Shown in pieces: positions 1 to 64,000 of a DNA stretch of 64,000 nt. Position numbers and translations under genes: made by a program. Origin of the DNA: Alphaproteobacteria bacterium (GTDB lineage Bacteria > Pseudomonadota > Alphaproteobacteria > Caulobacterales > Hyphomonadaceae); NCBI GenBank assembly GCA_016125405.1, contig WGLW01000021.1:1-64000 (forward strand), given 5' to 3'. Numbering within the stretch: position 1 is the stretch's first letter; each line of letters begins with the position of its first letter. The notes under the pieces are model-generated. The model did not search any database. It was not told the origin of the DNA and saw only the letters and a list, made by a program, of their open reading frames with translations.

Positions 1-182
1 ACGCAAGGCTCATCACGCTCGACCGCATCGCCGCCGCTTCGTGGAACAGGGTGCACGACTGCCCTCCCGCAACGGCGATGGCTCTCAAGATAGGAGGGCG
101 CCAAGCCGGTCGGATAAGTATTTTCCCGTCTCCGATGGCGGCTGGGGATGTCCGGGTTCGTGCGGGGGACAGACCTGCTGGA

Positions 183-200
183 CCCCGGCCTTCGCCGGGG
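183..200. terminator. CCCCGGC-CTTC-GCCGGGG hairpin just downstream of folK (terminator-like or REP-like)
   Basis: Perfect 7-bp stem with 4-nt loop in the intergenic region 3' of the minus-strand fol genes; no clear U-tract. Confidence 0.4.
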
Positions 201-215
201 ATGCGGGGATCCGCG

Positions 216-737
216 TCAGGCGAGCGCGTCGCGCAGGCGCCGCGTCGCTTCGGCGTCCAGACGAACCGGCTCGTCCCCGCCCGGGCCAGACAGCGCCGCG
301 ATCGCGACCCCGAGGTCACGGCCGGCGACCGGCGCGTCGCCGACGAGATCATGGAGCGGCACAAGGACGAAGAGACGCTCGAACAGGCTCTTGTGCGGCA
401 GGGAGAGGCTGGTGCTCTCCATCTCGACGCCTTCCAGATAGAGAAGATCGATATCGATCTCGCGCGGCCCCCAGCGCCGCGTCGATGTTCGCCCAAGCGC
501 GGCTTCGATTGTCTTGCACGCGCGCAGCAGATCTTCCGGGGACAAGGACGTCTCGACCAGCGCGGCGGCGTTCAGGAAATCGGGCTGGTCCGGATCGCCC
601 CAGGGGGCGGTTGCGTAGACCTGTGAACAGCGCAGGAGCCGGATGCCATCGGTCGCATCAAGCGCCCGCAAGGCGGCCGTCAGGTTCGCCGGCCTGTCGC
701 CAAGGTTCGAGCCGAGCCCGAGGGCGGCTTCAGCCAT
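216..737 (-). CDS. folK: 2-amino-4-hydroxy-6-hydroxymethyldihydropteridine diphosphokinase
   Basis: LGSNLGDRPANL, RWGPREIDIDLLYL, LPHKSLFERLFVLVPL motifs; start trimmed to MAEAALG within the longer ORF 216..881. Confidence 0.93.
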   Translation of the reverse strand: MAEAALGLGSNLGDRPANLTAALRALDATDGIRLLRCSQVYATAPWGDPDQPDFLNAAALVETSLSPEDLLRACKTIEAALGRTSTRRWGPREIDIDLLYLEGVEMESTSLSLPHKSLFERLFVLVPLHDLVGDAPVAGRDLGVAIAALSGPGGDEPVRLDAEATRRLRDALA

Positions 738-1089
738 CGCGATTGCGTTCAACCTCCACGCCGACCCAGTCCAGCGAATGGCGGATGGGCGCCGACGGCT
801 TGCGGATCTGCACGCGCACGGAGCGGACCGGCGGATGCGCGGCGATGATTTCCCTGGCCAGCCGGTCGGCGAAGGTTTCAATCAGGTTGAATGTGGTCTT
901 CGCGGAGAGCGCCGCCGTCATGTCGCACAAGTTTGCATAATCGACCGCGGAGCCCATGCTGTCGTCCTGCGGACGGTCCACCTCGCAGCAGATATCGATG
1001 TAGAACTTCTGCCCCAGCGATTTTTCGGCGCTGGCGACGCCGTGGTGGCCGAAGACGCAAAGATTCGAAACCAGAACCCGGTCTGTCAC
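730..1089 (-). CDS. folB: dihydroneopterin aldolase
   Basis: VFGHHGV...LGQKFYIDI...VDYANL...NLIETFADRLA; overlaps folK and folP. Confidence 0.92.
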   Translation of the reverse strand: MTDRVLVSNLCVFGHHGVASAEKSLGQKFYIDICCEVDRPQDDSMGSAVDYANLCDMTAALSAKTTFNLIETFADRLAREIIAAHPPVRSVRVQIRKPSAPIRHSLDWVGVEVERNRDG

Positions 1090-1916
1090 GCCTGTCCTCC
1101 CAGGGCATCCAGCATCTTCAGCGCATCCTTGTGGGCGGCGACATCGTGCACGCGGATCATCGCCGCACCGCGCTGGAGCGCCACGATATTGGCGATAAGC
1201 GTTCCCGTCTCCCGTTCGCCCACCGTTTTGTTCAGCAGACGGCCGATGAACGATTTTCGCGACAGCCCGACAAGCACCGGCCTTCCGTAATCCAGCATGA
1301 CGTCCAGCCGCGCGAGGGCCTCGAAATTCTGGCGCCAGGTTTTCGAAAAGCCGATGCCGGGATCGAGGATCACGAACTCGCGGGGGATGCCCGCCTCCTT
1401 GGCGCAGTGAAACGCCCTGTCGAAGAAGGCCTTCATATCGTCAGCAAGCGAAATGGAGTCGTCCGCCGCGCCGCGGTTGTAGGTGATGACGACGGCGCTT
1501 TCGGTTTCCGCCACCGCCCGGGCCATCTCCGGATCGCGGGTCATGCCCCAGACGTCGTTGACCAGCACCGCCCCGGCCTTGGCGGCGGCGCGCGCCACGC
1601 CCGCCTTGTAGGTGTCGATCGAAACCGGGCAGTCCATATCCCGGCAGACGGCGCGGATCGCGGCGCCGGTCCGCGCGAGCTCGTCCTTTTCGGGCACGGG
1701 CGCCGCGTCAGGACGGGTCGACTCGCCGCCGATGTCGATGACGTCCGCACCCTCCTCGCGCATCGCGGCGGCCCGGGCCACGGCGACGTCGGCATCGAGA
1801 TAGAGGCCGCCGTCGGAGAAGGAATCCGGGGTGACGTTGAGAATGCCCATGATGCGAAGATCGCGGCCAAGGCCCGCGAGAAGCGCATCCCGAATCTGTC
1901 CGCGGCGGGTGGTCAC
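1086..1916 (-). CDS. folP: dihydropteroate synthase
   Basis: MGILNVTPDSFSDGG, IGGESTRPDA, SIDTYKA, NDVWG, DPGIGFSKT motifs. Confidence 0.95.
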   Translation of the reverse strand: MTTRRGQIRDALLAGLGRDLRIMGILNVTPDSFSDGGLYLDADVAVARAAAMREEGADVIDIGGESTRPDAAPVPEKDELARTGAAIRAVCRDMDCPVSIDTYKAGVARAAAKAGAVLVNDVWGMTRDPEMARAVAETESAVVITYNRGAADDSISLADDMKAFFDRAFHCAKEAGIPREFVILDPGIGFSKTWRQNFEALARLDVMLDYGRPVLVGLSRKSFIGRLLNKTVGERETGTLIANIVALQRGAAMIRVHDVAAHKDALKMLDALGGQA

Positions 1917-2000
1917 GGGAGCCTCTTGGCAGGCGCGGGCGTGCGCCAGCGATGGCCATAGCCGGTTGCGAACGCGCTGTGAACCTTGAATGCAGCGCCG

Positions 2001-3835
<1,835 letters not shown>

Positions 3836-3839
<4 letters not shown>

Positions 3840-4099
3840 GAAAGAAGCTCCACCCGGATCAGCGAGGCCTCGCGCACGCGCAGCGCGATGACCGTGCGGT
3901 TGAGACGGATGGACAAAGGAGCGCCGCCCAGCCAGCCGCGGCCGAGCAGCTCGACCTCGTCGCCTTCCGCGAATCCGATCTCGCGCAGCTTGGCGACCAG
4001 CCCTGCGGCCTGGCCGGTCTCAAGCTCCTCAAAGCCGGTGATCCGGCCGACCGCGCCCTTGCCGAGCCGGTCCAGTCCAAGAGGCGCCAGTGCATCCAT
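3836..4099 (-). CDS. feoA: ferrous iron transport protein A (FeoA/SH3-like)
   Basis: GRITGFEELETGQAAGLVAKLREIGFAEGDEVELL...APLSIRLNRTVIALRVREASLIRV; 4-bp overlap with feoB. Start set to MDALAPLG; the ORF track starts at 4135. Confidence 0.85.
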
Positions 4100-4113
4100 G
4101 GGCACACGTATAT

Positions 4114-4128
4114 TGCGAATTGTTCGCA
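4114..4128. promoter_or_regulatory. Fur-like palindrome TGCGAA-TTG-TTCGCA upstream of feoAB
   Basis: Perfect 6-bp inverted repeat with 3-bp spacer, just 5' of the proposed feoA start. Confidence 0.55.
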
Positions 4129-4197
4129 GTTGCAATTCCTCCGCGCGCGATGCGACACCTGATCGCGCAGGGTTGATGCCAGGCGCGAAGGAAGAGC

Positions 4198-5037
4198 TCA
4201 GCCGAAGGGCACGACCTTGTTTTCATTGTCATGTCCGATGTCGGCGCGTCCCAGATAGGGAATGCCGGAGCGCGCGCACCAGAAACGGGCGACCTCTTCT
4301 TCCGTCATCCCGAAATCCGGGTCGTTCGACGGAATGGCCGAACAGCGACCAAGCCGCAGGCCGGCGCATCGCTGGACGTTCGGGTTGGAGGTGACGTGGA
4401 AGAAGTACCTGTCCAGCCGGTACATGTACTCGCCAACGTCCTCGAGAAGGATCACCGCGCCGGAAAAGTCCGGCTCCAGCGGCGTGCCGAGCAGCTGGCT
4501 GAGAATGGTAAGATTAAATGCCAGGTTCGGGTGGCCGGGCGTGACGCCCCGCTCCAGCGCGCTGGTGGCGCCGTCGACGAGCCAGGAAAGCCCGCGCCTG
4601 ACGGCCGCCTCGCCGCCTTCCCTCGCCATGTCGACCGGCATAGGGCCATGCGCAATGCGGGGAAATCCGGCGCGGCGGAGGCCGGCGAGCAGGAAACCGA
4701 TATCCGAATATCCCAGCCAGGCCTTGGCTTGCGCCGCTTCGTTCAACTGCGGAATGACGGTCTCGGCGATCCGGCAGGCGCCATAACCGCCACGCGCGAA
4801 CCACAGCGCATCGAAGCCAGGATCGTTGGCGATATCGAGGATTGCGGCGGCGCGCGCGTCGTCGTCGCCGGCGAAATGTCCCGAAGAGAGAAAACATTGC
4901 GGGTGGAAGATCAGCTCGACCCGGGGGCCGTAAAGCTCCGCCGCGAAGGCCGTTACGCGCTCCGCCAGCGCCGGGTCCATGCGCGTGCCCGGGGCCGCAA
5001 GCCCGATGCGGACCACCTTTTCACTTGACCCGACCAT
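4198..5037 (-). CDS. LD-carboxypeptidase family (S66) protein
   Basis: IGLAAPGTR, ALWFARGGYGACRI, GYSDIGFLL, HGPM, LEDVGEYMYRLDR, GIPYLGRADIGHDNENKVVPFG. Start set to MVGSSEKV, preceded by GGGAGAGG. Confidence 0.88.
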   Translation of the reverse strand: MVGSSEKVVRIGLAAPGTRMDPALAERVTAFAAELYGPRVELIFHPQCFLSSGHFAGDDDARAAAILDIANDPGFDALWFARGGYGACRIAETVIPQLNEAAQAKAWLGYSDIGFLLAGLRRAGFPRIAHGPMPVDMAREGGEAAVRRGLSWLVDGATSALERGVTPGHPNLAFNLTILSQLLGTPLEPDFSGAVILLEDVGEYMYRLDRYFFHVTSNPNVQRCAGLRLGRCSAIPSNDPDFGMTEEEVARFWCARSGIPYLGRADIGHDNENKVVPFG

Positions 5038-5059
5038 GGCCTCTCCCAGATTGCCAGCC

Positions 5060-6502
5060 ATGTCCGATTCCAGCACCGCGCCCAAGCTAGCTCACACGGG
5101 ACCCTACTTCCTCTGCGGCATTGGCGGCAGCGGAATGTTGCCGCTGGCGCTGATCCTGAAGGCGCGGGGCTATGAGGTGGACGGATCGGACCGGTCGCTG
5201 GATGCCGGGCGGACGGCGGCGAAGTTCGACTTCCTGAAGGCGCGCGGCATCGGCCTTTATCCGCAGGACGGTTCGGGCGTCACCCGTGCGGAGCAGATGG
5301 TGGTGGCGTCCGCCGCCATCGAAGACACCGTTCCTGACATCGTTGCGGCGAAAAAGGTCGGCGCGCCGATCAAGAAACGACCTGACCTGCTGGCGGAGCT
5401 GGTGAATTCGGCGCCGGTGAGCGTCGCGGTGGGCGGTACGTCGGGCAAGTCGACCACGACGGGCATGATCGGCTGGATCCTCTACGCCACTCGCCGCGAC
5501 CCGACAGTGATGAATGGCGCCGTGATGAAGAATTTCGTTTCAGGCGATGCGCCGTTCGCATCCGCCATTGTCGGCGAAGGCGACATCTTCGTTTCGGAGG
5601 TGGACGAGAGCGACGGGTCGATCGCGCTTTATACGCCGACGGTGGCGGTGCTGAACAACATCGCGCTGGATCACAAGTCTATGGAGGAGCTGCGCACGCT
5701 GTTCAGCGAGTTCCTGACCGCGGCGCGCACCGCAGTGATCAACCTGGACAATCCCGAGACGCGCAAGCTGGCCGTGGGACTCAGCCTGGTCGGCGCGCTC
5801 ACCTATTCGCTGGAAAACCACAACGCCGATTTCTACGCCTCAGACATTGTGGTCGCGCCGGACGGCATGTCGTGCATCGTTACCGAACGTCATACCGGCG
5901 AGAAGGCGCGCGTGTGCCTGCAGACGCCGGGGCGGCACAATCTGTCGAACGGGCTTGCGGCCATCGCGGCGGCGCGGGCCTGCGGCGTGCCGCTGCGCGA
6001 CGCGACCATGGCGCTGATGAACTTCGTCGGCATCCGCCGGCGGCTCGAAGTGGTGGGAACGGCGAAGGACGTCACCGTCATCGACGACTTCGCGCATAAC
6101 CCGGACAAGATCGCCGCCACGATGGCGACGCTGCACGCTTTTCCCGGCCGGTTACTGGTGATGTGGCAGCCGCACGGCTACGGGCCGATCCGCCTGATGA
6201 AGGACGAGCTGATCAACTGCTTCGCGACAAACCTGGCGGAGAAAGACGTTCTGTTCATGCCCGAGCCCGCCTATTTCGGCGGGACGACGGACAGGTCGAT
6301 GGGATCGAGCGTGATCGCCGATGGCGTCAACGCGGCGGGCCGGACTGCCTTCGCGCTGCCCGATCGCGCGGCATGTGGCGACCGGCTGGTGGAATTGGCG
6401 CAGCCCGGCGATTTGATTGTTGTGATGGGCGCCCGGGACGATACGTTGTCCGAGTTCGCCGCGGACGTGCTGAAGCGCGTCGCTGCAAAACAATCCGGCT
6501 AG
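5060..6502 (+). CDS. Mur ligase family protein (MurC/Mpl-like)
   Basis: GIGGSGMLPLALILKARGYEVDGSD, VAVGGTSGKSTTTGMIGW, VDESDGSIALYTPTVAVLNNIALDH, VIDDFAHNPDKIAAT. Alternative start at 5036. Confidence 0.88.
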   Translation: MSDSSTAPKLAHTGPYFLCGIGGSGMLPLALILKARGYEVDGSDRSLDAGRTAAKFDFLKARGIGLYPQDGSGVTRAEQMVVASAAIEDTVPDIVAAKKVGAPIKKRPDLLAELVNSAPVSVAVGGTSGKSTTTGMIGWILYATRRDPTVMNGAVMKNFVSGDAPFASAIVGEGDIFVSEVDESDGSIALYTPTVAVLNNIALDHKSMEELRTLFSEFLTAARTAVINLDNPETRKLAVGLSLVGALTYSLENHNADFYASDIVVAPDGMSCIVTERHTGEKARVCLQTPGRHNLSNGLAAIAAARACGVPLRDATMALMNFVGIRRRLEVVGTAKDVTVIDDFAHNPDKIAATMATLHAFPGRLLVMWQPHGYGPIRLMKDELINCFATNLAEKDVLFMPEPAYFGGTTDRSMGSSVIADGVNAAGRTAFALPDRAACGDRLVELAQPGDLIVVMGARDDTLSEFAADVLKRVAAKQSG

Positions 6503-6522
6503 GCTCGCGGGAGACATACACT

Positions 6523-8496
6523 ATGTTCAGGCTGGTATCCGCCGTTGTTTCGGCGGGCTTTCTCGCCATCGCCACCTTGCAGGCTTCCGCCATGGCCCAG
6601 ACGCCAGCGCCTTATGATCCGCTGGAGACCTTCGCTCCGCTGACGCTTCCCGAGGCGGTGAATTCCTATCGCTCGGGCGACGGCTCGCCGGGACCGGACT
6701 ACTGGCAGAACCGCGCCGACTATTCGCTCAACGCGACGATCGACCCGGCCAGCAAGACGCTGACGGGCGACATGACCCTCACCTACACCAACAACAGCCC
6801 CGACACGCTGGACGTGATGTGGCTGCAGCTGGACCAGAACATCTATCGCAAGGACGCACGCGCCGCCGCCTTTGGCGGGTTCGGGCGCAAGGGAAGCAAC
6901 TTCACCGACGGATACCAGCTCGACGCGGTCGAGATCGCCGGCGCCAACGGCAAGATGGTGAAGGCGGATTACATCGTTTCGGATACGCGGCTGGAAGTGA
7001 AGCTGCCCGTCGCGCTGAAGCCAAAGGGCGGCAAGACGAAACTGCACATCAAGTATCACTTCACCATCCCCGGCGTGTGGGGCGGGCGCATGGCCTGGGG
7101 CACATCCAAGGACGGCGAGATATTCGATCTGGCGCAGTGGTATCCGCGCATGCAGGTCTATGACGATGTGCGCGGCTGGGACACGCTGCCCTATCTCGCC
7201 AACGAGTTTTACCTGGAATACGGCGACTTCGACTATGCCGTGACCGTTCCGGCCAACATGATCGTCGCGGGCTCTGGCGACCTTGTGAATCCCAAGCAGG
7301 TGCTGACCGCGGAGGAGCAATCCCGGCTGGCGCAGGCGCGCAAGAGCGATGCGACCATAATGATCCGCACGCCGGAAGATGTGGCGGCGGCCAAGCCGAC
7401 CTCGGAAACCAAAACGTGGAAGTTCCACATGACCAACACGCGCGACGTGGCCTTCACGGCCTCGAGCGTGTTCGTGTGGGATGCGGCGCGCATCAACCTG
7501 CCGGATGGCAAGACCGCGCTGGCGCAATCGGTTTATCCGCGCGAAAGCGGCGGGTCCGAACGCTGGGGCCGCTCGACCGAGTACATGAAGCACGCCGTCG
7601 AGACCTTCTCGAAGCGCTGGTTCCCCTATCCGTGGCCCAACGCCATCAACGTGGCGGGGCCGGCGACCGGCATGGAATATCCCGGCATCGTGTTCGACGG
7701 CGTGCCGGACAAGGGCGCCGTGCTGTTCTACATTTCAGCGCACGAGATCGGCCATTCGTGGTTCCCGATGATTGTCGGGTCGGACGAGCGGCGTAACGCC
7801 TGGATGGATGAGGGCTTCAACACCTTCATCGACGTTTACGAATCCGACGATTTCAACAAGGGCGAATACGGGCCGAAGCGCGACAGCGAATATGCGCCGA
7901 AGAAAGACCAGACGCCCGGCGAACAGATGGCGACCATCCTTGCCGATCCCAAGGTGGTGCCGATCCTGACGCGGGCGGATGCGATCCGGGAGACCTATCG
8001 CCACCCCATCACCTACTTCAAGACCGCCTACGGGCTTGTGCTGTTGCGGGAAGACATTCTGGGACCGGAGCGGTTCGACATCGCCTTCCGCAAGTACATT
8101 CGCGACTGGGCGTTCAAGCATCCCAAGCCGTCGGATTTCTTCCGGGCGATGGAGAGCGAAGGCGGCGACGACCTGTCGTACTTCTGGCGCGGCTTCTTCT
8201 TCAACACCTGGCAGCACGACATGGCGGTGACCAAGGTGGCCTACACGGGCGGAGAGGCCGCCAAGGGCGCCGAAGTGACGGTCGCCAATCTCGGGCAGCT
8301 TGTCCTGCCGGCGACGCTGCGCGTGACCTACACCGATGGCAGCACCGCCGAAGTTAAGGTTCCGGCCGAAACCTGGATGCAGACCGCCAGCCACACATTC
8401 ATGTTCGACGGCGGCAAGCCAGTGAAGGACGCGACCATCGATCCGGACCGCCGCCTGCCCGACCACGACCGGAGCAACAATACCGCCCGGCCTTGA
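6523..8496 (+). CDS. M1 family metallopeptidase (secreted)
   Basis: N-terminal signal peptide MFRLVSAVVSAGFLAIATLQASAMAQ; zinc site HEIGHSWFPMIVGSDERRNAWMDEGFN. Confidence 0.9.
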   Translation: MFRLVSAVVSAGFLAIATLQASAMAQTPAPYDPLETFAPLTLPEAVNSYRSGDGSPGPDYWQNRADYSLNATIDPASKTLTGDMTLTYTNNSPDTLDVMWLQLDQNIYRKDARAAAFGGFGRKGSNFTDGYQLDAVEIAGANGKMVKADYIVSDTRLEVKLPVALKPKGGKTKLHIKYHFTIPGVWGGRMAWGTSKDGEIFDLAQWYPRMQVYDDVRGWDTLPYLANEFYLEYGDFDYAVTVPANMIVAGSGDLVNPKQVLTAEEQSRLAQARKSDATIMIRTPEDVAAAKPTSETKTWKFHMTNTRDVAFTASSVFVWDAARINLPDGKTALAQSVYPRESGGSERWGRSTEYMKHAVETFSKRWFPYPWPNAINVAGPATGMEYPGIVFDGVPDKGAVLFYISAHEIGHSWFPMIVGSDERRNAWMDEGFNTFIDVYESDDFNKGEYGPKRDSEYAPKKDQTPGEQMATILADPKVVPILTRADAIRETYRHPITYFKTAYGLVLLREDILGPERFDIAFRKYIRDWAFKHPKPSDFFRAMESEGGDDLSYFWRGFFFNTWQHDMAVTKVAYTGGEAAKGAEVTVANLGQLVLPATLRVTYTDGSTAEVKVPAETWMQTASHTFMFDGGKPVKDATIDPDRRLPDHDRSNNTARP

Positions 8497-8523
8497 GGAA
8501 GCGGGCGCTGCGCCGTCTGAGGC

Positions 8524-9144
8524 TCAGCCCCTGGCGAGCTTCTTCTCGAGATCTTCCAGCCGCTGGCGAAGCGCCTTCAGTTCGGCGGTGTCTTCGGTGC
8601 GCGAGGGGGGCGCTTTCTGCTGGGCGGCGGGGGCCGGCTCCCGCGTCATGCCCGGCGGCGTCACGGCGACTGTGGGCGCTGCGCCCATCGGCATGGCGCC
8701 GCTCCAGAAATCCGCGAGGCGCTTCTGGTATTCCGCCTGAAGCGCCTGCATCTGGGACGGATCGAAGACATTCCACGGCGCGCCCGCGAGCGAGGACGTC
8801 ATCTGGTTGGCGAGCTGTTCCTGTTGTGCGCGCATGAAGGCGACGGACTGTTCGAACAGCCCGGTCATCATTTCGGACGCCTTGGATTGGTTGGCCCGGA
8901 TCATGTCCATCATCAGGTCGGACGACAGGATCGCCTGATCGGAATGGTTTTCCTGCTCCATGATGATCTGCAGCAGGACCGGTCGGGTGACGTCCTCCCC
9001 GGTTTCGGTGTCCTCGACGCGAATGTTGGCGCCCTTGCGGATCATATCCGCAACCTCGGGCAGCCGCACATAGCTGGAGGCGGTCTTGTTGTAGAGCTTG
9101 CGGCTTGGGTAGCGCCGCAACTCGATGGTTTCAGGTTCGCTCAT
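8524..9144 (-). CDS. phaR: polyhydroxyalkanoate synthesis repressor PhaR
   Basis: IELRRYPSRKLYNKTASSYVRLPEVADMIRKGANIRVEDTETGEDVTRPVLLQIIMEQE is characteristic of the PHB/PHA accumulation regulator N-terminal domain. Confidence 0.92.
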   Translation of the reverse strand: MSEPETIELRRYPSRKLYNKTASSYVRLPEVADMIRKGANIRVEDTETGEDVTRPVLLQIIMEQENHSDQAILSSDLMMDMIRANQSKASEMMTGLFEQSVAFMRAQQEQLANQMTSSLAGAPWNVFDPSQMQALQAEYQKRLADFWSGAMPMGAAPTVAVTPPGMTREPAPAAQQKAPPSRTEDTAELKALRQRLEDLEKKLARG

Positions 9145-9229
9145 CGTGACGTCCGGGCTCTGGATCGGCCCGTTTCAGGACGGGCAAGCCGATCAATTCC
9201 AAGGAGCTAGAGCACTTATCCGCGTTGTT

Positions 9230-10087
9230 CTAGTGCGCCAGCCAGTCGCGCACCGCATGATAGAACACTTCCGGCTGGTCGAACATGATGTAGTGGCGCG
9301 CATTGTCGATGCGAAGCAGCCGCCGGTTCGCCAGGCCGGAATAGGTCGAGGCGTAGATCTGCTCTAGTCCAGCCCGGGTCGCCGCGCCGGCGCGGTCCCA
9401 AGCGTACAACACCTCCACGGGACACGCGATGCGGGCCAGATCGGGTCGCAGATCGGTGGTCATCACTTCGGCCATGACGTCCGCCGTCATCTGGCGGTCG
9501 GAGGTTATGCCCCAGTGGATGATCCGTTCGACGGCGATGGGATGGGTAGCGAGTTTCTGGGCGGCGGCGCGAAGCTGGCTTTCGAACATCGCCTGGTCGT
9601 TCTCGACGAAACGCCGGCGTGTCGCCTCGGCGAACGAGGCCATGGCGCCGTTGCTGGCGAAGGGGTTGATCAGCACCGAAAAGAAGGCCGGCACATCGAC
9701 CACCATCAGGCGGCGGACGACGCCGGGATGATCCCGCGCGAGAATCAGCGAGGCGATGCCGCCCATGGAATGGCCGACCACCGCCGCCCCGCCCTTGGTG
9801 TGCAGGCGAAGATAGACGGCCAGCTCGTCGGCGAAGGGTTTCAGGAAATCGCCCTGGATGTGATCGGCGCTTGGAGCTTCGCCGGCGAAGCCGCGGATGT
9901 GGATGAAATGGCAGCGGACCCCGGGGCCCACCAGTTCGGCCGCCTGCTCCCAGCACTGGGGCGAGGCGCCCAGCCCGTGGACGAAGACGACGTCGCGGCC
10001 GCGGCCCTCGGCCGAGGCGACAAACAGGTTGCCTTCGTAGGTTCGGGATTCGCGCTTCCAGAGACGTGCGATTGAGCCGAGTTGCAT
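9230..10087 (-). CDS. alpha/beta hydrolase
   Basis: VFVHGLGASPQCWEQ, VVGHSMGGIASL, C-terminal NARHYIMFDQPEVFYHAVRDWL. Start trimmed to MQLGSIARLW. Confidence 0.85.
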   Translation of the reverse strand: MQLGSIARLWKRESRTYEGNLFVASAEGRGRDVVFVHGLGASPQCWEQAAELVGPGVRCHFIHIRGFAGEAPSADHIQGDFLKPFADELAVYLRLHTKGGAAVVGHSMGGIASLILARDHPGVVRRLMVVDVPAFFSVLINPFASNGAMASFAEATRRRFVENDQAMFESQLRAAAQKLATHPIAVERIIHWGITSDRQMTADVMAEVMTTDLRPDLARIACPVEVLYAWDRAGAATRAGLEQIYASTYSGLANRRLLRIDNARHYIMFDQPEVFYHAVRDWLAH

Positions 10088-10485
10088 GGTCGCGGAAGGG
10101 CTCCGGCGGCTGGGCGAGTCCCGGCGGGACCAGCGAAACGTGAACGTCGAGACGAGGACTGTGCAGCCGCAGCAATGCCCGGCCCTGTTCGGGTTTAGCG
10201 GCATAAAACGAAATGATGAAGCACTGAATTTCGCACGCGCAGCAGAACTTGCCTCCCGCGCGAGATTCGCGCCGGGAGGACCGGCGGTTAGCGAATTTCC
10301 GGACCGAAACCCCGTGTCGATATGCAGCAGCCGGGACCCCACCACCGACTGGGGTACGCAGCGTCAGCCGGCGCCGACTTTCGCCAGCGAGGGGCCTTAA
10401 GAAGTCTTTCCGGAATCGTCGATACGGATTTGACCCACGATCAACGGATGTTACCTCTGGGCACAAGAGATTTTCGGGCGCTTCC

Positions 10486-12267
10486 ATGGACGGAAAAGAC
10501 GACTTTGGTCCCGACAGCGCCTTTGAGCTGAGCCAGAACTTTCAGCGCATCAATTTTCTTCTTCAGCGGCTCTTCCTCGCGCTCTCCCGCCGCGAAGTGC
10601 GCAATCCTGGCGTAGAGGGTCCGGGGCAGCCGTTTTTCCTGCGCGCCGCGATGGGCCAGGCGGCGGGCATCCTGTCCAACCCGATGAAGGCGTTCAACAC
10701 GCACCTTCAGTTCTGGCAGAACACGACCGCGCTTTACGCCGAGCTGACGCAGGCGATGCTGTCCGGCGGTGCACACCATCTTCCGACCGAAGGCGAAGAT
10801 GCGCGCTTCCGTGACGAGGAATGGAGCAAGCATCCGTTCTTCTACTACCTGAAGCGCCAGTACCAGATCATGTCCGCCTACATGGACAGCCTCGCCGAGA
10901 CCGCGGACCTGGGCGACGACGAAAAGCATTCAGAGCAGATTCATTTCTTCACGCGCCAGCTCGTCGACATGTTCTCGCCGTCCAACTTTCTCGCCTCGAA
11001 CCCGGTCGCATTGCGCAAGGCGGTCGAGACAAACGGCCGCTCGCTGGTCGAGGGGCTGGAGAACCTTGTGAAGGACATGGAGCGCTCCGGCGGCGATCTG
11101 CTGGTGACGCTGTCCGACCCGGAAGCCTTCAAGGTCGGCGAAACGCTGGCGACGACGAAGGGCTGGGTGGTCCACGAAACGCCGCTGTTCCAGCTGATCC
11201 GCTACGAGCCGACCACCGAAAAGGTCTATTCGCGGCCACTTCTGCTGGTCCCGCCGTGGATCAACAAGTTCTACATCCTCGACCTTCAGGCGAAGTCGTC
11301 GCTGGTGAAGTGGATGACCGCGCAGGGCTTCGCCGTCTATATCGTCAGCTGGAAGAATCCGACCGAGGACATGCGCGACTACGGCCTCGACACCTATGTG
11401 TTCGACGGCGTTCTGAAAGCGATCGAGGCGGTCAACAACCTCTCGGGATCGGCCGACTGCAACATCGTGGGCTATTGTATCGGCGGAACGTCGCTGGCGA
11501 TGTCGCTGGCATGGCTGGCAAAGCAGAAGGGCGACATGCCGGTTCGCTCCGCCACCTTCTTCACCTCGCTCACCGATTTCGCGGATCCCGGGCCGCTGAA
11601 GGTGTTCATCGACGAAAGCTTTGTCGCCGGCATCATGGTCGAGGCGCAGAAGAAGGGCTTTCTCGACCAGCGCATCATGGCGCGAACCTTCAGCTTCCTC
11701 CGGCCCAACGACCTGGTCTATGGCCCGGCGGTCAAGGCCTATCTGCTCGGCGAACCGCGCCCGAAATTCGACCTGCTGTTCTGGAATGAAGACTCGACCC
11801 GCCTGCCCGAACGGATGGCGAGCGAATACCTGACGCACCTCTATCGCGACAATGATTTCGCCAACGGAAATTTCGAGATTCAGGGAAGCAAGGTGAGTCT
11901 CGACGACATCAAGCTGCCCCACTACGTCGTCGCCTGCGAGAAGGACCACATCGCCCCGTGGAAGGCCTCGTTCAAGGGACTGGCGCGTCTGCTCGGCGGC
12001 GGACGGTTCGTGCTGGCGCAGTCAGGCCATATCGCCGGCATCATCAACCATCCCGACAAGAAGAAGTACGGCTACTGGGTCAGCGACGACTCGCCCGTCG
12101 ATCCCGAAGCCTGGCGATCCGGCACGACGGCGCACGAGGGGTCGTGGTGGCCCGACTGGGCGGTCTGGCTGGGACGCCGGTCCGGCAAGAAGATCGACGC
12201 GGCGGCCGCCTTTCCTCCGGAATTGCCCAGGCTGGAGCCCGCGCCCGGGCGCTATGTCAGCGAGTGA
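10486..12267 (+). CDS. phaC: class I poly(3-hydroxyalkanoate) synthase
   Basis: Lipase-box-like GYCIGGTSLAMSLAW, LLLVPPWINKFYILDL, HYVVACEKDHIAPW, FVLAQSGHIAGIINHP. Start trimmed to MDGKDDFG. Confidence 0.94.
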   Translation: MDGKDDFGPDSAFELSQNFQRINFLLQRLFLALSRREVRNPGVEGPGQPFFLRAAMGQAAGILSNPMKAFNTHLQFWQNTTALYAELTQAMLSGGAHHLPTEGEDARFRDEEWSKHPFFYYLKRQYQIMSAYMDSLAETADLGDDEKHSEQIHFFTRQLVDMFSPSNFLASNPVALRKAVETNGRSLVEGLENLVKDMERSGGDLLVTLSDPEAFKVGETLATTKGWVVHETPLFQLIRYEPTTEKVYSRPLLLVPPWINKFYILDLQAKSSLVKWMTAQGFAVYIVSWKNPTEDMRDYGLDTYVFDGVLKAIEAVNNLSGSADCNIVGYCIGGTSLAMSLAWLAKQKGDMPVRSATFFTSLTDFADPGPLKVFIDESFVAGIMVEAQKKGFLDQRIMARTFSFLRPNDLVYGPAVKAYLLGEPRPKFDLLFWNEDSTRLPERMASEYLTHLYRDNDFANGNFEIQGSKVSLDDIKLPHYVVACEKDHIAPWKASFKGLARLLGGGRFVLAQSGHIAGIINHPDKKKYGYWVSDDSPVDPEAWRSGTTAHEGSWWPDWAVWLGRRSGKKIDAAAAFPPELPRLEPAPGRYVSE

Positions 12268-12483
12268 CCGAAGGCGGCGGGATGCGCCTGCGCACAGGTG
12301 CGTGAGGCGGGTCGATTTCCGCAGATGACCCGCGGAATTCCCTCGCGTTTATGGTAAATTCCTAACGTCGTCCTAACTTTGCGTTCGCGCGCGCAGCATT
12401 TTTTTCGCGCATGCGGCAAAATAGTTCTTGTCTTTGCCGCGGCGCGGCATTAGATGGCTCTCAAGAACGAAGGAGTCCCCCCT

Positions 12484-12924
12484 ATGACCAGCATGAACCC
12501 GATGGCCGACATGTTCGACATGCAGAAAAACATGGACGCTTTCTCGAAATTCTTCCCGACCGATTTCGCCTCGGCGACGCCGCTCAAAGCCGTCACCGAC
12601 TTCGCCTCCAAATACCGCGAAGTGACGACCGAGGCCCTCAACCGCAACGTCGAGCTGACCACCGCCTGGATGAAGGATGCGGCCAAGGACGCCACGACGC
12701 TCCTCGCCGTCGAAGCTCCGGAAGCCTACGCGAAGAAAGCCGGCGAAGTCGCCACGGCCGCCTTCCAGGACCTTCCCTCGCGCCTCTTCGCCTATGCCGA
12801 AGTCGCGAAGAAAGCCCAGACCGAGCTGATGGACACCATGATCGCGGTGACGCCGAAAGCCGTCGAAGAAGCCGCCGAACGCACCAAGACGGTCACCAAG
12901 ACCGCCGCCAAGAAAGCCGCCTGA
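12484..12924 (+). CDS. phasin family protein
   Basis: Short amphipathic Ala/Lys-rich protein (MTSMNPMADMFDMQKNMDAFSKFF...) with helical phasin-like pattern, next to phaC; RBS AAGGAG upstream. Confidence 0.85.
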   Translation: MTSMNPMADMFDMQKNMDAFSKFFPTDFASATPLKAVTDFASKYREVTTEALNRNVELTTAWMKDAAKDATTLLAVEAPEAYAKKAGEVATAAFQDLPSRLFAYAEVAKKAQTELMDTMIAVTPKAVEEAAERTKTVTKTAAKKAA

Positions 12925-13041
12925 GGCTTTCTTCGCGCGCCGCCGGGACCTGACCCCTCCTCCCAGATTTTGGGTTGGAACCCGGCGGTCCGATCTTTCG
13001 ATTAGTAGAGTACGCGTAGAGTAGCGTTGAGTACGAAAAGG

Positions 13042-13069
13042 GGCGCTCATTCCTGAGCGCCTCTTTTTT
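13042..13069. terminator. Bidirectional intrinsic terminator between phasin gene and moaC
   Basis: GGCGCTCA-TTCC-TGAGCGCC followed by TCTTTTTT on +, preceded by AAAA (U-tract on -). Confidence 0.85.
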
Positions 13070-13086
13070 GTTTCCGCCGGCCGCGA

Positions 13087-13566
13087 TCAGACCTTGGCGA
13101 CAAAATCCCCGCTGGCGCCGCCGGACTTTTCGAGCAGCCGCACGCCCTCGATCCGCATCGCGCGGTCGACCGCCTTCAGCATGTCGTAGACAGTCAGGCA
13201 GGCCACCGAGACGGCCGTCAGCGCCTCCATCTCGACGCCGGTCGGGCCGGTGGTCGCGACTTCGGCGACCACGCCAAGCCCGGATCCGTCTTCGCTCTCG
13301 TTCACCCGAACCTTCACGTTCGAGAGCATGAGCGGGTGGCACATCGGGATCAGGTCAGCGGTGCGCTTCGCCGCCATGACGCCCGCGATTTCGGCGGCGG
13401 CGCGCACATCCCCCTTGCCGCCGCCCGAGCGCGCCAGAGCCAGAGCGGCCGGAGACATGAGCACCTGTCCCGTAGCGATCGCCCGGCGATGGGTCGCAGC
13501 CTTGTCAGAAACGTCGACCATTCGCGCGCGGCCATCCGCGTCGATGTGGGTGAGCTTTCCAGCCAT
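13087..13566 (-). CDS. moaC: cyclic pyranopterin monophosphate synthase
   Basis: [66 protein letters not shown]. Confidence 0.95.
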
Positions 13567-13660
13567 CGCATCCTACCTTATCCGTTGCAGCCATTCTGCA
13601 CGCACGAGGCGGCGCACGCCAGCTTGAAGGCCCGCGCGCGCCGGACACCGGGAGGTCCCA

Positions 13661-14860
13661 ATGATCCGCATGGCGTCGGTCGAGCAGGCGCTGGAGTTGA
13701 TCCTCCAGCACGGCGAAGCGAATCTCGCGGCCGTCGAAACCGTCCCGCTGGAAAAGGCCGAAGGCCGCGTGCTGGCGGCGCCGGTCGTCGCTGCCATTTC
13801 GCAGCCACCTGCCGCCGTTTCGGCGATGGATGGTTACGCCGTGCGCTTTTCCGACATGAAGGTCGGCCACCGGTTGAGAATCAAAGGCGAATCCAGCGCC
13901 GGCCACCCCTATGACAACGCGATCGATCCCGGCGAAGCGGTCCGGATCTTTACCGGCGCGCATGTGCCGCCGGGGGCCGATCACATCCTGATCCAGGAAG
14001 ACGCCAGGCGGGAAGGAGAGGTGGTTGAGGTCGCCGCCGCGCAGACGGCCCCCGGCTCGATCCGCCGGAAAGGCCGGGACTTCAACGCAGGCGACGAACT
14101 TGTTCCGGCCGGTCACAGGATCACCGCCGGAGCAATCGCCCTGATCGCCGCCGGAAACGTGCCGGCGGTCGACGTGCGCGTGGCGCCCCGCATCGGCGTG
14201 CTGGCGAACGGCGATGAACTGGTCGCGCCCGGGTCGTCGCTGAAGGCGGGCGAAATCGTCAACTCGGTCGCTCCGGCCGTGATGTCGCTGATCCGCCAGT
14301 GGGGCGCGGAACCGGTGGATCTGGGCGTCGCGAGCGACGCGGAGGCCGACGTGCGCAAGCGCATCGCCGAGCCATGCGATATCCTGCTGACCATTGGCGG
14401 CGCCTCTGTCGGCGACCATGACGTGGTTCGCGCCGCCTTCGCCAAGGAGGGCTTCGAAGGGATATTTGAGAAGGTCGCAGTGAAGCCGGGCAAGCCGACG
14501 TGGTTCTCAAGTCGCGGCGGCCAGCTTGTGCTCGGCCTGCCGGGCAATCCGGCGGCGGCGATGGTGACGTCGCGGCTGTTTCTCAAGCCGCTGATCGAGG
14601 CGCGGATTGCCGCGTTGCGCGCGCCCGCCGCCCTCATGATGGCGCACGCCCAGTCCGCCCTGCCCGCGACCGGCGGCCGTGAAGAATATCTGCGCGCCGT
14701 GGTCACGCTCGAACGCGACGGGCACGCAAACGTGCGGCCGGCCGACGATCAGGATTCGTCGCTGATCAGTCCGTTTCTGTCGGCCAACGCCCTGATCCAC
14801 CGCCTGCCCCGCGCGCCGGAGGCCGCAGCGGGAGACCTGGTGGAAGTGATCTGGCTGTGA
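13661..14860 (+). CDS. moeA: molybdopterin molybdenumtransferase
   Basis: SAMDGYAVRFSD, IFTGAHVPPGADHILIQED, ANGDELVAPG, GGASVGDHDVV, GLPGNPAAAMV. Confidence 0.94.
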   Translation: MIRMASVEQALELILQHGEANLAAVETVPLEKAEGRVLAAPVVAAISQPPAAVSAMDGYAVRFSDMKVGHRLRIKGESSAGHPYDNAIDPGEAVRIFTGAHVPPGADHILIQEDARREGEVVEVAAAQTAPGSIRRKGRDFNAGDELVPAGHRITAGAIALIAAGNVPAVDVRVAPRIGVLANGDELVAPGSSLKAGEIVNSVAPAVMSLIRQWGAEPVDLGVASDAEADVRKRIAEPCDILLTIGGASVGDHDVVRAAFAKEGFEGIFEKVAVKPGKPTWFSSRGGQLVLGLPGNPAAAMVTSRLFLKPLIEARIAALRAPAALMMAHAQSALPATGGREEYLRAVVTLERDGHANVRPADDQDSSLISPFLSANALIHRLPRAPEAAAGDLVEVIWL

Positions 14861-14864
14861 AGCC

Positions 14865-14951
14865 TGGTGCGGGCGGCCGGGGTCGAACCGGCACTTCGTT
14901 GCCGAAAACGGATTTTAAGTCCGTTGCGTCTACCAGTTTCGCCACGCCCGC
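14865..14951 (-). tRNA. tRNA-Leu (anticodon TAA), CCA encoded
   Basis: Reverse complement GCGGGCGTGGCGAAACTGGTAGACGCAACGGACTTAAAATCCGTTTTCGGCAACGAAGTGCCGGTTCGACCCCGGCCGCCCGCACCA folds as a class II tRNA; acceptor GCGGGCG/CGCCCGC, anticodon loop CTTAAAA, GGTTCGACCCC T-arm. Confidence 0.96.
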
Positions 14952-15039
14952 GCCGGGACGATTCACCCGCTATCGGCGTGGATGGCAAGCCGCTGAGCGC
15001 GCCTTTTGCGTAAGGCGCCGGGCCACGATAGGATTTGGC

Positions 15040-15420
15040 ATGAGCCGTTTCGCCCTCTTGTCGCTGATCTGTCTCGCCGGCTGGGGAACCCAGGCCATGG
15101 CGCAGGAAACCAGCGCGGGGCCGCAATTCTCCTCGATTGTCGATCTCGCAGAAACACTCGGGGAAGCGCACGCGATCCGGTCGATCTGCAACGGCGACAG
15201 CGACCAGACCTGGCGCAACTACATGCAGAATCTCCTGGACATCGAAGCGGCGGGCGGCGGCCAGAGGCGCTCGATCCTGACCAGCGCGTTCAACCGGGGC
15301 TATCGTACGCAAAGCAGCCAGCACCGGGCCTGCACGCCGGACCTGCGACAGGTGGAAGCAGGAATCGCCGCGCACGGGCGCGTCCTCGCCGATTCCATCG
15401 CCCGCGGTTACCTGCAGTAA
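15040..15420 (+). CDS. TIGR02301-like secreted hypothetical protein
   Basis: Signal peptide MSRFALLSLICLAGWGTQAMAQ then LAETLGEAHAIRSICNGDSDQTWRNYMQNLL...FNRGYRTQSS, resembling the alphaproteobacterial TIGR02301 family. Confidence 0.75.
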   Translation: MSRFALLSLICLAGWGTQAMAQETSAGPQFSSIVDLAETLGEAHAIRSICNGDSDQTWRNYMQNLLDIEAAGGGQRRSILTSAFNRGYRTQSSQHRACTPDLRQVEAGIAAHGRVLADSIARGYLQ

Positions 15421-15498
15421 GCCCTGGTTAACCCCGCGTTTCGGGAATCCAAGGATTTCGTTACGGATTCGGCGTAGCCTCGCTCGAAACACGATTCA

Positions 15499-17778
15499 TT
15501 GGCCCGGAGCGCTGCAATCCCGCTGCACACCGCCCTCGCCGCATCTTCTCCGCACCCGCAGGACGGTTCGCCGGCCGTGCGGTTCGCGAATCCGTGGGCG
15601 ATCGCAACATCATTTTTTCGGGGCGGACTGCGGCGGCAGTTTTATGCCGATACCGCCGCGTTCTCAGAGGCATCCGACGCAACGCGCCAGATTGGCGCCG
15701 GGTATGTGTGCCTTGCGGGCTCCCTCGGCTGGCTGACGACCGGACTTCTGGTCCTGATTCTCAACCCGGCCCACATCGCGGCGCACCTCGTCGCGCTCTT
15801 CAACACGGTGGGCTGCTATTACGGATTCCGGCAGATCCAGCTGCGCAAGGATCCGCGGCCCGCAATGGGCGTGATGGTGCTATCGGCCTTTGTCGGCGAC
15901 GCCATCATGAGTTTCCACCACTCAGGCCTTCCGGCGCCGTGTCTGGCTGCGCTGCCGGTGATCACGGGACTTGCGGTGTTCTATCTGCGCGGTCGAATGC
16001 GCGCTCTGGCGCTCGCCGTCGGCCTCGCTTCCGCGATTGTCTGCTTCCTTTCGGCGACCGGTGCGATCGGCCTTCCGACGACGTATTCGAAGTCCGCCTA
16101 TTCGGCGATGATGTTCCTGTCGCTCGTTCTTTCGATGGTCTGCTTCGGCGGCATCGCGTGGATCGCCAACATGTCGCGCGACTACGCCATCGCGAAACTG
16201 GAGGCGGCCCGCGATGAAATCGTCCAGTCTGCGGCGCGCAGCCATGTGGCGATGGAAGCCGCAAAAGTCGGGCTGTGGGACGTGCCGAACATGCAGGAAC
16301 GCAAGTTCCACGTTTCGGAAAGTTTCGAGACGATCACCGGCTACACGGCGGATGAGTTCAACGAACTTTTCTCGCGCATGGAGGATTTCATACATCCTGA
16401 CGACATCGCCGGCCTGCGTGAAGCCTTTGCGCTGGGCCGCAAGCGACTGTCGCGGATGCGCATCGATTTCCGGCTGATGACGCGATCGAGGGGATACCGC
16501 TGGTTTTCGGCGCGGGCGAAACACGCGGTCAATCCCGACGGGTCGCTGCGCATTTCCGGCTCGCTGCAGGATATCAACTTCATCAAGGCGGCCGAGGACG
16601 CGCTGCGCGCCGGGCGCGACCGGGCGCGCGAGGCCAACAAGGCCAAGTCCGACTTCATCGCCATCATGAGCCACGAGGTTCGCACGCCGCTGAACGCCAT
16701 CCTCGGCTCGGTGGAGGTGCTCAAGCGCGGCGAACATGGCCGCGAGAGCAACGAACTCATCCACCTGATCGACGACGCCGGCCGCGGCCTGCTGGCGATG
16801 GTGAACGACATGCTCGACGTCTCGAAGATCGAGGCGGGCAAGATCGAGGTGGCGCCAACGGCGACGGACCTGAGCCTGCTGGTGACGCGCACGGTCGAGT
16901 TCTGGCGCCCACAGGCGGCGAGCAAGGGATTGCAGCTGACTGTGGATTGCCGGGAGGTGGGCGAGCGAAACCTCGTTCTGGACCCTGTCCGGGTGCGCCA
17001 GATCGTTGGCAACCTGATCTCGAACGCTGTGAAATTCACGGACGAAGGCGTCATTGCAACGCGCGCCTCGACGCACGAGCGGCCCGATGGTCAGGTCGAT
17101 GTGGTGATCAGCGTGATCGATAACGGCCCCGGCGTTCCGGACGCCATAGCCGAGACGATATTCGCGCCCTTCGAGCAGACGCCAGCAGGACACGGGCGCG
17201 GCGGCACGGGCCTCGGGCTTTTCATCTCCCGCCGGCTCGCCCGCATGATGGGCGGCGACGTCACGCTGGAGCCCGCGCGCGAAAACGGCGCGCATTTCCG
17301 GGTGGCGATTCTCGCCCGTTTTGCCGCTCCTGAAATCGTCGCCGCGACCGATACGGAAAGTGATCCTCTCTGGACGGGAAAACGAATTCTCTGCGTCGAT
17401 GACAACGAAAAGAACCGGCGCATCGCCGAGCTGTTGCTGGGCAAGTTTGGCCTGGACGTGACGAGCTGCGCGTCCGGCGCCGAAGCGATCGACCTGTGCG
17501 GCGTCGACCTGTTCGACCTGATCCTGATGGACATCGTGATGCCGGAGATGGACGGGGTTGAAACCCTGCGCCGCCTGCGAACCGATGAAAACGGTCTCAA
17601 CCGTCAAACGCCGGCCATTGCGCTCACCGCGAAGCTGACGCCGGAGGATATTGCGGGTTATGCGGCGGTCGGTTTCGAAGGCGTCGCGGCCAAGCCGATC
17701 AACGTGTCCGAGCTGGCGCGGGCGATCGAGCCCTTCATGCTGGGCGGCTTCGACGAACGGCCGGCGGCAAGGGCCTAG
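15499..17778 (+). CDS. hybrid sensor histidine kinase/response regulator (membrane, PAS, HisKA, HATPase, REC)
   Basis: H-box FIAIMSHEVRTPLNAILGSVE, NLISNAVKFT, GTGLGLFISRRL, REC ILCVDDNEKNRRIAEL...DLILMDIVMPEMDG. Start codon uncertain (TTG). Confidence 0.9.
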   Translation: MARSAAIPLHTALAASSPHPQDGSPAVRFANPWAIATSFFRGGLRRQFYADTAAFSEASDATRQIGAGYVCLAGSLGWLTTGLLVLILNPAHIAAHLVALFNTVGCYYGFRQIQLRKDPRPAMGVMVLSAFVGDAIMSFHHSGLPAPCLAALPVITGLAVFYLRGRMRALALAVGLASAIVCFLSATGAIGLPTTYSKSAYSAMMFLSLVLSMVCFGGIAWIANMSRDYAIAKLEAARDEIVQSAARSHVAMEAAKVGLWDVPNMQERKFHVSESFETITGYTADEFNELFSRMEDFIHPDDIAGLREAFALGRKRLSRMRIDFRLMTRSRGYRWFSARAKHAVNPDGSLRISGSLQDINFIKAAEDALRAGRDRAREANKAKSDFIAIMSHEVRTPLNAILGSVEVLKRGEHGRESNELIHLIDDAGRGLLAMVNDMLDVSKIEAGKIEVAPTATDLSLLVTRTVEFWRPQAASKGLQLTVDCREVGERNLVLDPVRVRQIVGNLISNAVKFTDEGVIATRASTHERPDGQVDVVISVIDNGPGVPDAIAETIFAPFEQTPAGHGRGGTGLGLFISRRLARMMGGDVTLEPARENGAHFRVAILARFAAPEIVAATDTESDPLWTGKRILCVDDNEKNRRIAELLLGKFGLDVTSCASGAEAIDLCGVDLFDLILMDIVMPEMDGVETLRRLRTDENGLNRQTPAIALTAKLTPEDIAGYAAVGFEGVAAKPINVSELARAIEPFMLGGFDERPAARA

Positions 17779-19343
17779 TCCGGCAACATCGCAGCAATCA
17801 GGCGCGGCCCGTTGTGATTCATGGCGCGCTCCAGGGCGGCGTCGAACTCGCCCAGTGTTGTGGTCGCTTCGGCTCCGACCCCCATGCCCTTCGCCAGACT
17901 CACCCAGTCAATATCGGGGTTGCCGAGATTGAGTAGACCGAGCGCGGCGGGGCCGGGATTGCCCGCGCCCGTGCGCGCCAGTTCGACCTTCAGGATCTTG
18001 TAGGCGTTGTTGACGAACACGATGGTGAGGATGTCCAGATCTTCGCGCGCCATCGTCCATAGCGACTGGACCGTATACATGCCGGCGCCATCGCCAGACA
18101 GGCACACCACCTTCGAGTCCGGCCGGGCCGCCGCTGCGCCGATCGCGGCCGGCATCCCCTGCCCGATGGCGCCGCCGGTCTGGCACAGCCAGTCATGCCG
18201 CTGCGCCTGCGCGGTGGCGAGATAGACGGGCAGTCCCCCGGTCACGCCGTCATCCGAAATGATTGCGTTCTCCGGCAAGCGATGCGCGAGGCAGAGGCCG
18301 ATCGTGTAGGCGTTGAACTTGTCGGGAGGCGGCGCAGGCGGGCGACCTTCGGCGACGGGCGGGGGCTGGGTCGCGCCGATGGCTTCCGCGAGTTTTGCAA
18401 CGGCGTCGCCCGCATCGATCTCGGGACCGCCGAGACTGAAGACGTCTGCGCCAGGCGGCGACAGGATGCCCGGCGTGTTCGGATAAGCGAAGAACGCAAC
18501 CGGCGGCTTCGTGCCGGCAACCAGGAGCAGGTCTACCCCGTCGAGGTCCTTGATTGCGGCTTCGGCGAAGTAGGACAGGCGTCTTGGCACAAAGCGGCCG
18601 CCGCCACGCGCCTGACGGGCGATGAACGTGTCAACCACAACCATGACGCCGCGCGCTTCAAGCCGTGCAAGGGCAATGAGACCCTTGTCCGTCGCCGTCG
18701 CGCCATTGACCAGGATCGCCGGCCGCCTGGCCGCCCGGATGGCGCGCGCCGCATCCTCGACCACGCCATCGGACACCTTGCGCAGCCCCGGACGCTCATC
18801 CGCGCGGAACAGCGAGCCGCCCTTCGTCCATGCCGTGTCCGCGGGCATGACAAGCGAGACCGGACCCGGCGGCGGACCGAAGCTGGCCGCGAAGGCTTCG
18901 GCCGCAAGCCGGCCCGCGTCCTGCACGCGGTCCACCGAGCGGAGCCAGCGCGAATTGGGACCTGCAAGGCCAGCGATGTCCGAGGCCAGCGGCGCATCCA
19001 GTGCGCGATGCGAGACGGCATGATCGCCGATCAGATTGATCATTGGCGAATAGGCCCGCCGGGCGTTGTGGATGTTGGCGCCGCCATTGAGATAGCCGGG
19101 GCCGAGATGCAGCAGCGTCAGCGCCGGCGTTCCCGCCATGCGGGCGAAGCCATCTGCGGCGCCAGTGGCGACACCCTCGAACAGGCAGAGGACGGAGCGG
19201 ATGCGCGGTTCGCGGTCGAGCGCGGTGACAAGATGCATCTCGCTGGTGCCGGGATTGGAGAAGCAGGCGGTGACGCCGCATTCGGCAAGCGATCCGATGA
19301 TCGCGCCGGCGCCTGTCATCGTCTCCTGTCCGTCGCCGTCCAT
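17775..19343 (-). CDS. thiamine pyrophosphate-dependent enzyme, acetolactate synthase large-subunit-like
   Basis: FSNPGTSEMHLVTALD, FEGVATGAADGFARMAG, TPP motif LSGDGAGMYTVQSLWTMAREDLDILTIVFVNNAYKIL. Confidence 0.85.
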   Translation of the reverse strand: MDGDGQETMTGAGAIIGSLAECGVTACFSNPGTSEMHLVTALDREPRIRSVLCLFEGVATGAADGFARMAGTPALTLLHLGPGYLNGGANIHNARRAYSPMINLIGDHAVSHRALDAPLASDIAGLAGPNSRWLRSVDRVQDAGRLAAEAFAASFGPPPGPVSLVMPADTAWTKGGSLFRADERPGLRKVSDGVVEDAARAIRAARRPAILVNGATATDKGLIALARLEARGVMVVVDTFIARQARGGGRFVPRRLSYFAEAAIKDLDGVDLLLVAGTKPPVAFFAYPNTPGILSPPGADVFSLGGPEIDAGDAVAKLAEAIGATQPPPVAEGRPPAPPPDKFNAYTIGLCLAHRLPENAIISDDGVTGGLPVYLATAQAQRHDWLCQTGGAIGQGMPAAIGAAAARPDSKVVCLSGDGAGMYTVQSLWTMAREDLDILTIVFVNNAYKILKVELARTGAGNPGPAALGLLNLGNPDIDWVSLAKGMGVGAEATTTLGEFDAALERAMNHNGPRLIAAMLPD

Positions 19344-19401
19344 GCGTCTCGCCTCCGGAAGCGCCGGACCTTATCGCTGCTCCGCCGTCATGCAACCGGA
19401 C

Positions 19402-19434
19402 AAAAAAAGCCGGCCCCGGTTGGACAGGGCCGGC
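19402..19434 (-). terminator. Intrinsic terminator downstream of the dihydroorotase-like gene
   Basis: Minus strand GCCGGCCC-N10-GGGCCGGC followed by T7. Confidence 0.85.
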
Positions 19435-19623
19435 CAGAACTTCGTGCATCCAGACGCGGGAGAGATCGTGGCTCTCCGCACGAAAAGTTAGATCCGTGGC
19501 CCTTGGGGAGGCGGCGGGACCTCGTTAGCGACGACGCAGCGGTCGAGCGCTTCGCCCGCCTGGACAATCCTTCAACGACAGGAAGCCCGCGGTCCGTCGC
19601 TCGCCATCAACTATTTCGCGGCC

Positions 19624-20979
19624 CTAGGCGGCTTCGGCCGGCAGAGCCTCGACGAATTGCACCGGCTCGCCGAGACCCGGGTGCACCAGCTGGTCTTCGC
19701 ACATCACCATGTTGCCGCGCACAAACGTAGCGACCGGCCAGGCTTTGGCCTCCATGCCGTCATAGGGGGTCCAGCCACAGCGCGAGGCGGACCATGCGTG
19801 CGTGATGGTTCGCCGGGCCGAGAGATCAACCACCGTGAAGTCCGCATCATAGCCCTTGGCGATGCGGCCCTTGTCGACGATGCCGAATATGCGCTGCGGT
19901 CCGGCGCTCGTGAGTTCGACGAAGCGCTCGAGCGTCAGCTTTCCGTCCGCGACGTGCGTCAGCATCACCGGAACGATCGTCTGAACGCCGGGCATGCCCG
20001 AAGGTGACGCCGGATACGGGCGCGATTTTTCTTCCTTGGTGTGCGGCGCATGGTCAGACCCGATCACATCCATGATGCCCTGGTTCACCGCAACCCACAG
20101 CGCCGCACGATGATGCGCCTCACGCACGGGCGGGTTCATCTGCGCGTAACCTTTGAGGCGGAGATAGTCTTCAGGTCCGGCCAGCGTGAGGTGTTGCGGC
20201 GTGATCTCGCAGCTGGCGACGTCCTTCGCCTGCGCGAGCAACTCTGTCTCCTCGGCGGTGGAAATGTGGAGCACATGGATGCGCTTGCCGGTTTTGCGCG
20301 CAAGCCGCAGCAGCCGCTTCGTGGAAGAAACAGCCGCCTCGGCGTCGCGAACTTCGTAGTGCGATGTCCAGTCGCCCTGACGCGCCAGCTTGCGGCGGTC
20401 GGCGAGGCGGTATTCGTCTTCCGAGTGGAACGCGGCCCGGCGGTTGATCGCGCGGAGCACGCGCTCCACGCCCTCGTCATCCTCGACCAGCAGCGAGCCG
20501 GTGGAGGCGCCCATGAAGACTTTTACGCCGCAGCATCCCACCATGCGCTCCATCTCCGCCAGCACGTCGGTATTGTCGTGCGTGGCTCCGGCATAGAATG
20601 CGTGGTCGACGTGCATGCGGCCGCGGGCGCGCTTCAGCTTGTCGGCGAGCATGTCCGGGCTGGTGGTGGGCGGATCCGTGTTCGGCATCTCGAATACCGT
20701 GGTGACGCCGCCGAGCGCCGCAGCGCGCGCGCCCGTTTCGAGGTCTTCCTTCCATTCAAGGCCGGGCTCGCGGAAATGGACCTGACTGTCGATCACGCCA
20801 GGCAGGACATGCAGGCCCTTTGCCTCGAACACTTCACCAGCTTGTGAAGCGTCGATCGAGCCGATCATGGCGATGCGGCCTTCGCGAACGCCAACGTCGG
20901 CGACGGCCTGACCGCCGGGCGTCACGACGGTTCCGCCCTTGAGAACCAGATCGAATACTGAAGCTGTCGTTCCGGCCAT
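19624..20979 (-). CDS. pyrC: dihydroorotase / amidohydrolase
   Basis: GLHVLPGVIDSQVHFREPGLEWKEDLETGARAAALGGVTTVFEMPNT, HVLHISTAEE, IGSDHAPHTKEEK. Start trimmed to MAGTTAS. Confidence 0.88.
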   Translation of the reverse strand: MAGTTASVFDLVLKGGTVVTPGGQAVADVGVREGRIAMIGSIDASQAGEVFEAKGLHVLPGVIDSQVHFREPGLEWKEDLETGARAAALGGVTTVFEMPNTDPPTTSPDMLADKLKRARGRMHVDHAFYAGATHDNTDVLAEMERMVGCCGVKVFMGASTGSLLVEDDEGVERVLRAINRRAAFHSEDEYRLADRRKLARQGDWTSHYEVRDAEAAVSSTKRLLRLARKTGKRIHVLHISTAEETELLAQAKDVASCEITPQHLTLAGPEDYLRLKGYAQMNPPVREAHHRAALWVAVNQGIMDVIGSDHAPHTKEEKSRPYPASPSGMPGVQTIVPVMLTHVADGKLTLERFVELTSAGPQRIFGIVDKGRIAKGYDADFTVVDLSARRTITHAWSASRCGWTPYDGMEAKAWPVATFVRGNMVMCEDQLVHPGLGEPVQFVEALPAEAA

Positions 20980-21041
20980 ACACGTGCTCCGCTGTCTCCG
21001 GGGTGGTATGAACCCGCGGAGCGCGCTCGCCAAGACGCAGA

Positions 21042-21063
21042 AAGGGCGGCCGAAGCCGCCCTT
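21042..21063 (-). terminator. AAGGGCGGC-CGAA-GCCGCCCTT hairpin (TTCG tetraloop on minus strand)
   Basis: Perfect 9-bp stem downstream of a small minus-strand ORF; short U-run only. Confidence 0.5.
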
Positions 21064-21147
21064 CCCATCACCCTTCGCCCTTGCGGAGCTTGCTTTTCGG
21101 ACTGCGGATCGCCGGCCGGGACTGTGTGCGCCCGTCTCTTGCGCGGA

Positions 21148-21297
21148 TCAGAGGTCCAGATCGTCTCCGTACATATCTCCCATCAGCGGGGCGTCGCCCG
21201 AACTGAAAAGCTTGAAGACATACGCCAGCACAACGCCAGCGATCACTGTCCACTGCAGCGCCGGAGATTGCGCCGCCCCCATCATCATTTCCCACAT
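21148..21297 (-). CDS. small single-TM hypothetical protein
   Basis: MWEMMMGAAQSPALQWTVIAGVVLAYVFKLFSSGDAPLMGDMYGDDLDL: one plausible TM helix, acidic tail, downstream hairpin. Confidence 0.4.
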   Translation of the reverse strand: MWEMMMGAAQSPALQWTVIAGVVLAYVFKLFSSGDAPLMGDMYGDDLDL

Positions 21298-21566
21298 TGT
21301 CGCTGTGCTCCCGCGGCTTGAACGGACCATACGGCGCGGGCTTTAAGAAACCCTGACGCAAAGGTTTCACAGAGGTAATCTGCGAAGTTTTTTGGGAGAC
21401 GGGCGTTCGGCCTGTCGGAAGACCACACATCGCGGGGACGACGCCCCGAGGCGTTCTACATTTGCCCGAACGCACGACCAGACGCCGGGTTCCTGTGAAT
21501 TTCCTGCGGGACGACTATGCTGGAGCGCGCGTTCGGGCGATCCAGCCCGGGAAGGAGAGCAGACGA

Positions 21567-22223
21567 GTGGTGGCAGGCGGAAAATCCAGGGCCTCACAGG
21601 CTGTGCAGCCGGGCGCTCCGCGCGCCTGGCAGCGGATGCTGTCTGGCCGCCGGCTGGATCTGCTCGATCCCTCCCCTCTCGACATCGAGATCGAGGATAT
21701 CGCGCACGGTCTCGCCCGGGTCGCCCGCTGGAACGGACAAACACGCGGCGAGCATGCTTTTTCCGTGGCGCAGCATTCCGTTCTGGTCGAGCATTTCGTG
21801 GCGCAGCAATGGCCCGAAGCGACGCCAGGCGACCGGCTTGGCGCGCTGCTGCACGATGCTCCGGAATATGTGATCGGCGACATGATCTCGCCATTCAAGA
21901 CGGCGCTGGGTTTCGACTACCGCCAGTTCGAGGACAGGCTGGCGACCGCCATACATCTTCGCTTCGGGTTGCCGCCGAAGATGTCGCCCGAGGTATCGGC
22001 GCAGGTGAAGCGGGCGGACCAGGCGTCAGCCTTCTTCGAGGCGACGCGCCTCGCCGGCTTCGATATCGACGAGGCCCTGCGATTTTTTGGGGCGCCGCCG
22101 CCCGGAGGCGAACCGGACATGACGCCTCTTTCGCCAACTGACGCACAGGCCTTGTTTCTGACGAGGTTCGCATCCCTGATGGCGGCGGAGGACTCGGCAG
22201 GAGGGAAAGGCGCGCGCGACTGA
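21567..22223 (+). CDS. HD-domain phosphohydrolase (YfbR-like)
   Basis: RWNGQTRGEHAFSVAQHSVLV...LGALLHDAPEYVIGDMISPFK matches an HD-domain metal site; GTG start with AAGGAGA RBS preferred over 21462. Confidence 0.82.
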   Translation: MVAGGKSRASQAVQPGAPRAWQRMLSGRRLDLLDPSPLDIEIEDIAHGLARVARWNGQTRGEHAFSVAQHSVLVEHFVAQQWPEATPGDRLGALLHDAPEYVIGDMISPFKTALGFDYRQFEDRLATAIHLRFGLPPKMSPEVSAQVKRADQASAFFEATRLAGFDIDEALRFFGAPPPGGEPDMTPLSPTDAQALFLTRFASLMAAEDSAGGKGARD

Positions 22224-22753
22224 TGGCGATCTGGGTCTCCTCTCTCGCCATGGCGCCGAAGCTCGCGGCTACGCACAAGCCGGCGCGGATCGTCAGCCTG
22301 CTCAGCCCCTATGACACCTTCCCTGATTTCGCAGGCTTCGGTCCGGACCGTCATCTTCGCGTACCGATCCACGACATCGCGCAGGACATCGGCGACTGGC
22401 GGGCGCCGGATCTTTCGGACGCCGAAAGCCTGATCGCTTTCGTGGACACGTGGGACAGCCAGACGCCGATCCTGTTTCACTGCTGGGCGGGCATCAGCCG
22501 GTCGAGCGCCAGCGCCTTCATCACCGCGTGCCTGCACAATCCCGGTGCTGACGAGGAAGAAATCGCCTGGGCGATCCGCGACGCCTCGCCGACCGCATCG
22601 CCTAACCCACGCCTGATCGCGCACGCCGACGCAGTGATGGGGCGCAATGGCCGCATGGAAGCGGCGATCCAGGCGATCGGGCGCGGCGAGATTGCCGACG
22701 AAGCCCGCCCGTTCTCGATTTCTCCGACCTTCGGGGCGCGGCAACAGCCATGA
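22223..22753 (+). CDS. tyrosine-phosphatase-like protein
   Basis: Catalytic P-loop ILFHCWAGISRSSASAFI (HCxxGxSRS). Confidence 0.82.
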   Translation: MAIWVSSLAMAPKLAATHKPARIVSLLSPYDTFPDFAGFGPDRHLRVPIHDIAQDIGDWRAPDLSDAESLIAFVDTWDSQTPILFHCWAGISRSSASAFITACLHNPGADEEEIAWAIRDASPTASPNPRLIAHADAVMGRNGRMEAAIQAIGRGEIADEARPFSISPTFGARQQP

Positions 22754-23700
22754 CCGCGCCCATTGCCGTAGGCCTTTCCGCCGTGATCGTCGCGGCAGAC
22801 GCAGACGGACCCTATGCCCTTGTCACCCGCCATGGCGAAGCCGGATCCGGCCTGCCGCACGGCCAGTTCGACCCGGAAGGCCACCGCACGTTCGAACTGG
22901 GCCTGCGCGACTGGGTGCAGGCACAGACGGGATTTGAACTGGGCTATGTCGAGCAGCTCTACACCTTCGGCGACCGCGGCCGGGAATTGCCGCAGGCACA
23001 ACTGGGCGACGCCCCACGGGATGCGCGGCTCATTTCGGTCGGCTATCTCGCCCTGACGCCGGAGCGCACGGATATCTCCGCCTTCGATGCCGTTTGGCGC
23101 GACTGGTACAGTTTCTTTCCGTGGGAAGACCACCGGAACGGGCGGCCGGACCTTATCGATGCGACGATCGCGCCCGCCCTGCTCCACTGGGCCGACAGCG
23201 GCGGCCGAAGCGCCGCGGCTCGTCTCGACCGCGCCCGGCACGCCTTCGCCCTCGACGACCTGCCATGGGTCGAGGAGCGGACGCTCGAACGTTACGAACT
23301 GCTGTTCGAAGCCGGGCTGGCGCCCGAGGCGTCACGGGACCGGGGCAAGGCTCCGCCCAGGCTCGCCGGCCCGCTTGGCGAACCGATGATCTCCGATCAC
23401 CGGCGCATTCTGGCGACCGCCATCGGCCGCCTGCGGGGCAAGATCAAATACCGTCCCGTGGTGTTCGAATTGATGCCGGAACGGTTCACGCTCTCGGACC
23501 TGCAGAAAGTGGTCGAAAGCCTGCTCGGCCTGCCCCTGCACAAGCAGAACTTTCGCCGGGCGCTCGACCGCTCCGGACTGGTCGAAGGCAGCGGCGCATT
23601 CGCTACAGCGACGGGCGGCCGGCCGGCGGAGCTGTTCCGCGTGCGCCGCGAGGCGTTGCGAGATGGCGCCGCGGTTGGCGTACAGACGCCCCGCGCCTGA
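22750..23700 (+). CDS. nrtR: NrtR-like Nudix-related transcriptional regulator
   Basis: N-terminal Nudix-like fold (AVIVAADADGPYALVTRHGEAGSGLPHGQFDPEGHRTFELGLRDWVQAQTG, degenerate Nudix box) plus C-terminal winged helix KIKYRPVVFELMPERFTLSDLQKVVESLLGLPLHKQNFRRALDRSGLVEGSG; next to nadA. Confidence 0.82.
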   Translation: MTAPIAVGLSAVIVAADADGPYALVTRHGEAGSGLPHGQFDPEGHRTFELGLRDWVQAQTGFELGYVEQLYTFGDRGRELPQAQLGDAPRDARLISVGYLALTPERTDISAFDAVWRDWYSFFPWEDHRNGRPDLIDATIAPALLHWADSGGRSAAARLDRARHAFALDDLPWVEERTLERYELLFEAGLAPEASRDRGKAPPRLAGPLGEPMISDHRRILATAIGRLRGKIKYRPVVFELMPERFTLSDLQKVVESLLGLPLHKQNFRRALDRSGLVEGSGAFATATGGRPAELFRVRREALRDGAAVGVQTPRA

Positions 23701-23763
23701 AAACCTCATACGGGCCCGGCAAATCTTGCCTCTCGACGAACTGAAGATTTTATGACATCCTAC

Positions 23764-23784
23764 TTATGCTCAAAGTGAGTTAAA
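23764..23784. promoter_or_regulatory. Putative NrtR operator 1 (TTATGCTCA-AAG-TGAGTTAAA)
   Basis: Imperfect palindrome sharing a half-site with operator 2; in the nrtR-nadA intergenic region. Confidence 0.55.
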
Positions 23785-23868
23785 CTTCTGGCTTCTGGGC
23801 AGAACGGCGCCTAAATCGATCGATCCGGACAACGCCTTTCCCTTGAAAGGCATTTTTTCGGACCTAGG

Positions 23869-23889
23869 TTATACTCAGATTGAGCATAA
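23869..23889. promoter_or_regulatory. Putative NrtR operator 2 (TTATACTCA-GAT-TGAGCATAA)
   Basis: 8/9 matched inverted repeat, about 45 bp upstream of the nadA start; contains a TATACT -10-like sequence. Confidence 0.68.
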
Positions 23890-23933
23890 TGCGGGCGGAG
23901 ATCCGCGGCTCCTCGAAACGGCTGGAGGCCCCC

Positions 23934-25073
23934 ATGGCCCGCATTATCGACTTCGGACCCGTTCCCGCAATTCCCGGCGCCCGTCGCAAGGCCAAACCCG
24001 CCGAAGCCCGGGGGCTCGCCTATACGGCCGAGGTGAAGGCCGCGACGGATGCGCTTTATCCTCTCGTCGAGGATTTCGTGACGCCGATGGAGTGGCCGGC
24101 GATCGCGCCGCTGGTTCATGGTATCAACACCCTGAAAAAGCAGCGAAACGCTGTTGTCCTCGCCCACAACTACATGACGCCGGACGTGTTCCGGCTGGTC
24201 GGCGACTTCCAGGGCGACAGCCTGCAGCTGGCCCGCGAGGCGGCCCGGACCGATGCCAAGGTCATTGTCCAGGCAGGCGTGCACTTCATGGCCGAAACCT
24301 CGAAAATCCTGTCTCCGGACAAGACAGTGCTGATTCCCGACCTGCGCGCCGGCTGCTCGCTGGCGGCCTCGATCACGGGCGCTGACGTGCGCCTGATCAA
24401 GGAAACGCACTCGGGCCTTCCGGTCGTGACGTATGTGAACACAACGGCCGACGTTAAGGCCGAATGCGACATCACCTGCACCTCCTCGAACGCCGTCCAG
24501 GTGGTCGAGCATGTGGCGAAGGAATGGGGCGTTGATCGCGTGATCCTGCTGCCGGACGAGTTTCTGGCCCGCAACGTCGCCGCCAACACGGATGTGCGAA
24601 TCATCACCTGGCACGGCCGCTGCGAGGTGCACGAGAAGTTCTCAGGCGAGGATGTAAGGCAGATTCGCGACGCCCATCCCGGCGTCATTGTGCTCGCGCA
24701 CCCGGAATGTCCACCAGATGTCCTTGAAGAAGCCGACTTTGCAGGCTCAACCTCTGCGCTGTCGCACTATGTGAAACAGAAGTCGCCTCATAAGGTGGTT
24801 CTGCTCACCGAGTGCTCGATGAGCGACAATGTCGCCGCGGAAAACCCCGGCGTGGAGTTCGTGAAGCCATGCAATCTCTGCCCTCACATGAAACGCATCT
24901 CGCTGGAGAACATCTACGACGCGCTCCGCGACATGAAGCACGAGGTCACGGTGCCGGAGGACGTCCGCGTGCGCGCCAAGGCCGCGATCGACGCCATGCT
25001 GGCCCTGCCGAAGATGGCGACGCCGCCGGGCTTCAAGGTCCACGCGGATCTCGCGCAACTCGTGGTCATGTGA
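23934..25073 (+). CDS. nadA: quinolinate synthase
   Basis: VVLAHNYMTPDVFRLVGDFQGDSLQLAREAA, FMAETSKILSPDKTVLIPD, AGCSLA, HPECPPDV, TECSMSDNV, CNLCPHMKRISLENI. Start trimmed to MARIIDFG. Confidence 0.95.
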   Translation: MARIIDFGPVPAIPGARRKAKPAEARGLAYTAEVKAATDALYPLVEDFVTPMEWPAIAPLVHGINTLKKQRNAVVLAHNYMTPDVFRLVGDFQGDSLQLAREAARTDAKVIVQAGVHFMAETSKILSPDKTVLIPDLRAGCSLAASITGADVRLIKETHSGLPVVTYVNTTADVKAECDITCTSSNAVQVVEHVAKEWGVDRVILLPDEFLARNVAANTDVRIITWHGRCEVHEKFSGEDVRQIRDAHPGVIVLAHPECPPDVLEEADFAGSTSALSHYVKQKSPHKVVLLTECSMSDNVAAENPGVEFVKPCNLCPHMKRISLENIYDALRDMKHEVTVPEDVRVRAKAAIDAMLALPKMATPPGFKVHADLAQLVVM

Positions 25074-25546
25074 TGGGGCGCATGCTCCGCACCTCTGTCA
25101 CGGTGGCGGGACTGCTTGGCGTCATCGCCGCCGGCCCGGCCTGGGCGGACGATCTCAAGGGCCAGTGGCTGTTCGACACCTCGACGTTCGACGGCGACTG
25201 CATGATCAAGGGGCAGATGACGTTCACGCCGACGTCTTCGCCGAACTCCTATACCTGCGTCTTTGTTTCCGAACAGGTCTGCGGGCCGCTGCATCCGGAA
25301 CTGCGCTCCATCAAGGTTCAGCAAGACTGCACGGCGACGAAGATCGGCAGCCAGGTGGCCGTGAAGAGCGTCGTCAATCACGTCATCTCGCGCACACCGA
25401 TGATCGAAAATCCGCAGGACTATTATCTGGCCGACAACTTCATCGTGACGATGTCCAAGAGCCGCACCGAGATGCGCGGCGGTCACTATGACGAGCAGCG
25501 CCAGCTCAAGGCGCACTTCTGGCGCGATGTCGACCTCATCAGCTAG
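25073..25546 (+). CDS. secreted four-cysteine protein, paralog 1 (nadA-nadB intercalated family)
   Basis: Signal peptide MGRMLRTSVTVAGLLGVIAAGPAWA; C-x18-C-x7-C-x15-C; ends AHFWRDVDLIS. Start overlaps nadA stop (TGATG). Confidence 0.88.
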   Translation: MGRMLRTSVTVAGLLGVIAAGPAWADDLKGQWLFDTSTFDGDCMIKGQMTFTPTSSPNSYTCVFVSEQVCGPLHPELRSIKVQQDCTATKIGSQVAVKSVVNHVISRTPMIENPQDYYLADNFIVTMSKSRTEMRGGHYDEQRQLKAHFWRDVDLIS

Positions 25547-25562
25547 AACTCCGGGAGATGGC

Positions 25563-26045
25563 ATGGCGCATCGGATAACCCGGTCAGCGGCGGCCATCGC
25601 ACTTGCAACGGCATGGCTTCCCGGCGCCGCCCTTGCGGAGGGCATTGCGGGAAGCTGGAAATTCCAGACCGACCGCTTGCCCAGCAATGGCTGCACGATC
25701 TCCGGCGACATCGTGTTTCACGAAACCAAAACGGCCGGCCGGTTTGCGTGCGAATTCGTCTCGCGCGAGGACTGCACCACTCCAGAGGGCGTCGAGACCT
25801 TCCAGAAAGTGAAACAATCCTGCAGCGCAGAGCTCGACGGCGAGACCGTGACGATAACCAGCAAGGTCGAGCAGGTTCTCGACGCCGGTCCGGCGGAGGA
25901 GCGCAACCGCCTGATGCGGACAGACTCTTACCTGCCGGACGATTTTTCCGTGCACGCGAACGACGAAGGCGGCTTCGAGGGCTTCTTTCATTCCATACAG
26001 AAGGCGGGCGTCCGCTTCTGGCGTGCGCCGGATCTTGTTTCGTGA
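25563..26045 (+). CDS. secreted four-cysteine protein, paralog 2
   Basis: Signal peptide MAHRITRSAAAIALATAWLPGAALA; GSWKFQTD..., C-x18-C-x7-C-x15-C; ends VRFWRAPDLVS. RBS GGGAG. Confidence 0.88.
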   Translation: MAHRITRSAAAIALATAWLPGAALAEGIAGSWKFQTDRLPSNGCTISGDIVFHETKTAGRFACEFVSREDCTTPEGVETFQKVKQSCSAELDGETVTITSKVEQVLDAGPAEERNRLMRTDSYLPDDFSVHANDEGGFEGFFHSIQKAGVRFWRAPDLVS

Positions 26046-26503
26046 GCCTCCGCTCCCGCCTCATCCCATTTGCCCTGCTTGCGGTCGCCCCGGCGGCCGC
26101 AGCGCAGACGGCGGCCGGCGACTGGAAGTTCGAGACCGGACAGGTCGCCGGGATATGCAGGCTGTCGGGCGACATGGAAATCTCGAAGCCCGATGCGCAC
26201 GGCGCGAGCACCTGCCGTTTTGTCGCCAAGCAGTCCTGCCCAGGCGATCCGCCGCTGGAATTCTCGGTCCAGCAAAGCTGCTCTGTCGCCAGATCGGGCA
26301 AGAAGGTGGAGATCACCAGCAGGATCGAGCGCGTGCTGAGCGTCAAACCGGATGACTTTCTCGATACCGTCAAGCGTGGCTACGCGCCGGACAACTTCTC
26401 CGTCAGGCTCAACGCGTCCGGCACCGAGATGTCCGGCCTGTTTCATTCAAAGAGCGTGTCCACCGTCCGCTTCTGGCGGCCGAACAGCGATCTGGTGTCC
26501 TGA
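26042..26503 (+). CDS. secreted four-cysteine protein, paralog 3 (GTG start)
   Basis: GTGA overlap with paralog 2 stop; (V)SLRSRLIPFALLAVAPAAAAQ signal peptide; GDWKFET..., C-x18-C-x7-C-x13-C; ends VRFWRPNSDLVS. Confidence 0.86.
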   Translation: MSLRSRLIPFALLAVAPAAAAQTAAGDWKFETGQVAGICRLSGDMEISKPDAHGASTCRFVAKQSCPGDPPLEFSVQQSCSVARSGKKVEITSRIERVLSVKPDDFLDTVKRGYAPDNFSVRLNASGTEMSGLFHSKSVSTVRFWRPNSDLVS

Positions 26504-26509
26504 GGGCGT

Positions 26510-28042
26510 ATGACGGGCAACCGGGATATTCTGATCGTCGGCGCTGGACTGGCCGGCCTCTTCCTGGCGCTCAAGCTGGCGCCGCGGCGATGCACCGTGA
26601 TCGCGCTGGCGCCTCTGGGCCAGGCGGCGGCGTCGGCCTGGGCGCAGGGCGGCATGGCGGCCGCGCTTTCGGCTGACGACAATCCGGAGCTGCACGCGGC
26701 CGACACGATCGCCGCCGGCGCCGGCATCGTCGATCCTGTGGTCGCGCAGATGATCGCAGAGAACGGCCCGGCGCGCGTCCGTGACCTGCTGGCGATGGGC
26801 GTACCTTTTGACCGGACGCCGAATGGCGATCTTGCCCTGTCGCTGGAGGCCGCCCACTCCCATCCGCGCGTCGCCCGGGTCGCGGGAGACCTGGCGGGAA
26901 AAGCGATCATGGAGGCGCTGGCGCTCGCGGTCGCTGCAGCCGGACATATCGAACTGATCGACGGCGTGAGAGCGCTGGCGCTGCTGCAGGATGCCTCGGG
27001 CCGCATCGGCGGCGTGCTGGCGCAGGGGCCTTCCGGCGACGCCGAAGAGATATACGCCCGTGAAACGATCCTTTGCGCTGGCGGATCGGGCGGGCTTTAC
27101 GCCATCACCACCAATCCGAAATCCTCGCAGGGCGACGCCATCGCCATGGCGTACCGCGCAGGCGCGCTGGTGGCCGATCCAGAATTTGTCCAGTTCCATC
27201 CCACGGCCATCGACATCGGCCGTGACCCGGCGCCGCTGGCGACCGAGGCGCTGCGCGGGGAAGGCGCCAAGCTGGTCGACCGCAATGGCCGGGCCTTCAT
27301 GTGCGACTATCATCCGGACTGCGAGCTGGCGCCGCGAGACGAAGTCGCCCGCGCCATCCATGCCGAACGCGCGGCCGGACGCGGCGCGTTCCTCGATTGC
27401 CGTGCGGCGGTGGGCGATCACTTCCCGGAACATTTCCCGACAGTTTTCGGCGCCTGCATGTCGGCCGGCATCGATCCGCGCACGGCGCCGATCCCGGTCG
27501 CGCCGGCGATGCACTATCACATGGGCGGCGTCGCTTCGGATCTGTGGGGGCGTACAACTCTGGAAGGTCTGTCGGTGTGCGGAGAAAGCGCTTCCACAGG
27601 CGCGCACGGAGGCAATCGCCTTGCGTCGAACTCCTTGCTGGAGGCGGTTGTCTTCGCCGAGCGCATCGCCCGCCGCCTTAAGGACGCGACGCTTGGCGAA
27701 CCCGGAACCGCAACGGCCGACACGCCCGTCGAACTGCCCGCCGAAGACCTCAACGAGCTGCGCAAGCGGATGCACAGCGAGGCCGGCGTGATCCGAAACG
27801 CGGCCGGGCTCGGCATGACGCTGGACTGGCTCCGCGATGCAAGAAAACGCGTTGGCTGGTCGCGGCCGTTGGCGACGGCGCAGCTGATCGTCGAAGCGGC
27901 CCTGGCGCGGAAGGAAAGCCGGGGCGGCCACTTCCGCAGCGACTATCCGACGAGCATCGCCCCAGAACGCACCTTCCTGCGCCTCGGTCCCGACGGCGCA
28001 CCCATCACCAGCCACGCAAAACCCGAGGAGCCGGCGGAATGA
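26510..28042 (+). CDS. nadB: L-aspartate oxidase
   Basis: DILIVGAGLAGLFLALKL, AWAQGGMAAALS, EFVQFHPTAI, MHYHMGGV, GAHGGNRLASNSLLEAVVF. Confidence 0.95.
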   Translation: MTGNRDILIVGAGLAGLFLALKLAPRRCTVIALAPLGQAAASAWAQGGMAAALSADDNPELHAADTIAAGAGIVDPVVAQMIAENGPARVRDLLAMGVPFDRTPNGDLALSLEAAHSHPRVARVAGDLAGKAIMEALALAVAAAGHIELIDGVRALALLQDASGRIGGVLAQGPSGDAEEIYARETILCAGGSGGLYAITTNPKSSQGDAIAMAYRAGALVADPEFVQFHPTAIDIGRDPAPLATEALRGEGAKLVDRNGRAFMCDYHPDCELAPRDEVARAIHAERAAGRGAFLDCRAAVGDHFPEHFPTVFGACMSAGIDPRTAPIPVAPAMHYHMGGVASDLWGRTTLEGLSVCGESASTGAHGGNRLASNSLLEAVVFAERIARRLKDATLGEPGTATADTPVELPAEDLNELRKRMHSEAGVIRNAAGLGMTLDWLRDARKRVGWSRPLATAQLIVEAALARKESRGGHFRSDYPTSIAPERTFLRLGPDGAPITSHAKPEEPAE

Positions 28043-28899
28043 CTGACGCCCTGCCCATCCCGCCGCTGCCCGATATTGTGATCGAACCGCTCGTGCGCCT
28101 GGCGCTGAGCGAAGACCTGGGCCGCGCAGGAGACATCACGACGGATGCGGTCATTCGCGCCGACGAGCGCATGATGGCGACCATCGCTGCGCGCGAGTCT
28201 GGCGTGGGCGCCGGCTTCGACGCAGCGCGCCTGGCGCTTCGCCTCATCGATGCGGATGTGACGTGGGATGCGCAGATCGCAGAGGGCGCAGGCTTCGAGT
28301 CCGGCGATGCGCTGGTGCGGTTGTCCGGCGCTGCGCGGTCGATCCTGATGGCGGAACGCGTGATGCTCAACTTCATTGGCCCGCTATCGGGCGTCGCGAC
28401 CCTGACGCGCCGATATGTCGATGCGGTTGAGGGAACCGGAGCGCGTATCGTCTGCACGCGAAAGACGACGCCCGGCTTCCGCGCCCTGGAAAAGCGCGCC
28501 GTGCGACTGGGCGGCGGCGTCAATCACCGCCTCGGTCTCGATGACGCGATCCTGATCAAGGACAACCACATCGCGGCGGCAGGCGGCGTCGGCGCTGCGC
28601 TCAAGCGCGCGAAAGTCTCGGTGGGCCACCTTCGCGCCATTGAGATTGAGGTCGACACGCTCGACCAGCTGGCCGAAGCGCTGCCGCTGAAACCGGACGC
28701 CGTGTTGCTGGACAATATGAAGCTGGACACGCTGCGTGAGGCGGTGAAGCGGGTGGCGGGTCAGTGCAAGACCGAAGCGTCTGGCGGCGTGCGGCTGGAA
28801 ACCGTGCGAGCGATCGCTGAAACCGGCGTCGACTTCATTTCGGTCGGCGCGCTGACGCACTCGGCGATAAATCTCGATATCGGCCTCGATTACGCCTGA
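28039..28899 (+). CDS. nadC: nicotinate-nucleotide diphosphorylase (carboxylating)
   Basis: LSEDLGRAGDITTDAV, RKTTPGFRALEKRAVRLGGGVNHRLGLDDAILIKDNHI, EIEVDTLDQ, LDNMK; overlaps nadB by 4 bp. Confidence 0.95.
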   Translation: MTDALPIPPLPDIVIEPLVRLALSEDLGRAGDITTDAVIRADERMMATIAARESGVGAGFDAARLALRLIDADVTWDAQIAEGAGFESGDALVRLSGAARSILMAERVMLNFIGPLSGVATLTRRYVDAVEGTGARIVCTRKTTPGFRALEKRAVRLGGGVNHRLGLDDAILIKDNHIAAAGGVGAALKRAKVSVGHLRAIEIEVDTLDQLAEALPLKPDAVLLDNMKLDTLREAVKRVAGQCKTEASGGVRLETVRAIAETGVDFISVGALTHSAINLDIGLDYA

Positions 28900-28900
28900 G

Positions 28901-30082
28901 CTAGAGGCTCTTGCCCGTCGCCGCTGCAAGGATCAGTGCGTGCGGCGCTTCCGTGGCGACCGCCGTGGTGGCAACCACCGGAACTGCACCGACGGGAGCG
29001 GCGGCCGGAGCGACTACCGGCTGGTTCGCGACCGGCGCCGGCGCAGCGGCGGACTCAGGCGTCGAATCCTGGGACGACAGCATGGCCAGCGACTGAGCCG
29101 CCAGATCGTCAGCGCTCAAGGGAGCGCCATCCATGGTGCGGAGACCCAGAGCGAGGCGCGCATGAGCCCATTCGGCCCCGGTCTTCGGGAAACGATAGAA
29201 GATGTGCTGACCCACTTCCGCTGTTTCAACCATGCCCGCCGACCAGTACGGGCTGACATAGTCGGTGTGATAGTGCGTGGCGTGGTTGGTGATCGGCTTG
29301 TTAAGGCCCAGCGCCACGTGAAGCGCCACATCGCGCGCCCGGTCCCATGCGGGTCCCTGCGGACGCGCATGCATCGAGCCATCGCAGGTGAAGGTGAACT
29401 GGCAGCCGACCTCGCGGGTCTGGCCCTGGTACACCACGCCGCAAATGGTTTTGGGGAAGCGGCTGTCGTTGACGCGGTTCATGACCACTTCCGCTACGGC
29501 CATCTGGCCGCGCAGGGGTTCGGACCGCGCCTCGTAGTAGACCGCCTTGGCCAGACAATCGAGTTCGCCCTGTTCGCGCTCCGCGAGGTCGAGCCGATGC
29601 ATGTTGAACGTGGTCAGGCGGGAAACAACATCATTGTCGTCACCCATCACCGCAGCGCGGGGCGCGTCATTGATCTTCGTCGCAGGCAGGCTGACGGTGT
29701 AGGCGGCGTTGACCAACCGGACGCCAGTCAGGGCAGCCGCCGGCTCGGCGGCCTCGACAGTCGTCGCAGGCGTAGCGGCTGCAAGCTGGTGGGCGAGCAC
29801 TCGCGTGTCGGCGCGCCAGGCCTCGTCAGTCTTCTGAATGCTGAAACGGTGAGTGACGAGCGGACCAGCAAACGCAAACACGGCGGCGCAGGCGGCGACG
29901 CCGAGAGCGCGCTGACGCACCTGACGGCGTTCATCGACGGACAGCGCGCGATGCCAGCCGGCAAGCGCCGTCGCAGCCTTGCCGAGATGGCAGGCGACGA
30001 GGTTCAGCGATTTAAGGAGGTGTGCCACCCCAGCCTTCCCCTTGCTCGTTAACGCCTGGACGCCCGCGCGCGTCCGAAACAC
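28901..30082 (-). CDS. cell wall hydrolase, SleB family
   Basis: LDCLAKAVYYEARSEPLRGQMAVAEVVMNRVNDSRFPKTICGVVYQ...CQFTFTCDG...ATHYHTDYVSPYW. Confidence 0.88.
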   Translation of the reverse strand: MFRTRAGVQALTSKGKAGVAHLLKSLNLVACHLGKAATALAGWHRALSVDERRQVRQRALGVAACAAVFAFAGPLVTHRFSIQKTDEAWRADTRVLAHQLAAATPATTVEAAEPAAALTGVRLVNAAYTVSLPATKINDAPRAAVMGDDNDVVSRLTTFNMHRLDLAEREQGELDCLAKAVYYEARSEPLRGQMAVAEVVMNRVNDSRFPKTICGVVYQGQTREVGCQFTFTCDGSMHARPQGPAWDRARDVALHVALGLNKPITNHATHYHTDYVSPYWSAGMVETAEVGQHIFYRFPKTGAEWAHARLALGLRTMDGAPLSADDLAAQSLAMLSSQDSTPESAAAPAPVANQPVVAPAAAPVGAVPVVATTAVATEAPHALILAAATGKSL

Positions 30083-30427
30083 CCTTTACCAAACCCGGTC
30101 CGAGGCCTCTGTGGGCCTTCAAGGTCAGCGCCCTATAGGCCCCGAGGGGGGCAGACAAGGCTTGCCTTTTCCAGAAATCCGACTCGCAAATCCCGCGCCA
30201 CGACACGTCAGCCGGGATCAGGCTCGCCTTCTGCGAGAGTTATTAACAATCCTCGCTCGCCAATTTACCCGGATATCAACAGGTTGACCCGGCTCACCCG
30301 GAGTCACTTAGGATGCGGCGGCTGATCGGCAACACCCGGTCTGAAAAGCGTCGCCTGCTCCAATGTGGAGCGTCCCGCGTCTGGGCCTGACACGAAGTCT
30401 GGCTTACCCAACGGAAACTGATTCAGG

Positions 30428-33106
30428 TCAGGCGCGCTGCTTGAGAGCCGCGTGGGCGGCGGCCAGCCGCGCGACCGGCACGCGGTAAGGCGAGCAGGAA
30501 ACGTAATCCAGACCCGCCTGCTCGAAGAAGAAGATCGACGCCGGATCGCCGCCATGCTCGCCGCAGATGCCGAGCTTCAACTTCGGTTTCACGGCGCGGC
30601 CGCGCTGTCCGCCCATTCTGACCAACTCGCCAACGCCTTCCTTGTCGATGCTGACGAACGGATCCTTTTCGTAGATGCCGCGCTCTTCATAGACCTTGAG
30701 GAAGCGGGCGGCATCGTCCCGGCTGATGCCGAGCGCGGTCTGTGTCAGATCGTTGGTGCCGAAGGAGAAGAACTCGGCCTCCTCCGCGATGTCGGCCGCA
30801 CGAAGGCAGGCGCGCGGCAGTTCGATCATCGTGCCGACCAGATAATCGACCTGCGCCTTGCGTTCCTGGAAGACGCGCTCTGCGATCACCACCACCCGCT
30901 CGCGCATGAGCTGAAGCTCTTTCCGCGTGGCGACCAGCGGGATCATGACTTCGGGCACAGGCGCCTTGCCGGTTTCCTTCGCCACATCCAGCGCCGCCTC
31001 GAAGAGAGCCCGCGCCTGCATCTCGTAGATTTCGGGATAGGTCACGCCAAGCCGGCAACCACGGTGGCCGAGCATCGGGTTGGATTCGTGCAGCTCGTTG
31101 GCCCGTTCGGTCAGCTTCTCGGCGGACAGCCCGGACTGTTTGGCGACCTCGGCGATGTCTTCCGGCGTATGCGGCAGGAATTCATGCAGCGGCGGATCGA
31201 GCAGGCGGATGGTGACCGGCAGGCCGGCCATGATGCGGAAGATCTCGGCGAAGTCCGAACGCTGCATCGGCAGCAGCTTGTCGAGCGCCTTGCGGCGGCC
31301 CTTCTCGTTGTCGGCGAGGATCATCTCGCGGACCACCGGGATACGCTCGGCGTCGAAGAACATGTGTTCGGTGCGGCAAAGACCGATGCCTTCCGCGCCG
31401 AACTTGCGCGCCGTCGTCGCATCCAGCGGCGTTTCGGCGTTGGCGCGGACCTTCAGGCGGCGGGCGGCGTCCGCCCAGCCCATCAACTCGCCGAATTCGC
31501 CGGCCAGCATCGGCTCGACCATCTTCACGGCGCCGACCAGGACCTGGCCCTTGGCGCCGTCGACCGTGATGACATCGCCGCGCTTCAGTTCGCGCGATCC
31601 GGCGCGCACAACGCCCTTCTCGACATCGATCTGCAACGCGCCTGCGCCGCAGACACAGGGCCGTCCCATGCCGCGCGCGACCACGGCGGCGTGGCTGGTC
31701 ATGCCGCCGCGCGCCGTGACGATGGCCTTGGCCGCATGCATGCCGTGGATATCTTCCGGGCTGGTTTCGATGCGAACGAGGATCACCGCCTTGCCGGCCT
31801 GGGCCAGCTGGGCCGCCTCGTCCGAGTCGAAGACGATCTGGCCGACGGCGGCGCCTGGGCTGGCGGGCAGGCCCTTAACGAACACGTCGCGCACCGCGTC
31901 TTCGGCGATCGCCGGGTGCAGGAGCTGGTCGAGCTGGGCGGGGTCGAGCCGCAGCACGGCCTCCTCCTGCGAGATGAGGCCCTCCCGGCACATCTCGACC
32001 GCGAGCTTCAGCGCAGCGGGCGCCGTGCGCTTTCCCGAGCGCGTCTGCAGCATGTAGAGCGTGCCCTGCTCCACGGTGAACTCGATGTCCTGCATGTCGC
32101 GATAGTGCGTCTCGAGCCGGTTCGCGACGTCAGTGAGCTGCTTGTAGATTTCGGGCATCGCCTCTTCGAGCGAGGGATCGTCCGATTTCAGGTCGGCGCG
32201 GCGGGCGGCGGAGATCGGCGCCGGCGTGCGGATGCCGGCCACCACATCCTCGCCCTGCGCGTTGACGAGGAACTCGCCATAGAAGCGCCGCTCGCCGGTG
32301 GACGGATCGCGCGTGAAGGCGACGCCGGTGGCGGACGTTTCGCCCATGTTGCCGAATACCATCGACTGCACGTTGACCGCCGTGCCCCAGCTTTCGGGAA
32401 TGTCGTTGAGGCGGCGGTAGGTGACGGCGCGGTCGTTCATCCAGGATGAGAAGACGGCCCCGATGGCGCCCCAGAGCTGGTCTTTCGGGCCTTGCGGGAA
32501 CGGGCGGCCCTGACGCTTGGCCACGGCTTTCTTGTAGAGGCCGATCACCTCCATCCAGCTTTCGGCGCCGATCTCTGTGTCGAGACGGAAGTCGTGCGCG
32601 TCCTTGTAGTCGTCGAGAATGTGCTCGAACTCGTCGTGCGGAATTTCCAGCACCACGTTGGAGTACATCTGGATGAAACGGCGATAGCTGTCGTAGGCGA
32701 AGCGACGGTCGCCGGAGAGTTTGGCGAGGCCCTCGGCGGTCTCATCATTGAGGCCGAGGTTCAGCACCGTATCCATCATGCCCGGCATGGAGGCGCGCGA
32801 ACCGGACCGCACCGAAACCAGCAGCGGGTTGGCGGCGTCGCCAAACGTCTTGCCCGCGGCTTTCTCCAGCGCCTTCAGCGAGGCTTCGACCTGGGCCTCC
32901 AGATCCTTCGGGTACTGCTTCCGGTTGGCGTAATAGACAGTGCAGACTTCGGTGGTGATGGTGAAGCCGGGCGGCACGGGCAGGCCCAGTTTCGACATCT
33001 CGGCGAGGTTGGCGCCCTTGCCGCCCAGCAGGTTCTTCATCGTGGCGTCGCCATCGGTGGCGGTCGCCCCGAAATCGTAAACCCACTTGGTCGATGCCTG
33101 CGCCAT
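30428..33106 (-). CDS. ppdK: pyruvate, phosphate dikinase
   Basis: LLGGKGANLAEMSKLGLPVPPGFTITTEVC, ARGGMTSHAAVVARGMGRPCVCG, GIGLCRTEHMFF, MLGHRGCRLG, SFGTNDLTQTALGISRDD. Confidence 0.97.
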   Translation of the reverse strand: MAQASTKWVYDFGATATDGDATMKNLLGGKGANLAEMSKLGLPVPPGFTITTEVCTVYYANRKQYPKDLEAQVEASLKALEKAAGKTFGDAANPLLVSVRSGSRASMPGMMDTVLNLGLNDETAEGLAKLSGDRRFAYDSYRRFIQMYSNVVLEIPHDEFEHILDDYKDAHDFRLDTEIGAESWMEVIGLYKKAVAKRQGRPFPQGPKDQLWGAIGAVFSSWMNDRAVTYRRLNDIPESWGTAVNVQSMVFGNMGETSATGVAFTRDPSTGERRFYGEFLVNAQGEDVVAGIRTPAPISAARRADLKSDDPSLEEAMPEIYKQLTDVANRLETHYRDMQDIEFTVEQGTLYMLQTRSGKRTAPAALKLAVEMCREGLISQEEAVLRLDPAQLDQLLHPAIAEDAVRDVFVKGLPASPGAAVGQIVFDSDEAAQLAQAGKAVILVRIETSPEDIHGMHAAKAIVTARGGMTSHAAVVARGMGRPCVCGAGALQIDVEKGVVRAGSRELKRGDVITVDGAKGQVLVGAVKMVEPMLAGEFGELMGWADAARRLKVRANAETPLDATTARKFGAEGIGLCRTEHMFFDAERIPVVREMILADNEKGRRKALDKLLPMQRSDFAEIFRIMAGLPVTIRLLDPPLHEFLPHTPEDIAEVAKQSGLSAEKLTERANELHESNPMLGHRGCRLGVTYPEIYEMQARALFEAALDVAKETGKAPVPEVMIPLVATRKELQLMRERVVVIAERVFQERKAQVDYLVGTMIELPRACLRAADIAEEAEFFSFGTNDLTQTALGISRDDAARFLKVYEERGIYEKDPFVSIDKEGVGELVRMGGQRGRAVKPKLKLGICGEHGGDPASIFFFEQAGLDYVSCSPYRVPVARLAAAHAALKQRA

Positions 33107-33111
33107 TCGTC

Positions 33112-35316
33112 CTAGCCTTCGATCTTCGAGAAATCCGCCACACGGCCCAGCGCATCGCGGATCTGCGACAGCAGCCTCAGCCGGTTGAGACGTATGTCGG
33201 GTTTCTCGGAATTCACCGTAACCTTATCGAAGAAAGCGTCCACCGGTCCGCGAAGTTTCGAGAGCGCGGACATCGCGCCGGAGAAATCTTCCCCATTGAG
33301 CGCGGATGACGCATCAGGCGCCGCCTTTGCCAGCGCTGCGTGCAACGCTTTTTCCTCGGGCTGCTCAAAGAGCTTGGGATCGGCCTCGCCCGAAAACTCG
33401 GCGCCCTCCTTTTTCTCCTCGGCCCTGAGAATATTCGCCGCACGCTTGTAGCCCGCGAGCAGGTTCTTTCCGTCCTCGGTGTCCAGAAATGCGCCAAGCG
33501 ACTCGACGCGCTTCACGATGAGAACGAGATCGTCCTCGCCGAGGGCAAACACGGCGTCGATGAGGTCATGGCGAGCGCCCTGCTCGCGCAGGTGGACTTT
33601 GAGACGGTCGGCGAAGAAGGCGAGGAGGTCGGAAACATCTGCCCCAACGCGCTCATGTAGGTCGAACCACTTTTGAATCGCATCTGCTTGATCGATTGCC
33701 AGTCGGAGCGTCTCTGGTGTTTCTCCGCGCTTTGAAAGAAGTGCGAGTTCTTCCGAAGAACCCGTGTTTACCGCGTACTCCAGCACCATGCCGTTTGCTT
33801 CGTAACAAAATCTTTGAAGCGCGTCTTTGAGACGAAGCCGATAGTTGTTTTCTAGCACAATCCTGATGATACCAAGCGCCGCTCTGCGCAGAGCGAAAGG
33901 ATCCTTTGAGCCTGTTGGGCGCTCATTGGCGGCCCAAAGCCCGGTGAGCAGGTCAAACTTGTCGGCCAAGGCAACCACTGCAGAAGTCGCGGCAGTGGGG
34001 ACAGAGTCACCAGGACCCTTAGGCCGATAGTGGTCTTTTATCGCTTCCGCAATCTCCGCGCTCTCATTGCCGGCTAGCGCGTAGTAACGTCCCATTGTGC
34101 CTTCGAGTTCAGCGAACTCTCCGACCATCTCTGAAACTAGGTCGCACTTGACCAATTCTGCTGCTCGCTTGGCCTTCTCTGAGTCCGCGTGGATCAACGG
34201 CGCCAAGTATGCAGAATATTTTACGAGCCTCCACGCTCGATCGCGTAGCGTGCCTAAGCGCTTGTGAAACACAACCTGTTCGAGCTTGTCGAAGCGTTCT
34301 TCGAGTTTGATCTTCCGGTCGTTGTCCCAGAAGAAGCGCGCGTCGTTGAGGCGGGCGGAGAGGACGCGGGCGTTGCCGGCGGCGATCTTTTCGCCACCGT
34401 CCGAAGCGTCGAGGTTGGCGACGACGATGAATTTGGGCGCCAGGCCGCCATCCTTCCGAGAGGGGTCGCGCACGGCGAAGTATTTCTGGTGCGTGCGCAT
34501 CGACAGCTTGATGACTTCGGGCGGCAGGTCGAGGAACGCCTTGTCCATGTCGCCGATGAGGACGACCGGATGCTCGGCGAGACCGGCGACCTCCTCCAGC
34601 AAGCCCTGATCCTCGACCAGTTCCAGGGTCTGCGCCTGGCAGAGGGTCTTTGCTTCGGAGAGGATGATCTCCTTGCGCTCCTCGCGGTCGAGCGTGACGA
34701 AGCCCTTGTTCTTCAGCACGTCCTCATAGTCCTCGAAGCGGCGCACCTTGAACGGGCCACGGCCCATGACGCGGTGGCCTTCGGTGAGGTTATCCGACTT
34801 GATGCCCTCGATCTCGAACGGCACGACCTCGCCGTCAAAGGTGCAGAGGATGCGCGAGATGGGGCGCACCCAGCGCAGGTCTCCCGACCCCCAACGCATG
34901 GATTTTGGCCAGTGGAAGTCGCGGATGATCGCCGGAACCATTTCCGCGATCAGGCTGGCGGTCTCGCGGCCGGGCTTGCGGACATGGGCGACATACATCT
35001 GCCCCTTCTTGTCCTCGTGGACGTGAGCCTCCGAAATGTCCTTGAGGCCGGCCTTCTTCATGAAGCCCTGGATGGCTGCATCCGGCGCGCCGACCTTGGG
35101 GCCCTTGATGTCCTCGACCACGTCGGCGGACTTGACCGGCAGCCCCTCGACCACGGCGACGAGACGGCGCGGGCCGGAAAATCCCTTGATCCCTTCGGGC
35201 ATAAGACCCGCGGCGGTCAGGCGGTCCATCAGCGCCTTGACGAGATCGGCTTCGGCCTTCGCCTGCATGCGCGCCGGGATTTCTTCCGAGAGGATTTCGA
35301 GCAGAAGCTGGGGCAT
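33112..35316 (-). CDS. glyS: glycine--tRNA ligase beta subunit
   Basis: MPQLLLEILSEEIPARMQAKAEADL..., GVRPISRI-like WVRPISRILCTFDGEVV, MRTHQKYFAVRD, ADKFDLLTGLWAANERPTGSKDPFALRRAALGIIRI. Start trimmed from 36600. Confidence 0.95.
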   Translation of the reverse strand: MPQLLLEILSEEIPARMQAKAEADLVKALMDRLTAAGLMPEGIKGFSGPRRLVAVVEGLPVKSADVVEDIKGPKVGAPDAAIQGFMKKAGLKDISEAHVHEDKKGQMYVAHVRKPGRETASLIAEMVPAIIRDFHWPKSMRWGSGDLRWVRPISRILCTFDGEVVPFEIEGIKSDNLTEGHRVMGRGPFKVRRFEDYEDVLKNKGFVTLDREERKEIILSEAKTLCQAQTLELVEDQGLLEEVAGLAEHPVVLIGDMDKAFLDLPPEVIKLSMRTHQKYFAVRDPSRKDGGLAPKFIVVANLDASDGGEKIAAGNARVLSARLNDARFFWDNDRKIKLEERFDKLEQVVFHKRLGTLRDRAWRLVKYSAYLAPLIHADSEKAKRAAELVKCDLVSEMVGEFAELEGTMGRYYALAGNESAEIAEAIKDHYRPKGPGDSVPTAATSAVVALADKFDLLTGLWAANERPTGSKDPFALRRAALGIIRIVLENNYRLRLKDALQRFCYEANGMVLEYAVNTGSSEELALLSKRGETPETLRLAIDQADAIQKWFDLHERVGADVSDLLAFFADRLKVHLREQGARHDLIDAVFALGEDDLVLIVKRVESLGAFLDTEDGKNLLAGYKRAANILRAEEKKEGAEFSGEADPKLFEQPEEKALHAALAKAAPDASSALNGEDFSGAMSALSKLRGPVDAFFDKVTVNSEKPDIRLNRLRLLSQIRDALGRVADFSKIEG

Positions 35317-35424
35317 GGCGATCTTTGCTGCAGACGCGTGGGAGTGCAGCGGAACGCGTGAGATTTCAAGGGCTGAAACAACCGCTATGAAGGGGAAAGA
35401 CCAGGAAACGCCAAGGGGGTCCCG

Positions 35425-36078
35425 ATGAGCCTGAGCTTCGACTTCTTCTTCTCGTTCCGCAGCCCCTATTCCTATCTCGCAACGCCCCGGATTTCCGAGA
35501 TTGCGCGGGACTATGACGTCGACGTCCGCCTGCGCCCGGTGCTGCCCATCGCGGTGCGCATTCCCGGCTTTTTCCAGACTGTGAACCCGATGTGGCCGCC
35601 CTACCTGATGCGCGACACCTGGCGGATCGCCGAGATGAACGGCATTCCCTACCGCTGGCCCCGCCCCGACCCCATCGTGCAGGACCCCGAGACCCGCGAG
35701 GTCTCTCCAGACCAGCCACATATCTATCGGGTGACGCGGCTCGGACAGGCCGCCGCCAACGCGGGCAAGGGGCTGGAATATACCACCGCCGTCGCCGCCA
35801 TCATCTGGAATGGCGAGGTTCCGGGCTGGAACGAGGGCGATCATCTGGCGGCATGCGCCCGCAAGGTCGGGCTCGACTCGGTTGAGCTTGAGGCGACCGT
35901 GGCTAGGGACGCGGAGCGCCTGGACGCCGAAATCGCTGCCAACGAGGCCGCCCAGAAAGCCGCCGGCCATTGGGGCGTTCCGCTGTTTGTCTTTGAAGAT
36001 GAACCGTTTTTTGGCCAGGACCGCATCGATCTCCTGCTCTGGCGCATGAAGAAGCGCGGACTCCAGAAGCGGGCCTAG
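35425..36078 (+). CDS. 2-hydroxychromene-2-carboxylate isomerase/DsbA-like family protein
   Basis: FDFFFSFRSPYSYLATPRI and C-terminal GHWGVPLFVFEDEPFFGQDRIDLLLWRM. Confidence 0.85.
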   Translation: MSLSFDFFFSFRSPYSYLATPRISEIARDYDVDVRLRPVLPIAVRIPGFFQTVNPMWPPYLMRDTWRIAEMNGIPYRWPRPDPIVQDPETREVSPDQPHIYRVTRLGQAAANAGKGLEYTTAVAAIIWNGEVPGWNEGDHLAACARKVGLDSVELEATVARDAERLDAEIAANEAAQKAAGHWGVPLFVFEDEPFFGQDRIDLLLWRMKKRGLQKRA

Positions 36079-36094
36079 CCCGGAGATATTGACC

Positions 36095-36106
36095 GACCGA
36101 TCGGTC
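36095..36106. promoter_or_regulatory. TetR-type operator palindrome GACCGATCGGTC
   Basis: Perfect 12-bp palindrome directly 5' of the TetR-family gene. Confidence 0.65.
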
Positions 36107-36114
36107 AGTTTTAT

Positions 36115-36687
36115 GTGTCGCGCATGGTTCGCCGCGACACCCGCACCGCCATCCTCGACGCCGCCGTAGCCATTCTGGGCCGCGACGGGCCGGATGGGTT
36201 CAGCGCATCGGCGCTGGCCCGGGAAGTCGGCGTCAGCAAGGCGACGCTGTTCCATCATTTCGGATCGATCGACGAAATCCCCCTGGCCGCCTTCGAACGC
36301 ATGATCTCGATGGCCATGGACTTTGAACGACCAATGGACGTCAGCCTTGGCGCCATCATCGCCGGCATGGGCGCCCGCAACGTCGCCATGATCGACGAAC
36401 GCCGCAACGAGATCCGCGCCTATTTCGTCTTCCTCGCCCGCGCGATGTTCGATCCGAAACTGGCGGCCCTCGTCCATCGGTCCGGCGACACCCTGCTGGC
36501 GCAGATGCGCGCACTCTTGCGACCGCACACCGGTTCGGACGCCGAAGCCGCCACACTTGCACGGCTGGTCGCCATTTTTCTCGACGGTCTCGCTGTCCAC
36601 CTCATGGCGTTCGACGACCCCGCCGAAATCGAAAGCGCGTGGAAATTGCTCGCGCGCCTCATCGACCCGGAAAGGAAAGAGAAATGA
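36115..36687 (+). CDS. TetR/AcrR family transcriptional regulator
   Basis: RDTRTAILDAAVAILGRDGPDGFSASALAREVGVSKATLFHHFGSIDEI HTH. Start may be GTG 36115 or ATG 36124. Confidence 0.9.
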   Translation: MSRMVRRDTRTAILDAAVAILGRDGPDGFSASALAREVGVSKATLFHHFGSIDEIPLAAFERMISMAMDFERPMDVSLGAIIAGMGARNVAMIDERRNEIRAYFVFLARAMFDPKLAALVHRSGDTLLAQMRALLRPHTGSDAEAATLARLVAIFLDGLAVHLMAFDDPAEIESAWKLLARLIDPERKEK

Positions 36688-37871
36688 AGGTCGCGATCAA
36701 CGGATGCGGCATCGGCGGACCCGCGCTGGCCTGGTGGCTGCTGCACTATGGCCACGAGCCGGTGCTGATCGAGGAGGCGCCGAAACTGCGCCAGGGCGGC
36801 TACATCGTCGACTTCTGGGGCATCGGCTACGACGTGGCCGAGAAGATGGGCCTGATCCCCGAAATCCGGAACGCCGGCTACCAGATCGAGGAAGTGCGCT
36901 TCGTCGACAAACACGGACACAAGAGCGGCGGGTTCAATGCCGACGTGTTCGGCCGGATGACCCATGACCGCTTCACCAGCGCCCGCAGGGCCGATATTGG
37001 CGCTGCGCTTTACGGCGCCGTGAAGGACCGCGCCGAGGTGATTTTCGGCGACAGCGTCAAGGCAGTCCGGGACGATGGAAGCCGCGTCAGCCTGAATTTC
37101 GAACACGCGCCTTCGCGCGACTTCGACCTGCTGATCGGCGCCGACGGCCTGCACTCGAAGGTGCGCCAGCTCGTTTTCGGGCCCGAGACAGAATTCGAGC
37201 GCTTCCTCGGCTACCGTGTCGCCGCCTTTGACGTGACCGGCTACCCGCATCGCGATGAGCTGATTTATGTCAGCTATGCCGAGCCCGGCCGGCAGGTGTC
37301 GCGTTTTTCCATGCGCGACGACCGCACGCTTTTCCTGTTCGTCTTCAACGACGATGTTCCGGATGGGCGGACGCCCGCGACCGACGACGAACGAAAATCA
37401 GTCTTGCAGGGCCTGTTCGGCAAATCCGGCTGGGAATGTCCGCAAATCCTGGATTTCATGGACGGCGCGGAGAGCATCTATTTCGACCGCGTCAGCCAGA
37501 TCCGGATGACATCCTGGTCGAAGGGGCGCACCGCCCTGTTGGGAGACGCCGCGACTGCAGTGTCGCTGTTGGCGGGAGAAGGAACCGGCCTCGCCATCGC
37601 CGAAGCCTATGTGCTTGCCGGAGAGCTTCATCGGGCCGCCGGCGATCACGCGGCGGCTTTCGCCCGATATGAAGGAACCCTCATGCCTTTCTTGCAAGCC
37701 AAGCAGGAGTCCGCCCGCAAGTTCGCCGCGAGCTTCGCGCCGAAAACCTCGACCGGCATCTTCATTCGCGACATGTCGATGAACCTGATGAGCCTGCCCT
37801 GGCTTGCTGACTTGCTGCTGGGCGGCAGCGTGCGTGACGACATCAAGCTGCCAAGCTACGAGGCTGCGTGA
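36684..37871 (+). CDS. FAD-dependent monooxygenase
   Basis: VAINGCGIGGPALAWWLLHYGHEPVLIEEAP, DLLIGADGLHSKVRQLVFG, ALLGDAATAVSLLAGEGTGLAIAEAYVLAGEL; 4-bp overlap with tetR gene. Confidence 0.88.
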   Translation: MKVAINGCGIGGPALAWWLLHYGHEPVLIEEAPKLRQGGYIVDFWGIGYDVAEKMGLIPEIRNAGYQIEEVRFVDKHGHKSGGFNADVFGRMTHDRFTSARRADIGAALYGAVKDRAEVIFGDSVKAVRDDGSRVSLNFEHAPSRDFDLLIGADGLHSKVRQLVFGPETEFERFLGYRVAAFDVTGYPHRDELIYVSYAEPGRQVSRFSMRDDRTLFLFVFNDDVPDGRTPATDDERKSVLQGLFGKSGWECPQILDFMDGAESIYFDRVSQIRMTSWSKGRTALLGDAATAVSLLAGEGTGLAIAEAYVLAGELHRAAGDHAAAFARYEGTLMPFLQAKQESARKFAASFAPKTSTGIFIRDMSMNLMSLPWLADLLLGGSVRDDIKLPSYEAA

Positions 37872-37946
37872 TCCGCAACGCACTTGAGGGTTCAAATTCT
37901 GGTCCCCCGATTGAGATCAGGAGGTGCGGCTGCGAACAGGAAGCAA

Positions 37947-39020
37947 ATGACACAGCTGGAACACATTATGAGAGTCTTGGGCGCGCTGCGTATGCGCATG
38001 CCGTTCCCAAGATTGCTCGCCATGATTGCGGCTGTAACGGTTGTCGGCTGCGCTTCGCCGGGTCCCGCCCCGGTGCATTATTCCGAGCGGGTCCCAGTGG
38101 ACGGGGCCCGCCTTTACATGGAAGTGCGCGGAGAGGACCGGAATGCGCCGGTCCTACTGTGGCTGCACGGCGGCCCGGGGGGCGCCGAACGTCCCTTGTT
38201 TCGCTACTTCAATGGCGCTCTCGAGAAGCATTTCGTGGTCGCTTACCTCGACCAGCGCGGCGCCGGCCTGTCCTACGACCCGGATGCCGACACATCACGT
38301 CTGACAGTCGCGCAGCACCTGGCGGATCTCGACGTGGTGGTCGATCGTCTGCGGTCCAGCCTGAAGCAGGACAAGGTGATCCTTGTCGGCCATTCATGGG
38401 GAACGGTGCTGGGTCTGCTTTACACTGCGGCCCATCCGGTAAAAGTCGCCGCCTATATTGGCGTCTCCCAAGTTGTGGCGACCAAACCGCAGCAAGCTTT
38501 GGAATATGCCTGGGATCGTCAGCAGGCCGTCGCACACGGGGACAAGAGCGCCCTGAAAAAGCTGGGCGACATCGGCGCGCCGCCATACGACGACAGCCGC
38601 GATGTCCTGGCGCTTGGCAATATCACGAACCGCTTCACGGATCCGGACGTGCACGAGCCAAACCAGATGGGCGTGGCCCTGGCGGGGATTGCCCGCGGGC
38701 TGATCGCGCCGTGGGATATTGGCAAGCTCATCCAGGCCAACAACGTTTCGCTCGCTGCGATGAACCGCGAGTTGCAGACCCTGGACCTGCGCAGGTCCGT
38801 GAAGTCGGTCAATGTGCCGGTATTCTTTTTCCTTGGGCGTCACGACCATCATGTCGATGCTCGGCTCGCGGCCGACTATTTCGACACGCTCACGGCGCCC
38901 TCAAAGCACCTCGTATGGTTCGAGCACTCCGCGCACAACATCCCCTTCGAGGAGCCTGCCGCGTTCAACGAGGCAGTCGTGACCGCGATGAATATGACAC
39001 CCGGAGTCCGGCCGGACTGA
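37947..39020 (+). CDS. alpha/beta hydrolase (S33 proline iminopeptidase-like), probable lipoprotein
   Basis: VLLWLHGGPGGAERPLFRYFN, AYLDQRGAGLSY, ILVGHSWGTVLGLLY; lipobox-like VVGC in N-terminus. Start uncertain. Confidence 0.82.
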   Translation: MTQLEHIMRVLGALRMRMPFPRLLAMIAAVTVVGCASPGPAPVHYSERVPVDGARLYMEVRGEDRNAPVLLWLHGGPGGAERPLFRYFNGALEKHFVVAYLDQRGAGLSYDPDADTSRLTVAQHLADLDVVVDRLRSSLKQDKVILVGHSWGTVLGLLYTAAHPVKVAAYIGVSQVVATKPQQALEYAWDRQQAVAHGDKSALKKLGDIGAPPYDDSRDVLALGNITNRFTDPDVHEPNQMGVALAGIARGLIAPWDIGKLIQANNVSLAAMNRELQTLDLRRSVKSVNVPVFFFLGRHDHHVDARLAADYFDTLTAPSKHLVWFEHSAHNIPFEEPAAFNEAVVTAMNMTPGVRPD

Positions 39021-39329
39021 GATTTGAGAGGAAGTCAGGCTTGCCTGGGGCCGCTATCTTCTGCCAAATATAGCGGTGACCGGTTCAGCCCGCTCGCCTT
39101 GCGAACCGTTCGCAAAAAATCTCCCCCGGACGCGCCCGAGAGCCGTCCCCTCGCGCAAGCGTGTCCCGCCCGGAATGCGATTCCAGGGCGGTTTTGGCCC
39201 CGTCGTGATTGGCGATCGCTGGTTATCGCGCTATGGATTCCCTTCAAGCGTGCCTATCGCGTCGCGGGACACAACAAAGGGCGAGGAAACGGGCTGGACG
39301 GCCCCGAAACCGCCCGCGGAGCTCCAAAC

Positions 39330-39806
39330 ATGGCTTTTACTCTCAACGTCAATGGAAAGACCCACACGGTCGATGTTCCTGGCGAGATGCCCCTACTCTG
39401 GGTGCTGCGGGACAAGATCGATCTGAAAGGGTCGAAATTCGGCTGCGGCGTCGGTTCGTGCGGCGCCTGCACGGTTCATCTGGACGGCAAGGTGACGCGC
39501 TCGTGCGTTACGCCCGTCTCGAGCGCCGTCGGCCGGAAGGTCGCGACGATCGAAAGCATCGGCGACTCCAAGCTCGGCCAGGCGATCCAGAAAGCCTGGC
39601 TCGACGCGGACGCCCCCCAGTGCGGCTATTGTCAGGCCGGCCAGATCATGGCCGCGACGGCGCTGCTGACGTCGACGCCGAAACCCACCGACAAGGACAT
39701 CGATACGGCGATGGTCAACGCCTGCCGTTGCGGCACGTACGGCCGTATCCGGGAGGCCATCAAGATGGCCGCCGGCATGCCCACTGCTGACACGCGGGAG
39801 GTCTAG
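39330..39806 (+). CDS. (2Fe-2S)-binding subunit of a molybdenum hydroxylase (IorA-type)
   Basis: [28 protein letters not shown] and [18 protein letters not shown]...[15 protein letters not shown]. Confidence 0.93.
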
Positions 39807-39809
39807 ACC

Positions 39810-42086
39810 ATGGCGCACGACATGATCCCCAACACCGCGAAAGCCCGGAAGATCGATGCTTCCCGCCGCGGCTTCCTGAAAATCTCGGCCGCCGCCGGCG
39901 GCGGCCTGCTGCTGTCGATGACCGTCGCCTGCGCGACGCCCGGCGACACCACGGGCGCCGTCACCAAGCTTGGCGCGACCAAGCCGGCCGCTCCGCTGCA
40001 GAAGCTGAATATCTATGTGTCGCTGGCTTCGGACGGCACGATTCGCATCATGGGCAAGAACCCGGAGATCGGTCAGGGCATCAAGACGATGCTTCCGATG
40101 CTGGTCGCCGAGGAAATGGACGCCGACTGGTCCAAGGTCCAGATCGAACAGGCTGATTTCGACCCGGCGTTTGGCGCACAGTTCGCCGGCGGTTCGCTGG
40201 CGACGCCGATGAACTGGGAGCCGCTCCGCCAGGTTGGCGGCGCCACGCGCCTGGTTCTGCTTCAGGCCGCCGCCCAGAAATGGGGTGTGCCGGTTTCGGA
40301 ACTCAGCACCGGCCCAAGCGTGGTGAAACACGCCGCCTCGAACCGCACGGTTTCGTATGGCGACCTCGCCGAGATCGCCGCAATGCTGCCGGAACCCGAC
40401 AAGACGGCGCTGGCAGCCGTCAAGCTCAAGGATCCCAAGGACTACCGGATCATCGGCAAGTCCGTGAAACAATGGGATTCGCCCAAGATCGTCCGCGGCG
40501 TTCCCATCTTCGGCATCGACGTCACCGTACCGGGGATGAAGTACGCGCATTACGTCAAATGCCCCGTCTTCGGCGGCAAGGTGAAGTCGGCGAACCTCGA
40601 CGCGGCCAAGGCGATGCCGGGCGTCACCGACGCCTTTATCGTGCGCCAGTCCGGCGACGACATCATGGGCCTGCTCGACGGCGTCGCCGTTGTCGGGGAT
40701 GATTGGTGGAGCTGCAAGGAAGCCGCGAAAAAGCTCAATGTCGTCTGGGATGAAGGCGCCGGCGCAAGCTATTCGACGGCCAGCTTCGACAGCCAGGCGG
40801 CGGACTTCGCCAAAGGCGCGCCGCAGTCCAACCTTCACAAGAAGGGCGACCCTGACGCGGCCATGGCTTCGGCGGCGCAGAAACTGGAGGCGTCCTACTC
40901 CTATCCCTTCCTGACTCACGCCCCACTGGAGCCGCAGAACTGCACGGCTCACGTCAAGGCTGACGGCACGGTCGAGATCTGGGCCCCCACCCAGAACCCC
41001 GGCTCGGGTCTCGGTCTCGTCACGGGTGCGCTTGGAGTCGACAAATCCAAGGTCACCATCCACCTGATCCGTTGCGGCGGCGGCTTCGGCCGGCGCCTGT
41101 CCAACGACTACATGGTCGAAGCGGCGGCGATCTCGAAGCAGGCTGGCAATATCCCGGTGAAGCTGCTGTGGACCCGCGAAGACGATGTGCAGCACGACCC
41201 CTATCGTCCGGGCGGATACCACAACTTCAAGGCGGGCCTCGACAAGCAGGGCAACCTCAGCGTCCTTACGAACCACTTCGTTTCGTTCGGTCGGAACGGG
41301 AAAACCCTGTCGAGCGCCAACCTGACGCCGACCGAGTTCCCGGCGGAGTACATTCCGAACGCCCGGAACGACCAGTCGCTGATCGACGCGAACCTTCCCA
41401 CGGGCCCGATGCGGGCGCCGGGCTCCAACGCCATCTGCTTTGCCTATCAGTCCTTCCTGGACGAGGTGGCTTTGGCGGCGGGCAAGGATCCGCTGGATTT
41501 CCGTCTCGAACTTCTGGCCAACCCCTCCTCGGCTGGCCCTGCGCGGGGCAACCGGCCGACCTTCAGCCCGGAGCGCATGACCGCGGTGCTGAAATCCGTG
41601 GCGGAACGATCCGGGTTCGCCAGTCGGGGCTCCCTGCCGAAGGGCACGGGCATGGGCATCGCGTTCTACTATTCGCATTCGGGTCACTTCGCCCATGTCG
41701 CGAAGGTGAAGGTCGAACAGTCCGGCAAGCTGACGGTCCAGAAAGTCTGGGTCGTGGGCGATGTCGGCAGCCAGATCATCAACCCGACGAACGCGGTCAA
41801 CCAGTGTGAAGGCGCGGTCATCGACGGCGTCAGCCAGCTCTATCAGAAGATTACCTTCGACAAGGGCCGGACGCAGCAGTCGAACTTCTTCGACATGCCG
41901 ATCCTGCGCATGACCGACGCTCCGCAGGTGGATATCCACTTCCACATCACGGACAACGCGCCGACCGGCCTGGGCGAACCCGCCCTGCCGCCGGTTCTGC
42001 CGGCTGTCTGCAATGCGATCTACGCCGCGACCGGCAAGCGGATTCGCAACCTGCCGCTGACCGCGGCGGACCTGCGCTGGGCATGA
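39810..42086 (+). CDS. xanthine dehydrogenase family molybdopterin-binding subunit (IorB-type), TAT signal
   Basis: [18 protein letters not shown] twin-arginine leader; [87 protein letters not shown]. Confidence 0.92.
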   Translation: [758 protein letters not shown]

Positions 42087-42153
42087 CCTGCCGGATGGCT
42101 GACGCCGTCGTCAGGGTGACGTAGCGGCCATCGAATGATTTGAACTTGAACGA

Positions 42154-42182
42154 CGCCCGGGCCGGAAACGCCCGGGCGTTTT
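42154..42182 (+). terminator. Intrinsic terminator after iorAB-like genes
   Basis: CGCCCGGGC-CGGAAAC-GCCCGGGCG-TTTT. Confidence 0.88.
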
Positions 42183-42261
42183 CACGAACAGGCGACACCA
42201 AGGATAGCGGAAACGTGACCCGGAATGACGCGGATTCAAGGCGCTGACCGTCCCAAGTCGA

Positions 42262-42290
42262 TTGACGGTTTTCGCGGTCAAAGAGATATT
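42262..42290 (+). promoter_or_regulatory. Putative sigma70-type promoter for the 42338 gene
   Basis: TTGACG-N17-GATATT, about 50 bp upstream of the start codon. Confidence 0.5.
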
Positions 42291-42337
42291 GAAATCAGAA
42301 TTACACTCCAAAACTCTGCTTGTGGGAGAACCAAGGA

Positions 42338-44374
42338 ATGCGGAAGTCCGTCCTAATGACGACAGCCGTCGCAGCAGCCCTGGCGGCCGCTGTTGGCGTC
42401 GCCGGCCTGCAAATCGGCGCGGCCGCCCCCTCGCCGTCAGCGAGCGGCCCGGTCGCCATTCCCTCGAAAGTCGATGACTTTCAGCTCACCGACCAGACCC
42501 GCCTCGCGCACCAGCTTTACTACTTCAAGGCTGCCCCCGCGATCGTGGTGATGAGCCAGGTCAACGGCTCCAAGCTTTCGGCTGAAGCCGCTGCTGAGCT
42601 TCAGAAGCTGGCCGACACCTACAAGTCGAAGGGCGTTCTCTTCTACCGGATGGACTCGAACCCGGCCGTGACCCGCGCCGACGTCCGCGCTGAAGTCGCC
42701 AAGGAAAAGACGACCATTCCGGTCCTGATGGATGAGAAACAACTCGTCGGCGAAAACATGGGCGTCACCCGTGAAGCCGAGGTTTTCGTCATCGATCCGA
42801 AGAACGGCTTCCGCGTCGCTTATCACGGGCCGCTGGACAACCGCTTCACCAAGGCTTCGCCCAACCTGAAGTCGGCGGCAAAGGAAGCCTACACAGCCAA
42901 CGCAATCGACGCGGTGCTCGCCGGCCAGCCGGTTCAGAAAGCCCGCCTCGACGTCACCGTCGGCAAGACGATCGCTTTCCCGCAACGTGACCGTTCGGCG
43001 GACTTCAAAAACATCACCTACACGCACGACGTGGCGCCGATCCTCAAGGAGAAGTGCGTGACGTGCCACCAGAAGGGCGGCATCGGACCGTTCTCCATGG
43101 ACAGCTATGAAGTGGTCAAAGGCTTCTCGCCGATGATCCGCGAAACCATCCGCACGGGCCGTATGCCGCCCTTCTTTGCGGATCCGCATATCGGCCACTT
43201 CAAGAACGATCAGGGCCTCACCGCCCAGCAAACCGAAACGCTGGTTCATTGGGTCGAAGGCGGAGCAACGCGCGGCGAAGGTCCGGACCTGCTGAAAGAA
43301 ACGGCCACGGAAGCGCCGGAATGGCCCGCCGAACTCGGCAAGCCTGACGTCATCGTCCAGCTGCCGGAATTCGACGTGCCGGCGACCGGCATCATCGAGT
43401 ACCAGAACCGCCGCGTGGCGAACCCCTTCACCAAGGACACCTGGCTGCGCGCCATCGCGATCAAGCCCGGCGACCGCACGGTTCTGCACCACATCGTGTC
43501 GAACCACATGGCAGACCCGAAACTGCCGCGTCCGGATATCCCGGGCGGTTCGGTCGGCTCCTACACGCCGGGCGCGCAACCGCAGGTGATCGCCGACGGC
43601 GCTGGCGCTCCGGTCCCTGCCGGCGGCTACCTGAACTTCCAGATGCACTACACGACCACGGGCAAGCCTGCGGTCGACAAGTCGGAAGTCGGCTTCTATG
43701 TGCTCGATCACACGCCGAAATATATCAAGCGCTCAACCGTCATCGGCGACTTTGCGATGATGATCCCGGCCGGAGACGCCCGTCACACCGAGGTCGCCTA
43801 CCAGACCTTCCCGGCGGACGCGATCCTCTACACGCTCTACCCGCACGCGCACTACCGCGGTTACCACGTCGAGCTGAAAGAAATCGATCCGGACGGCAAG
43901 CAGACCATCCTGCTCTCGCTGCCGCGCTACGACTTCAACTGGCAGCGCGACTACGATCCAGTCGAGCCGATCCACATCAAAGCCGGCACGAAGCTGGTTG
44001 CGACCTGGGTCTACGACAACTCGGCCGCCAACAAGGCGAACCCCGACCCGACGCGCAACGTCACCTGGGGCGAGCAGACCTGGGATGAGATGATGTACTT
44101 CCGGGTCAACTATCGCTGGGTCGACGAAACCACGACCCACATCCGCAACGACCTTCAGCAAGCGCTGATGAAGTCCAGCGTGATCGGCGCCCTCGACGAC
44201 AACGTCGACGGCAAGGTCGAGAAGGACGAGCTGCGCGGCCCGATGGCCCGCCTGAAGGATCACTTCGACGAGCTCGACCTGAACCACGATGGCGGCCTCG
44301 ACGAGCAGGAGCTTGCGAACGGCAACGTTTCGCGCGCCACGGCTCGCCAGCGCCAGGAAACGCCTGACCTCTAG
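42338..44374 (+). CDS. multidomain secreted protein: cysteine-free thioredoxin-like region + cytochrome c motif + copper type II ascorbate-dependent monooxygenase-like region + EF-hands
   Basis: CVTCHQKGGIGPF haem motif; HHIVSNHM, MHYTTTG, YPHAHYRGYHVEL copper-ligand-like histidines; DDNVDGKVEKDEL and DLNHDGGLDEQEL EF-hand loops. Confidence 0.82.
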   Translation: MRKSVLMTTAVAAALAAAVGVAGLQIGAAAPSPSASGPVAIPSKVDDFQLTDQTRLAHQLYYFKAAPAIVVMSQVNGSKLSAEAAAELQKLADTYKSKGVLFYRMDSNPAVTRADVRAEVAKEKTTIPVLMDEKQLVGENMGVTREAEVFVIDPKNGFRVAYHGPLDNRFTKASPNLKSAAKEAYTANAIDAVLAGQPVQKARLDVTVGKTIAFPQRDRSADFKNITYTHDVAPILKEKCVTCHQKGGIGPFSMDSYEVVKGFSPMIRETIRTGRMPPFFADPHIGHFKNDQGLTAQQTETLVHWVEGGATRGEGPDLLKETATEAPEWPAELGKPDVIVQLPEFDVPATGIIEYQNRRVANPFTKDTWLRAIAIKPGDRTVLHHIVSNHMADPKLPRPDIPGGSVGSYTPGAQPQVIADGAGAPVPAGGYLNFQMHYTTTGKPAVDKSEVGFYVLDHTPKYIKRSTVIGDFAMMIPAGDARHTEVAYQTFPADAILYTLYPHAHYRGYHVELKEIDPDGKQTILLSLPRYDFNWQRDYDPVEPIHIKAGTKLVATWVYDNSAANKANPDPTRNVTWGEQTWDEMMYFRVNYRWVDETTTHIRNDLQQALMKSSVIGALDDNVDGKVEKDELRGPMARLKDHFDELDLNHDGGLDEQELANGNVSRATARQRQETPDL

Positions 44375-44396
44375 GAGGCCAGACACGCCTGACAAC

Positions 44397-44428
44397 AAAG
44401 GGCCGGAGCAGTCTGCTCCGGCCCTTTT
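44397..44428 (+). terminator. Intrinsic terminator
   Basis: GGGCCGGAGCA-GTC-TGCTCCGGCCC-TTTT, 11-bp perfect stem. Confidence 0.92.
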
Positions 44429-44573
44429 CGTTTGGCCCCGTCAGCGGTTCGGCGATTCAAGCAGACGCATGCAGACAAGCGTTAAGTGCGCGCCCTCTCG
44501 CGAAAGACGCACGGGCAGCGCCCCCAGGTCAGCGGGCCATAGACACGCCTGGCGATCCCCGAGCGCGACCGCT

Positions 44574-46622
44574 TCAGATTTCGTTGGGCTGATCGTGCCC
44601 GCGGTCCAGCGGAACTTCCGGCGTGTCCCGCCGGTGTGGCGCAGGGACAGTCAGGCCATCGCGAACCTTCGCCGTCAGGTCCTTCTCGTCATTCACCGGA
44701 GGCCGTGCATTGAGCGCCAGTTTCCAGTTCTTGCGCGCGACATCCTCATCGCCAAGCCGCCATGCAATGTCGCCCTTGTGAGCGAACAGCTCCCAGTGGC
44801 TGAAGGGCTTGTAGGCCTCGATCGCGAGATCCTCGTACCGGTCTGCCGTGCGGAAGTCGCCATACTGATAGTAGGCCCACGCAAGGCTATCGAGCAGGTT
44901 CGGCTCCTGCGGAGAGATCCGGCTGGCTTCCTTGAGAAGCTTGAAGCCCTCGTCCAGCTCTGCGTCGGCCGCATAGCCGTCAATCAGCGAATAGCCGAAA
45001 TTGTTCATCAGTCCGACATTGCCCGGCGACTCGGTCATCATCTTGCGCATGATGTCGAGACCTTCCTGGCGCTGCGGCGACTTCACCAGCATGGAAGCCA
45101 GGAATTGCCGGGTGCCGTCACTGTCGTCGAGCGTGTGGGCTGCGCGCGCTTCCACGACCGCGCCGTTGACGTCGCCCGCCTGGAACCGCGCCTGCCCTTT
45201 CTGCATCAGGGCGGCGACCTTTTCGTTCGTATCAAGCTTCGCCTTCAGGGCCTGATCCGCCAGCTGGATCGCACGATCCGTCTTGCCCGCCGTGGTAAAG
45301 GCAGCCGACGCCGAAATCTTGGACTGGGGCGTGTTGTCGAGCTCCAGCGCGCGATCGACCAGCGCAGTCATGGCGTCTGGCGAATTCAGTTCCAGCGCGG
45401 CAAGGCCGGCGGCGGAAGCAAGCCCGGCGGCGTGCGGGCGATCCGGATTGCCGATCTGGGCCAGACGCAGAGCCGCAGAGAAGTGGCCGTGCTGATAGAG
45501 ATTGTTGACCTCCTGCAGACGGATGTCGCCGTTGTCCGGATCCAGCAGCAAGGCGCTCTGGCGCAACGACGAGATCAGGTAGTTGAACGGCGGGGACGCG
45601 CCCTGCCCCATCATCATTCCCATGATCGACTGGCGCTGTTCGACCAGATCGGCTTCGTCAGAGATCGCAAGGGCAAAGGCCTGGTTGAGCGTGCGGACCT
45701 TTGGCCGGTCTTCCTTCTTGCGCGCCTTTTCGAGGCGATCCTTCACGTACTCATCGTCCTTGGCGGCCGCGAGCAGGCGCGACAGGATATCGATGGCTTC
45801 TTCATCGCGATTGACCGCGCGGAGCAGTTCGGCATGGCGAAGCGCCAGCAGGCGCTCGCTGTTGAACGCCATCGCCTTCGCGAGATAGCCAGGCGTCGCG
45901 GCGTCCTCGGGTGTCGGCGCGGAAAAATCGGACGGGGCTTCGGAATAGATTTTCAGCGCGCCATCGGTATCGCCGGCGCCCTCGGCGAGAAGCGCGCGAT
46001 GCCCCAGCAGGGTGGCGCCCGGCAGAATCCGCCGCAGGCCGGCCATGGACGATTCCGCCGTCTGCACGCGTCCAGCAGCCGCCTGCACCCACGGACGCAA
46101 ATGATCGGCGCTCAGGATCTCGGGCGGCGGCCGGTGGCTTGCCATGGCGTCCAGCGCATCCTGTGCAGCGGGAAGGTCGCCGCCGGCCAGATCGTCGATC
46201 ACCACAAAGCCCCAGGCACCGAAATTGCGGCCCGCGGCGTAGTCGCCGCGCACTTGCGCCATGAATGCAGCCATGTCCGCATTCTCGAGCATCTCATTGG
46301 GACCCGGATAGGGATCCTTCAGCGGGAAAGCGGGCCGCGTCGCCTCTGCGCGGGCGGACACAGGGCTCGGCGCCGGATGAGCCTTATCCGCAGGACTATC
46401 GCTCGGGCTGGGAGCGGCAGCCGCGGCGTGTTGCGAAATCTCGCAGCTGTTGGCCGGCTCCACCGCGCCCGCGCTGTCATCGGCGGAAGGATGGTAGACA
46501 TAAATCGTGCGGCATCCGTTGGCGTTCTCCGCGCCGAGGCCCGGTGCAGGCATGCCGCCGGCGCATCCGCCCAGCGCTGAGAGCGCGACGCCCGCCAAAA
46601 GGAGCTGGAGCCTCAGCTTCAT
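44574..46622 (-). CDS. TPR-repeat lipoprotein
   Basis: MKLRLQLLLAGVALSALGGCAGG lipobox; repeated TPR-like helices (NNFGYSLIDGYAADAELDEGFKLLKEASRISPQEPNLLDSLAWAYYQYGDF...). Confidence 0.85.
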   Translation of the reverse strand: MKLRLQLLLAGVALSALGGCAGGMPAPGLGAENANGCRTIYVYHPSADDSAGAVEPANSCEISQHAAAAAPSPSDSPADKAHPAPSPVSARAEATRPAFPLKDPYPGPNEMLENADMAAFMAQVRGDYAAGRNFGAWGFVVIDDLAGGDLPAAQDALDAMASHRPPPEILSADHLRPWVQAAAGRVQTAESSMAGLRRILPGATLLGHRALLAEGAGDTDGALKIYSEAPSDFSAPTPEDAATPGYLAKAMAFNSERLLALRHAELLRAVNRDEEAIDILSRLLAAAKDDEYVKDRLEKARKKEDRPKVRTLNQAFALAISDEADLVEQRQSIMGMMMGQGASPPFNYLISSLRQSALLLDPDNGDIRLQEVNNLYQHGHFSAALRLAQIGNPDRPHAAGLASAAGLAALELNSPDAMTALVDRALELDNTPQSKISASAAFTTAGKTDRAIQLADQALKAKLDTNEKVAALMQKGQARFQAGDVNGAVVEARAAHTLDDSDGTRQFLASMLVKSPQRQEGLDIMRKMMTESPGNVGLMNNFGYSLIDGYAADAELDEGFKLLKEASRISPQEPNLLDSLAWAYYQYGDFRTADRYEDLAIEAYKPFSHWELFAHKGDIAWRLGDEDVARKNWKLALNARPPVNDEKDLTAKVRDGLTVPAPHRRDTPEVPLDRGHDQPNEI

Positions 46623-46715
46623 GTTCTTGCCTTCCATGCGGGGGCCTTCCATAGGCGGCTCGGGACAGACGGACCGCGCAAATGCGTGATCGCCGCCCCA
46701 GAGCCGGTGGATAAT

Positions 46716-48389
46716 CTACATGTTTGGATAGTTCGGGCCACCGCCGCCCTCGGGCGTGGTCCAGGTGATGTTCTGGTTGGGATCCTTGATGTCGCAGGTT
46801 TTGCAGTGGACGCAGTTCTGCGCATTGATCTGGAACTTCTTTTCGCCGCCGGGCTCTTCGATCCACTCATAAACGCCCGCCGGGCAGTACCGGTTCGACG
46901 GACCTCCATAAACGCCGAGTTCGCTGGATTTCTGAAGCGCAAGATCCTTCACTTTCAGGTGCGGCGGCTGGTCCTCGGAATGATTGGTGAAGGAAAATGC
47001 GACGCTGGTAAGGCGATCAAACGACAGAACCCCGTCCGGCTTGGGATAGACGATCTTCTTGTGCTTCGAGGCCGGCTCCAGCGAGGCCGCGTCGGTCTTG
47101 CCGTGCTTCATTGTTCCCATGAACGAGAAGCCGCCGAGCAAGGTGGTGCACCAGAGATCGAAACCGGTAAGCCCGATGCCCACGATGGTGCCGAAACGCG
47201 ACCAAAGCGGTTTCGCGTTGCGGACCTTCTTGAGTTCGGCCGCGACCCAGCTTTTCCCGAAGGCTTCTGTGTAGGCGGTCAGCTCGTCGCCCTGGCGGCC
47301 GTTTACGACAGCGTCGAAAGCGGCGTCCGCAGCCAGCATCCCCGTCTTCATGGCGTTATGGCTACCCTTGATGCGCGGCAGGTTGACGAAGCCGGCCGAG
47401 CAGCCAATCAGCGCCCCGCCCGGGAAGGTGAGCTTCGGAATCGATTGCCAGCCGCCCTCGGTGATCGCCCGAGAGCCATATGACACGCGGGTGCCGCCCT
47501 CGAGGAATTTCGCGACTTCCGGGTGATGCTTGAAGCGCTGGAACTCCTCGAACGGCGAGAGCCAGGGGTTCTTGTAGTTCAGGTGCACCACGAGGCCGAG
47601 CGACACGTAGTTGTCCCCGAAGTGGTACATGAAGGTGCCGCCGCCGGTGTTGTTCTGCAGCGGCCAGCCAAAGGTATGCTGGACATAGCCTTCCCTGAAT
47701 TTCTCGGGCTTGATCTGCCAGAGTTCCTTGATGCCGATGCCGAACTTCTGCGGCTGTTTGCCGGCGTCAAGCTTGAAATCCTTGATCAGGCGCTTGGCCA
47801 GGGAGCCGCGCACGCCCTCGGCGATCAGCACATACTTGCCGTTGAGCTCCATGCCCGGCGTGTAGTTTGGCCCGTGTTCGCCGTTCTTCTCGACGCCCAT
47901 AACGCCCGCGACAACACCCTTCACCGATCCGTCCTCGCGGTAGGTCAGGTCCGAACAGGCGAAGCCCGGATAGATCTCGACGCCCAAGGCCTCGGCCTGG
48001 GTCGCCAGCCAGCGGCAGACGTTCCCGAGCGAGGCGATGTACATGCCGTGATTGCGCAGCATCGGCGGCAGGAAGAAGTTGGGAAGCGGGATGGAGCCGT
48101 CCTGGCCAAGCACCAGGAACGTGTCGTGTTTCACCTCGGTTTCGAGGGGGCAGCCCTGCTCTTTCCAGTCGGGGATCAGCTCGTTCATCGCGCGCGGATC
48201 GACCACCGCGCCAGACAGGATGTGCGCTCCGATCTCGGAGCCCTTCTCCAGCACAACGACGGAAAGCTCTTTGTCGGCTGCAGCCGCAAGCTGTTTCAGG
48301 CGTATCGCCGCTGACAGGCCGGCGGGTCCGCCTCCGACGATGACCACGTCGAAATCCATGGACTCGCGTTCAACTTCGTCAGCAGCCAT
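46716..48389 (-). CDS. electron transfer flavoprotein-ubiquinone oxidoreductase
   Basis: DVVIVGGGPAGLSAAIRLKQ, EKGSEIGAHILSGAVVDPRAMNELIP, C-terminal 4Fe-4S region CPAGVYEW...NCVHCKTCDIKDPNQNITWTTPEGGGGPNYPNM. Confidence 0.97.
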   Translation of the reverse strand: MAADEVERESMDFDVVIVGGGPAGLSAAIRLKQLAAAADKELSVVVLEKGSEIGAHILSGAVVDPRAMNELIPDWKEQGCPLETEVKHDTFLVLGQDGSIPLPNFFLPPMLRNHGMYIASLGNVCRWLATQAEALGVEIYPGFACSDLTYREDGSVKGVVAGVMGVEKNGEHGPNYTPGMELNGKYVLIAEGVRGSLAKRLIKDFKLDAGKQPQKFGIGIKELWQIKPEKFREGYVQHTFGWPLQNNTGGGTFMYHFGDNYVSLGLVVHLNYKNPWLSPFEEFQRFKHHPEVAKFLEGGTRVSYGSRAITEGGWQSIPKLTFPGGALIGCSAGFVNLPRIKGSHNAMKTGMLAADAAFDAVVNGRQGDELTAYTEAFGKSWVAAELKKVRNAKPLWSRFGTIVGIGLTGFDLWCTTLLGGFSFMGTMKHGKTDAASLEPASKHKKIVYPKPDGVLSFDRLTSVAFSFTNHSEDQPPHLKVKDLALQKSSELGVYGGPSNRYCPAGVYEWIEEPGGEKKFQINAQNCVHCKTCDIKDPNQNITWTTPEGGGGPNYPNM

Positions 48390-48501
48390 TATCCCGATCT
48401 CCTCGTTCGCGCCGGGCCGTCCAGCCTTGCGCGAATTCCGTTTGTTCCGTGCTACTTAGCCCACTGTACGCGCCCGCAACAAGGTTGAGCCTGGCCCAGT
48501 A

Positions 48502-49341
48502 ATGACGCACCCGCGGCCCGATCCACAGGCCAAGTCCCTGATCGATTTCTGGGCAGACGCCGGCGCCCTCGATCCGGAAGAGGTCGAGGCGCATTACGCT
48601 GCGTTTCCGGCCGCCCCGGCAGACGCGCCGGCGCCGTCCCATTCCGGGACGCCCGAATCCCCGGCCCCGACGCGCGGCAAACGGCCCGAACCGCGCCGGC
48701 TCAGCAACAATCCCATAGCCGAAGCGCGGCAACTGGCAGCGTCCGCGACTTCACTGGAGGCGCTCAAGCGGACTATCGAACAGTTCGAAGGCTGTCCCCT
48801 GAAGCAGGCCGCCCGCAACACCGTGGTTTATGACGGGTCGACGGACGCGCCGGTCATGATCGTCGGCGAGGCTCCCGGAGCGGAGGAAGACGCCAGGGGC
48901 CTGCCCTTCGTGGGCCGAGCAGGCCAGCTGCTGGACAGGATGCTGGCGACAATCGGGCTGAGCCGCGAGACCAATGTCTACATAACCAACTGCATCTACT
49001 GGCGGCCGCCCGGCAACCGCGACCCGTCGCCAGCCGAACTTCAGATCTGCGCGCCGTTCCTTGCGCGCCAGATCGAACTGAAGGCGCCGAAGCTACTGCT
49101 GACCGCTGGCAAGTTTGCGACGCAGGCGATGCTGGGCGTCGAAGACGGCATCATGCGCCTGCGCGGGCGCAAGCTCTGGTTCAAGCAGGCCGGCCTGCCG
49201 GCAGCCATTCCGTGCATCCCGATGCTGCATCCCGCCTACCTGTTGCGCCGAGGTCCGGACAAGGCGCGCGCCTGGGACGACCTGCTCACCATCGCGGCCC
49301 TGTGCGATGAACTGGGCGTCAAACGCGGTGAAGGGCTCTAG
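48502..49341 (+). CDS. uracil-DNA glycosylase (family 4-like)
   Basis: VMIVGEAPGAEEDARGLPFVGRAGQLLDRML, NVYITNCIYWRPPGNRDPSPAE, CIPMLHPAYLLR. Confidence 0.92.
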   Translation: MTHPRPDPQAKSLIDFWADAGALDPEEVEAHYAAFPAAPADAPAPSHSGTPESPAPTRGKRPEPRRLSNNPIAEARQLAASATSLEALKRTIEQFEGCPLKQAARNTVVYDGSTDAPVMIVGEAPGAEEDARGLPFVGRAGQLLDRMLATIGLSRETNVYITNCIYWRPPGNRDPSPAELQICAPFLARQIELKAPKLLLTAGKFATQAMLGVEDGIMRLRGRKLWFKQAGLPAAIPCIPMLHPAYLLRRGPDKARAWDDLLTIAALCDELGVKRGEGL

Positions 49342-49483
49342 CCGACCCAACGATCCCGGCCTTGCGCATCGACGGCGGCAGACTGCGGCGTGCATGCAAA
49401 ACCGGTTGGTTTCGTAACCTTCGGGCGGCCTCGCGCGTATTACCATCAGACCCTGATTTCACCCGGATACGGGAGGCTTTGCC

Positions 49484-49969
49484 ATGACTTCACGCCGTTC
49501 ATTTCTGCTTACCACCGTCACGCTAGCGGGCGCAGGCTCGATTGCCGCCCTGCTCGGCCCCGCCGCCATGGCGGACGCGGGATACGAAGTGACCCACACA
49601 GATGCGGAATGGCGCAAAATGCTGTCGCCAGAGGCCTATCAGGTGCTGCGCCACGAGGCGACGGAACGGCCCGGAACCAGCCCGCTCAACGATGAGGACC
49701 GCAAGGGCATCTATGAATGCGCGGGATGCGACTTGCCGGTCTACTCCTCGGAGACAAAATTCCATTCCGGGACCGGCTGGCCGAGTTTCTGGAAGCCCTT
49801 GCCCCATTCCGTCCTCGAAAAGCGCGACACTTCGGCGGGCATGATCCGCACGGAAATCCATTGCAGGCGCTGCGGCGGGCACCTCGGACACGTCTTCAAT
49901 GACGGGCCGAAACCGACTGGCCTGCGCTACTGCATGAATGGCGTGGCGCTGAAATTCGTCCCGGCCTAG
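49484..49969 (+). CDS. msrB: peptide-methionine (R)-S-oxide reductase, TAT-exported
   Basis: MTSRRSFLLTTVTLAGAG leader; CAGCDLPVYSSETKFHSGTGWPSF, CRRCGGHLGHVFNDGPKPTGLRYCMNGVAL. Confidence 0.95.
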   Translation: MTSRRSFLLTTVTLAGAGSIAALLGPAAMADAGYEVTHTDAEWRKMLSPEAYQVLRHEATERPGTSPLNDEDRKGIYECAGCDLPVYSSETKFHSGTGWPSFWKPLPHSVLEKRDTSAGMIRTEIHCRRCGGHLGHVFNDGPKPTGLRYCMNGVALKFVPA

Positions 49970-50013
49970 GGCAGCCCTCAGTTCTCTTCCCCTGAAGCGG
50001 CGCCCAAAAGCGC

Positions 50014-50057
50014 GACGGCGGACCGGAATGGCTTTTCGGTCCGCCGCCGTCGTTTTT
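50014..50057 (+). terminator. Intrinsic terminator after msrB
   Basis: GACGGCGGACCG ... CGGTCCGCCGCCGTCG followed by TTTTT. Confidence 0.75.
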
Positions 50058-50169
50058 GGCCCAGGGATGTCAGCGGAGACAGACTGTCCCGACCCGGCTT
50101 TATTCGGGGAGACCAACGCCATCTAACGGTAGGCGGGCCCTCTCCGCAACCATTAAATATTCCCATTTT

Positions 50170-50184
50170 GTTCTTGTATTGTTC
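50170..50184. promoter_or_regulatory. Alphaproteobacterial-type LexA box GTTC-N7-GTTC
   Basis: GTTCTTGTATTGTTC, 46 bp upstream of the radical SAM gene start in an AT-rich promoter region. Confidence 0.68.
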
Positions 50185-50230
50185 CTTTGTTGATGTTAGG
50201 TTCGTGGTTTGTGGATGAGAAGACGAATCC

Positions 50231-51379
50231 ATGCCCCCTCAACATCAGTGGAGATCGCGGTCAAAAGCCGCGGATTGGGCTGTGGAGCGGGCCAAAGCGC
50301 GCGGCAGAGGGGCGCTTTCGAACGCGTCCGGCAGGTTTGAACGCCAGTATGTCGAGCCGGCGGACGATGGCTGGGACAAGGATGAGGAAGACCTCGGCGC
50401 CTTCCGCACGGAGACGATCCCGGAGCGGCCGAAGACCATCATCACCTACAATACATCGCCCGACATTTCCTTCGACCGCACGATCAATCCCTACAAGGGA
50501 TGCGAGCACGGCTGCATCTATTGCTTCGCCCGGCCCAATCACGCCTATCGCGGCCTGTCGCCGGGTCTGGATTTCGAGACCAGGATATTCGTGAAGCCTG
50601 GCGCCGCTGCGATCCTCGAGCGTGAACTGGCGAGGAAATCCTACAAGGTCGCCCCGATCATGATGGCGGGCGACACCGACATCTACCAGCCCGTCGAGCG
50701 CGAGCTGAAGATCACCCGCGCGCTGCTGGAAGTGCTGTCCGCGCACGACCATCCGGTCAATCTGATCACCAAGTCCGCCCTTGTCCTGCGCGATCTGGAT
50801 ATTCTGGCGCCCATGGCGGCGAAGGGACTGGTCAAGGTCGCCGTCTCGTTCACGACGCTCGATCGAAAACTGCACCGCACGATGGAGCCGCGCGCCGCAG
50901 CCCCGCAGAAGAGGCTGGAGACAATGCACGCGCTTGCCGATGCCGGCGTGCCGGTCACCGCCATGACGGCGCCGCTGATCCCTGCCCTGAACGAGCCCGA
51001 GCTTGAGCGTCTTCTCGAAGCCGCCGCCCGCGCCGGCGCAACCCGCGCCGGATATGTCCTCCTTCGCCTTCCTCTCGAAATCGCAGGCCTGTTCACCGAA
51101 TGGCTGGAGGCGAACTATCCGGACCGCGCAAAGCGTGTGATGTCCCTGCTGCGGTCGGCGCATCAGGGGCAGGATTACCGGTCGGAATGGAAAACGCGCC
51201 AGCGCGGCGATGGTCCCTATGCCCGTCTGATCGCGGACCGCTTTAAGGCGACAACCCAGAGGCTCGGCCTGAACAAGGTCAGCTTCGAATTGCGCACGGA
51301 CCTGTTCCGGCCACCCCGGCAAATCGAGGAAAAACGGCAATTGTCGCTGTTCGGCGACGAGCCGGCAGGGGGCGTTTGA
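50231..51379 (+). CDS. PA0069 family radical SAM protein (SplB-like)
   Basis: SFDRTINPYKGCEHGCIYCFARPNHAYRGLSPGLDFETRIFVK (CxxxCxxC cluster), MMAGDTDIYQPVE. Confidence 0.92.
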   Translation: MPPQHQWRSRSKAADWAVERAKARGRGALSNASGRFERQYVEPADDGWDKDEEDLGAFRTETIPERPKTIITYNTSPDISFDRTINPYKGCEHGCIYCFARPNHAYRGLSPGLDFETRIFVKPGAAAILERELARKSYKVAPIMMAGDTDIYQPVERELKITRALLEVLSAHDHPVNLITKSALVLRDLDILAPMAAKGLVKVAVSFTTLDRKLHRTMEPRAAAPQKRLETMHALADAGVPVTAMTAPLIPALNEPELERLLEAAARAGATRAGYVLLRLPLEIAGLFTEWLEANYPDRAKRVMSLLRSAHQGQDYRSEWKTRQRGDGPYARLIADRFKATTQRLGLNKVSFELRTDLFRPPRQIEEKRQLSLFGDEPAGGV

Positions 51380-51411
51380 GGCTCAGCCGCCGCCAAATAG
51401 TAAAAGCGCTC

Positions 51412-51427
51412 TTAACCATTGGATTAA
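51412..51427. promoter_or_regulatory. CtrA-like element TTAACCAT-TGGA-TTAA upstream of ccrM
   Basis: Contains TTAACCAT and a second TTAA but with 8-bp spacing rather than 7. Confidence 0.35.
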
Positions 51428-51487
51428 CAGGTCTTTTAGGGGAAGCAGCGACTCTCTCCGCTCCTGTCCAGAGTTCCAGTGGCGTGA

Positions 51488-52663
<1,176 letters not shown>

Positions 52664-52800
52664 AACTCCGCCCCAGACGCAAATCTGCGCGGCCAGCGAC
52701 ACAGGAACCTTGAGGTGCCTGGTTTGCAAACGCGCACTTGCGATCCAATTGGGGTGGAAGCGCCTAACACTCCCGATCTGCGGCCGGAGGAACCCGATCC

Positions 52801-53418
52801 ATGCTGAAGCTCTTCTACATGCCGGGCGCCTGCTCGCTGGCGACCCACATCATCCTGCGGGAAACCGGCGAACCGTTCGAACTGGAGAAGGTCGGGCGCG
52901 ACAAGAAGACGGACAAGGGCGCGGACTTCCTGAAGCTCAACCCCAAGGGCTACGTTCCGGCGCTGCAGCTGGACGACGGGGAAATCGTCACCGAGAACAT
53001 CGTCATTCACCAGTACCTCGCCGACCACCATGCCAGCGCCTACCTGCTGCCCAAGCATGGCACACGCGAGCGCCTGCGCGTGGATCAGCTGATGGTCTAT
53101 GTCAGCACCGAGATCCACAAGAGCTACAGCCCGCTCTTCAATCCGGCGTTTCCCGAAGAGGTGAAAGTCATTCTCCGCGACAAGCTCGTCCAGAGGTACG
53201 GGCTGATCGAGGAACTCCTGTCTGACGGACGGACCTGGCTCACCGGCGAACAGTTCAGCACGGTGGACGCCTATCTCTTCACGGTGTCCCGCTGGTCGAA
53301 GAACACGGGCGTCGACCTGTCGAAGTTTCCAGGCGTCATCGCCCTCAACGAGCGCATCGCGACGAGGCCGGGGGTGAAAGCGGCGCTGGAGGCGGAGGGG
53401 CTCGCCAAGGCGCCCTGA
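52801..53418 (+). CDS. glutathione S-transferase family protein
   Basis: MLKLFYMPGACSLATHIILRETGEPFELEKV, LNPKGYVPALQLDDGEIVTENIVIHQYLAD. Confidence 0.93.
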   Translation: MLKLFYMPGACSLATHIILRETGEPFELEKVGRDKKTDKGADFLKLNPKGYVPALQLDDGEIVTENIVIHQYLADHHASAYLLPKHGTRERLRVDQLMVYVSTEIHKSYSPLFNPAFPEEVKVILRDKLVQRYGLIEELLSDGRTWLTGEQFSTVDAYLFTVSRWSKNTGVDLSKFPGVIALNERIATRPGVKAALEAEGLAKAP

Positions 53419-53427
53419 CCCGCCCGG

Positions 53428-53970
53428 TTACTTTCCGGCGGCGGCTTTCTCGCGCGCTTCCATCATCGACGGATAGAACTGGGTAAACACCGTATCAATG
53501 GCGCCGTGTTCCTGGTGGCAGGAATAGCAGGCCTGGTCGCGCGCGATCGGCGTGCCGAAGCCGCCTGCGCGGTAGCCATAGAAAGTCCAGCTTCCCTTGC
53601 CGGCCTTCTCGTCCTTCACATGGATCGAATGGCCCACGACGGGGCCTTGCACATGACCGCCCTTGGCGGGCGAGACTTCCTCCAGCGGCCGGCGGATTTC
53701 GAGGTCCAGCATCGTCCCGGCCGGAAATAGCCCCGTCTTCAGAAAGGTCGCATAGCTCTTCGGATCCATGCGCACCGCGTTGAAGGTTTTGCCGCCCACA
53801 TCGCCCTCATAGCTAAGGGCGAACGTGGTTCCGATGGTCGGCCACCGGTCAATATTTGCCGGGATCGCCAGCTTGCCGTCGGCGCCGAATTTCGGTCCCG
53901 CCCACGCCAGAGCGGAGAATCCAACGGCCAAAATGGCCGCGATGCCCAGTCCAGCCGCAAGGCGTTTCAT
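53428..53970 (-). CDS. cytochrome P460 family protein
   Basis: Signal peptide; FNAVRMDPKSYATFLKTGLFPAGTMLDLEIR; ACYSCHQEHGAIDTVFTQFYP haem motif. Confidence 0.85.
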   Translation of the reverse strand: MKRLAAGLGIAAILAVGFSALAWAGPKFGADGKLAIPANIDRWPTIGTTFALSYEGDVGGKTFNAVRMDPKSYATFLKTGLFPAGTMLDLEIRRPLEEVSPAKGGHVQGPVVGHSIHVKDEKAGKGSWTFYGYRAGGFGTPIARDQACYSCHQEHGAIDTVFTQFYPSMMEAREKAAAGK

Positions 53971-54150
53971 CCGTCCGTCCTCCAAGGGTAAGCAGCGACA
54001 CTTTTGCGCGACGAAGGTCGCGCAGAAAGGTCAATCTTCCCACCTTTCGCGCCGCAGCAAGGGCTGTAGCCTGCAATCGGGCGCCTGAGACGTCGGATGC
54101 ACGGCATTTGCCGGATGGCGCCCGGCGGCGTTGCGCTCTATGTCAGAGTC

Positions 54151-54363
54151 ATGCAGCTCTGGCTTACCTACGCGCTCTACGCGGTTATCGGCGTTGTCTT
54201 TGTCGTTCTGGCGTTCGGGGTCTTCAACCTCGTCCGGACAGATTCGCAGGCGCGCTCACGCTCGAACAAGCTGATGCGGCTGCGCGTTGTGGTGCAGTTC
54301 ATCGCCGTCATCCTGATCGTCGCGCTGGGCCTGGTCGCCGGGCGCATTCACTTGCACGGCTAA
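54151..54363 (+). CDS. HIG1-domain twin-transmembrane protein
   Basis: ALYAVIGVVFVVLAFGVFNLVRTDSQARSRSNKLMRLRVVVQFIAVILIVAL; upstream of cobalamin adenosyltransferase and etfBA. Confidence 0.82.
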   Translation: MQLWLTYALYAVIGVVFVVLAFGVFNLVRTDSQARSRSNKLMRLRVVVQFIAVILIVALGLVAGRIHLHG

Positions 54364-54448
54364 CGAAGCCGCTCCGTCATAAATTCGACGCCCATGGCGT
54401 GTTTCCTGCACATGGGGAAGGCGGATCGGTGAAATTTCACCGGTTGCA

Positions 54449-54922
54449 TTGTCCAAGCCTGAAGCTGTCTCGGCGATGATGGCCAAGGTTGGAAAGTGCA
54501 CGCCAAGGGTGACGGCGATGTTCGGACGGCGAAAAGGCGACCTCAATTCGCGACGCTTCTGGAGCTGGTTTTCCGGCGAAGCGCAGGGCCTTGCAAATGG
54601 CGCGGAGGCGCTGATGCGGGGCGAGTCCGACGCCGAATGGCAGCTGATCGAGCTCAACGAACGCATCCGCCGGTTCAGCGAAGGCATGGAAGCCGACGTG
54701 TCGCATACGCTGGACGGGCTTTACCTGCTCAGCATTTCTGGCCCGGCTGAACGCGTTGCCATGCTGCTCAATGCCGCCCCGGTCGTGAAGGGCTGGCGCT
54801 TGGCGCCGCGCGACATGGGCGCCGACGCCGACAAGCGGCGTGTCCCCTTTCGTCTGGCTCCGCGCCCCTCCCTGGACGCGGTCTCGCCGATCGAGGCCCG
54901 TTACGAGGCCTACGCCATCTGA
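54449..54922 (+). CDS. hypothetical protein
   Basis: Intact ORF between co-oriented genes (FWSWFSGEAQGLANGAEALMRGESDAEWQLIELNERIRRFSEGMEADVSH...); start uncertain. Confidence 0.6.
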   Translation: MSKPEAVSAMMAKVGKCTPRVTAMFGRRKGDLNSRRFWSWFSGEAQGLANGAEALMRGESDAEWQLIELNERIRRFSEGMEADVSHTLDGLYLLSISGPAERVAMLLNAAPVVKGWRLAPRDMGADADKRRVPFRLAPRPSLDAVSPIEARYEAYAI

Positions 54923-54969
54923 CCGGCGCACGTATTGACGCCCGGCGCGGGCAGGCGTCACAACCAGTC

Positions 54970-55548
54970 ATGGTTGTTCTCAACAAGATCTACACCCGAA
55001 CCGGCGACGACGGCTCCACGGGCCTCGCCACGGGCGAGCGCGTCAGCAAATGGGACCTTCGCGTCGAGGCCTACGGCGCCGTCGACGAGGCCAACTCCGC
55101 GCTCGGCGTCGTTCGTCTTCACGCCGCCGCAGATCCCGATCTCGACGCCATGCTGGCACGCATCCAGAACGACCTCTTCGACCTGGGAGCGGATCTGGCG
55201 ACGCCGGAAAGAGACAAGCCCCTGGGCTGGACGCCGCTGCGCATCGTCGAGGCGCAAGTCAGCCGGCTGGAGGCCGAGATCGACGCCATGAATGCGCCGA
55301 TCCCGGCGCTCGACAGCTTCATCCTGCCCGGCGGGTCGCCTCTGGCGGCCCACCTGCATGTCGCTCGCGCAATCGCCCGGCGCGCCGAACGCCTGATCGC
55401 CGAGCTGGCTTCGGCACCGGATGAAAAGGTGTCGGCGCCCGCCCTCGCCTACGCCAACCGGCTGTCGGACTTCCTGTTTGTCGCCGCACGCCGCGCCAAT
55501 GGAAATGGCGCCGATGACGTGAAATGGGTTCCAGGCGCAAACCGTTAG
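54970..55548 (+). CDS. cob(I)yrinic acid a,c-diamide adenosyltransferase (PduO-type)
   Basis: KIYTRTGDDGSTGLATGERVSKWDLRVEAYGAVDEANSALGV...FILPGGSPLAAHLHVARAIARRAER. Confidence 0.95.
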   Translation: MVVLNKIYTRTGDDGSTGLATGERVSKWDLRVEAYGAVDEANSALGVVRLHAAADPDLDAMLARIQNDLFDLGADLATPERDKPLGWTPLRIVEAQVSRLEAEIDAMNAPIPALDSFILPGGSPLAAHLHVARAIARRAERLIAELASAPDEKVSAPALAYANRLSDFLFVAARRANGNGADDVKWVPGANR

Positions 55549-55642
55549 CGCATAGCCGCACACGCTGACTCAGGCTCTTGGCGGCGCCGGCGAATGCCGA
55601 CAATAATCCCGCGTCCACGCCAAACCCGCTGGGGATAGCAAC

Positions 55643-56860
55643 CTGAAAACGGTCGCCGCCGCACTTGCAGCCCTTTGTCTGGTCGCCGCCGGCGCTGGCT
55701 CCGCGTCTGCCCAGCTGACAAAGGAGGCGCAAGCCCAGCTGGCGCGCGAAGACGCTGCTCTGGATGCGTTCGCAGCGGAACTCGACCAGGCCGCCAAGGC
55801 GCCCGATTTCGTCGGCCTCGCCGTGGCCGTTGTGAAACACGGGCATATCGCGCTTGTTCGCACCTATGGCGTGCGCGAGGCCGGTACAGACGAAAAGGTG
55901 ACGCCGGACACTGTCTTCCGCCTCGCTTCGCTCTCAAAAGGGTTCGCCGCCACGCTGGCCGAACTGGAAATCAGGCAGGGCAAGTTCCTGCTCAGCGATC
56001 CGGTCACGAAGTCCGTTCCTCAATTCAAGCTCAAGACTGAAACAGATACCGACGCCGTGACGGTCGAAGACGTCCTCTCTCACCGCACCGGGTTACCGCC
56101 CTATGCCTATGACAACCTGCTCGAAGCGGGCGTCTCGCCGGATGAGGTGCTGTCGCGCTACGCAGACGTGAAGCTGACCTGCAAGGTCGGCGAGTGCTAC
56201 ACTTACCAGAACACGGCCTTCAACATGATCGCCAAGGTGATCGAGGTCGCCACCGGCAGATCCTATGCCGAGGAGTTGCGCTCGCACCTGATCGAACCGC
56301 TGGGGCTCACCAATGTGTCCGTCGGCCTCGCCGGCCTCAAGTCAAGCGGCAACTGGGCTCACCCGCATCGCCGCCGCCACAACGCCTGGGAGCCGGTTGC
56401 GGTCAAGCAGGCTTACTACGAAGTTCCGGCCGCCGGCGGCGTCAACGCCAGCATAACCGACCTCGCAACCTGGATGATCGCCCAGATGGGCGGCCGGCCG
56501 GACGTGCTGCCCGAGCCACTGCTCGACGATCTGCGTAAGCCGCGCGTGTCGACACCGGCCGAAACCCGCCGCGCCCACTATCTGAAAATGCCGGTGAAGA
56601 GCACGCAGTACGGGCTCGGCTGGCGGACCTATTCCTATGCAGGCCACAAGCTGGTCACGCATTCCGGCGGCGTCGAGGGCTATTTCTCGCAGATTTCCTG
56701 GCTGCCGGAGAGCCGCGACGGCATCGTCATCCTGTCCAACACCCGCGGCGCCCGCGCCGGCAAGATCTTGCCGACCTGGCTCGACTACGAACTGGGACTG
56801 AAGAAACAGGACTGGTTTCAGCTGGCCGAACTCGAAGAGGCCGAGTCCGCACCGGAATAG
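55643..56860 (+). CDS. serine hydrolase (beta-lactamase/class C-like), secreted; proposed CTG start
   Basis: SLSKGFAATLAELEI (SxxK), HRTGLPPYAYD; in-frame upstream sequence reads (M)KTVAAALAALCLVAAGAGSASAQ from CTG 55643. ORF track start is 55823. Confidence 0.82.
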   Translation: MKTVAAALAALCLVAAGAGSASAQLTKEAQAQLAREDAALDAFAAELDQAAKAPDFVGLAVAVVKHGHIALVRTYGVREAGTDEKVTPDTVFRLASLSKGFAATLAELEIRQGKFLLSDPVTKSVPQFKLKTETDTDAVTVEDVLSHRTGLPPYAYDNLLEAGVSPDEVLSRYADVKLTCKVGECYTYQNTAFNMIAKVIEVATGRSYAEELRSHLIEPLGLTNVSVGLAGLKSSGNWAHPHRRRHNAWEPVAVKQAYYEVPAAGGVNASITDLATWMIAQMGGRPDVLPEPLLDDLRKPRVSTPAETRRAHYLKMPVKSTQYGLGWRTYSYAGHKLVTHSGGVEGYFSQISWLPESRDGIVILSNTRGARAGKILPTWLDYELGLKKQDWFQLAELEEAESAPE

Positions 56861-56866
56861 GCGCGC

Positions 56867-57307
56867 CTATTCCTGAGATACCTTCTGGCGCGCCAGCGCA
56901 GACTGCATGGGCGACAGACCCAGCCGGTCGACAAGCTGGCGCATCAGCGCGTCCTCGTAGGGATCGCGGACATTGTCCGCCAGCACGACGCGCCACAGCG
57001 CTTCGACCACGGCGATCCGGTCCTCCAGCGGCACGACCTGCTTGATCGCCCGTGTGAACTGGTAGAGGTCGATCGCCTCGGCCTCCACCGCTTCGCCTTC
57101 GGCCCGCAGCAAGGCCGCATCGTCCAGGCTCATATTGTAGCGCTCGGCCAGAATGCGATCGATCACCTCGCGCTCGCCGGCGTCATAGGAGTCGTCCGCG
57201 CGCGCCGCCATCACCAGCACCGCAGCGATGGCGGTGCGGGCGTCTTCCGGCGGAAGGTTGGCGTGACTGGCCGTAGAAAGCAGTCGCTTGAGGAATCCGG
57301 CAGGCAT
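56867..57307 (-). CDS. TerB family protein
   Basis: AIAAVLVMAARADDSYDAGEREVIDRILAERYNM...RIAVVEALWRVVLADNVRDPYEDALMRQLVDRLGL. Confidence 0.85.
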   Translation of the reverse strand: MPAGFLKRLLSTASHANLPPEDARTAIAAVLVMAARADDSYDAGEREVIDRILAERYNMSLDDAALLRAEGEAVEAEAIDLYQFTRAIKQVVPLEDRIAVVEALWRVVLADNVRDPYEDALMRQLVDRLGLSPMQSALARQKVSQE

Positions 57308-57571
57308 GGGGCCTATCTAGGCGCTCCGGGCGGCAGACCAAACTCACAACATCCTTACCTAAGGGCCGGATCGGCCCGGAAAATGCCGCAGCGCGCCAAA
57401 ACGCCGCTTTTTCCCGGTCGCCCGGCCGAAAACCTTGATTCCGGCGCGTCCGCTGCATAACAGGAGGCGCCGAGCCCGCCGCAGCGCCCTGTACGAGCGA
57501 CTGTCGCGGGCATCGCACTATGTTTCGATGACGCCCAGCCAGGGCCGTCCTGTCCGAACCGGAGACCGCCG

Positions 57572-58318
57572 ATGAAGGTTCTCGTGCCCGTGAAACGGGT
57601 GATCGACTACAACGTCCGCCCCCGCGTGAAGCCTGACCAGACCGGCGTCGACCTCGCCAACGTCAAGATGGCGATGAACCCGTTCGACGAGATTTCCGTC
57701 GAAGAAGCGGTCCGCATGAAGGAAAAGGGGATCGCGACCGAGATCGTGATCGTCTCCATCGGTCCGGCCCAGGCGCAGGAAACCATCCGCGTCGGTCTCG
57801 CCATGGGCGGCGACCGCGGCATCCTGGTCCAGACGGACGAGCGCGTCGAACCGCTCGCGGTCGCCAAGATCCTCAAGGCCATCGTCGAGCAGGAAAAGGC
57901 CGACCTCGTAATCGCGGGCAAACAGGCCATCGACGACGACAACAACCAGACGGGCCAGATGCTGGCCGCCCTGCTAGACTGGCCGCAGGGCACGTTCGCC
58001 TCGGCCGTCGCGAAAGACGGTGACAAGCTGAAGGTCACCCGCGAGGTCGACGGCGGACTGCAGACCATCTCGCTCGACATGCCGGCCGTGGTCACTACGG
58101 ACCTGCGCCTCAACGAACCGCGCTTCGCCTCGCTGCCCAACATCATGAAGGCGAAGAAGAAAGAGATCGCGATGAAGACGCCCGCCGACTATGGCGTCGA
58201 TACCGCTGCGCGGCTCAGCGTCGTCAAAGTCACCGAGCCGAAGAAGCGTGAAGCCGGCGAGAAAGTCGCCGACGTCGATACGCTGATCGCGAAACTGAAA
58301 TCCGTGGGAGCGATCTGA
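57572..58318 (+). CDS. etfB: electron transfer flavoprotein subunit beta
   Basis: [70 protein letters not shown]. Confidence 0.97.
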
Positions 58319-58319
58319 T

Positions 58320-59249
58320 ATGGCCGTCCTGGTTCTCGCTGAACACTCCAACGCCGCGCTGAATGATGCGACGACCAAGGTCGTCTCCGCCGCCGCAGCC
58401 TTCGGCGGCGACATCGACATTCTGGTCGCCGGCAGCAACGCCAAGGCGGCCGCTGACGCCGCAGCGCAGATTGCTGGCGTCCGCAGGGTGCTGCTGGCGG
58501 ATGGTCCCGCCTATGAGCACGCCACCGCCGAGGCGCTCGAAGCGGTCATCGTTCCGCTGATGGCGAACTACGACGCGTTCTTCGCCCCCGCGACGACGGC
58601 CGGCAAGAACGTCAGCCCGCGCATCGCCGCGAAGCTGGACGTGATGCAGCTGTCGGACATCACCGGCGTCATCGACAAGGACACGTTCGAGCGCCCGATT
58701 TACGCTGGCAACGCCATTCTCACGGTGAAATCGTCCGACAAGAAGAAAGTCGTCACCGTTCGCGGCACCGCCTTCCAGGCGGCGGCTTCCGGCGGTTCGG
58801 CCAGCGTCGAAGCCATCGAGGCGCCTGCCGGTCCTTTCAAGTCAGCCTTCGTTGGCGAAGAGCTATCCAAGTCGGACCGCCCCGAACTCGCCTCCGCCAA
58901 GCGCATCGTCTCGGGCGGCCGCGCCCTGGCCTCGGCCGAGCAGTTCCAGAAATACATCCTGCCGCTGGCCGACAAGCTGGGCGCTGGTGTTGGCGCCTCG
59001 CGCGCCGCGGTCGATGCAGGCTACGCGCCAAACGACTACCAGGTCGGACAGACCGGCAAGGTGGTTGCGCCGGAGCTCTATGTCGCCATTGGTATCTCAG
59101 GCGCCATCCAGCACCTCGCCGGCATGAAGGACTCGAAAGTCATCGTCGCCATCAACAAGGACGAGGAAGCCCCGATCTTCGCGATCGCGGACTACGGCAT
59201 CGTCGGCGATCTCTTCAAGATTGTGCCTGAGCTCACCGAGAAGCTCTAG
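58320..59249 (+). CDS. etfA: electron transfer flavoprotein subunit alpha
   Basis: [76 protein letters not shown]. Confidence 0.97.
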
Positions 59250-59273
59250 GTCTCATCCTGCAGACACTCTTTG

Positions 59274-59304
59274 CGCCCCGCATCCCGGCGATGCGGGGCG
59301 TTTT
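59274..59304 (+). terminator. Intrinsic terminator after etfA
   Basis: CGCCCCGCATC-CCGGC-GATGCGGGGCG-TTTT. Confidence 0.92.
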
Positions 59305-59342
59305 CGTTCAGGGCGGCGCGCTACATAAGAGCGGCTTCCGGG

Positions 59343-60914
59343 TCAGTACGATTTCCGGCGCCCGTGCGCGAACAGGATGATGGCCAGCACGAACAGACCA
59401 GCCGTCGACAGCGCAAGCACGCTTTCCGGCACGGTGACGCCGAAAATGTGGATCTGATCGTCACCAATCCCGATCGACGACGTCGTCGCAGTCGAACCCG
59501 TCGATGTGGACGTGGCCGGCACTGGCGGCGGCGGCTGGGCGGCTGGAGCGGAAGAATGCACCGCCGGCGTTGACGGAGCGCCCGCCGTCGGCGCAGCAGC
59601 ACCGTCCATGGCGGCCGTAGCGGGAGCGCTGGCCGCCTCGCCAGGGACAGGCGCCTGGACCGCGGTCTGATCGCCCGGAGGGGCGACCGCCTGCGCCGTT
59701 TGGGGGGGTGCAGCGTCCGCTGCCTGCGTTGTCACCGCTGCGGGGGCGGCTGCCTCCTGCGCAGCCTGTTGCTGGTCGTCGCCACCGCCGCTTGCCGCCG
59801 CTCCGGCAATGCCAGCGACACCGGCCGCGCCGGCCGCAACGCCCGCCCCGGTCTTGGCCGCAGTCGTCGAAGTCCGTTTCTCCTCCGGCAAATCGACAAG
59901 CCCGTGATCGCGCACCGCTTCCGTGTCGCCGTTGGTGGTGGTGCCCTTTTCCTCCAGCGCCGCGCACAACTGGTCAAAACACTGCGCATCCACGTCGCCG
60001 GTCTGCGGCAGTCCACAGGCCTTCTGGAACTGCTTGACCGCAATGGCCGTACCCTTGCCGTAGCGCCCATCCACCGCGCCAACCGGATACTGCAGCGCCT
60101 GGAGCGATGACTGTATGAAGCGGGCGCGCCCGTTCGGCACGGCAGTCGTCTCGCTCGCCTTCGCCAGTCCGAATGCAGCCGCGCCGAGGCGGCGAATCGC
60201 GCTGTCGAAGAAATGCGCGGCAAGATCGTAGGCGGTCAGCGGATAGAAATAATTCTGCCCGCGCGACACGCGGATCGGCAGGCTGAGATCCCAGTCGCCC
60301 TTCTGGACGAGCCCTTCGAACGTCTCCATCCGCACCACGTTGGCGGGATAGTATTGTGCGAGCCACGCCTTGCGGGTCGCGACATATTTGGCGGTCCAGT
60401 CCCTCTCGTTTTCGGCGGAAGGCGCGCCATACTTCTCGGTCGTCATCTTCTCCAGGTTGAGACTGCCGGAGTTGATGAAACTGTCATAGACCACGCCCGC
60501 GGACAGCGCGGTCGTAAAGCCGAGGGCCTGCCACTTCTTGAGCGCGGGCTCCATGAAATTGGCTGTGAAGAATTCGTCCTGCACCTTCTGCATCACAGGG
60601 TCCTTCGCGGCCCTTTGCAGCAGCAGGATAAGCGACCGGTCACTGTCCAGGGTGCGGTCCCGCGCCTTCATCCGGTCGAGATAGGGCCGGAACTCGGCGC
60701 TGCATTGCGCCTCGGGTGTCGCGCAGTAGGCCGAAACCAGATTGTAGAGGTTTCCACTGGTAAGCGAGGCCTGGTGCTTGCCGTAGGAGAGTCCGCCCGC
60801 GTCCTTGGGATCGTGGGCGATCGCCCCGTAATTGGCGGGCTGGCCGGATTCGAAAATCGTGACGATCGCGTCGATGATGGCGATCTGCAGCCCGGAGATG
60901 CGCCACTCGCTCAC
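59343..60914 (-). CDS. GH46 chitosanase-like protein with peptidoglycan-binding domain, Ala/Pro-rich linker and C-terminal TM anchor
   Basis: IDAIVTIFESGQPANYGAIAHDPKDAGGLSYGKHQASLTSGNLYNLV; PGB-like LQYPVGAVDGRYGKGTAIAVKQFQKACGLPQTGDVD; C-terminal VPESVLALSTAGLFVLAIILFAHGRRKSY. Confidence 0.75.
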   Translation of the reverse strand: MSEWRISGLQIAIIDAIVTIFESGQPANYGAIAHDPKDAGGLSYGKHQASLTSGNLYNLVSAYCATPEAQCSAEFRPYLDRMKARDRTLDSDRSLILLLQRAAKDPVMQKVQDEFFTANFMEPALKKWQALGFTTALSAGVVYDSFINSGSLNLEKMTTEKYGAPSAENERDWTAKYVATRKAWLAQYYPANVVRMETFEGLVQKGDWDLSLPIRVSRGQNYFYPLTAYDLAAHFFDSAIRRLGAAAFGLAKASETTAVPNGRARFIQSSLQALQYPVGAVDGRYGKGTAIAVKQFQKACGLPQTGDVDAQCFDQLCAALEEKGTTTNGDTEAVRDHGLVDLPEEKRTSTTAAKTGAGVAAGAAGVAGIAGAAASGGGDDQQQAAQEAAAPAAVTTQAADAAPPQTAQAVAPPGDQTAVQAPVPGEAASAPATAAMDGAAAPTAGAPSTPAVHSSAPAAQPPPPVPATSTSTGSTATTSSIGIGDDQIHIFGVTVPESVLALSTAGLFVLAIILFAHGRRKSY

Positions 60915-61039
60915 TGCACTTGGTCCTTCGTCCCCATTGCCCGCCGGACTACCCTAAACTAAGGTTTTGACCGGTCCAACAGGCTGCCGCACCTGAAAAC
61001 GGGACGTTTCAGACGGTTCAGTAAGTATCGGGGACAGTC

Positions 61040-62176
61040 GTGTTCGGGGGTCCGCTGTTCGACATCGTGCTGGTAGTGTTCTTCGTCTTCCTGACGATGA
61101 GCGCGGTTGTAAGTGCGGTCCAGGAACTCGTGATTCAGGGCCTGCGCTGGCGGTCGCGCAGTCTGCGCGCCGCGATCCACCAGATGCTTGGCGGCGACAG
61201 CTACTACAAGGACGACATCGCCAAACGCTTCTACCGCCACCCGCTGATCGCGGCCCTCGGCGGCGCCAGGGGCCGCCTCACCCATATCGAACCCGATACG
61301 TTCGTCACCGCGATGGCGACGGCGGTTCAGCCCGCATGGTCGACGCAGGATCCGGTGTCAGCGCTACCCGCCTCCGTCGCCGCGCTCAAGGACGGCGAAC
61401 TCAAGCACCGGCTCATGCTGATCCTGCCGCCGCCCGACGCCACGCCCGGCGACGCGGCCCAGTACCGCGACCTCATCAAGGTCTCGATCATCGCCTGGTT
61501 CGACCAGTCGATCCGCAAGCTGGGAGAACGTTACAAGGCCGATGCGACGGCGCTGTCCTATTGCATCGCCGCCGGCCTGACCGTGCTGTTCAACGTTAGC
61601 CCGATCGAGATCGCCCAGCGCCTCTCGACCGACAATTCGCTGCGCACCTCGTTCGCCTCGGTGGTGCCCGAGTTGTCGAACAGCCTGTTCAATTCGGGTC
61701 AGGGCATCCCCGTCGCCCAGCCGCAGGTTATCAACCAGAACGACAACGCCAGCCCGCCGCCCAATGCCCTCGCCGCGCTCTCCAGCGTCGACGTGCAAAC
61801 CATGCTGTCGATCTACCAGTGCACGCGAAACCGCATTAACCTGCCGCTTGGCTGGCCATGGATGGCCGACATGGTGGAATCGCTTTCGCAAAGCGATCTC
61901 GGCCAGTTCGTGAAGCCGCCGTCCGACCAGCAGACCTGCGACATCGCCATCGACCGGGCCAGCAAGGATCCCGAGCTTTCCTCGCGGATGAAACAGCTTG
62001 GCGGCGGCGTTGCGCCCACTGCCGGACAGCTCGACAAGTCGCATCGCAAGTTCGGCCCCAGTTTCAAGACCGACAATCCTGGCCTGATCCTGCTTGGCTG
62101 GCTGCTGTCCACCTTCGCAGCGGCCCAGGGCGCCCCCTTCTGGTTCGACGCGCTGCGCCGGGTTCTGCGCCGCTAG
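61040..62176 (+). CDS. membrane protein of unknown function
   Basis: N-terminal TM FDIVLVVFFVFLTMSAVVSAVQELVIQ, then RFYRHPLIAALGG and a second TM near the C-terminus (PGLILLGWLLSTFAAAQGAPFWFDAL). Confidence 0.75.
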   Translation: MFGGPLFDIVLVVFFVFLTMSAVVSAVQELVIQGLRWRSRSLRAAIHQMLGGDSYYKDDIAKRFYRHPLIAALGGARGRLTHIEPDTFVTAMATAVQPAWSTQDPVSALPASVAALKDGELKHRLMLILPPPDATPGDAAQYRDLIKVSIIAWFDQSIRKLGERYKADATALSYCIAAGLTVLFNVSPIEIAQRLSTDNSLRTSFASVVPELSNSLFNSGQGIPVAQPQVINQNDNASPPPNALAALSSVDVQTMLSIYQCTRNRINLPLGWPWMADMVESLSQSDLGQFVKPPSDQQTCDIAIDRASKDPELSSRMKQLGGGVAPTAGQLDKSHRKFGPSFKTDNPGLILLGWLLSTFAAAQGAPFWFDALRRVLRR

Positions 62177-62255
62177 GAAGGCACTGCGCAACGCCGTTGC
62201 CTTGGGGCCTGCGCAGGTCTCATGCTTGCGGCCGTCCTCGAAGGATCTGGTCGCC

Positions 62256-62648
62256 ATGCGCGATTCCGCTATCCCGGCGCTCGTCCTGCTGGCGGCTGCC
62301 GTCGCCGCGCCCGCCGCGCCGCAAGAGGCGCCGGGCCCCGATCTGCTCGACGCCCTTTCCGGCCGCTATTCCTTTGGTCTGGCCGAAAAGAAGCCTGAAG
62401 GCTGCATCGTGACGCTTGAGGCGTCCGGGGATCAGGCGGTGCGCATGGGCGGGCGCTGCAAACGCTATGCGGTGCTTCACGAGATCACCCGCTGGGAGCC
62501 TACGGGCGGCGGCGGCATCCGTTTGATGGGCGGCAAACCGCTGCGTGAAATCTCCGACTTCTCCCCGGTGCAGGACGGCAGCGGCGTCTATCTCCGCGGC
62601 GGCTTCGCAGATGATTCCCAGATTTACGAGTTGCGTCCGCCCCAGTAG
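62256..62648 (+). CDS. AprI/Inh-like metalloprotease inhibitor family protein, secreted
   Basis: Signal peptide; LSGRYSFGLAEKKPEGCIVTLEASGDQAVRMGGRCKRYAVLHEITRWEPTGGGGIRLMG, an Inh-like lipocalin-type pattern. Confidence 0.65.
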   Translation: MRDSAIPALVLLAAAVAAPAAPQEAPGPDLLDALSGRYSFGLAEKKPEGCIVTLEASGDQAVRMGGRCKRYAVLHEITRWEPTGGGGIRLMGGKPLREISDFSPVQDGSGVYLRGGFADDSQIYELRPPQ

Positions 62649-62723
62649 GCGTGCAACCCAATTGCGCTTGGCGGCCGGGACATGACGTGATCCTCTCCCT
62701 TCAAACGGAACAGGGATTCAGTC

Positions 62724-64000
62724 ATGCCGAGCCGCCATTTTCTTGCAGCAACGGTCCTCGGCGCCATGGCGGTCAGTGCAGGCGCATTCCCCGTGCTCGC
62801 CAAGGCGCCGAGCAAGGCCGAGAACGCCAAGGCCCACGCCGAAGCCACTCAGGGCGAGCCGGCCTTCAAGGCGCTCTACAAGGAGCTGATCGAGATCAAC
62901 ACCACGTTGTCGGTGGGTTCGTGCACCAAGGCCGCCGAGGCGATGAAGGCGCATCTGGTCGCCGCAGGTTATCCCGAAAGCGATCTCCACATCATCCTGT
63001 CGCCCGAACGCAAGCAGGATGGCAACATCATTGCCGTTCTGCCGGGAGCGGATCCTTCGCTCAAGGCCCTGCTCCTGCTGGCGCACATCGACGTGGTCGA
63101 GGCCGACCGGGCAGACTGGGTGCGCGATCCGTTCAAGCTGACCGAGGACGGCGGCTACTACTACGGACGCGGCACGGCGGACGACAAGGCGATGGCCGCG
63201 ATCTTCACGGACTCGATGGTCCGCTTCAAGAAGTCGGGCTACAGGCCGAAGCGCACGATCAAGCTCGCGCTCACCTGCGGCGAGGAAAGCGCCGACACCA
63301 CGCCGGGCGCCAGCTACATCGTCGACAACTACCGCAGTCTCATCGACGCCGCCTTCGCGCTCAACGAGGGCGCGGGCGGACAGCTCGATCCAGCGACCGG
63401 AAAATACATCTTCAATGGCGTCCAGGCGGGCGAGAAAGTCTATCAGGACTATACGCTGGAAGTGACAAACCCCGGCGGCCATTCCTCGCGGCCAATGCCG
63501 AACAACGCGATCTACCACCTCGCCGCCGGCCTGCTCAAAGTCCAGCAGCTCGACTTCCCGGTCGAGTTCAATGACGCTACGCGCGGCTTCTTCGCGCGCA
63601 TGGGCAAGCTTCAGGGCGGCGCCATGGGCGCGGACATGATCGCCGCCTCGAAAGGCGACAAGGCCGCGATCGAGCGGCTGAAGAAGGACCCGGGCGCCAA
63701 CTCGGTGCTGCACACCAACTGCGTCGCGACCCAGCTCGCGGCGGGCCATGCGCCCAATGCGCTGCCGCAACGCGCCACCGCCAACGTCAATTGCCGAATC
63801 TTCCCGGGCCACAGTCAGGATGAGATTCTCAAGACGATCCAGGATGCGATCAACGATCCAGAAGTGAAGGTGACGCTTCGCGATCCGGCGGAAAAGGTCT
63901 CGCCGCCGCCGCCACTGACGCCGGAAATTCTGGGGCCTATCGAAACGTTGACGGAGGCGATGTGGCCGGGCGTGCCGGTGATCCCCGCCATGGCCGCCGG
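62724..64000 (+). CDS. M20/M25/M40 family metallopeptidase (truncated by window end)
   Basis: LLLLAHIDVVEADRADWVRDPFKLTEDGGYYYGRGTADDKAMAAIF, LTCGEES, GGHSSRPMPNNAIYHLAAGL; signal peptide; no stop before 64000. Confidence 0.92.
   Translation, partial: MPSRHFLAATVLGAMAVSAGAFPVLAKAPSKAENAKAHAEATQGEPAFKALYKELIEINTTLSVGSCTKAAEAMKAHLVAAGYPESDLHIILSPERKQDGNIIAVLPGADPSLKALLLLAHIDVVEADRADWVRDPFKLTEDGGYYYGRGTADDKAMAAIFTDSMVRFKKSGYRPKRTIKLALTCGEESADTTPGASYIVDNYRSLIDAAFALNEGAGGQLDPATGKYIFNGVQAGEKVYQDYTLEVTNPGGHSSRPMPNNAIYHLAAGLLKVQQLDFPVEFNDATRGFFARMGKLQGGAMGADMIAASKGDKAAIERLKKDPGANSVLHTNCVATQLAAGHAPNALPQRATANVNCRIFPGHSQDEILKTIQDAINDPEVKVTLRDPAEKVSPPPPLTPEILGPIETLTEAMWPGVPVIPAMAA

Follow-up and report, generated by a model that had tools for sequence, protein, structure and literature searches.

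An exported family of predicted eight-stranded barrel proteins encoded between nadA and nadB in a putatively NadQ-controlled operon

Within the window analyzed here, a 64,000-nucleotide stretch of an alphaproteobacterial genome, three adjacent genes (referred to below as X1, X2, and X3) are found between nadA and nadB. They encode exported proteins of a new, so far unannotated family that places a known fold class in a novel context and for which a predicted fold, a disulfide map, and a phylogeny are presented here. We tentatively regard these proteins as disulfide-stapled barrels that are produced from the NadQ-controlled nad operon and might serve in the periplasm as binders of a small ligand tied to this pathway, a reading that we consider possible but short of probable. 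A single operon would then supply X1 to X3 along with the three enzymes quinolinate synthase, aspartate oxidase, and quinolinate phosphoribosyltransferase, with X1 as the core binder and the additional, faster-evolving paralogs as specialized versions or partners. De novo NAD synthesis is regarded as a purely cytoplasmic process; if X1 binds a pathway intermediate as a dedicated carrier, a less likely version of this reading, it would be partly an envelope process, in which an intermediate is retained, recaptured, or shared. That a conserved exported family is encoded in an NAD operon, shares the repressor of this pathway, and, in the case of X1, is constrained as strongly as the enzymes suggests a step in the envelope that has yet to be explored.

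The operon occupies the plus strand of the window. The nadA gene (positions 23934 to 25073; quinolinate synthase; Pfam ID PF02445, E value of 7e-109) is followed by X1 (25073 to 25546; 157 aa), X2 (25563 to 26045; 160 aa), and X3 (26042 to 26503; 153 aa, with a GTG start codon). X3 adjoins nadB (26510 to 28042; L-aspartate oxidase; PF00890, E value of 1e-74, and PF02910), and nadC (28039 to 28899; quinolinate phosphoribosyltransferase; PF01729, E value of 2e-60, and PF02749) comes last. The Pfam matches bear out the identities that an earlier note on this DNA had assigned to the three enzymes. The coordinates and lengths of the three adjoining reading frames and all five junctions that it described were reproduced from the sequence as well: nadA and X1 share TGATG, X1 and X2 are separated by 16 bp, X2 and X3 overlap in GTGA, X3 and nadB are 6 bp apart, and nadB and nadC overlap in ATGA. 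Tight junctions, including 4-bp overlaps between paralogs, recur across many genera, and the spacing suggests that X is cotranscribed with nadA. No transporter or receptor gene was found within the operon, and literature searches for the nadA-X-nadB arrangement yielded no paper describing it.

The gene upstream of nadA (22750 to 23700, plus strand) contains an NrtR_WHD domain and looks NrtR-like at first sight. It is nadQ, coding for a NadQ-type repressor of NAD biosynthesis, as phmmer matches its product to the solved homolog 7q91 with an E value of 1.9e-83. COG4111 is the published regulator of nadABC (PMC5343134), and the sequence TTATACTCAGATTGAGCATAA at positions 23869 to 23889 (plus strand), upstream of nadA, is a perfect match to the NadQ motif given there, ttATRCTCannntGAGYATaa. 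A degenerate second NadQ-like box with 2 mismatches is seen at positions 23766 to 23782, and a terminator-like hairpin with a T run, a consensus match only, is located between nadQ and nadA at positions 23834 to 23851 (both on the plus strand). One or two NadQ boxes precede nadA in almost all loci, with two in most relatives, and none was detected in the nadA-nadB interval of about 40 loci, which by position places X under NadQ regulation. Neither the regulator nor its box figured in the earlier note, which had tied the X proteins to NAD status; the NadQ box and the operon position support this tie well at the level of expression, a support that does not extend to function. With nadQ and a perfect box ahead of the transcription unit, the X operon resembles the known NadQ regulon. 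However, the targets described in the sections of the literature covered here are nadABC, nadE/nadD, and Bug genes, with no mention of genes for exported barrels.

X1, X2, and X3 display the cysteine spacing C-x18-C-x7-C-x15/15/13-C, N-terminal signal peptides, and the sequence motifs GxWxFxT, CxFV, Y(L/A)(A/P)D(N/D)F, and FWR..DL(I/V)S, all of which had been noticed previously. Their divergent homology is confirmed by BLASTP: X1 and X3 are 33% identical across 131 aa (E value of 4e-20), and a search with X2 retrieved X3 (2e-22) and X1 (2e-12) and no further match in the source genome (G000; 3.86 Mb, 99.99% complete). Approximately 50 homologs, spread over 22 genomes from the window's family, and purifying selection place the observation far above chance. 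The family indeed has no established name: Pfam, NCBIfam, PHROG, and PADLOC searches with X1 to X3 returned only noise, and a sequence profile search of the PDB returned nothing. A hydrophobic signal region is present in all 49 full-length members tested. In an alignment of 74 proteins, the residues that never vary are G4, W6, G21, C60, Y92, D95, and G110 (mature X1 numbering), and only R or K occurs at position 125. These fixed residues (G, W, Y, D, G, and R) resemble barrel architecture rather than a carboxylate site, and the conserved strand face is mostly apolar. Conservation of the extreme C terminus is unusual: the last residue is S or G in 63 of the 74 proteins, mostly as I/V-S or I/V-G, with the proteins of one genus (g23) stopping a few residues sooner, at R.

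Cysteine covariation among the same 74 proteins, whose rows are related by descent and whose counts are not independent events, reveals two pairs. Alignment columns 44 and 82 both hold a cysteine in 63 proteins and both lack it in 11, and the invariant cysteine in column 99 is accompanied by one in either column 74 (57 proteins) or column 113 (17 proteins), never by both and never by neither. This pattern strongly supports the predicted disulfides C43-C70 and C62-C86 in X1, and the pairing supports folding in an oxidizing compartment. The partner of the invariant cysteine lies on strand C in some lineages and on strand E in others, with no partnerless intermediate; this switch of the second disulfide is found in genera of f3, another family of the order.

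The AlphaFold2 model of mature X1, built from 23 sequences (pLDDT of 93.4, pTM of 0.84), is a single barrel of about 131 residues with eight strands in meander order; a single-sequence model of X3 (pLDDT of 59) shows a similar strand order. Together with the sequence conservation, the model strongly supports a lipocalin/calycin-like barrel as the predicted fold class, which does not imply membership in the lipocalin family. As in retinol-binding protein and other calycin barrels, the eight antiparallel strands run up and down, with GxW on the first strand (both G and W in all 74 proteins) and the ubiquitous R/K on the last one, and Foldseek probabilities against such barrels reach 0.92 to 0.99 at TM scores of about 0.5. 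However, none of 44 members matches the Pfam lipocalin profile, X1 to X3 have no match in NCBIfam, the C-terminal α-helix of lipocalins was not found after strand 8 in the X1 model, and the disulfide pattern is the family's own. In the Foldseek comparison with the PDB, TM scores were 0.56 to 0.57 for ToxS, 0.52 to 0.55 for retinol-binding protein, and 0.50 for Cap15; a viral fold library gave generic barrels only. The first-ranked match, anti-sigma factor RsfG (E value of 9.5e-4), was set aside because of its rmsd of 13 Å.

The best credible structural neighbor, the ToxS periplasmic domain (rmsd of 4.6 to 4.8), is likewise a periplasmic barrel, and ToxS pairs with ToxR. It thus provides a model for an alternative that we consider unlikely, namely, that the X proteins are accessory periplasmic regulators or hetero-oligomers, in which the paralogs associate among themselves or with a partner in the membrane and signal the NAD or energy status to the envelope. 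The coupled overlaps between paralog genes, which suggest balanced expression, and the conserved C-terminal residue would be in keeping with such a role, but the TM score is only about 0.56, ToxS is membrane anchored and has just 7 to 9% identity to X, and no gene for a membrane partner is linked to X. Moreover, some genera (g5 and g6) encode a single copy, so that hetero-oligomers cannot be the common mode.

When X2 was searched against the source genome and 40 relatives, 22 of these 41 genomes gave a match, all in the window's family, and the neighborhoods of 21 relatives in that family contain 1 to 4 X copies each, always between nadA and nadB. A profile of 44 sequences, run against 299 genomes of the order (species representatives, several of them metagenome bins), detected X in 87 genomes, including all 61 sampled from the window's family, 25 from f3, and 1 from f4. 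In f3 and f4, X is flanked by nadA and nadB in 17 of 19 neighborhoods; in L070 and L085, the contig stops after nadA-X. Altogether, X directly follows nadA in 40 of 40 neighborhoods, and nadB comes next in all 38 in which the contig continues. The survey of neighborhoods proposed in the earlier note therefore shows homologs that are not scattered: every copy located within the order is behind nadA, and none was found away from the nad cluster in the searched genomes, even at 17 to 30% identity. Class- and phylum-wide samples added two matching genomes outside the order, G427 (a weak match, to a lipoprotein) and G907 (E value of 9e-10), neither with its homolog near nad genes; the G907 protein retrieved only itself from 198 genomes of its own order. 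These distant homologs outside the window's order are encoded at positions 6305 to 6763 of L119 (minus strand) and 6412 to 6897 of L084 (plus strand), the L119 one with the f3-type disulfide pair and a YxxDxF motif.

Several families of the order keep nadA-nadB without X, which makes X dispensable for NAD synthesis as such. In these families, the gap is usually 44 to 206 bp or is filled with unrelated genes; in L088, L096, L103, and L106, the slot holds an M50-type protease, a VOC-type protein, a larger exported protein, and a small membrane protein (named by eye). Furthermore, HD-PTP-nadQ upstream and cell wall hydrolase-ppdK downstream are conserved as well, and since the latter two flanking genes, which have no NAD function, are as syntenic across the order as X is, the position of X alone is no proof of a metabolic link. 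All this, along with the sporadic unlinked homologs, would agree with X being a general envelope barrel whose gene entered the nadA-nadB gap a single time in an ancestor, was inherited vertically, and was retained by a stable neighborhood, with the NAD link amounting to shared transcription, an explanation that we likewise hold to be possible without being probable. The stronger points against it, better than synteny, are that X sits inside a translationally tight operon and not next to it, that all duplications stayed in the slot, and that X1 is as constrained as nadA.

The dN/dS values for X1 (0.03 to 0.11) are comparable to those for nadA (0.05 to 0.13) and nadB (0.08 to 0.16), in strong support of X1 being under similar purifying selection. 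The values rise to 0.15 to 0.18 in X2-position copies and to 0.22 to 0.32 in the last copy. In the tree, which has few columns and unresolved deep forks, duplication is repeated and mostly confined to individual lineages; X1 forms one subfamily throughout the genus and is always the first copy there, and the X2 subfamily is present in 4 of its 13 genomes. Copy number is genus-specific, so the description of these proteins as triplicated holds for the window but is too narrow for its relatives, in which the X1 subfamily is the constrained core. Copy-number turnover and the divergence of X2 and X3 might also be expected of fast-changing surface proteins under phage or competitor pressure, with NAD depletion, a common signal of attack, as the reason for their control by NadQ. 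We consider this very improbable, as X1 is strongly conserved, neither PADLOC nor PHROG gave a match, and no dN/dS value is near 1. One copy, at approximately 6709 to 7190 of L061 (minus strand), is without the usual start, with its 5' part matched only in another frame and with two in-frame stops; it may be decaying or start elsewhere.

As for the ligand, PncB, NadV (PF17767/PF04095), and PnuC (PF04973) were not found in the nearly complete source genome, and quinolinate, used via NadC, therefore appears to be the only outside pyridine precursor available to this organism. A role in nicotinate or NMN uptake was down-weighted on the same grounds. X was found in none of the 22 NAPRTase-bearing genomes of the order, which is not evidence of function because both genes follow families and phylogeny confounds the comparison. 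Given that the genome has NadC and no enzyme was found for nicotinate or nicotinamide, the first candidate ligand would be quinolinate or a near relative, which X might hold or recapture, whether leaked by the cell or present in its surroundings. By analogy, a periplasmic binder of quinolinate or a related compound is conceivable, if somewhat doubtful; rather less likely are carriers dedicated to NAD, with X1 binding quinolinate or another intermediate and the paralogs serving related ligands.

The precedent comes from Bug69 and Bug27 of betaproteobacteria, which, in the parts of the report covered here, are periplasmic quinolinate binders linked to NadQ and nadC, with no adjacent transporter; inactivation of bug69 left growth on quinolinate unimpaired (PMC11452294). 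X shares this location, genomic tie, and lack of a neighboring transporter, but Bug69 and Bug27 are described there as TctC-type solute-binding proteins and were studied in species without the full de novo pathway, whereas the hosts of X have a complete one. With X, the periplasmic proteins linked to NadQ come to include an unrelated fold. Bug/TctC proteins have a two-domain substrate-binding fold of about 300 aa, in contrast to the small single barrel of X.

The lipocalin-like barrel and the Bug precedent make it plausible that X might bind or sense a pyridine metabolite, as suggested earlier; the other suggestion, that X protects the Fe-S/FAD enzymes, is unsupported, since these enzymes reside in the cytoplasm and X is exported. 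The preferred reading, periplasmic binding of a pathway-tied ligand, is favored by the position behind nadA in 21 loci of the family and 19 of other families, the NadQ box, the tight junctions, the constraint on X1, the predicted barrel, the cysteine covariation, the salvage enzymes not found, and the Bug proteins. It is weakened by the missing transporter or receptor gene, the syntenic non-NAD neighbors, the X-less families, the apolar strand face, the architecture-like fixed residues, and the two distant homologs without nad linkage.

Upstream of the operon (21462 to 23700), nadQ belongs to a tight, conserved group with an HD-domain nucleotidase-like gene and a dual-specificity-phosphatase-like gene. 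The phosphatase-like gene weakly matches PTP-NADK, in which a phosphatase is joined to NAD kinase; this group possibly represents more NAD or nucleotide housekeeping.
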